A stretch of DNA of 38,860 nucleotides. Origin: Solirubrobacteraceae bacterium. Its GTDB lineage: Bacteria; Actinomycetota; Thermoleophilia; Solirubrobacterales; Solirubrobacteraceae. Every line of letters begins with the position of its first letter. Within the stretch, counting starts at the first letter, position 1. This document shows, in pieces, positions 1 to 38,860 of this stretch. Location of the stretch: the NCBI GenBank assembly GCA_030690545.1, contig JAUYGN010000014.1, positions 1 to 38,860 of the forward strand. The letters run 5' to 3'. The notes below the pieces were generated by a model. The model was not told the origin of the DNA, searched no databases, and was given only the letters and a program-made list of their open reading frames with translations. A program made the translations under genes and the position numbers.

Positions 1-106
1 CTTCGGCGACGAGCAGGCCGGCGAAGCGGGCCGCGCGCGGGTGCTCGAGCTCGCCGCTCCCGCCGCGGTCGCGCCGGCGCTGCGCGCGATCTACGAGGCG
101 CTGTAG
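1..106 (+). CDS. C-terminal fragment of an unidentified protein
   Basis: Reading from base 2, an open frame runs to TAG at 104-106 and gives about 34 residues ending in RAIYEAL. The sequence is Ala/Arg-rich and looks like the final amphipathic helix of a globular protein. A glycosyltransferase tail would fit the neighbourhood, but 34 residues cannot establish it. The gene starts outside the window. It converges on the gene ending at 212, with a strong hairpin between them. Confidence 0.6.
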   Translation, partial: FGDEQAGEAGRARVLELAAPAAVAPALRAIYEAL

Positions 107-119
107 CGCGGACCGACCA

Positions 120-168
120 GGGGTGGGGTGGATCAGCCTCGGCGGGCGAGGCTGATCCGCCCCACCCC
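120..168. terminator. Convergent (bidirectional) hairpin terminator
   Basis: Arms 120-140 and 148-168 form a 21-bp stem whose only non-Watson-Crick pair is one G/T wobble, closing a 7-nt loop (GGCGGGC). No T-run follows on either side. It lies between two convergent genes with stops at 106 and 212, so it can serve both. A T-less GC hairpin is usual for terminators in high-GC actinobacteria. The structure is seen; the function is inferred. Confidence 0.8.
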
Positions 169-211
169 AGGCGATGACGGGCGCGCGACCCGCTGAGAGC
201 GCCGCGGCGTC

Positions 212-760
212 CTAGCTCTTGTCGGCGGAGGCGGCCTCGGCGTCGTTGTCGCCCTCGGCGTCGGCCTTCGCGTCGGCCTTGGCGTCGGCCTTGGCCTCGG
301 CGTCGTCGTCGCTCTTGGCGTCGGCCTTCGCCTTGGCGGGCGGCTTGGGGGTCGCCGCGGGCTTCGGATCGTCCTTCTCGGCGGGGAGATCCTCGACCGC
401 GACGGGCGTCGGTGGTGCGGGCGGCGCGTCGGCGAGTGCGCTCGGCGGAGCGGGCCGCACCGGCGGTGGCGCGGGCGGTGGCGGCGGCGTGTAGAGCGGC
501 TCGGCCGTCCCGGACTTGAGCTTCTTGGCGACCGCAGCGCCGATCCCGCCCAGCAGCGCGAGACCTCCGGCGATCTTCAGTGGCGTGCGCTTGGTCGTGC
601 CGGACAGCTTGGAGGCCTTCTTGGAGGCCTTCTTGGCTCCCTTCTTGACGGACTTCGTGGCCCGCTTTCCAAGGCGCCACTCAGACCAGGTCTTCGCAAC
701 GGACGCGACGGCGTCCACCGCCTGCTCGCGCTTCTTGTTCTGGCGCATCGGAAGGTTCAT
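212..760 (-). CDS. Low-complexity Lys/Pro/Ala-Asp-rich membrane-anchored protein, function unknown
   Basis: The protein has 182 residues in four visible zones. Residues 1-60 are strongly basic, with Lys-rich KKxxKK-like runs at 36-51 resembling histone-H1 tails. Residues 61-80 are a Gly/Ala/Leu-rich hydrophobic segment that could be one transmembrane helix. Residues 88-130 are Pro-rich, starting with five prolines. Residues 135-182 are Ala/Asp/Lys repeats (AKAD units) from a 12-bp DNA repeat. The start at ATG 760 is preceded by AGGAG about 11 nt upstream, so this gene uses a Shine-Dalgarno site, unlike most genes here. Met5 is an alternative start. A basic cytoplasmic head, one helix and a Pro-rich acidic tail suggest a protein linking nucleic acid or anionic polymer to the membrane or wall. 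That is inference; I recognise no family. Confidence 0.72.
   Translation of the reverse strand: MNLPMRQNKKREQAVDAVASVAKTWSEWRLGKRATKSVKKGAKKASKKASKLSGTTKRTPLKIAGGLALLGGIGAAVAKKLKSGTAEPLYTPPPPPAPPPVRPAPPSALADAPPAPPTPVAVEDLPAEKDDPKPAATPKPPAKAKADAKSDDDAEAKADAKADAKADAEGDNDAEAASADKS
258..293. repeat. 12-bp tandem repeat (3 copies) coding for AKAD units
   Basis: GCGTCGGCCTTG-like units occur at 258-269, 270-281 and 282-293, with decayed copies on both sides (to about 330). On the minus strand they encode the acidic/basic Ala-Asp-Lys tail of the 212-760 protein. The unit length keeps the frame, so copy changes would only lengthen or shorten the tail. Confidence 0.75.
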
Positions 761-867
761 GAGTTGACGTGCTCCTGGTCGTGATTGGGCCCCTGCCTGC
801 GCGCCTACCCTGCGTCCCCCGAACGCCAAACGACGAGCGTCCACGGCGGCGGCGCGACAGCTCCCAG

Positions 868-873
868 ACCCTA
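868..873 (-). promoter_or_regulatory. Possible -10 element for the 212-760 gene
   Basis: TAGGGT on the minus strand (873 to 868) would start an mRNA with a leader of roughly 100 nt before the Shine-Dalgarno-led ATG at 760. No -35 is obvious, so the support is weak. Confidence 0.25.
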
Positions 874-930
874 TGTGGTCTACCCCGCAGCTACGCAGCC
901 CTGCGCAGCCGTGGATATGGGGAGGACCAC

Positions 931-936
931 TACACT
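931..936 (+). promoter_or_regulatory. -10 element TACACT, leaderless start
   Basis: TACACT ends 10 nt before ATG 947. With a transcription start 6-9 nt downstream of the hexamer, the mRNA would begin at or next to the ATG. This hexamer decides the start against in-frame upstream candidates at 785, 911 and 917. Confidence 0.6.
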
Positions 937-946
937 CCGCGATCGC

Positions 947-1876
947 ATGCGGACGCTCGTCACCGGCGGCGCCGGCTTCATCGGGTCGCACCTCGCCGAT
1001 GCGCTGCTGGGCCGCGGCGACGACGTCACGATCGTCGACGACCTCTCCAACGGTCGCGAGTCGAACGTCGCGGCGGCGCTGGCGGCGGGCGCGACCTTCG
1101 AGCGCACCGACATCCGCGACGGCGCGGCGCTCGCGGAGGTCTTCGCGAGCGCGCAGCCCGAGACGGTCTTCCATCTCGCCGCGCAGGTCGACGTCCGCCG
1201 ATCGCTCGAGGACCCGGCGTTCGACGCGCGCACGAACGTCGAGGGCACGATCAACGTGCTCGAGGCCGCCCGCCGGACCGGTGCCGATCGCGTCGTCTTC
1301 GCCTCGACGGGGGGCGCGATCTACGGCGAGACCGACGTCCTGCCGACGCCCGAGACGCTCGCGACGCTGCCGATGGCCGCCTACGGGCAGAGCAAGCAGT
1401 GCGCCGAGCTGTACCTCGCCCTCTACGCCCGCCTCTACGGGCTGTCGACGATCGCGCTGCGCTTCGGCAACGTCTACGGCCCGCGCCAGGATCCGCACGG
1501 CGAGGCCGGCGTGATCGCGATCTTCTGCGGCAAGCTGCGCGCGGGCGAGCGGCCCAGGATCTACGGCGACGGCACGCAGACGCGCGACTACGTCTACGTC
1601 GGCGACCTCGTCGGCGCGCTGATGCGCGCCGGCGACACCCGCGACGCCGGGGTCATCAACATCGGCACCGAGGAGGAGACGTCCGTCCTGGAGCTCGTGC
1701 GCCTGCTCGCCGCGCTGCACGGACCGGGCGCGCCGGAGCCGGAGTTCGCTCCGTCACGGCTCGGCGAGATCGACCGCTCGTGCCTGGACGCCGCCCGCGC
1801 ACGCGAGCTGCTCGGCTGGCGCGCGGGCACGTCGATCGGCGAGGGCCTGCGCCTCACCTACGCGGCGCTGGACTGA
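947..1876 (+). CDS. NAD-dependent epimerase/dehydratase, UDP-glucose 4-epimerase-like (extended SDR)
   Basis: This 309-residue extended SDR starts directly with the Rossmann motif GGAGFIG (residues 7-13). The acidic DD at about 31-32 ends beta-2 and suits NAD binding. The catalytic YxxxK is Y146-K150, with STGG at 120-123 as the Ser/Thr partner. Length and motifs fit the UDP-glucose 4-epimerase group, which interconverts UDP-hexoses at C4 in the cytoplasm. Sequence alone cannot tell gluco/galacto from N-acetyl or uronic substrates. The longer frame to 785 is rejected because its extra residues have no SDR character and the TACACT box sits just before 947. It converges on the next gene across 51 bp that hold only a loose 9-bp inverted repeat (1885-1893/1919-1927). 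Confidence 0.87.
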   Translation: MRTLVTGGAGFIGSHLADALLGRGDDVTIVDDLSNGRESNVAAALAAGATFERTDIRDGAALAEVFASAQPETVFHLAAQVDVRRSLEDPAFDARTNVEGTINVLEAARRTGADRVVFASTGGAIYGETDVLPTPETLATLPMAAYGQSKQCAELYLALYARLYGLSTIALRFGNVYGPRQDPHGEAGVIAIFCGKLRAGERPRIYGDGTQTRDYVYVGDLVGALMRAGDTRDAGVINIGTEEETSVLELVRLLAALHGPGAPEPEFAPSRLGEIDRSCLDAARARELLGWRAGTSIGEGLRLTYAALD

Positions 1877-1927
1877 ACGCTCCGGCCGGCGCGCGCGCAC
1901 GGCCGCCCGCTCACCGGCCGCGCCGGC

Positions 1928-2887
1928 TCACCCGTCCAGTTGCTCGCGCAGCCAGTCGACCGTCTGCGCGACGCCCTCGCGCACGCCGATCCGCGCCTCC
2001 CAGCCGAGCACCGTCCGAGCCTTCTCGACGCTCGGCCAGCGGCGCTGCACGTCGACGGTGAACGTCGGCAGGTGCTCGAGCTCGAACGTCTCCGGGTCGC
2101 GCCCGCAGGCTTCCCAGACGACGCGCGCGATCTCGGCGACGGTCATCTCCTGCGAGGCGGAGATGTTGAAGTCCTCGTGCAGCCCGGCGGGCGAGTGCAT
2201 CGCGGCGACGACGCCGTCGGCGATGTCGTCGATGTGCGTCAGCGTGCGCGTCTGCTCGCCCGAGCCGAAGATCTTCAGCGGGTGCTGGCCGCTCAGCGCC
2301 TTGCGGATCAGGTCTGGCACGGCGTGCGCGATGCCGGGCTCGTCGTCGGGCATCTCGCCGGGCCCGTAGGCGTTGAACGGCCGGCAGATCGTGAACGGCA
2401 GGCCGTGCTCGTCGTGCGCGGCGCGGCACCAGACCTCGCCGGCCATCTTCGAGAAGCCGTACGCCGAGCGCGGCATCGGCGTCTCCCAGACGTGCGCCTC
2501 GGTCGTCGGGTACTCGGTCGCGCGCTCGAAGACCATCGACGAGGAGACGTAGACGAAGCGCTCCACCTCGTGGTCGAGCGCCGCCTGGATGATCGCGTCG
2601 TACAGCGCGCTGTTGACCGCCGTCAGCGTGTGCGGCAGCTTGTGGAAGTTCGCGATCCCGCCGACGATCGCGGCGAGGTGGATGACCTGCGCGCAGCCGG
2701 CCGTCGCCGCGCGCGCCTGCGCGAGGTCGCGCAGATCGCCGGTGTGGACCTCGCAGCCCTCGCGCATCCACTGCGGCGCCGGGCGCTGGTCGGAGACGCG
2801 CACGTCGTAGTCGGGGTCGCGCAGCAGGCGCTGGACGACCGCGGCGCCGATCGTGCCGGCGCCGCCCGTCACGAGCACCCGGCTCAC
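1928..2887 (-). CDS. NAD-dependent epimerase/dehydratase (extended SDR), substrate unknown
   Basis: The protein has 319 residues. GGAGTIG at 8-14 is the nucleotide-binding loop, HLAA at about 70-73 follows beta-4, SSSM at 115-118 supplies the catalytic Ser, and Y143-K147 (YGFSK) is the catalytic pair. RPFNAYGPG at about 169-177 is the conserved substrate-side strand of nucleotide-sugar epimerases and dehydratases. The start is GTG 2887, preceded by AGGA about 10 nt upstream and 19 bp after the stop of the dehydrogenase gene, so the two are probably cotranscribed. Likely activities are a nucleotide-sugar 4-epimerase or reductase acting on the product of its dehydrogenase neighbour, for example a UDP-uronic acid epimerase. 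The pairing is seen; the substrate is inference. Confidence 0.85.
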   Translation of the reverse strand: MSRVLVTGGAGTIGAAVVQRLLRDPDYDVRVSDQRPAPQWMREGCEVHTGDLRDLAQARAATAGCAQVIHLAAIVGGIANFHKLPHTLTAVNSALYDAIIQAALDHEVERFVYVSSSMVFERATEYPTTEAHVWETPMPRSAYGFSKMAGEVWCRAAHDEHGLPFTICRPFNAYGPGEMPDDEPGIAHAVPDLIRKALSGQHPLKIFGSGEQTRTLTHIDDIADGVVAAMHSPAGLHEDFNISASQEMTVAEIARVVWEACGRDPETFELEHLPTFTVDVQRRWPSVEKARTVLGWEARIGVREGVAQTVDWLREQLDG

Positions 2888-2906
2888 CTGTGATCTGTCC
2901 TGCGGA

Positions 2907-4175
2907 TCACGGAAGCGCCACGCGCCCGTTCGTGTACGCCCCCAGCTCGGCGACGTAGCCGAACACCTGCGCCGCCCCGAAGCAGTTCCAGGGATCGACG
3001 ACGAGCGCGTCGCTGCCCGCCAGCGTCGTGACGGCGCGCAGGACGTCGGGACCGATGAACTCCTCGTGGTTGGCGGCGACGACGACCGCGTCGGCGCCCG
3101 CGACCGCGTCGTCGAACGGTCGCGTCGGGGTCGGCACGCGCGGGTCGTGGACGGCGACGTCGGCGAGCTCGCGCTCGAGCAGGCGCACGAGCTTGTGCGC
3201 GAGCGAGTCGCGCTCGTCGTCGGTGTTGCCCTTGAAGGCGAGGCCGAGGACGGCGATCTTGCGCCCGTTCAGCGAGCCGAGCCGGCGCTTCATCCCCTCG
3301 ACGAGAAAGACCGGGACGGACTCGTTGACGCGCGAGACGGCGAGCAGCATGCCGGGGGCGTTGGAGCGCTCCTCGCTGAAGGCGAAGTCCTTGCGCAGGC
3401 ACGTGCCGCCCGTGAAGCCCGGCTTGGCGATGCCGCCGCGCGGATAGTCGCGGTTGATCAGGTCGATCACCTCGAAGACGTTCGCGCCGTGCTGCTCGCA
3501 GTCCATCATCAGCAAATTGGGCAGCGCGAAGTTCGCGTAGCGCAGGATGTTCGTCCAGATCTTCGCGAGCTCGGCCTGCGCCGGCGTCGTCTGCACGATC
3601 GGCGCCGCGAAGATCGAGAACAGCGCGCCGACGCGCTCGCCCGAGCCCGCGCCGACGCCGCCGACGATGCACGGCAGCGTGTCGATCTCCTCGAAGAAGC
3701 GCCCGGCGGCGATCCGCTCGGGCGCGTGGGCGACGAAGACGTCCTCGCCGATCGCGAAGCCGCGCTGCTTGGCGAGGTAGCCGGCGACGAAGTCGGTCGT
3801 GCCGGGCGCGATCGTCGAGCGCAGGACGATCGTGTGGCCGTCGCGCAGGTGCCCGAGCAGGTCGTCGAGCGCCGAGCGGATGTCGGAGATGTCGATCTCG
3901 ATGTGCGAGAAGGACGGCGTGCCGAGCGTGATGACGATGTGCTCGGCGAGCGCGGCGTCGGCGACGCTGTCGGAGACCGTCAGCGTGCCGGCTGCGCGGA
4001 CGCGGTCCAGCGCTTCCTGGGCGCCGGGCTCCTCGAACGGCATCCGCGCATCGCGGACCGCCTGCAGGCGGTCGGCATCCTTGTCGACGCCGAGCACGGT
4101 GAGGCCGCGGTCGGCGAACGAGATGGCGAGCGGGAGACCGATCCGGCCGAGCCCGATGACAGCGACCTCCGGCAT
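2907..4175 (-). CDS. UDP-glucose/GDP-mannose dehydrogenase family protein
   Basis: The protein has 422 residues, normal for the family. The N-terminal NAD domain begins with GLGRIG (8-13). The conserved APERI segment lies at 151-155. The active-site cysteine is C259 in GGTCLRKD, the family's GGxCxxKD signature. The C-terminal UDP-binding domain holds GLAFKGNTDDERDS (around 316-329), which matches the GlxFKxxtdDxRxS pattern. The enzyme oxidises C6 of a nucleotide sugar to the uronic acid in two NAD-dependent steps. It differs clearly from the second dehydrogenase at 6345 (GGHCLPVD), so the two probably use different substrates, but I cannot assign this one. TAGATT overlaps the stop codon of the upstream gene and lies 9 nt before the ATG, giving it its own likely leaderless start. 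Confidence 0.9.
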   Translation of the reverse strand: MPEVAVIGLGRIGLPLAISFADRGLTVLGVDKDADRLQAVRDARMPFEEPGAQEALDRVRAAGTLTVSDSVADAALAEHIVITLGTPSFSHIEIDISDIRSALDDLLGHLRDGHTIVLRSTIAPGTTDFVAGYLAKQRGFAIGEDVFVAHAPERIAAGRFFEEIDTLPCIVGGVGAGSGERVGALFSIFAAPIVQTTPAQAELAKIWTNILRYANFALPNLLMMDCEQHGANVFEVIDLINRDYPRGGIAKPGFTGGTCLRKDFAFSEERSNAPGMLLAVSRVNESVPVFLVEGMKRRLGSLNGRKIAVLGLAFKGNTDDERDSLAHKLVRLLERELADVAVHDPRVPTPTRPFDDAVAGADAVVVAANHEEFIGPDVLRAVTTLAGSDALVVDPWNCFGAAQVFGYVAELGAYTNGRVALP

Positions 4176-4184
4176 GAGCCGTGG

Positions 4185-4190
4185 AATCTA
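4185..4190 (-). promoter_or_regulatory. -10 element TAGATT for the dehydrogenase gene
   Basis: TAGATT on the minus strand (4190 to 4185) ends 9 nt before ATG 4175. Its first three bases are the TAG stop codon of the upstream glycosyltransferase, so an internal promoter is embedded in the gene junction. Confidence 0.5.
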
Positions 4191-5045
4191 TCGTGCGCCG
4201 GCGTCGCCCAGCAGCCGGTGGCGCGCATACTGCCGCGCGAAGCCGGTGATGAAGCGCGGGTTGTAGCGCACGTAGCGCGGCGCGAGGCGGCGCGGCTCCT
4301 GTGCCATCCGGAACAACCACTCGAGGCCGGCGGACTGCATCCAATCCGGCGCCTGCGGGACAAGACCTGCATGGAAGTCGAACGCTGCGCCGACCCCGAC
4401 GAGCACGGGAGCGTCGAGTCGCTCGCGCATCGCGGCCATCCACTTCTCCTGCTTGGGCGCGCCGACGCCGACCCACACGACGTCCGCCCTGGAGCGGTTC
4501 ATCTCGTCGACGATCGCGTCCTCCTCCTCCTCGGCGAGGTCGCGGAACGGCGGCGAGTAGCCGCCGACGATCTTCACGCCGGGGTAGCGACGGCGCAGGT
4601 TCAGCGCGAGCTGGACGAGGGCGCCCTGGTTGCGCCCGCCGTAGAGGTACATCCGCGTGCCGGTGTCGGCCGCGTGCTCGCAGTAGCGGGCCATCAGCTC
4701 GGGACCGTAGACGCGCTCCTCGAGGTCGCCGCCGAGCGCGTTCATCGCCCACACGAGCGGCTGGCCGTCGGGCACCGTCAGCGACGAGTTGAGGACCGCC
4801 TCGCGCAGCTCGGGATCCTCGTCGCAGACCATCACCGTGTGCGTCGCGGCGACGCAGATGTAGCCCTTCTCGCGATGGGCGATCATCGCGTCCATCCAGT
4901 CGATCGTGTCGCCGTAGTCGGTCATCGCAAGCGGGATGCCGAGCACGCTGACGGCGTCGGGTGCGATCGGGACGGGCGCCGGCTTGGGGGGCAACGGCAA
5001 CCCGCTGGGGAGGGGGCGGGAGAGGGTCATCGGGGGGTGCGGCAC
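4188..5045 (-). CDS. WecG/TagA/CpsF family glycosyltransferase (GT26)
   Basis: The protein has 285 residues from GTG 5045, or 280 from ATG 5030. The first 30 residues are Pro-rich and atypical, so the shorter form is credible. Family landmarks are VAATHTVMV (65-73), the NSSLTVPDGQPLVWA block (86-100, with the conserved Asp-Gly at 93-94), MYLYGG (132-137) and GVGAPKQEKWM (193-203). This family transfers an N-acetylhexosamine(uronic) residue, such as ManNAc or ManNAcA, onto a polyprenyl-diphosphate-linked acceptor at the inner membrane face. That is normally an early step of repeat-unit or linkage-unit assembly. The adjacent nucleotide-sugar dehydrogenase may make its donor. No Shine-Dalgarno site is visible at either start. 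Confidence 0.9.
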   Translation of the reverse strand: MPHPPMTLSRPLPSGLPLPPKPAPVPIAPDAVSVLGIPLAMTDYGDTIDWMDAMIAHREKGYICVAATHTVMVCDEDPELREAVLNSSLTVPDGQPLVWAMNALGGDLEERVYGPELMARYCEHAADTGTRMYLYGGRNQGALVQLALNLRRRYPGVKIVGGYSPPFRDLAEEEEDAIVDEMNRSRADVVWVGVGAPKQEKWMAAMRERLDAPVLVGVGAAFDFHAGLVPQAPDWMQSAGLEWLFRMAQEPRRLAPRYVRYNPRFITGFARQYARHRLLGDAGAR

Positions 5046-5060
5046 AGAAGTGTCGTCTTT

Positions 5061-5066
5061 AGGGTA
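5061..5066 (-). promoter_or_regulatory. Possible -10 element for the WecG-like gene
   Basis: TACCCT on the minus strand (5066 to 5061) is 15 nt before GTG 5045 and 30 nt before ATG 5030. It is the same hexamer used by the divergent gene at 5175. The spacing is longer than at the other promoters in this window, so confidence is lower. Confidence 0.35.
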
Positions 5067-5139
5067 CGAGTGAGAACGCCTGGCGGAACCAAAGGTTGCG
5101 TTCTTGCAGGATGCGCCGTAGGAACCCCGCTACCCGGCC

Positions 5140-5162
5140 CCGGTCCAGGAAAACCGGACCGG
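5140..5162. promoter_or_regulatory. Inverted repeat abutting the -10 of the 5175 gene
   Basis: CCGGTCC (5140-5146), 9 nt, then GGACCGG (5156-5162): perfect 7-bp arms ending one base before the -10 hexamer TACCCT. The position, where a -35 would be, suits an operator. The symmetry is seen; binding is inferred, and such dyads are not rare at this GC content. Confidence 0.35.
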
Positions 5163-5168
5163 TACCCT
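5163..5168 (+). promoter_or_regulatory. -10 element TACCCT, leaderless start
   Basis: TACCCT is followed by exactly 6 nt and then ATG 5175, so the transcript would start at the A of the ATG. No Shine-Dalgarno sequence could fit. Confidence 0.65.
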
Positions 5169-5174
5169 GCGGCG

Positions 5175-6116
5175 ATGGCACGCGCGCTCATCACGGGGAT
5201 CACGGGGCAGGACGGCGGCTATCTCTGCGAGCTGCTGCAGGCCGGCGGCGACGAGGTCCTCGGGCTCGTCCGGCCGGGCACGCAGTCGCCCGTGCCGGCA
5301 GGCGTCACGACGCTCGCCGGGGACCTCGCCGACGCCGAGTCGCTGCGCGCCGCGGTGCTCGAAGCGGCGCCCGACGAGCTCTACCACCTCGCCGCGCCGA
5401 CGTTCGTGCCGGCGTCGTGGAAGGACCCGGTCGGCACGCTGACGCTCGTCGCCGGAGCGACCGCGACGCTGCTGCAGGCCGCGCGCGAGGTCGACGGCTG
5501 CCGCGTGCTCGTCGCGAGCTCGGGCGAGCTCTTCGGCGCGGCGAGCGTCTCGCCGCAGAACGAGGACACGCCGATGCGCCCGCGCTCGCCCTACGGCGTC
5601 GCGAAGCTCGCCGCGTTCGGGTTCGTCGACACGCTGCGCCACAAGCACGGCCTGCACGCCTCGAGCGCGATCGCCTACAACCACGAGTCGCCGCGCAGGC
5701 CGGAGCGCTTCCTGCCGCGCAAGGTCGCGCGCGGCGCGGCCGCGATCAAGCTCGGCCTGCAGGACGAGCTCGTCCTCGGCGACCTCGGCGCGGTGCGCGA
5801 CTGGTGCCACGCACGCGACGTCGTACGCGGCTACCGGCTCATGCTGCAGCAGGACGAGCCCGGCGACTACGTGTTCGCGGGCGGCGTCGGGCGGACCGTC
5901 GGCGAGCTCGTCGACGCGGCGTTCGCCGTCGTCGGCCTGGACCCGCAGCAGTACCTGAAGGTCGACGAGCGCCTCGTCCGCCCGTCCGAGCGCACGCCGC
6001 CGGTCGGCGACATCACGAAGGCGCGCGAGCGCCTCGGCTGGCAGCCGGAGACGAGCTTTCAGGCGATGATCGAGGAGATGGTGCAGGCCGATCTCGCCGC
6101 GCTCGCCGCGAGCTGA
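5175..6116 (+). CDS. GDP-mannose 4,6-dehydratase-like extended SDR
   Basis: The protein has 313 residues and opens with [14 protein letters not shown] (4-17), the diagnostic GMD N-terminus. SSGE (115-118) and Y140-K144 (YGVAK) form the catalytic set, and NHESPRR (residues about 173-179) is the conserved GMD substrate segment. It aligns by eye with the canonical GMD at 13526 but is divergent and lacks its GMVRRAS-type motif after beta-2 (GLVRPGT here). The family dehydrates GDP-mannose to GDP-4-keto-6-deoxy-mannose. This paralog could be a GMD, or a related reductase/epimerase such as the GDP-6-deoxy-lyxo-hexulose reductase (RMD) type. The longer reading frame upstream is antisense to other genes and is rejected. 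Confidence 0.85.
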   Translation: MARALITGITGQDGGYLCELLQAGGDEVLGLVRPGTQSPVPAGVTTLAGDLADAESLRAAVLEAAPDELYHLAAPTFVPASWKDPVGTLTLVAGATATLLQAAREVDGCRVLVASSGELFGAASVSPQNEDTPMRPRSPYGVAKLAAFGFVDTLRHKHGLHASSAIAYNHESPRRPERFLPRKVARGAAAIKLGLQDELVLGDLGAVRDWCHARDVVRGYRLMLQQDEPGDYVFAGGVGRTVGELVDAAFAVVGLDPQQYLKVDERLVRPSERTPPVGDITKARERLGWQPETSFQAMIEEMVQADLAALAAS

Positions 6117-6207
6117 TCGCGCACGCCGCGCTTCATGAGGGCTCGCGAGCGCGTCCTTGCCGACGCACGGGCGGTCGCGATCAGGCCCGCGGGCGGAGGC
6201 CGCGGGG

Positions 6208-6254
6208 GGGTCCTCGCGTTTTCGTCCGCCATTTGGACGGTTTCGCGAGGACCC
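6208..6254. terminator. Hairpin terminator, copy 1 of a dispersed palindromic repeat
   Basis: 6208-6218 pairs with 6244-6254 (11 bp) and 6223-6227 pairs with 6235-6239 (5 bp), around a 4x4 internal loop and a 7-nt apical loop GCCATTT. It lies 91 nt beyond the stop at 6116 and before the promoter at 6329, so termination of the 5175 gene is the simple reading. The reverse complement of the hairpin at 8640-8688 is closely similar and has the identical loop, so this is also a repeat family member. Confidence 0.7.
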
Positions 6255-6328
6255 TGTGATGGTGTCGACGAGGCTCGCCGCCGGCGTCGTCGGCGGTGAG
6301 CCGCACGGCTGGCGGCGAGCCGAGCTTC

Positions 6329-6334
6329 TAGACT
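6329..6334 (+). promoter_or_regulatory. -10 element TAGACT, leaderless start
   Basis: TAGACT ends 10 nt before ATG 6345. There is no -35-like sequence and no Shine-Dalgarno site in between. Confidence 0.6.
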
Positions 6335-6344
6335 CGCGCCCATC

Positions 6345-7589
6345 ATGGCCGTCGGAGTCATCGGTATGGGCTACGTCGGCCTGCCGCTCGCCGTTGCCTT
6401 CGCCGCCGAGGGGCGCGAGGTCGTGGCGGTCGACGTCGACCGCCGCAAGATCGACGCGCTGCGCGCCGGGCAGTCCTACATCGAGGACGTCGCCGACGAG
6501 GTGCTGGCCGCCGCCGCGCCGCGGATCGAGGCGACGACGAGCTTCGCCGAGCTCGCTCGCTGCGAGGCGATCCTGATCTGCGTCCCGACGCCGCTGACGG
6601 CCAACCGCGAGCCCGACCTCGGGCCGCTCGTCGGCGCCTCGCGGGCGCTGGCCGAGGTGCTGCGCGCCGGCCAGCTCGTCGTGCTCGAGTCGACGACGTA
6701 CCCCGGCACGACGCGCGAGCGCCTCGCGCCGATCCTCGCCGAGTCGGGGCTCGTCGCGGGCGAGGACTTCAACCTCGCGTTCTCGCCCGAGCGCGTCGAC
6801 CCCGGCCGCACGGACTTCACGATGCGCACGACGCCGAAGGTCGTCGGCGGGCTGACGGCGTCCTGCGGCGATCGCGCCGCCGCGCTCTACGGCGAGGTCT
6901 GCGACACGATCGTGCGCGTCTCGACGCCCGAGGCCGCCGAGCTGACGAAGCTGCTGGAGAACATCTTCCGCTCGGTGAACATCGCGCTCGTCAACGAGCT
7001 GGCGATGCTCTGCGACCGGATGGGCATCGACATCTGGGAGGTCGTCGACGCCGCGGGGACGAAGCCCTACGGCTTCATGCGCTTCGAGCCGGGGCCGGGG
7101 ATGGGCGGTCACTGCCTGCCGGTCGACCCGTTCTACCTGTCCTGGCGGGCGCGCGAGTTCGACCTCGCGACGGAGTTCATCGAGCTGGCCGGCAAGGTCA
7201 ACCAGCAGATGCCCTACCACTGCGTGTCGAAGGCCGAGCGCCTGCTCAACGAGGTCGGAAAGCCCGTTCGCGGCTCGAAGATCGCGATCCTCGGCGTGTC
7301 CTACAAGAGCGGCGTCGGCGACGTGCGCGAGTCGCCGGGACTGAAGATCATGACGCTGCTGGCGGCGCTCGGCGCCGACCTGCACTACCACGACGAGTTC
7401 GTCCCCGAGCTGCCCGAGTTCGCCCTCGGCAGCGAGCCGCTCGACGCGGTCCTCGCGGGCGCCGACCTGGCGCTGATCGTCACCGCGCATCCCGGCGTCG
7501 ACCACGACGCGGCGGTCGCGCGGGTGCCGCTGGCGCTCGACCTGCGCGGCACGACCCGCCGCTCGGGCGGCCGTGCGGTGCTGCTGTGA
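6345..7589 (+). CDS. UDP-N-acetyl-D-glucosamine 6-dehydrogenase (WbpA/WecC-type)
   Basis: The protein has 414 residues. GMGYVG (7-12) binds NAD, PTPLT (85-89) and FSPERVDPGR (146-155) are hallmarks of the UDP-HexNAc branch, and catalytic C257 sits in GGHCLPVDPFYL, typical of UDP-GlcNAc/ManNAc 6-dehydrogenases. GVSYKSGVGDVRESP (around 315-329) is the C-terminal UDP-binding signature. It would oxidise UDP-GlcNAc to UDP-GlcNAc-uronic acid. The oxidoreductase and aminotransferase that follow match the next two steps of the Pseudomonas WbpA-B-E route, which favours the GlcNAc substrate. The gene follows its own leaderless promoter; the next gene begins 54 nt after the stop with no clear promoter and is probably cotranscribed. 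Confidence 0.92.
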   Translation: MAVGVIGMGYVGLPLAVAFAAEGREVVAVDVDRRKIDALRAGQSYIEDVADEVLAAAAPRIEATTSFAELARCEAILICVPTPLTANREPDLGPLVGASRALAEVLRAGQLVVLESTTYPGTTRERLAPILAESGLVAGEDFNLAFSPERVDPGRTDFTMRTTPKVVGGLTASCGDRAAALYGEVCDTIVRVSTPEAAELTKLLENIFRSVNIALVNELAMLCDRMGIDIWEVVDAAGTKPYGFMRFEPGPGMGGHCLPVDPFYLSWRAREFDLATEFIELAGKVNQQMPYHCVSKAERLLNEVGKPVRGSKIAILGVSYKSGVGDVRESPGLKIMTLLAALGADLHYHDEFVPELPEFALGSEPLDAVLAGADLALIVTAHPGVDHDAAVARVPLALDLRGTTRRSGGRAVLL

Positions 7590-7643
7590 TCGCGGTCGCG
7601 CCGTCCGGCGGCCGCAAGCGCCCATCGAACGGCGACGTCGCTC

Positions 7644-8639
7644 GTGGGTGAGCTCGCGCGGGTCGGCGTCGTCGGCCTCGGCTACTGGGGGCCGAACCTG
7701 GCCCGCAACTTCGACGCGATCGCGGGCGCCGAGCTGACCTGGTGCTGCGACGAGCGCGACGCGCTGCGCGAGCGCCTCGCGGTCGCCCACCCGCGCACGC
7801 GCTTCACCGCCGACCTCGACGACCTGCTCGCCGACGACGAGCTCGACGCGGTCGTGCTCGCGACGCCGGTGCCGACGCACGCCGACCTCGCCGTGCGCGT
7901 GCTGCAGGCCGGCAAGCACTGCTTCGTCGAGAAGCCGCTCGCGCAGTCCGTCGCCGACGCCGAGCGGGCGGTCGCGGCGGCGCGCGCGAGCGGGCGCGTG
8001 CTGATGGTCGGCCACCTGCTCGAGTACCACCCGGGCGTGCGCAAGCTCAAGCAGATCGCCGACTCCGGCGAGCTCGGCGAGATCCACTACATCTACTCCA
8101 ACCGCCTCAACCTCGGCCAGCTGCGCGCCGACGAGAACGCGCTCTGGTCGCTCGGCGCGCACGACATCTCGGTGATCCTGCATCTCGCGGGCGAGGACCC
8201 GTACGAGCTGTCGGCGCACGGCGAGTCGTACATGCGCGCGGGGATCGAGGACGTCGTGTTCGCGTTCCTGCGCTTCCCGTCGGGGTTGGCCGCGCACCTG
8301 CACCTGTCGTGGCTGGACCCGCACAAGGAGCGGCGCTTCACCGTCGTCGGGTCGCAGCGGATGGCGACGTTCGACGACATGGACGTCGAGCGCAAGGTCA
8401 CCGTCTACGACAAGGGCTTCGACCAGTCGGCGTCGTCCTACGGCGAGTACATCACCCGCGCCGGCGACATCCACAGCCCGCGGATCTCCAACGCCGAGCC
8501 GCTGCGCCTCGAGGTCGAGCACTTCGTCGACTGCGTGCGCAGCGGCGCGACGCCGCGCTCGGACGGCGAGAGCGGGCTGCGCGTCGTGCGCGTCCTCGAG
8601 CGCCTGCAGGCCGAGCTCGAGCGCTCGCGGCGCGGCTGA
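7644..8639 (+). CDS. Gfo/Idh/MocA-family oxidoreductase (WbpB-like sugar 3-dehydrogenase)
   Basis: The protein has 331 residues from GTG 7644, the only in-frame start after the upstream stop. GLGYWGPNL (11-19) is the NAD loop and EKPLA (96-100) carries the conserved Lys97 of the family active site. H/D-containing WSLGAHDISV (around 168-177) supplies the usual substrate-side residues. In the WbpA-B-E pathway this enzyme oxidises C3 of the UDP-GlcNAc-uronate to the 3-keto sugar, which the DegT aminotransferase then aminates. The order dehydrogenase-oxidoreductase-(opposite strand) aminotransferase supports that role, but the family is broad. The stop is followed at once by a bidirectional terminator. 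Confidence 0.88.
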   Translation: MGELARVGVVGLGYWGPNLARNFDAIAGAELTWCCDERDALRERLAVAHPRTRFTADLDDLLADDELDAVVLATPVPTHADLAVRVLQAGKHCFVEKPLAQSVADAERAVAAARASGRVLMVGHLLEYHPGVRKLKQIADSGELGEIHYIYSNRLNLGQLRADENALWSLGAHDISVILHLAGEDPYELSAHGESYMRAGIEDVVFAFLRFPSGLAAHLHLSWLDPHKERRFTVVGSQRMATFDDMDVERKVTVYDKGFDQSASSYGEYITRAGDIHSPRISNAEPLRLEVEHFVDCVRSGATPRSDGESGLRVVRVLERLQAELERSRRG

Positions 8640-8688
8640 GGGGTCTTCGCGTTCGCGTCCAAATGGCGGACGCAAACTCGAAGACCCC
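8640..8688. terminator. Bidirectional hairpin terminator, copy 2 of a dispersed palindromic repeat
   Basis: Arms 8640-8660 and 8668-8688 pair at 19 of 21 positions around the loop AAATGGC. The 5' arm starts on the last base of the stop codon of the plus-strand gene, and the minus-strand aminotransferase gene ends at 8718, so one hairpin serves two convergent genes. The loop is the reverse complement of that at 6228-6234, and the arms match copy 1 at about five positions in six. Confidence 0.8.
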
Positions 8689-8717
8689 CCGCCCGACGAC
8701 GTGCCCCAGCCCCGTCC

Positions 8718-9803
8718 CTACCCGAGCACGGCACGAACGGCGGCGACGACCTCGGCCGCCTGCGCGGCACTCAGGACGGGGCTCATCGGCAGCGCGAGGT
8801 GGGTGCTCGCGACCGCGTCGGTGACGGGCAGCTGGACGCCCCCGGCGAACGCGCGCATCGCCGGCTGGCGGTGGACCGGCAGGCGGTAGTAGGACTTGCA
8901 GCCGATCGCGTGCTTCGGCAGGCCCGCGGCGAGCTCGTCGACACGCTCGCTGCGCACGACGTAGAGGTGCCAGGCGGGCTCGCAGCCGTCGCCGGCGACC
9001 GGCAGCGAGACGAGCTCGCCGAGGCCGGCCTGCTCGTAGTGGCGCGCGGCCGCGCGGCGCCCGTCGCTCCAGCTGTCCAGCGACGGCAGCTGGACGCGCA
9101 GGATCGCCGCCTGCAGCTCGTCCAGGCGCGAGTTGTAGCCGACGTGCTCGTAGGTGACCTTGTCGTGCGAGCCGTGGAAGCGCAGCATCCGCGCCTGCTC
9201 GGCGACCGCGTCGTCGTCGGTCGTGATCGCCCCGCCGTCGCCGAAGCAGCCGAGGTTCTTGGAGGGAAAGAAGCTGAACGTCGCGGCGCGACCGAGCGCG
9301 CCTGCGCGGCCGGCCGCCGAGCGCGTGCCGGCGGCCTGCGCCGCGTCCTCGAGGACGGGCACGCCGAGCGCCTCGATCGCCGCGACCGGCGCGAGGTTGC
9401 CGAACAGGTGGACGGCGACGACGGCCTTCGTCGCGGGCGTCAGCGCGGCGGCGACGGTCTCGGCGGTGATGCAGTACGTGTCGGGATCGACGTCGCAGAA
9501 GACCGGCCGCGCGCCGGTCGCCGGCACCGCCTCGGCGGTCGCGTAGAAGGTGAACGAGGGCACGATCACGTCGTCGCCGGGGCCGACGCCCATCGACCGC
9601 AGGGCGATCGTGATCGCGTCGGTGCCGTTGGCGACGCCGACCGCGTGCCGGGTGCCGCAGTAGCGCGCGAGCTCCTCCTCGAAGGCGGCGACGCTCGGGC
9701 CGAGGATGAAGCGGCGCGCCGCGACGACCTCGGCGATCGCGGCGTCGATCCGCTCGCGCAGCGGCTCCAGCGCGGTGGTCGTGTCAAACAGCGGGACGGG
9801 CAT
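8718..9803 (-). CDS. DegT/DnrJ/EryC1/StrS family PLP-dependent aminotransferase (WbpE-like)
   Basis: The protein has 361 residues. NGTDAI (59-64) and SFTFYATAEA (83-92) are the family's phosphate-binding and substrate segments. EDAAQAAG (152-159) holds the Asp that contacts the PLP ring nitrogen, and FFPSKNLGCFGDGG (178-191) contains the Schiff-base Lys182. The family transfers an amino group from Glu to a keto sugar nucleotide. With the 6345 and 7644 products it would yield UDP-GlcNAc(3-NH2)A. An acetyltransferase (WbpD-like) that would complete that sugar is absent from the window. The start ATG 9803 is 10 nt after TAGCCT on the same strand. Confidence 0.92.
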   Translation of the reverse strand: MPVPLFDTTTALEPLRERIDAAIAEVVAARRFILGPSVAAFEEELARYCGTRHAVGVANGTDAITIALRSMGVGPGDDVIVPSFTFYATAEAVPATGARPVFCDVDPDTYCITAETVAAALTPATKAVVAVHLFGNLAPVAAIEALGVPVLEDAAQAAGTRSAAGRAGALGRAATFSFFPSKNLGCFGDGGAITTDDDAVAEQARMLRFHGSHDKVTYEHVGYNSRLDELQAAILRVQLPSLDSWSDGRRAAARHYEQAGLGELVSLPVAGDGCEPAWHLYVVRSERVDELAAGLPKHAIGCKSYYRLPVHRQPAMRAFAGGVQLPVTDAVASTHLALPMSPVLSAAQAAEVVAAVRAVLG

Positions 9804-9813
9804 CGCGCGCGTC

Positions 9814-9819
9814 AGGCTA
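9814..9819 (-). promoter_or_regulatory. -10 element TAGCCT for the aminotransferase gene
   Basis: TAGCCT on the minus strand (9819 to 9814) ends 10 nt before ATG 9803. A perfect palindrome GGAGCGCTCC (9832-9841) overlaps where the -35 would be and could be an operator. Confidence 0.6.
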
Positions 9820-9850
9820 GTGGTCCTGGCTGGAGCGCTCCGCGTGACGC

Positions 9851-9919
9851 CGCGCAACCGATGGCGCGGGTATCGCGCAGTCAATGGCGCTGGTGCCGCG
9901 CACCCTACGGCGCCGTGAC
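9851..9919. repeat. Three 23-bp tandem repeats upstream of the aminotransferase promoter
   Basis: Units at 9851-9873, 9874-9896 and 9897-9919 share the frame CGCGCA....ATGGCGC.GGT (last copy degraded). The third overlaps the C-terminal codons and stop of the membrane-protein gene ending at 9905. Identity is clear by eye at 14-18 of 23 positions between units. A regulatory array for the 9803 promoter is possible. Confidence 0.55.
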
Positions 9920-11428
9920 CGCGCGTCGCCTGCGGCGCAGCGCGAGCACGTCGGCGAGCACGAGCGCGATGCCCGCCCACAGCAGCGGCAGCGCCGGCAT
10001 CAGGTAGCGCAGCACGAACTCCGACGTCGCCGTCGCCCCGACGACGAGCGCGAGGCCGCTGCCGAGCAGCAGGAACGCCTCGCGCCGGTGCTCGAGCTCG
10101 AACCGGCGCCGCAGCACGATGGCCGCGGCGGTCGCCAGGCCGGCCAGCAGCGTTCCGATGCCCAGCAGCCAGCGCGGCGTGTGCAGGGTTTGCGCGTAGG
10201 CATCGACGATGCCGTCCGGCAGGCGTGGCCCGCCGGCATGGTTGTAGCGCGGCGCCCACACCTGCAGGATCGGCACGCGCGCCGGATCCGATGGCGAAGG
10301 ATGGTGCTCGCCCATCAGCACGACGTCCGAGCCGCTCTCCCCGTGCACGCCGGGGCGGAAGTAGCGCAGCACGTCGGCGCCGACCATCTGCGCATAGCGC
10401 AGCGGACGGTCCTTGATGATCGCGACCGCGAAGTCCTTCAGCGCGGCGTTGACCTCCGGCTTGCGGTCCTGCGGGCCGACGCCGAAGGCGCGCACCGCGG
10501 GCGACTCCGTCCAGCCCCACAGATGGGTGAAGGCATGCGGCGGCGGGTTCTCGATCTGCGGGCAGATGGCCTGCGCGCTGGCGGGGATCTTCGCGTCGCG
10601 GCACTGCCCGATCTCGCCGATGCGCGCGTAGAGGAACCAGCCGTCGGCTTCGGTGAACGAGTACGCGCCGGTCTCGTTCTTGTGCCACTGCAGGTAGCTC
10701 AGGACGGGAGCGACGAACCCGATCGTGAGCGCAGCCGCGACGATCCATCCCTTGCGAGCCCATAAGGCGTAGACGAGCAGCACCGGGATGACGAACATCG
10801 TCACCGTCCGCACGGTGACGCCGTAGCCGAGCAGCAGCCCCGCGAGCGCCGCCAGCGCGATCGCGCCCGCGCCGCCCCAGCGCTGATCGGCCGGAAGCAG
10901 CGCGACGATCGCGACGGCGGCGATCACGAGCGCCATCACGAGCGTGTCGCCGAGCATCGTCTGCGCAAGCGTCAGCAGGTAGGCGTCGAACAGCACGAGC
11001 GCCGTCGCGCTGAGGGAGATCCAGCGGCGCACCGAGAACCACTCGAGCACGACGTAGACGAGGGCGCCGGCACCGACCGCGAGCACTTGCTGGACCAACG
11101 CGATCCGCGAGACGTGATGGCCGGCCAGCGGCTGCAGCGCCCAGAGGAACATCGGGTAGCCGCTCGGTCGGGAGAAGTCGAATCCGACGAAGCTCTGCTC
11201 GGGGTTCCACGCCAGCGAGAGGTATGTCCAGGAATCTGGGAAGAACAGCGCCGGGAAGAACGCGTAGTAGGCCAGCGCGTGCACGAGCGTCCCGAGCGCG
11301 AGCAGGATCGCGAAGCCGCGGTGGCGCGCGATGATCGCGGCGACCCGGCGAACAGGTATCAGGAGCGAGCTGGGGCTGACCGCACGAATGGGGCACTCTA
11401 TCTCTGCCGGGTGCGGTGCCGGCGCCAC
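9905..11428 (-). CDS. GT-C-like polytopic membrane protein, putative glycosyltransferase (GT39/ArnT-like)
   Basis: The protein has 507 residues from GTG 11428. After a short N-terminus there are about nine to eleven hydrophobic helices in residues 37-345 and near the C-terminus. The first extracytoplasmic loop carries FPDSWTYL, with D65 in the position of the catalytic Asp of GT-C enzymes, and then RPSGYPMFLWAL, as in PMT/ArnT-like proteins. A soluble stretch at about 235-390 precedes the last helices, and the tail is an Arg cluster. GT-C enzymes use polyprenyl-phosphate sugars on the outer membrane face. The start is uncertain: GTG 11428 is weakly supported, and an ATT at 11389 lies 5 nt after a TAGAGT box (494 residues). 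Longer forms would overlap the methyltransferase gene. Confidence 0.75.
   Translation of the reverse strand: MAPAPHPAEIECPIRAVSPSSLLIPVRRVAAIIARHRGFAILLALGTLVHALAYYAFFPALFFPDSWTYLSLAWNPEQSFVGFDFSRPSGYPMFLWALQPLAGHHVSRIALVQQVLAVGAGALVYVVLEWFSVRRWISLSATALVLFDAYLLTLAQTMLGDTLVMALVIAAVAIVALLPADQRWGGAGAIALAALAGLLLGYGVTVRTVTMFVIPVLLVYALWARKGWIVAAALTIGFVAPVLSYLQWHKNETGAYSFTEADGWFLYARIGEIGQCRDAKIPASAQAICPQIENPPPHAFTHLWGWTESPAVRAFGVGPQDRKPEVNAALKDFAVAIIKDRPLRYAQMVGADVLRYFRPGVHGESGSDVVLMGEHHPSPSDPARVPILQVWAPRYNHAGGPRLPDGIVDAYAQTLHTPRWLLGIGTLLAGLATAAAIVLRRRFELEHRREAFLLLGSGLALVVGATATSEFVLRYLMPALPLLWAGIALVLADVLALRRRRRAVTAP
11395..11400 (-). promoter_or_regulatory. Candidate -10 element TAGAGT
   Basis: TAGAGT on the minus strand (11400 to 11395) is 5 nt before an ATT codon in frame with the membrane protein. 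If real, translation would start leaderless at ATT or at another non-standard codon, because no ATG/GTG/TTG follows before the first transmembrane helix. Confidence 0.3.
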
Positions 11429-11456
11429 GTTCTCTGCACGGGCTCGGCACGCGCCC

Positions 11457-12326
11457 TCAGGCGCTGTGGTGCCTCGAGGACTTGCGCACCGAGGTGTCCG
11501 CGGCCCTGGACGCGTGCAAGACGGCGCGGTAGGAGACCGTGCCCCGTGCGAGCGCTGCGGCGCGACGCTTCCAGCGCGCTGGCGCGCGCTGCAGCGTGGC
11601 GCTTGCGAATCCCGCTTCGCGGCACATCGCGAGCATCGCTGGCTCGTTGAACGACCACCAGTTCGACGCATCGCTGTTGAGCTCGTCGCCCTCCATGAAG
11701 CGACAGAGCTTGTGACGCTCCGACGCCCGGAACGACTCCGCCAGCGTCTCGATCATCGCGGTGCCCCTGGGGCTCGTCACCGCGGCCACCCGCTCGAGCG
11801 CCAGCAGCGGATGGCGCATGTGGTAGAGAACGCCGAGATACAGCACGACGTCGAACGTGCCGAGGCTGGCCAGATCGCAGTCCATGAAGTCGGCCACGAC
11901 GACCTCCACCTCGCTGCCGAGGGCGGCGTGAGCGGTCTCGAACCCGCGGCGGCCGGGCAGCGTGTCCGGCCGCCAGTAGTCCGCAAGGGTGTGCGGCTCC
12001 TCGACCGGCGTGCCGCTCTCGATGCAGCGGCGACGGTAGGCATCGAAGCCGCCGAGGTCCATCGACCAGGTGTAGTGGTCGAGCGCCACGACGCGCTCGG
12101 CGCCCAGCCGCTCGGCCTGGAAGGCATAGAAGCCGTCGTAGCTGCCGATGTCGAGCACCGACTTCCCGCTCAGGTCGCCGATCCCGAGCGTGTCGAGCTC
12201 CGCCTGCAGCAGCGTGGCGGACTTGACGCCCGGCGTCACGACGCCGTCTCCGAGGTCGATCGAGTGCCACCAGAACGGCACGGCGTCCACGCGCGCACGC
12301 AGGTCTTCGACGATTTCCCCCTCCAC
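11457..12326 (-). CDS. CmoB-like class I SAM methyltransferase (DUF1698-type, glycan-cluster variant)
   Basis: The protein has 289 residues from GTG 12326. WWHSIDLGDGVVTPG (19-33) is the signature of the CmoB/DUF1698 group, LDIGSYDGFYAF (58-69) is SAM motif I, VVLYLGVLYHMRHPL (about 154-168) is the post-II/IV region, and NWWSFNEPAM (about 218-227) is another CmoB-type segment. Authentic CmoB modifies tRNA wobble uridine, but relatives inside polysaccharide loci are thought to methylate sugars, and the surroundings favour that here. The longer frame upstream to 12899 is antisense to rfbG and rejected. The start is fixed by TAGACT 7 nt upstream. Confidence 0.85.
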   Translation of the reverse strand: MEGEIVEDLRARVDAVPFWWHSIDLGDGVVTPGVKSATLLQAELDTLGIGDLSGKSVLDIGSYDGFYAFQAERLGAERVVALDHYTWSMDLGGFDAYRRRCIESGTPVEEPHTLADYWRPDTLPGRRGFETAHAALGSEVEVVVADFMDCDLASLGTFDVVLYLGVLYHMRHPLLALERVAAVTSPRGTAMIETLAESFRASERHKLCRFMEGDELNSDASNWWSFNEPAMLAMCREAGFASATLQRAPARWKRRAAALARGTVSYRAVLHASRAADTSVRKSSRHHSA

Positions 12327-12333
12327 GCCCGCG

Positions 12334-12339
12334 AGTCTA
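12334..12339 (-). promoter_or_regulatory. -10 element TAGACT, leaderless start (GTG)
   Basis: TAGACT on the minus strand (12339 to 12334) is followed by 7 nt and GTG 12326. It is one of two divergent boxes in the 93-bp gap before rfbG. Confidence 0.6.
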
Positions 12340-12406
12340 ATCTGGCGCGCAGGCGGGGGCGCCGCAGGGGCACCCGCTGCGCGGTGTCCGGCGAGCGCCG
12401 GGCCAA

Positions 12407-12412
12407 TAGCAT
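12407..12412 (+). promoter_or_regulatory. -10 element TAGCAT, leaderless start (GTG)
   Basis: TAGCAT is followed by 7 nt and GTG 12420. It selects that GTG as the rfbG start, where homology to the family also begins. Confidence 0.6.
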
Positions 12413-12419
12413 CAGCCGC

Positions 12420-13520
12420 GTGACGAGCCTCGTCGATCCGCACTTCTGGCGCGACCGCGCCGTGCTCGTCACCGGGCACACGGGCTTCAAGGGGGCCTGG
12501 CTCGCACTCTGGCTGCAGTCGATGGGCGCGCGCGTGACCGGGCTCGCCGACGCGGTGCCGACGCGGCCGTCGCTGTACGAGCTGGCCGGCGTGGCCGAGG
12601 GCCTGCGGGCCGACGTCCGTGCCGACGTCCGCGACCATGTCGCCGTCCTCGACGCGTTCGCCGAGCACGCGCCGGAGGTCGTGATCCACATGGCCGCGCA
12701 GTCGCTCGTGCGCAGGTCGTTCGCGGATCCGCGCGGGACGTACGCGACGAACGTCATGGGCACGGTCAACGTGCTCGAGGCGGTGCGCGCGACGGCCTCG
12801 GTGCGCGTCGTCGTCAACGTGACGTCGGACAAGTGCTACGACAACTCGGCGTTCCGCTCGCCGCGCCCTTTCGTCGAAGACGACCCTAAGGGCGGACACG
12901 ACCCCTATTCGAGCTCCAAGGGCTGCGCCGAGCTCGTCGCCGACGCCTACCTACGCTCGTTCCTCTCGGGTGCGCCGGGGTCGCGGCCCGGGCCGCGGCT
13001 CGCCTCGGCGCGCGCCGGCAACGTGATCGGCGGCGGCGACTGGGGCGAGGACCGCCTGATTCCCGACATCATGCGCGGCGCCGTCGAGGCAATGCCGATC
13101 CCGATCCGCAACCCCGAGGCGGTGCGTCCCTGGCAGCACGTGCTCAACCCGCTGTCGGGCTACCTGCGCCTGGCGCAGATGCTGCATGCGTCAGTCGAGC
13201 ACCAGGGCGGCTGGAACTTCGGCCCGGCGCTCGACGACGCGCGGCCCGTGCGCTGGATCGCCGACCGGATGAGCGAGCTGTGGCCCGGCGAGCTGCGCTG
13301 GGAGCTGGATTCGGACCCGCCCACCCCACACCCGCACGAGGCGCACTTCCTGGCGCTGGACTCGACGAAGGCCCGCGAGCGGCTCGGCTGGGCGCCGACA
13401 TGGGAGCTCGAGCGGACGATCGCCGCGATCGTGCAGTGGTACCGGGTGCTCGGCGGTGGCGGGGACGTGCGCGCCGAGACGCTGGCGCAGATCGAGGCGT
13501 TCGCGCGAGCCGGTGCCTGA
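12420..13520 (+). CDS. rfbG: CDP-glucose 4,6-dehydratase
   Basis: The protein has 366 residues, the usual RfbG length. FWRDRAVLVTGHTGFKGAWL (residues 9-28) is the characteristic RfbG N-terminus, with the GHTGFKG NAD loop at 19-25. TSDKCYDN (135-142) supplies the catalytic Thr-Asp/Lys region and Y163-K167 (YSSSK) the SDR pair. RAGNVIGGGDWGEDRLIPD (residues about 198-216) and RPWQHVLNPLSGYL (about 239-252) are strongly conserved in the family. It converts CDP-glucose to CDP-4-keto-6-deoxyglucose. The matching cytidylyltransferase rfbF is at 14601, separated by a convergently placed gmd gene. The family-specific motifs make this one of the safest calls in the window. Confidence 0.95.
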   Translation: MTSLVDPHFWRDRAVLVTGHTGFKGAWLALWLQSMGARVTGLADAVPTRPSLYELAGVAEGLRADVRADVRDHVAVLDAFAEHAPEVVIHMAAQSLVRRSFADPRGTYATNVMGTVNVLEAVRATASVRVVVNVTSDKCYDNSAFRSPRPFVEDDPKGGHDPYSSSKGCAELVADAYLRSFLSGAPGSRPGPRLASARAGNVIGGGDWGEDRLIPDIMRGAVEAMPIPIRNPEAVRPWQHVLNPLSGYLRLAQMLHASVEHQGGWNFGPALDDARPVRWIADRMSELWPGELRWELDSDPPTPHPHEAHFLALDSTKARERLGWAPTWELERTIAAIVQWYRVLGGGGDVRAETLAQIEAFARAGA

Positions 13521-13525
13521 GCGCG

Positions 13526-15352
<1,827 letters not shown>

Positions 15353-15368
<16 letters not shown>

Positions 15369-16648
15369 GCGACCCGGCGATCGCGTCCGGTGACCCGGCC
15401 CCGACCGTCGCCGACGCGCGTGCGACCTGCCGCTTCTGCGCTACCCCGCTGCGGGACGTGTTCGCGGATCTGGGGATGTCGCCGGTCGCCAATGACAACG
15501 TGCCGCTCGCCCGGGACAACGCGATGGAGCCGTTCTTCCCGCTCTGCGCGCTCGTCTGCTCGCAGTGCTTCCTCGTCCAACTCGCGCCGTTCGAGACTCC
15601 GAAGCCCCTCTTCCGAGCGGACTACGCGTACTTCTCCTCGTACTCGAGCTCCTGGCTGGATCACTGCCGCCGCTACACCGAGCAGATGGTCGCGCGCCTG
15701 GGCCTGGGTGCGTCCAGCCATGTCGTCGAGCTGGCCTCCAACGACGGCTACCTGCTGCAGTACTTCATGCAGCGCGGGATCCCGGTGCTCGGCGTCGAGC
15801 CGACGGCGAACACCGCGCGGGTCGCGCTGGAGAAGGGGATCCCGACGCGGGTCGAGTTCTGGGGCGAGCAGACGGCGCGCGTCATCGCCGCCGAGGATGG
15901 TCGGGCCGATCTGCTGCTGGGCAACAACGTCCTCGCGCACGTGCCCGACGTCAACGACTTCGTCGCCGGCATGAAGGTCGCGTTGAAGGAGGGCGGCACG
16001 ATCACGATTGAGTTCCCCCATCTGCTCACGCTGATCGAGCTCAACCAGTGGGACACGATCTACCACGAGCATTACTCGTACCTGTCGTTCGGAACCGTCG
16101 GCCGCCTCTTCGAGGCCCACGGGCTGCGCCTGTTCGACGTCCAGGAGCTGCCGACGCACGGCGGCTCGCTGCGGATCTTCGGCTGCCACGAGGACGATCC
16201 CCGCGCGCCCAGCGCGGCCGCGGACGAGCTGCTCGCGCGCGAGCGCGCCGCCGGCCTGGAGGACCTGCGTACCTATCTGGAGTACGGCGACCGGGTGATC
16301 GAGGACAAGCGCCGGATCCTGACGTTCCTGATCGAGCTCAAGCGCGCGGGCAACTCGATCGCGGGCTACGGTGCGGCGGCGAAGGGCAACACGCTGCTGA
16401 ACTACTGCGGGATCGGCCGCGACGTGCTGGACTTCACCTGCGACGCCAACCCGCACAAGCAGAGCCACGTCCTGCCGGGAACGCACATCCCGATCCTGGC
16501 GCCGGAGGCGATCCGCGAGCGGCGACCGGACATCGTGCTGATCCTGCCCTGGAACATCAAAGACGAGATCATGCAGCAGCTCTCCTACATCCGCGAATGG
16601 GGCGGGCGCTTCGCCGCGCGCTCGCCCGAGCTGCGACTGTTCGAATGA
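15353..16648 (+). CDS. Sugar C-methyltransferase (NovU/TylCIII-type, zinc-binding N-domain)
   Basis: The protein has 431 residues if started at GTG 15353; GTG 15356 or 15362 are equally possible, all overlapping the end of rfbF. It has three zones. A zinc-finger-like N-domain has C26, C29, C69 and C72. A SAM domain has VVELASNDGYLL (124-135) as motif I. A C-terminal domain includes GYGAAAKGNTLLNY (about 341-354) and PWNIKDEI (about 400-407), as in the C-methyltransferase C-terminal family. The IYHEHYSYLS segment (about 226-235) provides the His/Glu/Tyr residues linked to deprotonation next to a keto group. The family methylates C3 (or C5) of 4-keto-6-deoxy sugar nucleotides. After RfbF/RfbG, a CDP-linked 4-keto-6-deoxyglucose is the obvious substrate; that is inference from context. 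Confidence 0.9.
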
Positions 16649-17178
16649 GGTTCGTGCAGACGCCACTGGCGGGGGCCTGGCTGATCGAGCCCGACCGCAT
16701 CGAGGACGATCGCGGGTTCTTCGCGCGCACGTATGATCGCGAGCAGTTCGCCGCGCGCGGGATCGACCCCGCCGTCGTGCAGTGCAACACGTCCTTCAAC
16801 GCCCGTGCGGCGACGCTGCGCGGAATGCACTTCCAGGCCCCTCCGCACGCGGAGCCAAAGCTCGTGCGCTGCACGCGCGGCGCGATCTTCGACGTGATCG
16901 TCGACCTGCGCCCCGCGTCGCCCACGCACAGGGCCTGGTTCGGCACCGAGCTGACCGAGCGCAACGGCCATGCGCTGCACGTCCCGGCCGGCCTCGCGCA
17001 CGGGTTTCAGACGTTGGACGACGACAGCGAGGTGCTCTACATGATGGGTCACGAGCACGTGCCCGGTGCGGCCATGGGCGTGCGCTGGGACGATCCGGCG
17101 TTCGCGATCCAGTGGCCCGGGGTCGCTGAGCGCATCATGTCCGAGCGTGACCGCGGCTACCCGGACTACGTCGGGTGA
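16645..17178 (+). CDS. rfbC: dTDP-4-dehydrorhamnose 3,5-epimerase family protein (RmlC-like)
   Basis: The protein has 177 residues forming a single cupin. GMHFQAPP (60-67, with H62), K72 and Y132 sit where RmlC has its catalytic His, Lys and Tyr. GLAHGFQTL (116-124) is the conserved cupin strand. The ATG overlaps the TGA of the C-methyltransferase (ATGA), so translation is coupled. Rhamnose enzymes RmlA, RmlB and RmlD are absent here, whereas CDP-sugar enzymes flank it, so this copy probably epimerises C3 and/or C5 of a CDP-linked (C-methylated) 4-keto sugar, not dTDP-4-keto-6-deoxyglucose. The family call is secure; the substrate is inferred. Confidence 0.92.
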   Translation: MRFVQTPLAGAWLIEPDRIEDDRGFFARTYDREQFAARGIDPAVVQCNTSFNARAATLRGMHFQAPPHAEPKLVRCTRGAIFDVIVDLRPASPTHRAWFGTELTERNGHALHVPAGLAHGFQTLDDDSEVLYMMGHEHVPGAAMGVRWDDPAFAIQWPGVAERIMSERDRGYPDYVG

Positions 17179-18416
17179 GCGATCCCGAGCTCACGTTCAC
17201 CGTCGGCGGCCTGCGCCGCCGCGCGGTCATCCGCTTACAAGGGCTGAACGCGCGCCTGGGCGCGAAGGCCGTCCAGCGCCGCCGGAAGATCCTGCAGCAC
17301 GGCAGGCTGCAGCTGCTGCCGCAGGCTGCCGACGTCGTCGTCGCCGACAAGGTCGCGACCGCGCACGACGTCGCGATCGCCGAGCGTCTGCTCGCCGCCC
17401 ACCACGCCGCCGGTCGCAGTGCGCCCGCGCTGCCGCCGGCGGCCCAGCGCGACGACCTCTGGACGATGATCGCCTCCCGGCAGGGCAGCTTCGCTGCGAT
17501 CCTGCAGCGCGGCGATGCCCACGAGCTTGCGACGTACCTCTGCAACGTCTCACGTCACGACGGCTCGGTGGGGATCACGCAGGGCGACGCCGAGTACGCG
17601 CGCATCGTCAACGATCGCTCCTACCGCGAGTTCGTCGCGCTGATGGCCAAGGACAAGCTCGTCTCGCTGGCGGAGGCGGTCGGCGCCCTGCCGATCGAGA
17701 ATCCCGAGCAGGGGCCGCTCGGCGAGCCCATCCACTACGAGGCGGCCGAGATCGTCGAGCGCATCTGCGCCTGCGTCGGGATCGACGTCACGCCGCCCGA
17801 CGTCGACGGCGGCCTGCTGAAGATCGACACCGGGCGCGGGCTGTTCGGCGAGCGCGACGCCAACGCGATCTACACGGCCCACCTCCTGCGCGAGACCGCG
17901 CGCGATCGGCAGGCGCCCCGGATCTGCGAGATCGGCGGCGGCTCGGGCCGCGTCGCGTACTGGAGCCGGCGCTTCGGGCTGACCACGTACACGCTGATCG
18001 ACCTGCCGCACGTCAACGTCGTGCAGGGCTACTACGCGCTGAAGTCGCTGCCTGCCGACGAGGTCTCGCTCTACGGCGAGGCGCCGGCGGGAGCCGCCGC
18101 CGGCCGCCTGCAGATCCTGCCCGACCACGCGACCGCAGAGCTGCGCACGCCGCTGTTCGACGTCGTGCTCAACCAGGACTCGTTTCCGGAGATGAACGCC
18201 GCGACCGTGGAGGACTACCTGGGCTGGATCAAGGTCTGCTGCCGCGGCTCGCTGATGAGCATCAATCACGAGAGCAAGCCCCCCTACGGCAGGGACATGG
18301 TGCACGTCAGCGTGCCGGAGGCGATCGCCGTCGCCGGCGGCTTCGAGCGGGTGCAGCGCTTCTCGTACTGGCTGCGCAGGGGCTACGTCGCGGAACTCTA
18401 CCGGATCACGCGGTGA
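17175..18416 (+). CDS. Putative sugar O-methyltransferase (NanM-type)
   Basis: The protein has 413 residues from GTG 17175, overlapping the previous stop as GTGA. An Arg/Lys-rich helical N-terminus (1-90) precedes a SAM-binding core with ICEIGGGSGRVAYW (250-263), then YTLIDLPHVNVVQGYYAL (around 270-287) and a FDVVLNQDSFPEMN segment (around 328-341). This layout matches the putative sugar O-methyltransferase family found in glycan clusters. It would cap or decorate a sugar hydroxyl in the cytoplasm. The 19318-20388 gene encodes a second, shorter member with the same core. Its place inside the CDP-sugar operon suggests the C-methyl sugar is also O-methylated. Confidence 0.82.
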   Translation: MSDPELTFTVGGLRRRAVIRLQGLNARLGAKAVQRRRKILQHGRLQLLPQAADVVVADKVATAHDVAIAERLLAAHHAAGRSAPALPPAAQRDDLWTMIASRQGSFAAILQRGDAHELATYLCNVSRHDGSVGITQGDAEYARIVNDRSYREFVALMAKDKLVSLAEAVGALPIENPEQGPLGEPIHYEAAEIVERICACVGIDVTPPDVDGGLLKIDTGRGLFGERDANAIYTAHLLRETARDRQAPRICEIGGGSGRVAYWSRRFGLTTYTLIDLPHVNVVQGYYALKSLPADEVSLYGEAPAGAAAGRLQILPDHATAELRTPLFDVVLNQDSFPEMNAATVEDYLGWIKVCCRGSLMSINHESKPPYGRDMVHVSVPEAIAVAGGFERVQRFSYWLRRGYVAELYRITR

Positions 18417-19336
18417 CCGGCGCCGCGCGGGTGCTCGTCACCGGAGCCAGCGGGCTCGTCGGTCGGCCGACGCTGAACGCGCTCGTCGAGCGCGGCTACG
18501 AGGTCCACGCCGTCGCGCGTCGCTCGGCGCCCGCGGACGTGCCCGACGGCGTCGCGTGGCACATCGTCGATCTGCTGGATGCCGGCGCTCGGCGCGCGCT
18601 GATCGGGTCGCTGCGGGCATCGCACCTGCTGCACCTCGCCTGGCATGCCGAGCCCGGAGCGTTCTGGACGGCGCGCGAGAACGCGCCGTGGGTCGCGGCC
18701 ACGATCGGCCTCGTCGACGAGTTCGCGACCGCCGGAGGAGCGCGCGCGACGCTGGCGGGCACCTGTGCCGAGTACGACTGGTCTGCGTCGCAGCCGCTGG
18801 CCGAGGACGCGCCGCTCGCTCCGGCGACGTACTACGGGATCTGCAAGGACGCGACGCGCCGGGTCGTCAAGGCGCTCGCCGCGGTCGGCGGCATCTCGCT
18901 CTCCTGGGGACGGATCTTCTTTCTCTACGGTCCGCGCGAGGATCCGCGACGGCTCGTCGCGAGCGTCGCCCGCGCGCTCGCCGCCGGCGAGCGCGCGCCG
19001 ACGAGCGCGGGCATGCAGCGGCGCGACTTCCTGCACGTCGACGATGTCGCGGGCGCCTTCGTCGCGCTGCTCGCGAGCGATGTCGCCGGTGCCGTGAACA
19101 TCGCCTCGGGCACGCCCGTGACGGTTCGCTCGATCGTCGAGCAGCTCGCTGAGTGCGCCGGACGGCGGGATCTGCTCGACGTCGGCGCGCTTGCGTCGCG
19201 ACCCGATGATCCCGACGAGATCACGGCGGACGTCCGGCGGCTGCGCGACGAGGTCGGGTTCGCTCCCGCGTTCGCCCTGCCGGAAGGCCTCGCCCAGACC
19301 CTCCGGTGGTGGCGCGATCAGCCGCGCGTGCTGTAG
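18413..19336 (+). CDS. NAD-dependent epimerase/reductase, probable last step of the CDP-sugar operon
   Basis: The protein has 307 residues. GASGLVG (11-17) is the NAD(P) loop, the catalytic pair is Y141-K145 (YGICK), and the catalytic Ser position is the Thr at 117 in LAGTCAEYDW. RRDFLHVDDVAGAF (around 203-216) is the conserved extended-SDR segment. The GTG start overlaps the upstream stop (GTGA). After RfbF, RfbG, C-methylation and 3,5-epimerisation, a 4-ketoreductase is the one chemical step still missing, and an SDR of this type commonly does it. Its last 19 bp overlap the convergent methyltransferase gene, so no separate terminator fits between them. Confidence 0.87.
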   Translation: MTGAARVLVTGASGLVGRPTLNALVERGYEVHAVARRSAPADVPDGVAWHIVDLLDAGARRALIGSLRASHLLHLAWHAEPGAFWTARENAPWVAATIGLVDEFATAGGARATLAGTCAEYDWSASQPLAEDAPLAPATYYGICKDATRRVVKALAAVGGISLSWGRIFFLYGPREDPRRLVASVARALAAGERAPTSAGMQRRDFLHVDDVAGAFVALLASDVAGAVNIASGTPVTVRSIVEQLAECAGRRDLLDVGALASRPDDPDEITADVRRLRDEVGFAPAFALPEGLAQTLRWWRDQPRVL

Positions 19337-20388
19337 AGGCCGTGGAAGAACGCCTGCTGGATCGGGTGCGTGTGCTCCGCGATCGTCCGCCAGCTGAAAG
19401 GGATCGGGTAGCTCGCGCGGTCGATCACGAGATCGTCCTCGGTGTTGTGCCACGTCTCCCACTGCTTGCTGTAGAAGAACCCGTTCGTGTGGCGATCGAC
19501 CTGCCCGAGGTAGTGGGCGATCTGCTCCGGGCGCATCTCGTGCAGCGAGCTGATGTTCACGAACAGGGAGACGCCGAGCGGCTCCAGCAGCTCGAGCTGG
19601 TTGGGCGTCAGGAAGACGATCTGCGCGGCCGCGAGCTCGTCGGCGACCTCGTCGTGGCTGTCGAAATGGCGGAAGCGAAACGTCGGTCGCCGCGGGAACA
19701 GCGTCGTGATGTACTGCTGCGCGATCGCCAGCGCGGGAGGGATGTCGCAGAGGATGTAGCGGCAGTCGGGAAACTCCTCGAGAAACGCCCACGCGACGCG
19801 GCCATAGCCGCCCCCGAGCTCGAGCACGCCACCGGCGCCGGGTCGACCGTCGGGAAAGCCGGAGGTCGCGCAGTAGAGCTCGTGCACCGAGTTGCACAGG
19901 TCCTGGCTGATGCGCCGACCGCGGTACGTCGCGACGACCGGATCGCCGAGCTCAGGCTCCTCCAGGCGCGTCAGGATGTCGCGCCGATCGCCGCGCCGCA
20001 CGTACTCCCACAGCAGCGCGAGGAAGAGCTGGTGGATGCCCCGGGCACGCGCCTTCGTGAACGGGTTGGTGCGCGCGGCACCGGCCTCCAGCGTCGTGAC
20101 GTCGCCCAAGCGGGCCGTCATTACGGTGGGCTCGGGATGGCGCAGCCATGACACGACCGTGGCACGCAGCTGATCGTCGAGCAGCGTGTGCGGTATCCAG
20201 CTGAAGTAGTTCTGGTTGACCGTGCGCTTGAAGTGCGCGAATCCCTGATCGTCGAGCTGACGCGTGTTGCGATCGTTCAACGAGCGCCAGAAGTCCGACG
20301 GCTGAACGATCTCGGGCGCCTGCTCCATCTCCGCCCACATCGTGCTGATATCGGTCAGCGTGGACGCCGTGTCGGGAGTCGGCGGCAC
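19318..20388 (-). CDS. Putative sugar O-methyltransferase (NanM-type), second copy
   Basis: The protein has 356 residues from GTG 20388. Its SAM motif is VLELGGGYGRVAWAF (188-202), followed by YILCDIPPALAIAQQY (around 211-226) and LFVNISSLHEM (around 273-283), closely paralleling the 17175 product (IDLPHVNVVQGYY, LNQDSFPEM). The N-terminal 180 residues are different, which suggests different acceptor sugars. The start is set by TAGATT 7 nt upstream. It converges on the operon above with a 19-bp overlap of coding sequence. The flippase gene on its other side is divergent. Confidence 0.82.
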   Translation of the reverse strand: MPPTPDTASTLTDISTMWAEMEQAPEIVQPSDFWRSLNDRNTRQLDDQGFAHFKRTVNQNYFSWIPHTLLDDQLRATVVSWLRHPEPTVMTARLGDVTTLEAGAARTNPFTKARARGIHQLFLALLWEYVRRGDRRDILTRLEEPELGDPVVATYRGRRISQDLCNSVHELYCATSGFPDGRPGAGGVLELGGGYGRVAWAFLEEFPDCRYILCDIPPALAIAQQYITTLFPRRPTFRFRHFDSHDEVADELAAAQIVFLTPNQLELLEPLGVSLFVNISSLHEMRPEQIAHYLGQVDRHTNGFFYSKQWETWHNTEDDLVIDRASYPIPFSWRTIAEHTHPIQQAFFHGLYSTRG

Positions 20389-20395
20389 GCAGCGG

Positions 20396-20401
20396 AATCT
20401 A
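20396..20401 (-). promoter_or_regulatory. -10 element TAGATT, leaderless start (GTG)
   Basis: TAGATT on the minus strand (20401 to 20396) is followed by 7 nt and GTG 20388. Confidence 0.6.
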
Positions 20402-20467
20402 GCAAGGGCACGATCGGCGCTCGGTCCGGCGGCGGCGGCGCGCGGATGGGCCGGGACGGCGACGCCC

Positions 20468-20473
20468 TAGGGT
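20468..20473 (+). promoter_or_regulatory. -10 element TAGGGT for the flippase operon
   Basis: TAGGGT ends 10 nt before GTG 20484 and forms part of the palindrome CCCTAGGG (20465-20472). It is divergent from the TAGATT box at 20396-20401. Confidence 0.6.
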
Positions 20474-20483
20474 TTCCACGGCC

Positions 20484-21977
20484 GTGAACGCTCGATCTCC
20501 CGATCTGCCGCAGCACGCCGACGGCGACCTGCTGGACACCACCGCGGCCGGACCCGTCGCCGCTCGCGGTGGCGCGTTGCGGGCGGGCGGCTATGCGGTC
20601 GGGGCGCTGCTGACGCTGCTCTCGGCGCCGCTGATGATCCGCCATCTCGGGGTCGAGGACTTCGGGCGCTATGTGACGGTCCTGTCGCTGGTGGCGATCG
20701 TGGCGGGCTTCATGGACGCCGGCCTGGCCGCGATCACGGTGCGCGAGTACGTGTCGCGGCGTGGCCAGGACCGCGATCGCGTCCTGCGCGACATGCTGGG
20801 GATCCGCATCGCGCTCGCGCTCGCCGCCGCCGCGATCGCGGTCCTCTTCGCGATCGTCGCCGGCTATCCGACCGTCCAGGTCGTCGGGACCGTCGCGATC
20901 GCGGCGGCCTTCGTCGGGTGGTCGGTCCAGACCGTGCTCGCGGCCTCGCTGCAGGGTGAGCTGCGCTTCGGCTGGATCACCGCCGTCGAGCTGATTCGCC
21001 AGGCGGCGCTCGTGGCGGTGATCGTCGTGCTCGTCGTCGTCGGCGCCGAGCTTGGCCCGTTCTTCTTCGCGATGATCCCGGCGACGGCGATCGGGCTCGC
21101 GATCACGGTCGTGCTCGTGCGCCGCCTGATGCCGCTGCGCCCGACGTTTCACCTGCGCCGCTCGTGGCCGCTGATCCGCGACACGCTCACGTACGCGGCC
21201 GCGGTGGCGCTCAACGCTGCCTACTTCCGGATCGCGATCGTCGCGGTCTCGCTGCTGGCGACCGAGCGCGAGACGGGCTACTTCGCGACGGCGTTTCGCG
21301 TCATGGAGGTGCTGATCAGCGTGCCGCTGCTCGTGATCGGCGCGGCGTTCCCGATCCTCGCACGCGCCGCGCGCGACGATCGCCTCCGGCTCGACGCGGT
21401 GACGAGCAGGCTGGTCGAGGTCGGGCTGGTGATGGGCGTCTGGCTCACCCTCGCCGTGGCGCTCGCCGCCGAGCCGATCGTCTTCGTACTGGCGGGCGGC
21501 GAGGCCGATCCCAGCATCGGGTTGCTGCGCCTGCTCACCGCGGCGCTGGCGGCCACGTTCGTGACCGTCGCCTGCGGCTTCGCCCTGTTGTCGCTGCGCT
21601 GTCACCGCGCGATCCTGCTGGCCAACGGGGTGGCGTTCGTCGTGAGCATCGTCCTGACGCTCGTGCTCGTGCCGCGGCACGGCGCGACCGGCGCGGCCGT
21701 GGCCGTCCTGATCGCGGAGTCGGTGCTCCTGGTGTGCGTCTTCGTCGCCCTCGCACGTGAGCGGCCGGCGGTCGTCGGTGCCCTGCGCCGGGCACCGGCG
21801 GTCATCGCGGCCGGGGCGATCGCATGCCTCGTCGTGCTGCTGCCCGGGATCCCGCCGCTCGTCGACGCTTGCGTGGCCGTGCTCCTCTACCCGGCGCTGC
21901 TGCTCGCCCTCGGCCGCTTCCCCCCCGAGATCGGCGATGCGCTGCGCGGCCGCGAGGCGAAGGCGTTCGCGCAGTGA
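20484..21977 (+). CDS. wzx: Wzx-like oligosaccharide flippase (MOP superfamily)
   Basis: The protein has 497 residues. After a polar 30-residue N-terminus, hydrophobic helices begin at about residue 34 (GGYAVGALLTLLSAPLMIRH) and continue to the C-terminus, about 12-14 in all. The N-terminal G.G...LLTLLSAPLMIRHLG.EDFGRY pattern, split here at about 36-61, is typical of polysaccharide_synt/Wzx proteins, and the paired six-to-seven-helix halves suit the MOP fold. It would flip undecaprenyl-diphosphate-linked repeat units across the membrane. It overlaps the next gene as GTGA, so at least three genes (flippase, methyltransferase, GT2) are coupled. No Wzy-like polymerase was identified with confidence. 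Confidence 0.88.
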   Translation: MNARSPDLPQHADGDLLDTTAAGPVAARGGALRAGGYAVGALLTLLSAPLMIRHLGVEDFGRYVTVLSLVAIVAGFMDAGLAAITVREYVSRRGQDRDRVLRDMLGIRIALALAAAAIAVLFAIVAGYPTVQVVGTVAIAAAFVGWSVQTVLAASLQGELRFGWITAVELIRQAALVAVIVVLVVVGAELGPFFFAMIPATAIGLAITVVLVRRLMPLRPTFHLRRSWPLIRDTLTYAAAVALNAAYFRIAIVAVSLLATERETGYFATAFRVMEVLISVPLLVIGAAFPILARAARDDRLRLDAVTSRLVEVGLVMGVWLTLAVALAAEPIVFVLAGGEADPSIGLLRLLTAALAATFVTVACGFALLSLRCHRAILLANGVAFVVSIVLTLVLVPRHGATGAAVAVLIAESVLLVCVFVALARERPAVVGALRRAPAVIAAGAIACLVVLLPGIPPLVDACVAVLLYPALLLALGRFPPEIGDALRGREAKAFAQ

Positions 21978-22873
21978 GCTCGCGCGCGAGCGACGCGGCG
22001 CCGCGTTGCCGCATCTGCGGGAGCGCGGGAGACCTTCGCCTGACGACGACCGATCGCAACCGCTCGATCGGCGCCGAGCGCTTCGACTACCGCTCGTGCC
22101 GGGCGTGCGGCACGCTCTACCTGGCCGAGGTGCCGGCCGACCTCGCGCGCTACTACCCGCCCGACTACTACCCGATCGGCGCCGAGCACGAGACGAACGA
22201 GAGCGAGCGGGCGAAGGTCGCGCTGCTGCAGCGCTTCGTGTCGGGCGGCGCGCTGCTCGAGATCGGTCCCGGCGCCGGCGGCTTCGCGGCCGAGGCGCTG
22301 CGCAGCGGCTTCGGCGTCCGCGCGATCGAGATGGACGAGCGCGCCTGCGATCACCTGCGCGCGATCGGCGCGCAGGCAGTGCACAGCGCCGAGCCGCACC
22401 GCGCGCTGGCGGAGATGGCGCCGGCCCGCGCGATCGTCCTCTGGCACGTCTTCGAGCATCTCGCCGAGCCGCTCGCGCTGCTACGTGCCGCCGCGGCGAC
22501 GCTCGAGCCCGGCGGCGTGCTGCTGATCGCGGTGCCGAACCCGGCCGCGTTCGCGTTGCGCGTGCTCGGCGCGCGCTGGCCGCACGTCGATGCCCCGCGC
22601 CACCTGCAGCTCGTCCCGGCCGCGACGCTCGTGCGGTTGGCCGGCGAGGTCGGGCTCGCGCCGGTCGCGCTGACGGGATCGGACCGCGCCGGTCGCGACT
22701 GGAACGTGTTCGGCTGGCAGCACTTCCTGGCCCCGCCCACGAGCGGCGCGGTCCGTCGCCGCGCCGCGTTCTACGCGGCGGCGCTCGTCAGCCTGCTGCT
22801 GGCGCCGGTCGAGCGGGGCGGACTGAGGGGAAGCACGTACACGGCGGTTTTCCGCAACGATGGAGGCATATGA
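21974..22873 (+). CDS. Class I SAM methyltransferase with N-terminal zinc ribbon
   Basis: The protein has 299 residues from GTG 21974 (GTGA overlap). C12, C15, C42 and C45 form a zinc-ribbon-like pair (CRICG...CRACG). YYPPDYY (about 60-66) and the SAM motif LLEIGPGAGGFA (94-105) follow, then LWHVFEHLAEPLALL (about 156-170) and PGGVLLIAVPNP (about 178-189). This arrangement is common in glycan and secondary-metabolite clusters and probably methylates a sugar or lipid-linked sugar intermediate; the acceptor is unknown. It overlaps the downstream GT2 gene by 4 bp (ATGA). Confidence 0.85.
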   Translation: MSSRASDAAPRCRICGSAGDLRLTTTDRNRSIGAERFDYRSCRACGTLYLAEVPADLARYYPPDYYPIGAEHETNESERAKVALLQRFVSGGALLEIGPGAGGFAAEALRSGFGVRAIEMDERACDHLRAIGAQAVHSAEPHRALAEMAPARAIVLWHVFEHLAEPLALLRAAAATLEPGGVLLIAVPNPAAFALRVLGARWPHVDAPRHLQLVPAATLVRLAGEVGLAPVALTGSDRAGRDWNVFGWQHFLAPPTSGAVRRRAAFYAAALVSLLLAPVERGGLRGSTYTAVFRNDGGI

Positions 22874-24030
22874 AGCTGTCGATCCTGCTCCCGACCCGCA
22901 ACGGCGGCCACCAGCTCGAGGACTGCATCCGCTCGGTCCTCTCGCAGCCCGAGCCAGATCTCGAGCTCGTCGTCAGCGACAACGCCAGCGATGAGATCAC
23001 CGCCGCGGTGCTGCGGAGTTTCGCCGGCGACCCGCGGCTGCATGTCGTGCGCCAGCCCGAGCCGCTGTCGGTGACTGACAACTGGCGCTGTGCGCTGGAG
23101 GCGGCGAGCGGTGACTACGTGCTGCTGATCGGCGACGACGACTGCCTGCTGGAGGGGACGGTGGCGCGCCTCGACGGGCTGCTGGAGGAGTTCGACGCGC
23201 CGGACGTGCTGAGCTTCGGAGCCTACGGCTACGCCTTCCCCGGAGCGTTCGGCGAGGGCGCGTCCGCGTACTACTCCGACCCGCTGTTTCCCTACGACGA
23301 GCGGCTGCCGCGGCGCGGGCTGCTGGCGCTCGCCGACCGCGAGCGCTGCGTACGCGACTTCTTCGCGTTCGACATCACCTTCTGCCCGAACCTGCAGACG
23401 ACGCTCGTCTCGCGCGCGGCGCTGCTGGGCCTGCGCAACGGACCCTTCAAGGAGCCCTATCCGGACTTCTACGCGATCAACGCACTGCTGCTCGTCGCGC
23501 CCCGCTGGGCGCACGTCCCGGACAACCTCGTCGTCGTCGGCGTCTCGCCGAAGTCCTTCGGCCGCACGCTCAAGGGCGGCGGCTCGGACTCGGGCCGGGC
23601 CTATCTCGGGATCGACACGACGTTTCCCGGCTACCTGCCCGGCACCGACATGGTCAACGGCTCGCACCTGTTCCTCGAGCGGCTGCTGGAGGACTACGGT
23701 CCCGAGCTCGATCCGATCGAGATCAGCCGCAGCAAGTACGTCTACCGCCAGGGCTACGCGTGGTACCTCGACTTCCGCCTGCGCAAGATCGATCGCCGCG
23801 AGCTGGGCCGTCGCCTGCGCATGCTCTCGGCGCGCGACTGGATCGGGTTCGTCCGCGAGCTCGGTGCCCGCTTCGGCCCGGGGATGATCCGCAACCACGC
23901 CCGCGTCGACGAGCGCAGCGAGATCGCGTCGGTCTGGGCGAACATGCGCCCGATCCCCGATCGGCGGACGATCGGCGCGTTCGCGGCGTGGGTGGCCCCG
24001 GGGACGCCCGCCGGCCATAGCGACGGCTGA
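22870..24030 (+). CDS. Glycosyltransferase family 2
   Basis: The protein has 386 residues. LSILLPTRNGG (3-13) opens the GT-A fold, SDNASD (36-41) is the nucleotide-contact loop, and DDD at 89-91 (LLIGDDDCLLEG) is the metal-binding motif. The C-terminal 170 residues are specific to this protein and basic, with no clear membrane helix. It is a cytoplasmic, probably peripheral inverting transferase. Besides the ATGA overlap, GGAGG lies 3 nt upstream of the ATG, a proper Shine-Dalgarno site inside the upstream gene. It converges on the GT4 gene ending at 24048, with a 17-bp gap. Confidence 0.9.
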   Translation: MKLSILLPTRNGGHQLEDCIRSVLSQPEPDLELVVSDNASDEITAAVLRSFAGDPRLHVVRQPEPLSVTDNWRCALEAASGDYVLLIGDDDCLLEGTVARLDGLLEEFDAPDVLSFGAYGYAFPGAFGEGASAYYSDPLFPYDERLPRRGLLALADRERCVRDFFAFDITFCPNLQTTLVSRAALLGLRNGPFKEPYPDFYAINALLLVAPRWAHVPDNLVVVGVSPKSFGRTLKGGGSDSGRAYLGIDTTFPGYLPGTDMVNGSHLFLERLLEDYGPELDPIEISRSKYVYRQGYAWYLDFRLRKIDRRELGRRLRMLSARDWIGFVRELGARFGPGMIRNHARVDERSEIASVWANMRPIPDRRTIGAFAAWVAPGTPAGHSDG

Positions 24031-24047
24031 GCGGCGCGAGACGGCGC

Positions 24048-25139
24048 TCAGCGCCGTACGCCGCCGGCGATCCGCTCCAGCCGCTCGAGCACGATCTGCG
24101 CCGTCCGGTCCCACGAGAACCCGGCCGCGCGCGGCGGGCCGGCGGCCGCCATGCGCGCGCGCCGCGCCGGGTCGCGCAGCAGCAGCTCGAGCTCGCGGGC
24201 GATCGAGTCGGTCTCGGTCGGATCGCAGTAGGCGACCGCTTCGCCGCCGACCTCCGGCAGGCTCGAGCGGTTCGACGTGAGCACCGGCGCCCCGGCGGCC
24301 AGCGCCTCGAGCACCGGCAGGCCGAAGCCCTCGCCCAGCGAGGGATAGGCGAACAGCGCGCAGCGCCGGTACAGCAGCGCGAGCTGCGCATCGGGCACGA
24401 ACCCGGTGCGGATCGCGTGGTCGTCGAGTGAGTCGAGCGCCGCAAGCGTCTCACCGGCATCCCAGCCGAGCTTGCCGGTGACGACGAGCGGATGCGCGGC
24501 CCGCAGGTCCTCCGGCAGGCGCTCGTAGGCGGCCACGAGCCGCGGCAGGTTCTTGCGTGGCTCGAGCGTGCCGACGGCGAGCACGAAGCCCTCGTCGGGG
24601 ACGCCTGCGGGCAGCTGCGTGGCCGCATCGGCGAGCACGGGCGCCACGCCGAGCAGCGCCACGACCGTCTTGTCGCGCGCTCGCGGGAAATGCGTCACGA
24701 GGTCGTCGGCGGTGGCCTGCGAGATGCAGATCAGCGCGTCCGCCCGCCGCACGGCCGGGCCGAGCGTCAGCCGCGCGATGCGGCGCGCGCGGCGCTGCGG
24801 CAACAGCCGTCGATCGAACGGCACGAGGTCGTAGACGACGGGCGCCACCGGCACGCTCGCAAACCACGCCGGCAGGTAGGAGCCGGTCGCCAGGAAGACG
24901 TCGCACGCTCGGCTGGCGACGATCGAGGCGCGCAGGTGCCACAGCGGGTCGCGCGAGCCGTTGCAGTGCCAGCTGAAGCGCTCGTCCAGCGGCTCGGGCC
25001 ATGCGGTGCGGGCGTAGAGGCGGTAGCGATGGTCGTCGTCGCGCCGGGCGAGGGCGCGCAGCAGCTCGCGCACGACGCGTCCGACGCCCGCGCCCTCGTC
25101 GCTCGCCGGGCGCGCGTCGATGGCGATCGTCAGCGTCAC
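24048..25139 (-). CDS. Glycosyltransferase family 4
   Basis: The protein has 363 residues from GTG 25139. Residues 1-20 contain the GAGVGR loop (16-21) of the N-terminal Rossmann domain. VGTLEPRKNLPRLV (189-202) begins the C-terminal domain, and the EX7E motif is E270-E278 (EGFGLPVLE), followed by APVLTSNRSSLPEV (284-297). The fold and motifs are those of retaining GT-B enzymes such as mannosyltransferases. The start overlaps the stop of the GT2 gene upstream by 4 bp (GTGA), so the pair 26029-24048 is one transcription unit. Confidence 0.92.
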   Translation of the reverse strand: MTLTIAIDARPASDEGAGVGRVVRELLRALARRDDDHRYRLYARTAWPEPLDERFSWHCNGSRDPLWHLRASIVASRACDVFLATGSYLPAWFASVPVAPVVYDLVPFDRRLLPQRRARRIARLTLGPAVRRADALICISQATADDLVTHFPRARDKTVVALLGVAPVLADAATQLPAGVPDEGFVLAVGTLEPRKNLPRLVAAYERLPEDLRAAHPLVVTGKLGWDAGETLAALDSLDDHAIRTGFVPDAQLALLYRRCALFAYPSLGEGFGLPVLEALAAGAPVLTSNRSSLPEVGGEAVAYCDPTETDSIARELELLLRDPARRARMAAAGPPRAAGFSWDRTAQIVLERLERIAGGVRR

Positions 25140-26029
25140 GCCCGCCGGTGCCAGCGGTCCTGCGCCGTCTGCGGCGCGAGATGGAACAGCACGTGGCGCA
25201 GGCTATGGCGCGGCACGTTGGACGCGCATGCCGCCGCCAGCGCGAGCCTGCGGCGGCGGCCGAGCGGCGCGTAGACCGGCGAGCGCCAGCCGATCTCGCT
25301 GAGCACGTGGCCGGCGATGACGAGATGCGGCAGCTTCGCCTGCATCGCCGGCAGCCGGCTCTCGCGGACGTTGCGCGCGGTCGACTCGCTCGTGCCGCCG
25401 AGCTCGCGAAAGATCAGCGGCTCGTCGACGAGCACGATCTTGCCGAGGAAGGCGAGCTCGGCGACGCGCAGCCAGTCGAAGCCGAGGACGTTGCGCATCG
25501 GCGCCAGGCGCTGGACGGTCTCGCGCGGCGACAGGCCGTAGAGCCAGGTGTTGCCGTGATCGGAGGGGACGGTCGCGAAGTAGTCGCGCACGCGGATCTG
25601 GCCCGAGCCGCCGAGCAGCGCCTTCGTCCTGTCCCCGGGCGCGGGCTCCGCGTCGCTGAGGTACGTCACGCGGCCGAGCGCCGAGACCGCGCCGGGCTCG
25701 CTGCGCAGCGCGCCGAGCGCCGCTTCGACGCAGCGCGGCGCGAGCCAGTCGTCGTCGGCGAGCAGCATCACGTGGTCGCCTCGTGCCATCGCGATCGCGG
25801 CGTTGAGGTTGGCGACCATCCCGCGGTTGGCCCGCTGACGGACCGTGCGCAGGCGATCGTCGTCGGCGGCCAGCCTGTCGAGCAGCTCGACGGTGCCGTC
25901 GCTCGACGCGTTGTCGGAGACGACCACCTCGAGGTCGACGTGCGTCTGCCCCAGCGCCGAGCGGACGGCCCGTTCGAGTGTCGCCCGCCGGTTGAAGGTC
26001 GGGATCGCGATGCTGACGGCCGCAGGCAC
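25136..26029 (-). CDS. Glycosyltransferase family 2
   Basis: The protein has 297 residues from GTG 26029. VSIAIPTFNRRATLERAV (5-22) is the GT2 opening, SDNASSDGT (38-46) the nucleotide loop and ADDDWL (91-96) the metal motif. It resembles rhamnosyl/galactosyl-type cytoplasmic transferases of polysaccharide loci. A longer frame to 26101 is rejected: it would run through the divergent GT4 gene, and TAGTCT sits 8 nt before the GTG. Only 19 bp separate this start codon from that of the divergent gene at 26049. Confidence 0.9.
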   Translation of the reverse strand: MPAAVSIAIPTFNRRATLERAVRSALGQTHVDLEVVVSDNASSDGTVELLDRLAADDDRLRTVRQRANRGMVANLNAAIAMARGDHVMLLADDDWLAPRCVEAALGALRSEPGAVSALGRVTYLSDAEPAPGDRTKALLGGSGQIRVRDYFATVPSDHGNTWLYGLSPRETVQRLAPMRNVLGFDWLRVAELAFLGKIVLVDEPLIFRELGGTSESTARNVRESRLPAMQAKLPHLVIAGHVLSEIGWRSPVYAPLGRRRRLALAAACASNVPRHSLRHVLFHLAPQTAQDRWHRRA

Positions 26030-26036
26030 GGTGCCG

Positions 26037-26043
26037 CAGACTA
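26037..26043. promoter_or_regulatory. Shared divergent -10: CAGACT (+) / TAGTCT (-)
   Basis: The same seven bases read TAGTCT on the minus strand (26043-26038, 8 nt before GTG 26029) and CAGACT on the plus strand (26037-26042, 6 nt before ATG 26049). Two oppositely oriented leaderless genes therefore appear to use one overlapping -10 element. The plus-strand hexamer departs from TANNNT at its first base. Confidence 0.55.
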
Positions 26044-26048
26044 CGGGT

Positions 26049-27182
26049 ATGCACGTCGGCCTGAACCTCGTCTTCCTCGTCCCCGGTGAGCAGGGCGGCA
26101 TGGAGATCTACGCCCGCGAGCTGCTGCGCGCGCTGCCCGCCGAGCGTCCGGACCTGCGCCTGACGGCGTTCGTCAATCGCGAGGCGCGCGCGGCCGGCGG
26201 GGAGTGGGACGAGTTCACCGACGTCATCGAGGTCCCGGTCTTCGCGCGCAGCCGCGTGCAGTGGGTCCGCGGCGAGCAGCAGCTGCTGCCCGGCCTCGCG
26301 CGGCGCGCCGGCGTCGATCTGCTGCACAGCCTGGCCAGCACCGCGCCGACGCGCGGGCGCTTCCGGCGCGTCGTGACGATCCACGACCTCATGTATCGCG
26401 TCGTGCCCGAGGCGCACTTCGGCGTGCTCGGGCTGGGGATGCGCGTCCTGATCCCCGCCGCGGCACACCGATCGCACCGCGTGATCGTCGACTCGCAGTG
26501 CACGCGCGCCGACGTGCGGCGCTACCTGCACGTGCCCGAGCGCAAGCTCGACGTCGTGGCGCTCGGGCTCGGCGCGACGCCCGCGGGCGATCCCGAGCCG
26601 GCGGCCGTGCTGCGCGAGCGCCACGCGCTCGGCAGCCGGCGGGTCGCGCTCTCGGTGTCGGCCAAGCGCCCGCACAAGAACCTCATGCGCCTGCTCGAGG
26701 CGATCGCCGCGATCGCGCCCGAACGTCGGCCGGTGCTCGTGATCCCCGGCTATCCGACGCCTCACGAGCGCGAGCTGCGCGCACGCGCCGAGCAGCTCGG
26801 CGTGCGCGACGACCTGCGGATGCTCGACTGGGTCTCGGGTCCCGAGCTCGAGGGCCTCTACGCGCTCGCCGACGTGTTCGTCTTCCCCTCGCTGTACGAG
26901 GGCTTCGGGTTGCCGGTGCTCGAGGCGATGCGCCGCGGGGTGCCGGTCGCGTGCTCGGATCGTAGCTCGCTGCCGGAGGTCGCCGGCGACGCGGCGCTGC
27001 TGTTCGATCCCGAGGACGTCAGCGCGATCGCGCGGGCGATCGAGCGGGTGCTCGGCGACCCCGCGCAGGCACAGGTCCTGCGAGCCGCCGGCGTGGCGCG
27101 GGCGCAGCGCTTCACCTGGGCGGCGACCGCGCGCGCGACGGCCGCCAGCTACGACCGCGCGATGGTGCCTACGCGGCGTTGA
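26049..27182 (+). CDS. Glycosyltransferase family 4
   Basis: The protein has 377 residues. GEQGGMEIYAREL (13-25) is the N-terminal glycine-rich acceptor/donor loop of GT4 enzymes, TIHDLMY (110-116) follows, SVSAKRPHKNLMRLLEA (202-218) begins the C-terminal domain, and E284-E292 (EGFGLPVLE) is the EX7E motif. It is very similar in architecture to the 24048 product and shares its SDRSSLPEV tail motif, so the two may be old duplicates. The longer frame starting at 25845 would read through the divergent GT2 gene and is rejected. Its last 14 bp overlap the convergent methyltransferase gene. Confidence 0.92.
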   Translation: MHVGLNLVFLVPGEQGGMEIYARELLRALPAERPDLRLTAFVNREARAAGGEWDEFTDVIEVPVFARSRVQWVRGEQQLLPGLARRAGVDLLHSLASTAPTRGRFRRVVTIHDLMYRVVPEAHFGVLGLGMRVLIPAAAHRSHRVIVDSQCTRADVRRYLHVPERKLDVVALGLGATPAGDPEPAAVLRERHALGSRRVALSVSAKRPHKNLMRLLEAIAAIAPERRPVLVIPGYPTPHERELRARAEQLGVRDDLRMLDWVSGPELEGLYALADVFVFPSLYEGFGLPVLEAMRRGVPVACSDRSSLPEVAGDAALLFDPEDVSAIARAIERVLGDPAQAQVLRAAGVARAQRFTWAATARATAASYDRAMVPTRR

Positions 27183-27924
27183 CGTCGGCGGTCGCCGCGG
27201 CGGGAGCGGGGCCGCTGCGCTGGGTCGCCGCGACCGGCACGTAGCGCTGCACGAGAAAGGCGCCGTGGCGGCGGTCGATGCGCGTCATCGCGCGCGCCGC
27301 GCGCGCCGGCAGCGGGTAGTAGCCGGCGGTCCGGTCGAGGTCGAGCGCGAGGCCGTGATAGCCGGCCAGCGCGGCGAGCGCCCGGCCGGTGAAGACGCGC
27401 AGGTGCTGCTGGCCGAACTGCGGCTGCTCCCAGCCGTCGTAGGCGTTGGTCGGGTTGCCGACGATGACGTAGTCGCTGACGTGGCAGGGGGTGGGCTGCC
27501 AGCCCAGCGCGAGCGACACGACGTTGTGCCAGCTGGCGAGGTTGTTCGTCGAGATGATCGCGTGCCCGCCCGGCCGCAGCACGCGGCGGATCTCGCGCAG
27601 GAACGTGTCCGTGCGCGGCAGGTGCTCGATGACCTGGTTGGAGTGCACGAGGTCGAAGCTCGCGTCGTCGTAGGGCAGGCGCTCGGCGAGATCGGTCGCG
27701 ACGACCTCGATGCCGTGGCCGCGGGCGGCGGCCGCCCACTCCTCGACGAACTCGACGCCGTGCACCTCGGCCGCCCGCGCGCGGCGCGCGAGCTGCACGG
27801 TGAAGTGCCCGCTCGCGCACCCGAGGTCGAGCATCCGCCCGCCCTCGATCGGCTCGACCGCGGACAGGATCGCGCGCCGGTTCTCGTCCTCGGTGGCTCG
27901 AAAGAGCCGCTCCACGTAGCTCAT
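27169..27924 (-). CDS. Class I SAM methyltransferase
   Basis: The protein has 251 residues. MLDLGCASGHF (31-41) is SAM motif I, PYDDASFDLVHSNQVIEHL (about 84-102) is the motif II-III region typical of the Methyltransf_11 group, and RVLRPGGHAIIST (about 114-126) is motif V. The acceptor is unknown; sugar or polyprenyl-linked glycan methylation is plausible from context. The ATG overlaps the TGA of the GT4 gene upstream (ATGA), so it is the second gene of a two-gene unit. A longer frame in the same phase belongs to antisense and is rejected. Confidence 0.88.
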   Translation of the reverse strand: MSYVERLFRATEDENRRAILSAVEPIEGGRMLDLGCASGHFTVQLARRARAAEVHGVEFVEEWAAAARGHGIEVVATDLAERLPYDDASFDLVHSNQVIEHLPRTDTFLREIRRVLRPGGHAIISTNNLASWHNVVSLALGWQPTPCHVSDYVIVGNPTNAYDGWEQPQFGQQHLRVFTGRALAALAGYHGLALDLDRTAGYYPLPARAARAMTRIDRRHGAFLVQRYVPVAATQRSGPAPAAATADVNAA

Positions 27925-29072
27925 CGGCGGCCACGATAGTAGGACGCGAGAACCTGTTGCAGCGAGTGCTCGAGCGACAGCCGGACGGCGTTCTCGGCGA
28001 ACCACGCGCAGGTCGAGGCGCGCATCGGCGCGCCCGCGCGATGGACGCGCTCGATCGCGGCGGCGAGCTCCTCGGGCGCGGCCGAGGCGGCGACGGTGCC
28101 GTTGGCGCCCTCCTGCACGAGCTCGACGGCGGCGTTGTCCGCGCCGGCCACGACGACGCTCGGCGTGCCCCGCGCGGACGCCTCCACGACGACCATCCCG
28201 TAGCCCTCGCGGCTGGACGGCAGCACCATGCACAGCGCCTCGCGCAGCGTCGCGTCGAGCTGTCCGGCGTCGACGAAGCCCGGTGCCTCGACGATGCCCG
28301 CGGCGGCGTGGTCCTCGATCGCGGCGAGGACCTCGCCGCGCTTGGGCCCGTCGCCGAAGATGACCGCGCGCAGGTCGGGGATCGTCGCTCGGGCGCGCAT
28401 CACCGCGGGCACGAGCGCGGCGGCGCGCTTCTCGGCGATATGACGTCCGGCGAAGACCGCGACGGGCTGCGCCTCGTTGGGCTCGGGCGGCTCGAGGCTG
28501 CCCGCGTACTCGCCCTCGAGCACCGTCACCTGCCCGCGGAAGCCCTCCGCGACGAGCCGGTCGCGATGCATCCGCGAGAAGCAGAAGGCGCGGTGGCGCA
28601 CGCGTGCGCAGGCGCGCTGGACGGCGCGCCCGGCGCGGCCCCTCGCGCCGCCGAGGTAGTCGCTCCAGTAGCCCGCGCTCCACAGCTCGTGCCAGTCGAC
28701 GACGAGCTCGTAGCGCCCCAGCCGGCGCGCCGCCGCCGCCGCGAGGACGGAGAAGTACGGAAACGACGCCATGTGCACGACGTCGTACTCGCGCCCGTGG
28801 CGCAGCAGGTGCCCGAGCGTCCCCCAGCCGTAGCGCAGCGGCTCGCCGATCGTGCGGTTGCCGTCGGGGCCGTAGAGCGGCTCGTCGCGCGAGATCGCCA
28901 CGACGCGCACGCCGGGCAGTCGCGGCGGCGCGTCGGCCGGCCACTGGCGCCGCGTGATGTACGTCACCTCGTGGCCGTCCTGCGCGAGCCGCTCGGCGAG
29001 ATTGCGATACCAGCGCTCGGCGCCGCCGACGGTCCACGGGAACAGGCAGTCGTAGGCGATGCAGATCCGCAT
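27921..29072 (-). CDS. Glycosyltransferase family 4
   Basis: The protein has 383 residues. CIAYDCLFPWTVGGAERW (4-21) contains the GG loop of the N-domain, VFAGRHIAEKR (206-216) opens the C-domain, and EGYGMVVVE (289-297) is a conservative EX7E motif with Tyr for the usual Phe. WHELWSAGYWSDY (127-139) is an aromatic acceptor-side segment specific to this subgroup. The start ATG 29072 is given by TAGCGT 7 nt upstream; longer forms to 29279 would cross the divergent GT2 promoter region. It is cotranscribed with the methyltransferase. Confidence 0.9.
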   Translation of the reverse strand: MRICIAYDCLFPWTVGGAERWYRNLAERLAQDGHEVTYITRRQWPADAPPRLPGVRVVAISRDEPLYGPDGNRTIGEPLRYGWGTLGHLLRHGREYDVVHMASFPYFSVLAAAAARRLGRYELVVDWHELWSAGYWSDYLGGARGRAGRAVQRACARVRHRAFCFSRMHRDRLVAEGFRGQVTVLEGEYAGSLEPPEPNEAQPVAVFAGRHIAEKRAAALVPAVMRARATIPDLRAVIFGDGPKRGEVLAAIEDHAAAGIVEAPGFVDAGQLDATLREALCMVLPSSREGYGMVVVEASARGTPSVVVAGADNAAVELVQEGANGTVAASAAPEELAAAIERVHRAGAPMRASTCAWFAENAVRLSLEHSLQQVLASYYRGRR

Positions 29073-29079
29073 GCCGCAC

Positions 29080-29085
29080 ACGCTA
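29080..29085 (-). promoter_or_regulatory. -10 element TAGCGT, leaderless start
   Basis: TAGCGT on the minus strand (29085 to 29080) is followed by 7 nt and ATG 29072. Confidence 0.6.
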
Positions 29086-29171
29086 CGGCGTGGCGGCGCG
29101 CGCCGAATGCTCCGCCAGCGGCCCGTCCGGGAACGTCGTGCGTTCAGGCGCAACGTTCGTGGATGACCCAC

Positions 29172-29177
29172 TAGGCT
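29172..29177 (+). promoter_or_regulatory. Possible -10 element TAGGCT upstream of the GT2/GT-C operon
   Basis: TAGGCT lies 80 nt before ATG 29258. It is the only TANNNT seen in the divergent gap on this strand. The implied leader of about 70 nt would make this operon an exception to the leaderless pattern. Confidence 0.3.
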
Positions 29178-29257
29178 TGTCCAGCCGCGCAACCTTCGCC
29201 CGCCTGCGCGTTTGAACTGTCTGCGAGAGCTTCCCGCGTCTCGCGTCCACGATCGCC

Positions 29258-30436
29258 ATGGCATCGACCCAGAGCACACACCCCTCGCTCGACGCGACCA
29301 CGGCCGGCGCCGCCGTCGAGGTGTCGATCGTCATTCCCTGCCTCAACGAGGCCGAGAACATCGAGCAGACCGTGCGGCTGTCACGGGCCGCGCTCGACGC
29401 GGCCGGCATGCACGGCGAGGTCGTCGTCGCCGACAACGACTCGCAGGACGGCAGCGCCGGTCTCGCCGCGGACGCGGGTGCGCGCGTCGTGCACGAGCCG
29501 CGCCGCGGCTACGGGTCGGCCTACCTCGCCGGCTTCGCCGCCGCGCGCGGCGAGTACATCGTGATGCTCGACGCCGACATGACGTATCCGTTCGACGAGA
29601 TCCCGCGCTTCGTGCAGGAGCTGCGCGACGGCGCTCAGCTCGTGATGGGCGATCGGATGGACAACATCCAGCCGGGCGCGATGCACTGGGTCAACCGCTA
29701 CATCGGCAACCCGATCCTCAGCGGCACGCTGAACCTCTTCTTCCGCACCGGCATCCGCGATGCGCACTGCGGCATGCGCGGCCTGCGGCGCGACATCCTG
29801 CCGACGCTCGACCTGCGCACGACGGGGATGGAGTTCGCCTCCGAGATGGTCATCCGCGCGGCGAAGGAGAAGCTCGAGATCCGCGAGTTCCCGATCGACT
29901 ACGCGCCGCGCAGCGGCGAGTCGAAGCTGTCGCGCTTCCGCGACGGCTGGCGGCACCTGCGCTTCCTGCTCGTCCACAGCCCGACGCACCTGTTCATCGT
30001 GCCGGGGGTGGTGCTGCTCGCGATCGGCCTGCTCGTCTCGATCATCTCGCTGACGCAGATCCCGATCTTCGGCCGCGAGTGGAACCTGCACACGGTGATC
30101 GCCGGCCAGCTGCTGTGCATCGTCGGCATCCAGATCGTCGCGCTCGGCCTCTGCGCGCACGCCTACGGCACGTACTTCATGAACGAGAAGGACCCGTGGT
30201 TCGATCGCATGCGGGCACGGTTCCGGCTCGAGCACGGCCTGATGCTCGGCGGCGCGATCCTCGCCGCCGGGCTGATCTCCGCCGCGCTGATCGTCGGCAT
30301 CTGGATCGACCGCGGCCTCGGCGCGCTGTCGGAGGAGCGCCTCGCGGCGACCTCGGCGGCGCTCATCATCATCGGCCTGCAGATCTTCTTCTCGTCGTTC
30401 CTGCTGTCGATCCTCGGTCTTCGCCGGCGCGACTGA
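29258..30436 (+). CDS. GT2 polyprenyl-phosphate sugar synthase-like, with four C-terminal TM helices
   Basis: The protein has 392 residues. VSIVIPCLNEAENI (22-35) is the dolichol-phosphate-mannose synthase type opening, ADNDSQDGS (58-66) the nucleotide loop, DAD at 105-107 the metal motif, and CGMRGLRRDI (171-180) the DPM1-like segment. Helices at about 244-265, 279-301, 328-350 and 365-387 anchor it. It would load mannose or glucose onto polyprenyl phosphate at the inner face. The two following genes encode large GT-C-like membrane proteins able to use such a donor outside, so the three form a coherent extracytoplasmic glycosylation unit. No Shine-Dalgarno site or close -10 was found before ATG 29258. 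Confidence 0.9.
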   Translation: MASTQSTHPSLDATTAGAAVEVSIVIPCLNEAENIEQTVRLSRAALDAAGMHGEVVVADNDSQDGSAGLAADAGARVVHEPRRGYGSAYLAGFAAARGEYIVMLDADMTYPFDEIPRFVQELRDGAQLVMGDRMDNIQPGAMHWVNRYIGNPILSGTLNLFFRTGIRDAHCGMRGLRRDILPTLDLRTTGMEFASEMVIRAAKEKLEIREFPIDYAPRSGESKLSRFRDGWRHLRFLLVHSPTHLFIVPGVVLLAIGLLVSIISLTQIPIFGREWNLHTVIAGQLLCIVGIQIVALGLCAHAYGTYFMNEKDPWFDRMRARFRLEHGLMLGGAILAAGLISAALIVGIWIDRGLGALSEERLAATSAALIIIGLQIFFSSFLLSILGLRRRD

Positions 30437-30451
30437 GCGAGCACGCGGTCG

Positions 30452-32890
30452 GTGGACCTGCTCGCAGCATGGCTGCTGTACCCGCTTGCCCTGGCGGTGC
30501 TCTGCCTCGGCCTCGGATTGCTCGTCGAGCGCGCGGCGGACTGGCGGCTGCCGGGAGCGCTGCTGCTGCCGGTCGGGTTCGCCGCGCTGCTGGCGCTCGC
30601 GCGGATCGTCACCGCCGATCGGGTGACCGTGCCGTTCGCGCTGGCGATCGTCGCGCTGCTGGCCGCCGCCGGGCTCGTGCTCGGCTTCGCGCGCCTGCGG
30701 CGGCTGCGTCCCGATCCGTGGCTGGCGCTGGCCGCGCTCGGCGTCTTCGCCGTCTTCGGCGCGCCGGTGTTCCTGTCCGGCACGCCGACGCTCGCCGGCT
30801 ACCTCGCGCTGCCCGACACCGGCCATCAGCTCGCGCTCGCGCAGCTGTACGCCGAGCGCGGGCCGGACTGGCCGTCGCTGGGCGAGGGCTCGACCTACGA
30901 GGGCGTCGCGCCCTACGTGCTCGGTCACTACCCCGTCGCGCCGCAGGCGCTGCTGGGGATCACGGCGCCGCTGGGGATCCTCGACCTCGCCTGGCTCTAC
31001 CAGCCGCTGCTGACCTTCACCGCGGTCATGCTGTGCCTGGCGCTGGCCGCCCTCGTGGCACGGCTCGTGCGCCGGCGCTGGCTGACGGCGCTCGTCGCGT
31101 TCGCGGCGGCGCAGCCGGCGCTCGTCGTCGGCTTCGCGCTGCAGGGCTCGATCAAGGAGCTGACGTTCGTCGCGGTGCTCGCGTGCGCGGTGGCGCTGGC
31201 GGCGGCGGCGATCGGCGAGCGACGGCCGGGGCGCTCGCTGATCGCGCTGACGGTTCCGGCGGCCGCGGGGCTGGGCGCGCTCGGGCCGGCCGCGCTGGCG
31301 TTCCTCTGCGTTCCGGGCGCCGCCGTGCTGGCGGTCTGGGCGCTGCGGATCGTGCGCGAGCGCAGCCGGCGCGAGCTCGGCTGGCTGCTCGCCGCGCTCG
31401 CCGTCGCGGCGGTCATCTCGCTGCCGGTGCTGATCTCGCTGGGCACTCAGATCAGCGTCAACCAGGCGACGCTCGACGCCGGCGTCGACCGCGGCACCGG
31501 CGGCGACCTCGGCAACCTCGCCGGGCCGCTGTACCGCCAGCAGGCGCTCGGCATCTGGTTCAGCGGCGACTACCGCTACCGCTCGCTGGACACGACGACG
31601 CGCACGGCGCAGGACATCCTGATGCTGATCGCCGCGGCGCTCGCGCTGCTCGGCCTCGTGTGGGCGGCCCGCCGCCGGGCCGTCGGTCCGCTGCTGCTGG
31701 CCGCCATCGTGGTGCCCTCGATCTACCTGCTGCATCGCGGTGCCGCGTACGCCGATGCGAAGGTGCTGATGATCGTCTCGCCGGCGATCCTGCTGCTCGC
31801 GATGCTCGGTGCCGCGAGCCTCTGGAGCGGCCGCTGGCGGGTGCTGAGCCTGGCGGCGTCGGGCCTCCTGCTGGGCGGCGTGCTCGGCTCCAACGCGCTC
31901 GCCTACCACGACGTGTCGCTGGCGCCGTACGACCGCTACGAGGAGCTGCGGACGCTCGACGAGCGCCTCGCGGGACGTGGACCGGCGCTGCTCAACGAGT
32001 ACGACGAGTTCGCCAAGCACTTCCTGTCGTCCGTGCCGGCCTACAACGAGCCGGAGACCGACCATCCGTATCGCGGCGCGCCATACGAGCCCGACGCCCA
32101 GCACGACCCGAAGCGCCGTCCGAGCGTCAAGACCCCGCTCGACATGGACGACCTGCCGCTGCGCTACGTCGAGCGCTTCGAGCACATCATCCTGCGCCGG
32201 TCGCCGGTCGCCAGCCGCCCGCCGGCGAGCTACCGACGGGTCTGGAGCGGCACGCACTACGAGCTCTGGCGGCGCGGGTCCGCGCCGCGGCTGCTGGGCC
32301 ACGCGCCGCTCGGTCGCGACCTGCTGCGCCCGTCGGCGGAGATCTCCGCGCGGACCGCGCGGGCGGCGGCGCGGCGGGCGCGCCAGCGCGGCGGCCGGAT
32401 CGCCTACGTCGAGCGCGCGGCGATGCCGACGTTCTTCATCAGCCGCCATCCGCGGCCGGCACGCTGGGCGGGCTTCGGCGACTTCCCCGACGCGCTCGTG
32501 ACCGACGGGCCGGCCGGCATCGACGCACCGATCAGGATCCCGCGCAGCGGGCGCTACCACGTCTGGGTCGAGGGATCCTTCTCGCGTCGCATCAGGGTGC
32601 AGATCGACCGTCGCGACATCGGCCACACCCCGCGCGGGCTGAACAACCCGGGCGCCTACGTGCTGATCGCGACCGTCGACCTGGCGCGCGGCACGCGCGG
32701 CGTGCAGGTCTTCCAGGGCGGTGGTGACCTGCGACCGGGCAACGGCGGCTACCGGTCGAGCCTGCGTCACATCGGGCCGATCGTCTTCGAGCCGGTCGGC
32801 AACGACGCGCGGCGCGTGCGCGTGATCGACGCCGACGACTGGCGCCGGCTCGTCGGGCTGCGCAGCGACTGGCTGGGGATCGTCGCATGA
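30452..32890 (+). CDS. Large polytopic membrane protein with GT-C features and a C-terminal beta-rich domain
   Basis: The protein has 812 residues from GTG 30452, 15 nt after the upstream stop. About 12 hydrophobic helices fill residues 1-480. The first large outer loop has LPDTGHQLALA (120-130, D122) and GHYPVAPQALLG (158-169), matching the Asp and Tyr-Pro positions of GT-C enzymes. Residues 490-640 are polar and probably extracytoplasmic. Residues 670-790 look like a beta-sandwich (SGRYHVWVEGSF, RGVQVFQGGG), resembling carbohydrate-binding jelly-roll domains. Probably an extracytoplasmic glycosyltransferase acting on the polysaccharide; I do not recognise a named family. The next gene overlaps it as ATGA. 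Confidence 0.82.
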   Translation: MDLLAAWLLYPLALAVLCLGLGLLVERAADWRLPGALLLPVGFAALLALARIVTADRVTVPFALAIVALLAAAGLVLGFARLRRLRPDPWLALAALGVFAVFGAPVFLSGTPTLAGYLALPDTGHQLALAQLYAERGPDWPSLGEGSTYEGVAPYVLGHYPVAPQALLGITAPLGILDLAWLYQPLLTFTAVMLCLALAALVARLVRRRWLTALVAFAAAQPALVVGFALQGSIKELTFVAVLACAVALAAAAIGERRPGRSLIALTVPAAAGLGALGPAALAFLCVPGAAVLAVWALRIVRERSRRELGWLLAALAVAAVISLPVLISLGTQISVNQATLDAGVDRGTGGDLGNLAGPLYRQQALGIWFSGDYRYRSLDTTTRTAQDILMLIAAALALLGLVWAARRRAVGPLLLAAIVVPSIYLLHRGAAYADAKVLMIVSPAILLLAMLGAASLWSGRWRVLSLAASGLLLGGVLGSNALAYHDVSLAPYDRYEELRTLDERLAGRGPALLNEYDEFAKHFLSSVPAYNEPETDHPYRGAPYEPDAQHDPKRRPSVKTPLDMDDLPLRYVERFEHIILRRSPVASRPPASYRRVWSGTHYELWRRGSAPRLLGHAPLGRDLLRPSAEISARTARAAARRARQRGGRIAYVERAAMPTFFISRHPRPARWAGFGDFPDALVTDGPAGIDAPIRIPRSGRYHVWVEGSFSRRIRVQIDRRDIGHTPRGLNNPGAYVLIATVDLARGTRGVQVFQGGGDLRPGNGGYRSSLRHIGPIVFEPVGNDARRVRVIDADDWRRLVGLRSDWLGIVA

Positions 32891-34497
32891 CGAGCGTGGC
32901 CGCCGCAGACCACGAGGAGCCCGCTGGCGAGCGGCCCGGCCGCGCCGCTCGCGTGCGCCGGCTGCTGCTGACGCCGGAGGCCGGCGTCGTCGCGATCGTG
33001 CTCGTGTTCCTCGCGATCAGTGCGTGGTGGCTGTCGCGCGACCTGCGCATCGTCAACCCCGACAACGCCAAGCACATCAACATCGCGCTGCAGTGGTATC
33101 TGGCGCTCGAGGCCGGCAACCCCGGCGAGCCGCTGCGGATCTACAACGTCTATCCGCCCGGGACGCACATCGTCGGCGCGCTCGGCGCCTTCCTGTTCGG
33201 GTTCAAGGTCCCCGGCGTCGCGATGGCGCAGAACCTCGTCTTCGTGCCGCTGCTCGCGCTCGGCTGCTACGGCACCGCGAGGATCGCCTTCGGCCGCCGC
33301 GCCGGCCTGCTCGCCGCCGCGTTCGCGCTCGGGACGCCGATGGTCATCAGCATGTTCCACCAGAGCCTGCCCGACGTCCCGATGGCGGCGATGGTGGCCG
33401 TGACCGTCTGGCTGCTGCTGGCCAGCGACCGCTTCTCGCGCGTCGGCCTGGCGGCGGCGGCCGGGCTCGCGGCCGGACTGGGGATGTACACGAAGTCGAC
33501 GTTCGTGCTGTTCGTCGTCGGCATCGTCGCGATGCTGTTCCTGCGCGGCGGCTGGCGCAACTGGAGGGGCGTGCTCGTGTTCGTCGCCGTCGCCGGCGCC
33601 GTGACCGCGCCCTACTACCTCGACCAGTTCACCGCGATCGAGGCGCAGGCGACCGGTCATCTCACGAGCCCGTTGCCGATCTGGTACGACGGCCTTCCGT
33701 ATCCGGGCCGCGGGAGCATCGACAACTACACGTGGTACTTCTGGAGCCTGATCAACAACCAGCTCTACCTGCCGCTCGCGCTGTTCTTCTTCGCGGGGGC
33801 GGTCTGGGCGCTGCGGCGCGTCGTGCGCGCGCCGCGCGACAGCGGCTATCTCCCCGAGCTGCTCGTCGGCGGGTTCGTCGGCTACCTCGCCGTCAGCATG
33901 CTCGTGCTGAAGGATCCGCGCTACACGCTGCCCTGCCTCGTCTACGTCGCCGTGCTGGCGACGGGCTGGATCGGTCAGCTCGGCCGCCGCGCGCGGGTCG
34001 CCGCCAGCGTCGCGCTGGCCGCGATCGTGGTCTTCAACACCGCCGCGCTGAACCTCGGCGTCGGCGGCGTGCACAGCATCAACCTGCCGAACGCGGTCCA
34101 GAGCCCGATCGGCGAGTACGCGTTCCAGCTCGCCAACGAGCACGGCTACTTCGCGGGCCCGCCGCGCCGCCAGGGCGAGCCGCTCGTGAAGCTGCTCGAC
34201 GGCCTCGCCGACGCGGGCGCGAAGGACGTGATCTTCGACGAGCAGACCTTCGGGTCCGACGGGTACCACCTCACGGGCCTCGTCCTGCTGTCGCTGCAGT
34301 CTCGCGCCGATCTGCCGGCGTTCACGCCCGAGCACGTCCGTGGCCGCGACACGGCCTGGGTCGTGCGCGCCGACGTCGAGGCGGTCGGCCGCCGGCCGTG
34401 CCTGATGTCGCCGCTGGCCGACGACGGGACCGGGATCTACGTCTACCGCGGGCGCGTCCCGCAGGACATGACCCGCGCCACGCCCGACTGCCCGTAG
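32887..34497 (+). CDS. GT-C-like integral membrane glycosyltransferase (GT39/PMT-like)
   Basis: The protein has 536 residues. A basic N-terminus precedes TM1 (about 33-49); the first outer loop carries NPDNAKHINIALQWY (57-71, D59) and YPPGTHIVGAL (89-99), the Asp and YPPG features of this superfamily. About ten helices run to residue 400, then a soluble C-terminal domain of about 130 residues. It is translationally coupled to the 812-residue protein (ATGA) and would use the polyprenyl-phosphate sugar made by the 29258 product on the outer face. It is convergent with the exporter operon; only 8 bp separate the stops, and no hairpin was seen. Confidence 0.85.
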   Translation: MTSVAAADHEEPAGERPGRAARVRRLLLTPEAGVVAIVLVFLAISAWWLSRDLRIVNPDNAKHINIALQWYLALEAGNPGEPLRIYNVYPPGTHIVGALGAFLFGFKVPGVAMAQNLVFVPLLALGCYGTARIAFGRRAGLLAAAFALGTPMVISMFHQSLPDVPMAAMVAVTVWLLLASDRFSRVGLAAAAGLAAGLGMYTKSTFVLFVVGIVAMLFLRGGWRNWRGVLVFVAVAGAVTAPYYLDQFTAIEAQATGHLTSPLPIWYDGLPYPGRGSIDNYTWYFWSLINNQLYLPLALFFFAGAVWALRRVVRAPRDSGYLPELLVGGFVGYLAVSMLVLKDPRYTLPCLVYVAVLATGWIGQLGRRARVAASVALAAIVVFNTAALNLGVGGVHSINLPNAVQSPIGEYAFQLANEHGYFAGPPRRQGEPLVKLLDGLADAGAKDVIFDEQTFGSDGYHLTGLVLLSLQSRADLPAFTPEHVRGRDTAWVVRADVEAVGRRPCLMSPLADDGTGIYVYRGRVPQDMTRATPDCP

Positions 34498-34505
34498 CCG
34501 CGCTC

Positions 34506-35342
34506 CTACAGCTCCTCGGCGGCCCGCGGAGCCATCCGGTCGAAGACGCGAAAGCCCAGCCAGGTGACGCCGACGAGGATCCCCAGCGGCACCGCCAGCA
34601 GCGCCGTGGAGTCGAGCACCGCGGCCGGCGACGGGGCGCCGGTCAGCAGATGGCGCGACTCCTGGATGATCGCCGCCAGCGGGTTGAGCAGCTGGATCTT
34701 CGCGAGCGTCTCGTAGCGGGCGAGGACGATCTCGATCGGATAGAGGATCGGCGTCGCGTAGAAGAGCGCCTGCAGGACGACGTCCCAGATCGGCCGCACG
34801 TCGCGGTAGCGCACGTAGAGCGCGCTCAGCAGCATCGCGACGCCGGTCGCGAAGACGAGCATGAGCGCGATCGGGATCGGCAGCAGCAGCCACGTCCAGC
34901 GCGGCTGGACGCCGCTCGCGACGACGAAGATCGCCAGCACGACGAGGTTCAGCGCGAGGTTCATCGCCGCCACGAGCGCGACCGACAGCGGCACGACGGC
35001 GCGCGGGAAGCCGACCTTGCGCAGCAGCGACTCGCGGTCGACCATCGACGTCACGCCGGAGCCGGTGACCTCCGAGAAGAAGAAGTACAGGATGATCGCC
35101 AGCAGCAGGAGCACGCCGTAGTGGGCGACTCCCGCGCCGGCATCCAGCACGTAGGAGAAGACGAAGTAGATGATCCCGAACAGCATCAGCGGGCGCAGCA
35201 GCGACCACACGTAGCCCAGCGCGGAGCCGTAGAAGCGCACCTTCCAGTCGGTCGCCGCCAGCGTCCGCGCGAGGTTCCAGAAGCGGCGCACGTCGCCGCC
35301 GACGGCCGACGGGCCGCGGACGCGGTAGGCCTCAGGGCTCAT
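34506..35342 (-). CDS. wzm: ABC-2 type polysaccharide exporter permease (Wzm/TagG-like)
   Basis: The protein has 278 residues. About six helices lie at approximately 50-67, 74-92, 115-142, 149-175, 188-205 and 245-265. The pre-TM1 segment (FWNLARTLAATDWKVRFYGS, 21-40) is the interfacial helix typical of polysaccharide ABC permeases, and RYRDVRPIWDVVLQALFYATPILYP (split at 178-202) is the family's most conserved part. With Wzt it would export a completed lipid-linked glycan. The start ATG 35342 lies 11 bp inside the end of the ATPase gene, giving tight coupling. Confidence 0.93.
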   Translation of the reverse strand: MSPEAYRVRGPSAVGGDVRRFWNLARTLAATDWKVRFYGSALGYVWSLLRPLMLFGIIYFVFSYVLDAGAGVAHYGVLLLLAIILYFFFSEVTGSGVTSMVDRESLLRKVGFPRAVVPLSVALVAAMNLALNLVVLAIFVVASGVQPRWTWLLLPIPIALMLVFATGVAMLLSALYVRYRDVRPIWDVVLQALFYATPILYPIEIVLARYETLAKIQLLNPLAAIIQESRHLLTGAPSPAAVLDSTALLAVPLGILVGVTWLGFRVFDRMAPRAAEEL

Positions 35343-36585
35343 CGGTGACCGGCTGCATCGAGGGCGCCGGCGTCAGCTCGAAGCCGTGCGGCAGGTCGAC
35401 GACCCCGCCGCCGGCGCCCGCGCCGCCGACGACGAACGAGGAGATGTCCTCGCGGAAGGCGAGCAGCGCCCCGCCGGCCGCCTCGGTCACCTGGACCGAC
35501 AGCCAGTAGCGCCCGGCGGCAAGATGGTTGACGAAGCCGGCGGTGATGTCGATCTCGTCGCCGGCGTCGTGCTCGCCGGTGGCGAAGCCCTGGCGGTCGG
35601 TGCTCATCGACAGCACGCGCCGCTGCTGCTCGTCGGTGATCGTGAACGCGAAGGCCGGCTCGACGGCGGCTCGCGTGAAGCGGACCCGCATCGCCATCGC
35701 GCTCTCGGCGCCGGGCTCGAGCCGCGCGGTGCGCCCGTCGGCGCGCGTCTGCGCCCAGCCGTCGACGACGACGACATGCTGCTCGTCGGGGTCGCGATCG
35801 GCGGCGCGCACGAACGACTCGCGCTCGCTCGCCGAGGCGAAGTTCAGGTGCGTGTAGGCGCGCGCGACGCGACGCGACTCGTCGATCGCGACGACGCGCC
35901 CGCGGTCGAGCAGCAGCGCGCGGTCGCAGAAGCGCTGCACCTGTCCCATGTCGTGCGTCACGAGCAGGATCGTGCGGCCCTCGTTGCGCGCTCGGTCGAG
36001 CACGTCGTAGCACTTCTGCTGGAAGGCGGCGTCGCCGACCGCGAGCACCTCGTCGATCAGCAGCAGGTCGGCGTCGACGTGGACCATGACGCTGAAGGCG
36101 AGGCGCACCTGCATCCCCGAGGAGTAGTTCTTCAGCTTCAGCTCGGCGAACTCGTGCAGCTCGGCGAAGTCCATGATCGCGCCGTAGCGCGCGCGCGCCT
36201 CGTCGGGCGTCAATCCGAGCATGACGGCGTTGATCAGCACGTTGTCGTGCGCCGTCAGATCGGGGTTGAAGCCGACGCCCAGCTCGATGAACGGGGCCAT
36301 CCGCCCGCGCAGCCACATCTCGCCGACGTCGGCCTTGTAGATGCCGGCGAGGCACTTCATCAGCGTGCTCTTGCCCGAGCCGTTGCGCCCGACGATCCCG
36401 AAGACCTCGCCGCGCCCGACCTCGAAGCTGACGTCACGCAGCGCGCGCAGGACGTCGAAGCGCTGGCGCCGAGCGGGATGCAGGACCCGCTCCTTGAGCG
36501 TCGACACCTGCTCGGTGGGCAGGCGGAACGTCTTCGCGACGCCGACGGCCTTGACGGCCACGTCGTCTGCGGGCAGGTCGCTCAT
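35332..36585 (-). CDS. wzt: ABC exporter ATPase with C-terminal carbohydrate-recognition-like extension (Wzt-like)
   Basis: The protein has 417 residues. Walker A is GRNGSGKST (66-74), the signature is YSSGMQ (154-159) where most ABC proteins have LSGGQ, as in Wzt/TagH, Walker B is LLLIDE (174-179) and the H-loop His is 211. Residues about 265-400 form a beta-rich extension (VDGWAQTRADGRTARLEPG at about 274-292) like the Wzt C-terminal domain that binds the capped end of the O-polysaccharide. If that holds, the exporter recognises a terminal modification such as methylation, which the many methyltransferases here could provide. The leaderless promoter TACGCT is 6 nt upstream of the ATG. Confidence 0.93.
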   Translation of the reverse strand: MSDLPADDVAVKAVGVAKTFRLPTEQVSTLKERVLHPARRQRFDVLRALRDVSFEVGRGEVFGIVGRNGSGKSTLMKCLAGIYKADVGEMWLRGRMAPFIELGVGFNPDLTAHDNVLINAVMLGLTPDEARARYGAIMDFAELHEFAELKLKNYSSGMQVRLAFSVMVHVDADLLLIDEVLAVGDAAFQQKCYDVLDRARNEGRTILLVTHDMGQVQRFCDRALLLDRGRVVAIDESRRVARAYTHLNFASASERESFVRAADRDPDEQHVVVVDGWAQTRADGRTARLEPGAESAMAMRVRFTRAAVEPAFAFTITDEQQRRVLSMSTDRQGFATGEHDAGDEIDITAGFVNHLAAGRYWLSVQVTEAAGGALLAFREDISSFVVGGAGAGGGVVDLPHGFELTPAPSMQPVTDEP

Positions 36586-36591
36586 CGGCTA

Positions 36592-36597
36592 AGCGTA
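36592..36597 (-). promoter_or_regulatory. -10 element TACGCT for the wzt-wzm operon
   Basis: TACGCT on the minus strand (36597 to 36592) is followed by exactly 6 nt and ATG 36585. Confidence 0.65.
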
Positions 36598-36606
36598 GGA
36601 GCACGG

Positions 36607-37116
36607 TCAGCCGGGCGCCGCGAGCAGCTCCTCGACGAAGAACCGGGCGCCCGTCGTGAGCCGGTCGCCGAACACCTCCTGCGCGACGGCGAGCACCTCG
36701 TCCGCGCTCGTCAGTCCGAGCTCGGCGGCCAGCAGGCGCACATCGTCCTCGTCCTCCCCGACCCGGTGGGCGAGCACCTTCATCGCCAGCAGGATGCGCG
36801 GCGAGGCGGTCAGGCAGCGCAGGCCCGGCACGTCGAGGATCGGCGCGGCGCCGGGGTCCTCGGCGGCGAGGAAGCCCTTGACCGCATCGTTGAGCCAGCC
36901 GGGCGGCAGGCCGCGGCGCCCGGCGATCTCCGCGGCCGCCTCGTAGATCGCCGTCTTGGGCTCGAAGACCGCGTCGATGTCGCGCGTCGCGCGTCGCGCG
37001 TCGTAGGCCAGCGCGATGGCGGCGCCGCCCACGACGTACATCTCGCCCTCGACGCCGCGGCCGGCGAGGACGCCGCCGAGGTCGGTCAGCGCGGCGATGA
37101 TCTGATCGCGGTCCAC
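36607..37116 (-). CDS. Nucleotidyltransferase-fold protein (DUF6036/AbiEii-like)
   Basis: The protein has 169 residues from GTG 37116, 5 nt after the stop of its partner. VVGGAAIALAYDARRATRDIDAVF (split at 28-51) has the GG loop (30-31) and the D46/D48 pair of minimal nucleotidyltransferases such as AbiEii/MNT. CLTASPRILLAMKVLAHR (about 101-118) and the DEDDVRLLAAELGL segment (about 121-134) match the substrate-helix region of the DUF6036 group. Members can be toxins that modify tRNA or proteins, or housekeeping-like nucleotidyltransferases; activity here is unknown. A 7-bp triple repeat in the DNA lies just before the catalytic DxD codons. Longer upstream forms would overlap the partner gene. 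Confidence 0.8.
   Translation of the reverse strand: MDRDQIIAALTDLGGVLAGRGVEGEMYVVGGAAIALAYDARRATRDIDAVFEPKTAIYEAAAEIAGRRGLPPGWLNDAVKGFLAAEDPGAAPILDVPGLRCLTASPRILLAMKVLAHRVGEDEDDVRLLAAELGLTSADEVLAVAQEVFGDRLTTGARFFVEELLAAPG
36981..37001. repeat. Three perfect 7-bp repeats inside the nucleotidyltransferase gene
   Basis: CGCGCGT occurs three times head to tail. The unit is not a multiple of three, so gain or loss of one copy would shift the frame at about residue 44, just before the D46/D48 pair, and destroy the enzyme. Confidence 0.75.
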
Positions 37117-37121
37117 GTCGG

Positions 37122-37550
37122 TCAGACCCGGACCAGTGCGTCGCGCGCGATGAAGATGCCGCGCCGCCGGAAGGCCGCGGGGGACTGCACGACGGCGATC
37201 GCGCGAAAGCCCGGAACCTCGCTGACGAACCAGAAGCGCTCCAGGAACCGATCCGGCTCGATCGACCATCCAGGCCGCTCCAGTCCCTCGCGTGCGGCGA
37301 TGTGCTCGGCCAGCGCGGCGAGGTAGGCGTCGGCTCGCGGGCTTCCGGTCGGCGCCGGTCGGTCGGCGATCGCGCGCGCGAGCAGGTCGCGGCGGGGCAG
37401 CAGCTTGAGCTCGTCGAGCAGCTCGCGCACGCCGACGCGCAGATCCTCGCCCGCGATCACGCGATCGGCCACGCCGGCCAGCGACTGGACGAAGGCGCCG
37501 TCATCCGGGGGATGGGCCGCGAGCCATTGCGGCAAGGACTCGATGCGCAT
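37122..37550 (-). CDS. Small partner protein of the nucleotidyltransferase, function unknown
   Basis: The protein has 142 residues. The N-terminal half is helical and acidic; the C-terminal part has FLERFWFVSEVPGFRAIAVV (split around 105-124) and ends with RRRGIFIARDALVRV, a beta-like finish. There is no recognisable DNA-binding motif and no membrane helix. It lies 5 bp upstream of the nucleotidyltransferase gene on the same strand, behind its own leaderless promoter (TACGCT, 6 nt before ATG 37550). Two small cotranscribed genes with a nucleotidyltransferase second is the layout of several toxin-antitoxin pairs, so this may be the antidote or a substrate adaptor. That is inference only. Confidence 0.72.
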   Translation of the reverse strand: MRIESLPQWLAAHPPDDGAFVQSLAGVADRVIAGEDLRVGVRELLDELKLLPRRDLLARAIADRPAPTGSPRADAYLAALAEHIAAREGLERPGWSIEPDRFLERFWFVSEVPGFRAIAVVQSPAAFRRRGIFIARDALVRV

Positions 37551-37556
37551 CGCGAC

Positions 37557-37562
37557 AGCGTA
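37557..37562 (-). promoter_or_regulatory. -10 element TACGCT for the nucleotidyltransferase pair
   Basis: TACGCT on the minus strand (37562 to 37557) is followed by 6 nt and ATG 37550. The hexamer and spacing are identical to those of the wzt promoter at 36592-36597. Confidence 0.65.
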
Positions 37563-37629
37563 AGCGGCCGGCGAGACGAGCAGGGCGCAGGATCGCGGCG
37601 GTCGGCCCACGAGGCGGCGGCGAGCCGGG

Positions 37630-37635
37630 TAGCCT
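37630..37635 (+). promoter_or_regulatory. -10 element TAGCCT, leaderless start
   Basis: TAGCCT is followed by 8 nt and ATG 37644, in the 93-bp divergent gap. Confidence 0.6.
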
Positions 37636-37643
37636 CGGCGCTG

Positions 37644-38860
37644 ATGGCCGAACCCGTGCACGCGCCGGCGCTCCCGCTCGGCGTCAACCTCGCCGGCTAC
37701 CTCGACGCGACGGTCGGCGTCGGCGAGGCCGCGCGACACGTCGCGGGCGCGCTCGAGGCGGCCGGTGTCGCAGTCGCGCGCCTGCGCCTCTCCAGCCGCG
37801 CCGCCGCCGGCGAGGCGCCGCGCCCCGCCGCCGGCCCCGCGGCGAGCCATGCCGTGCACCTGACGACGATCGTCTGCGCCAACCCCGAGGGGATGACCGG
37901 CGCGCGCGACGAGCTCGGCGCGCAGGCCTTCGCGGGCCACGTCATCGGATGGTGGTGGTGGGAGGTCGCGGCGCTGCCGCAGCGCTGGCTGCGCGCGTTC
38001 GACCTCGTCGACGAGGTCTGGGCCGGCTCGCGCTTCGTCGCCGACGCGCTCGCCGCCGTCGCGCCGGTGCCGGTCGTGCACATGCCGCTGCCCGTCGCCG
38101 AGCCGGCCGCCTCGGCCGCCGGCCGGACCGAGCTCGGGCTGCCCGCCGATCGCTTCCTGTTCGGCTTCGCCTTCGACTACGCGAGCGTCGCGGCGCGCAA
38201 GAACCCGCTCGGGCTGATCGACGCGTTCGCGCGCGCCTTCGCGCCCGACGAGGGCGTCGCGCTCGTGCTCAAGACGCTCGGCGGCGCCGGCTTCCCCGAC
38301 GAGCACGCCGCCGTGCTGGCCGCCGCCGCGCCGCACGAGCACGTCACGGTGATCGACGAGCCGCTCTCGGCGGCGGACAAGAACGCGCTGATCGCCGCGC
38401 TGGACTGCTACGTGTCGCTGCACCGATCGGAGGGCTTCGGTCTGACGATCGCCGAGGCGATGCTGCTCGGGACGCCCGTGATCGCGACCGACTACGGCGG
38501 CTCGCGCGACTTCGTGACGGCCTTCAACGCGCTGCCCGTCGACGCCCGCACGGTGACGATCGGCGCCGGTCACGATCCCTATCCGGCGCACGGCGAGTGG
38601 GCCGAGCCCGACCTCGACCACGCCGCCGCCTGCATGCGGGCGGTGCGGGCCGACCCCGAGGCTGCGCGGACGCGCGCGCGACGCGCGCGCGAGGAGCTGC
38701 GCGCGCGCAATGCGCCCGCAGCCGCCGGCCGCGCGATGGCGCGGCGGCTGGCCCGCGTCGCAAAGCTGCCGCTCGACGGCGACGACTCGGCGCTCGATCT
38801 CGAGGCCGTGCGCGCGCGCATGGCGACCGGCCCGAAGGCCGCCCCCGGCGCCGAGCGCGG
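37644..38860 (+). CDS. Glycosyltransferase family 4 (3' end beyond the window)
   Basis: An open frame from ATG 37644 runs off the window after about 405 codons with no stop. GVNLAGYLDATVGVGEAAR (13-31) has the GVGEAAR loop of GT4 enzymes that act on heteropolysaccharides. HVIGWWWWEVAALP (about 96-109) is a Trp-rich segment seen in this subgroup. KNPLGLIDAFARAF (about 187-200) begins the C-domain, and E263-E271 (EGFGLTIAE) is the EX7E motif, followed by GTPVIATDYGGSRDFV (275-290). After the GT-B core an Arg/Ala-rich extension begins, so the full protein may be a multi-domain transferase. Confidence 0.9.
   Translation, partial: MAEPVHAPALPLGVNLAGYLDATVGVGEAARHVAGALEAAGVAVARLRLSSRAAAGEAPRPAAGPAASHAVHLTTIVCANPEGMTGARDELGAQAFAGHVIGWWWWEVAALPQRWLRAFDLVDEVWAGSRFVADALAAVAPVPVVHMPLPVAEPAASAAGRTELGLPADRFLFGFAFDYASVAARKNPLGLIDAFARAFAPDEGVALVLKTLGGAGFPDEHAAVLAAAAPHEHVTVIDEPLSAADKNALIAALDCYVSLHRSEGFGLTIAEAMLLGTPVIATDYGGSRDFVTAFNALPVDARTVTIGAGHDPYPAHGEWAEPDLDHAAACMRAVRADPEAARTRARRAREELRARNAPAAAGRAMARRLARVAKLPLDGDDSALDLEAVRARMATGPKAAPGAER

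What the first reader, a model, noticed from the sequence alone, without database searches (positions are those of the whole stretch)
26029..26049. Two divergent glycosyltransferase genes share one 7-bp -10 element in a 19-bp gap
GTG 26029 (minus) and ATG 26049 (plus) are only 19 bp apart. The near-symmetric bases 26037-26043 read TAGTCT toward one gene and CAGACT toward the other, with 8 and 6 nt to the start codons. Neither gene could have a leader or a -35 outside the other's coding sequence. Bidirectional bacterial promoters arising from symmetric -10 elements have been described; a pair giving two leaderless mRNAs from such a short gap is an extreme case, and polymerase could serve only one direction at a time.
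Basis: partly seen in the sequence, partly recalled or inferred. Interest (0 to 1): 0.5.

Follow-up and report, generated by a model that had tools for sequence, protein, structure and literature searches.

The report
Two genes around one tiny promoter
In an actinobacterium two sugar-transfer genes point away from each other across only 19 bases; the left gene has a clear, ordinary promoter there, and the right gene may borrow the same bases read backwards, which would be a compact case of an already described kind of two-way promoter.

Summary
The 19-bp gap 26030-26048 separates a GT2 gene (25136-26029, minus, GTG) from a GT4 gene (26049-27182, plus, ATG); TAGTCT lies 8 nt and CAGACT 6 nt from the start codons. 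The genome is Solirubrobacteraceae-like, 72% G+C. In a sample of it, 57 of 305 gene starts carry TAnnnT 6-10 nt upstream, almost never at other distances: a large leaderless class without a -35 box. The leftward TAGTCT is a typical member. The rightward CAGACT is not independent evidence: A-11 and T-7 of any TAnnnT are a T-7 and an A-11 on the other strand. It lacks T-12, and its exact class (C/G-AnnnT-A at 6-8 nt) shows no excess in seven genomes (10 seen, 9 expected). But no TAnnnT lies on the plus strand in some 550 bp upstream, and the spacing is right. In four relatives the GT4 gene directly faces a different glycosyltransferase, in three of them through AGGCTACTGT, a perfect -10 each way. 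In the window the GT2 gene sits between those two and the rightward -10 is spoiled. Sharing is plausible, not shown. Known kind: bidirectional promoters from -10 symmetry, here with leaderless genes.

The parts
25136..26029 (-). GT2 glycosyltransferase gene, GTG start, first gene of the leftward operon
   Evidence: ORF and codon score; Pfam PF00535 E 5e-30
24048..25139 (-). GT4b glycosyltransferase gene, second in the leftward operon; its start overlaps the GT2 stop by 4 bp; in four relatives it is the direct divergent neighbour of GT4a
26030..26048 (.). 19-bp intergenic gap holding the promoter(s)
26038..26043 (-). leftward -10 element TAGTCT, 8 nt before GTG; leaderless promoter (well supported)
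26037..26042 (+). possible rightward -10 element CAGACT, 6 nt before ATG; mirror image of the leftward element, C at -12, A at -6 (weak)
26038..26047 (.). AGACTACGGG, candidate worn form of the two-way core AGGCTACTGT found at the GT4b/GT4a junction of three relatives; the rightward T-7 is missing here
   Evidence: homology of the core suggestive only
26049..27182 (+). GT4a glycosyltransferase gene, ATG start, under purifying selection
   Evidence: Pfam PF00534 E 1.6e-31; dN 0.10, dS 0.39 against G003

Best explanation
The gap is a minimal leaderless promoter. Leftward (strongly supported by sequence statistics): RNA polymerase uses TAGTCT (26043-26038), no -35 box, and starts at or within 2 nt of the GTG at 26029, giving a leaderless GT2-GT4b mRNA. 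Rightward (inferred): the same base pairs, A26038 as -11A and T26042 as -7T, are recognised weakly in the other orientation and start RNA at the A of ATG 26049, giving a weaker leaderless GT4a mRNA. History (gene orders shown, order of events inferred): GT4b and GT4a faced each other across a two-way leaderless promoter of the form AnnnTAnnnT; GT2 came to lie between GT4b and that promoter, the leftward half stayed intact, and the rightward half lost its T-7 and most bases between it and ATG.
For: TAnnnT at 6-10 nt before 57 of 305 starts in G000, 31 of 88 divergent starts; at 6-8 nt 300 seen against 13.8 expected in 2434 starts of 7 genomes. No -35 signal in those 300. No plus-strand TAnnnT between about 25501 and 26049. 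CAnnnT 6 nt before starts: 42 seen, about 18.7 expected, so T-12 is dispensable for some promoters. Geometry equals the 18-bp class of PMC12825309 and PMC10268837. GT4b is directly divergent from GT4a in 4 of 29 orthologous loci, with AGGCTACTGT in 3 of the 4.
Against: C/G-AnnnT-A at 6-8 nt: 10 seen, 9.0 expected in all starts; 8 against 6.4 in divergent starts: no sign that such mirrored elements work in general. 28 of 88 divergent starts of G000 have neither TAnnnT, another xAnnnT, nor a Shine-Dalgarno-like word, so a gene without a visible promoter is common. The three closest GT4a relatives (G003, G006, G001) have no TAnnnT 6-12 nt before the start and no GT4b neighbour there. The core resemblance is 11 of 13 bases to G009, reached by 4 of 414 unrelated sites; 9 of 13 to G036 and G028, reached by 48 of 414.
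Confidence: 0.5

Rival explanations
1. One-way promoter only: TAGTCT drives GT2-GT4b, and GT4a is transcribed from a promoter of another type (other sigma factor, or without TAnnnT) inside the GT2 gene, or hardly at all.
For: The mirrored class has no excess; 28 of 88 divergent starts in G000 show no recognisable signal.
Against: No TAnnnT on the plus strand in some 550 bp upstream and no sigma-70-like site; no Shine-Dalgarno word near the ATG by eye; GT4a is under purifying selection.
Confidence: 0.37
2. The rightward promoter is the worn TACGGG(T) at 26042-26048, the rest of the older TACTGT of relatives.
For: Its TAC aligns with TACTGT of G009, G036 and G028.
Against: No T-7 in register and only 1 nt to ATG, while TAnnnT almost never lies under 6 nt from a start; RNA would start inside the gene.
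Confidence: 0.05
3. A start codon is wrong, so the gap is not really 19 bp (for example GT4a starting at in-frame GTG 26031, or GT2 at ATG 26101).
For: Both alternatives are open.
Against: Codon score, N-terminal homology and Pfam limits favour 26029 and 26049; the other starts would not fit the clear TAGTCT spacing.
Confidence: 0.05

Closest known systems
Bidirectional promoters from -10 symmetry (Warman et al. 2021, not read, cited in PMC12825309 and PMC10268837)
   Same: -11A and -7T of the two directions are the same base pairs; canonical start sites 18 bp apart on opposite strands; three relatives show AnnnTAnnnT, which by arithmetic fits the 23-bp distance named there.
   Different: The papers read treat E. 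coli and Salmonella; here both RNAs would be leaderless and the gap is little more than the -10; rightward activity is unproven.
Leaderless TANNNT promoters of Actinobacteria (PMC3898074, PMC3160421)
   Same: TAnnnT about 6-10 nt before the start codon, no -35 motif.
   Different: Nothing for the leftward gene. The rightward gene lacks T-12.
Divergent leaderless pair prpD/Rv1129c and 'closely juxtaposed divergent promoters' of M. tuberculosis (PMC3898074, figure legend seen)
   Same: Divergent genes that both start leaderless; closely juxtaposed divergent promoters are called common there.
   Different: No shared -10 is stated in the passages seen.

Membership tests
Leaderless TANNNT promoter (leftward gene) | TAnnnT 6-10 nt before the start codon | tested here: met
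   TAGTCT, 8 nt
Leaderless TANNNT promoter (leftward gene) | the class exists in this genome | tested here: met
   57 of 305 starts
Leaderless TANNNT promoter (leftward gene) | RNA 5' end at the start codon | not testable with these tools
   no RNA data
Leaderless TANNNT promoter (rightward gene) | TAnnnT 6-10 nt before the start codon | tested here: not met
   CAGACT only
Bidirectional promoter, 18-bp class | -11A and -7T reciprocally paired | tested here: met
   A26038 and T26042; automatic for any TAnnnT
Bidirectional promoter, 18-bp class | divergent start sites about 18 bp apart with RNA in both directions | not testable with these tools
   canonical positions 26031 and 26049 are 18 apart; no RNA data
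Bidirectional promoter, 18-bp class | mirrored elements enriched before gene starts in this lineage (supporting, not defining) | tested here: not met
   C/G-AnnnT-A at 6-8 nt: 10 seen, 9.0 expected
Bidirectional promoter, 18-bp class | T at -18 relative to the start sites (usual, not strict) | tested here: inconclusive
   plus start 26049: base 26031 is G; minus start 26031 would have T, minus start 26029 would have C

The most novel reading that the evidence does not exclude
A two-way leaderless promoter changed register during evolution: from the layout AnnnTAnnnT, with a perfect -10 for each of GT4b and GT4a, to the 18-bp layout in which both genes use one 7-bp element, when GT2 took over the left side and a small deletion brought the right ATG to 6 nt from the mirrored -10. 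In this bacterial family short divergent gaps would be governed by these two registers.
Probability: 0.2. Interest if true: 0.5.

Novelty: new member of a known kind. Interest (0 to 1): 0.3.

Why it matters
If both directions work, the site is close to the smallest promoter that can start two protein-coding mRNAs: by arithmetic the 18-bp layout with two leaderless starts 6 nt from the -10 needs a gap of at least 17 bp. It would let one test whether T-12 and A-6 set promoter direction in -10-only promoters, and whether leaderless two-way promoters make it easy to swap neighbours in a glycosyltransferase cluster. If only the left direction works, it is an ordinary leaderless promoter.

Tried and rejected
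Symmetry as independent evidence: rejected, since TAnnnT on one strand always yields nAnnnT on the other. A peak of 19-22 bp gaps: among 421 divergent pairs the gaps 16, 17, 17, 19, 19, 20, 22 form no clear peak, and given the gap the mirrored spacing is not significant (P about 0.18). -35 elements: no sigma-70-like site in 25700-26400. RNA families: no Rfam match in the window. The pattern search for GGCTACTGT before the GT4a start found only the three genomes already known, 3 of 146. A fifth divergent GT4b/GT4a junction (L193) has AGCCTAGCCT with the right start at 9 nt, but its left start is not in leaderless range. G025 has no TAnnnT in its junction. Literature: 'TANNNTA' gave one hit, on transcription factor binding motifs of Pseudomonas aeruginosa by its title; the listings showed no paper whose title or abstract start is about one -10 serving two leaderless mRNAs; Warman 2021 is not held.

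Full report
The site. The window is contig C117 of a 3.53-Mb, 149-contig genome, 98.6% complete, 72% G+C in the sample taken. The best-matching named loci carry titles such as Solirubrobacteraceae, Solirubrobacterales, Conexibacter and Patulibacter, so the host is most likely a Thermoleophilia actinobacterium (lineage). The minus gene 25136-26029 is a GT2 glycosyltransferase and the plus gene 26049-27182 a GT4 glycosyltransferase, here GT4a.

Leaderless promoters in this genome. I called genes by codon usage only, blind to upstream sequence. In 305 starts of G000, TAnnnT lies 6, 7, 8, 9, 10 nt before the start in 9, 16, 14, 8, 10 cases and in 0-2 cases at each other distance from 0 to 25 nt. 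In seven genomes (2434 starts, 2.75 Mb) the sum at 6-8 nt is 300 against 13.8 expected from distances 13-30. Around these 300 elements nothing stands out near -35. So -10-only leaderless promoters are a main class here, and TAGTCT 8 nt before GTG 26029 is a typical one.

The rightward direction. TAGTCT on the minus strand is AGACTA on the plus strand, which holds A and T exactly as -11A and -7T of a plus-strand element. The only free facts are base 26037 (C, not T) and the distance to ATG (6 nt, the near edge of the normal range). CAnnnT 6 nt before starts is seen 42 times against about 18.7 expected, so T-12 can be missing. But with A following the T-7, as here, C/G-AnnnT shows 10 against 9.0 in all starts and 8 against 6.4 in divergent starts. 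Perfect promoters also avoid that A: 4 of 300 are TAnnnTA. This speaks against strong rightward activity. In favour: no TAnnnT on the plus strand from about 25501 to 26049, no sigma-70-like site in 25700-26400, and GT4a is under purifying selection (dN 0.10, dS 0.39 against G003), so it is presumably expressed.

Other short gaps. Of 421 divergent pairs in the seven-genome sample, 13 have gaps of 16-29 bp. Four with gaps 19, 19, 20 and 22 have the window's layout: one perfect TAnnnT, mirrored by an element without T-12 (G000 C117 and C111, G014, G030; sequences, read by eye). Given these gaps the layout is not surprising (4 of 5 seen, 2.6 expected, P about 0.18). All four pairs with a gap of exactly 25 bp (G014, G024, G030, G036) have a perfect TAnnnT on both sides within leaderless range; read by eye, the two elements share a central TA in the form AnnnTAnnnT. 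Start codons of these other pairs were not checked by homology.

The neighbourhood in relatives. Matches to GT4a, paralogues included, were found in 61 of 61 genomes searched; the 29 best loci other than the window's own were examined. In 8 of 29 a TAnnnT lies 6-12 nt before the expected GT4a start. In 4 of 29 (G009, G025, G028, G036) GT4a is directly divergent from the orthologue of window gene 24048-25139, here GT4b. In three of the four the gap (26, 28, 29 bp) holds AGGCTACTGT, a perfect -10 for each gene: TAGCCT 8-9 nt before GT4b and TACTGT 8-10 nt before GT4a. In the window GT2 stands between GT4b and the gap, its stop overlapping the GT4b start by 4 bp. In G025 a GT2 homologue (42%) lies further down the same strand as GT4b. 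The window core AGACTACGGG fits AGGCTACTGT with the rightward T-7 missing and the ATG brought close. Over 13 bases around the leftward -10 the match to G009 is 11, reached by 4 of 414 unrelated leaderless sites; to G036 and G028 it is 9, reached by 48 of 414. This is suggestive only. The three closest GT4a relatives (G003, G006, G001) have other neighbours and no TAnnnT 6-12 nt before the start, so the cluster is often rearranged, and the GT2/GT4a junction was seen in no other of the loci examined.

Literature. PMC12825309 (first part and passages read) and PMC10268837 (passages) describe bidirectional promoters from -10 symmetry, with start sites most often 18 bp apart, also 10 and 23, and -7T and -11A reciprocally paired at 18 bp. 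Here canonical start sites are 26031 and 26049, 18 apart. PMC3898074 (passages) reports TANNNT without a -35 motif, many leaderless mRNAs and closely juxtaposed divergent promoters as common in M. tuberculosis. PMC3160421 (passages) predicts about 20% leaderless genes in Actinobacteria.

Verdict. The left promoter is real with high probability (my estimate about 0.93). Rightward use of the same bases is about even. The finding is a new example of a known kind, with a plausible but unproven evolutionary twist.

Noticed in passing
L067 (G009), L017 (G036), L022 (G028), junction GT4b/GT4a: AGGCTACTGT between divergent genes with gaps of 26-29 bp gives a perfect TAnnnT in leaderless range for both genes; a better candidate for a two-way leaderless promoter than the window itself.
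   Followed up: partly
G014, G024, G030, G036 sampled stretches, divergent gaps of 25 bp: All four divergent pairs with a gap of exactly 25 bp carry perfect TAnnnT on both sides, overlapping in the form AnnnTAnnnT; no pair has a gap of 23, 24 or 26 bp.
   Followed up: partly
300 leaderless promoters of seven genomes of one family: A directly after TAnnnT, which would make the -10 perfect in both directions, is rare: 4 of 300, against about 6% at unrelated distances and 15% A overall. It may reflect selection for direction or a plain base preference at -6.
   Followed up: partly
G000 C111:21348-21371 (L062:1348-1371): A second divergent pair in the same genome with a 22-bp gap and the same mirrored layout (TAGATT 10 nt one way, CAATCT 7 nt the other).
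   Followed up: no
window 27169-27182: GT4a and the convergent gene called at 27169-27924 overlap by 14 bp at their 3' ends.
   Followed up: no
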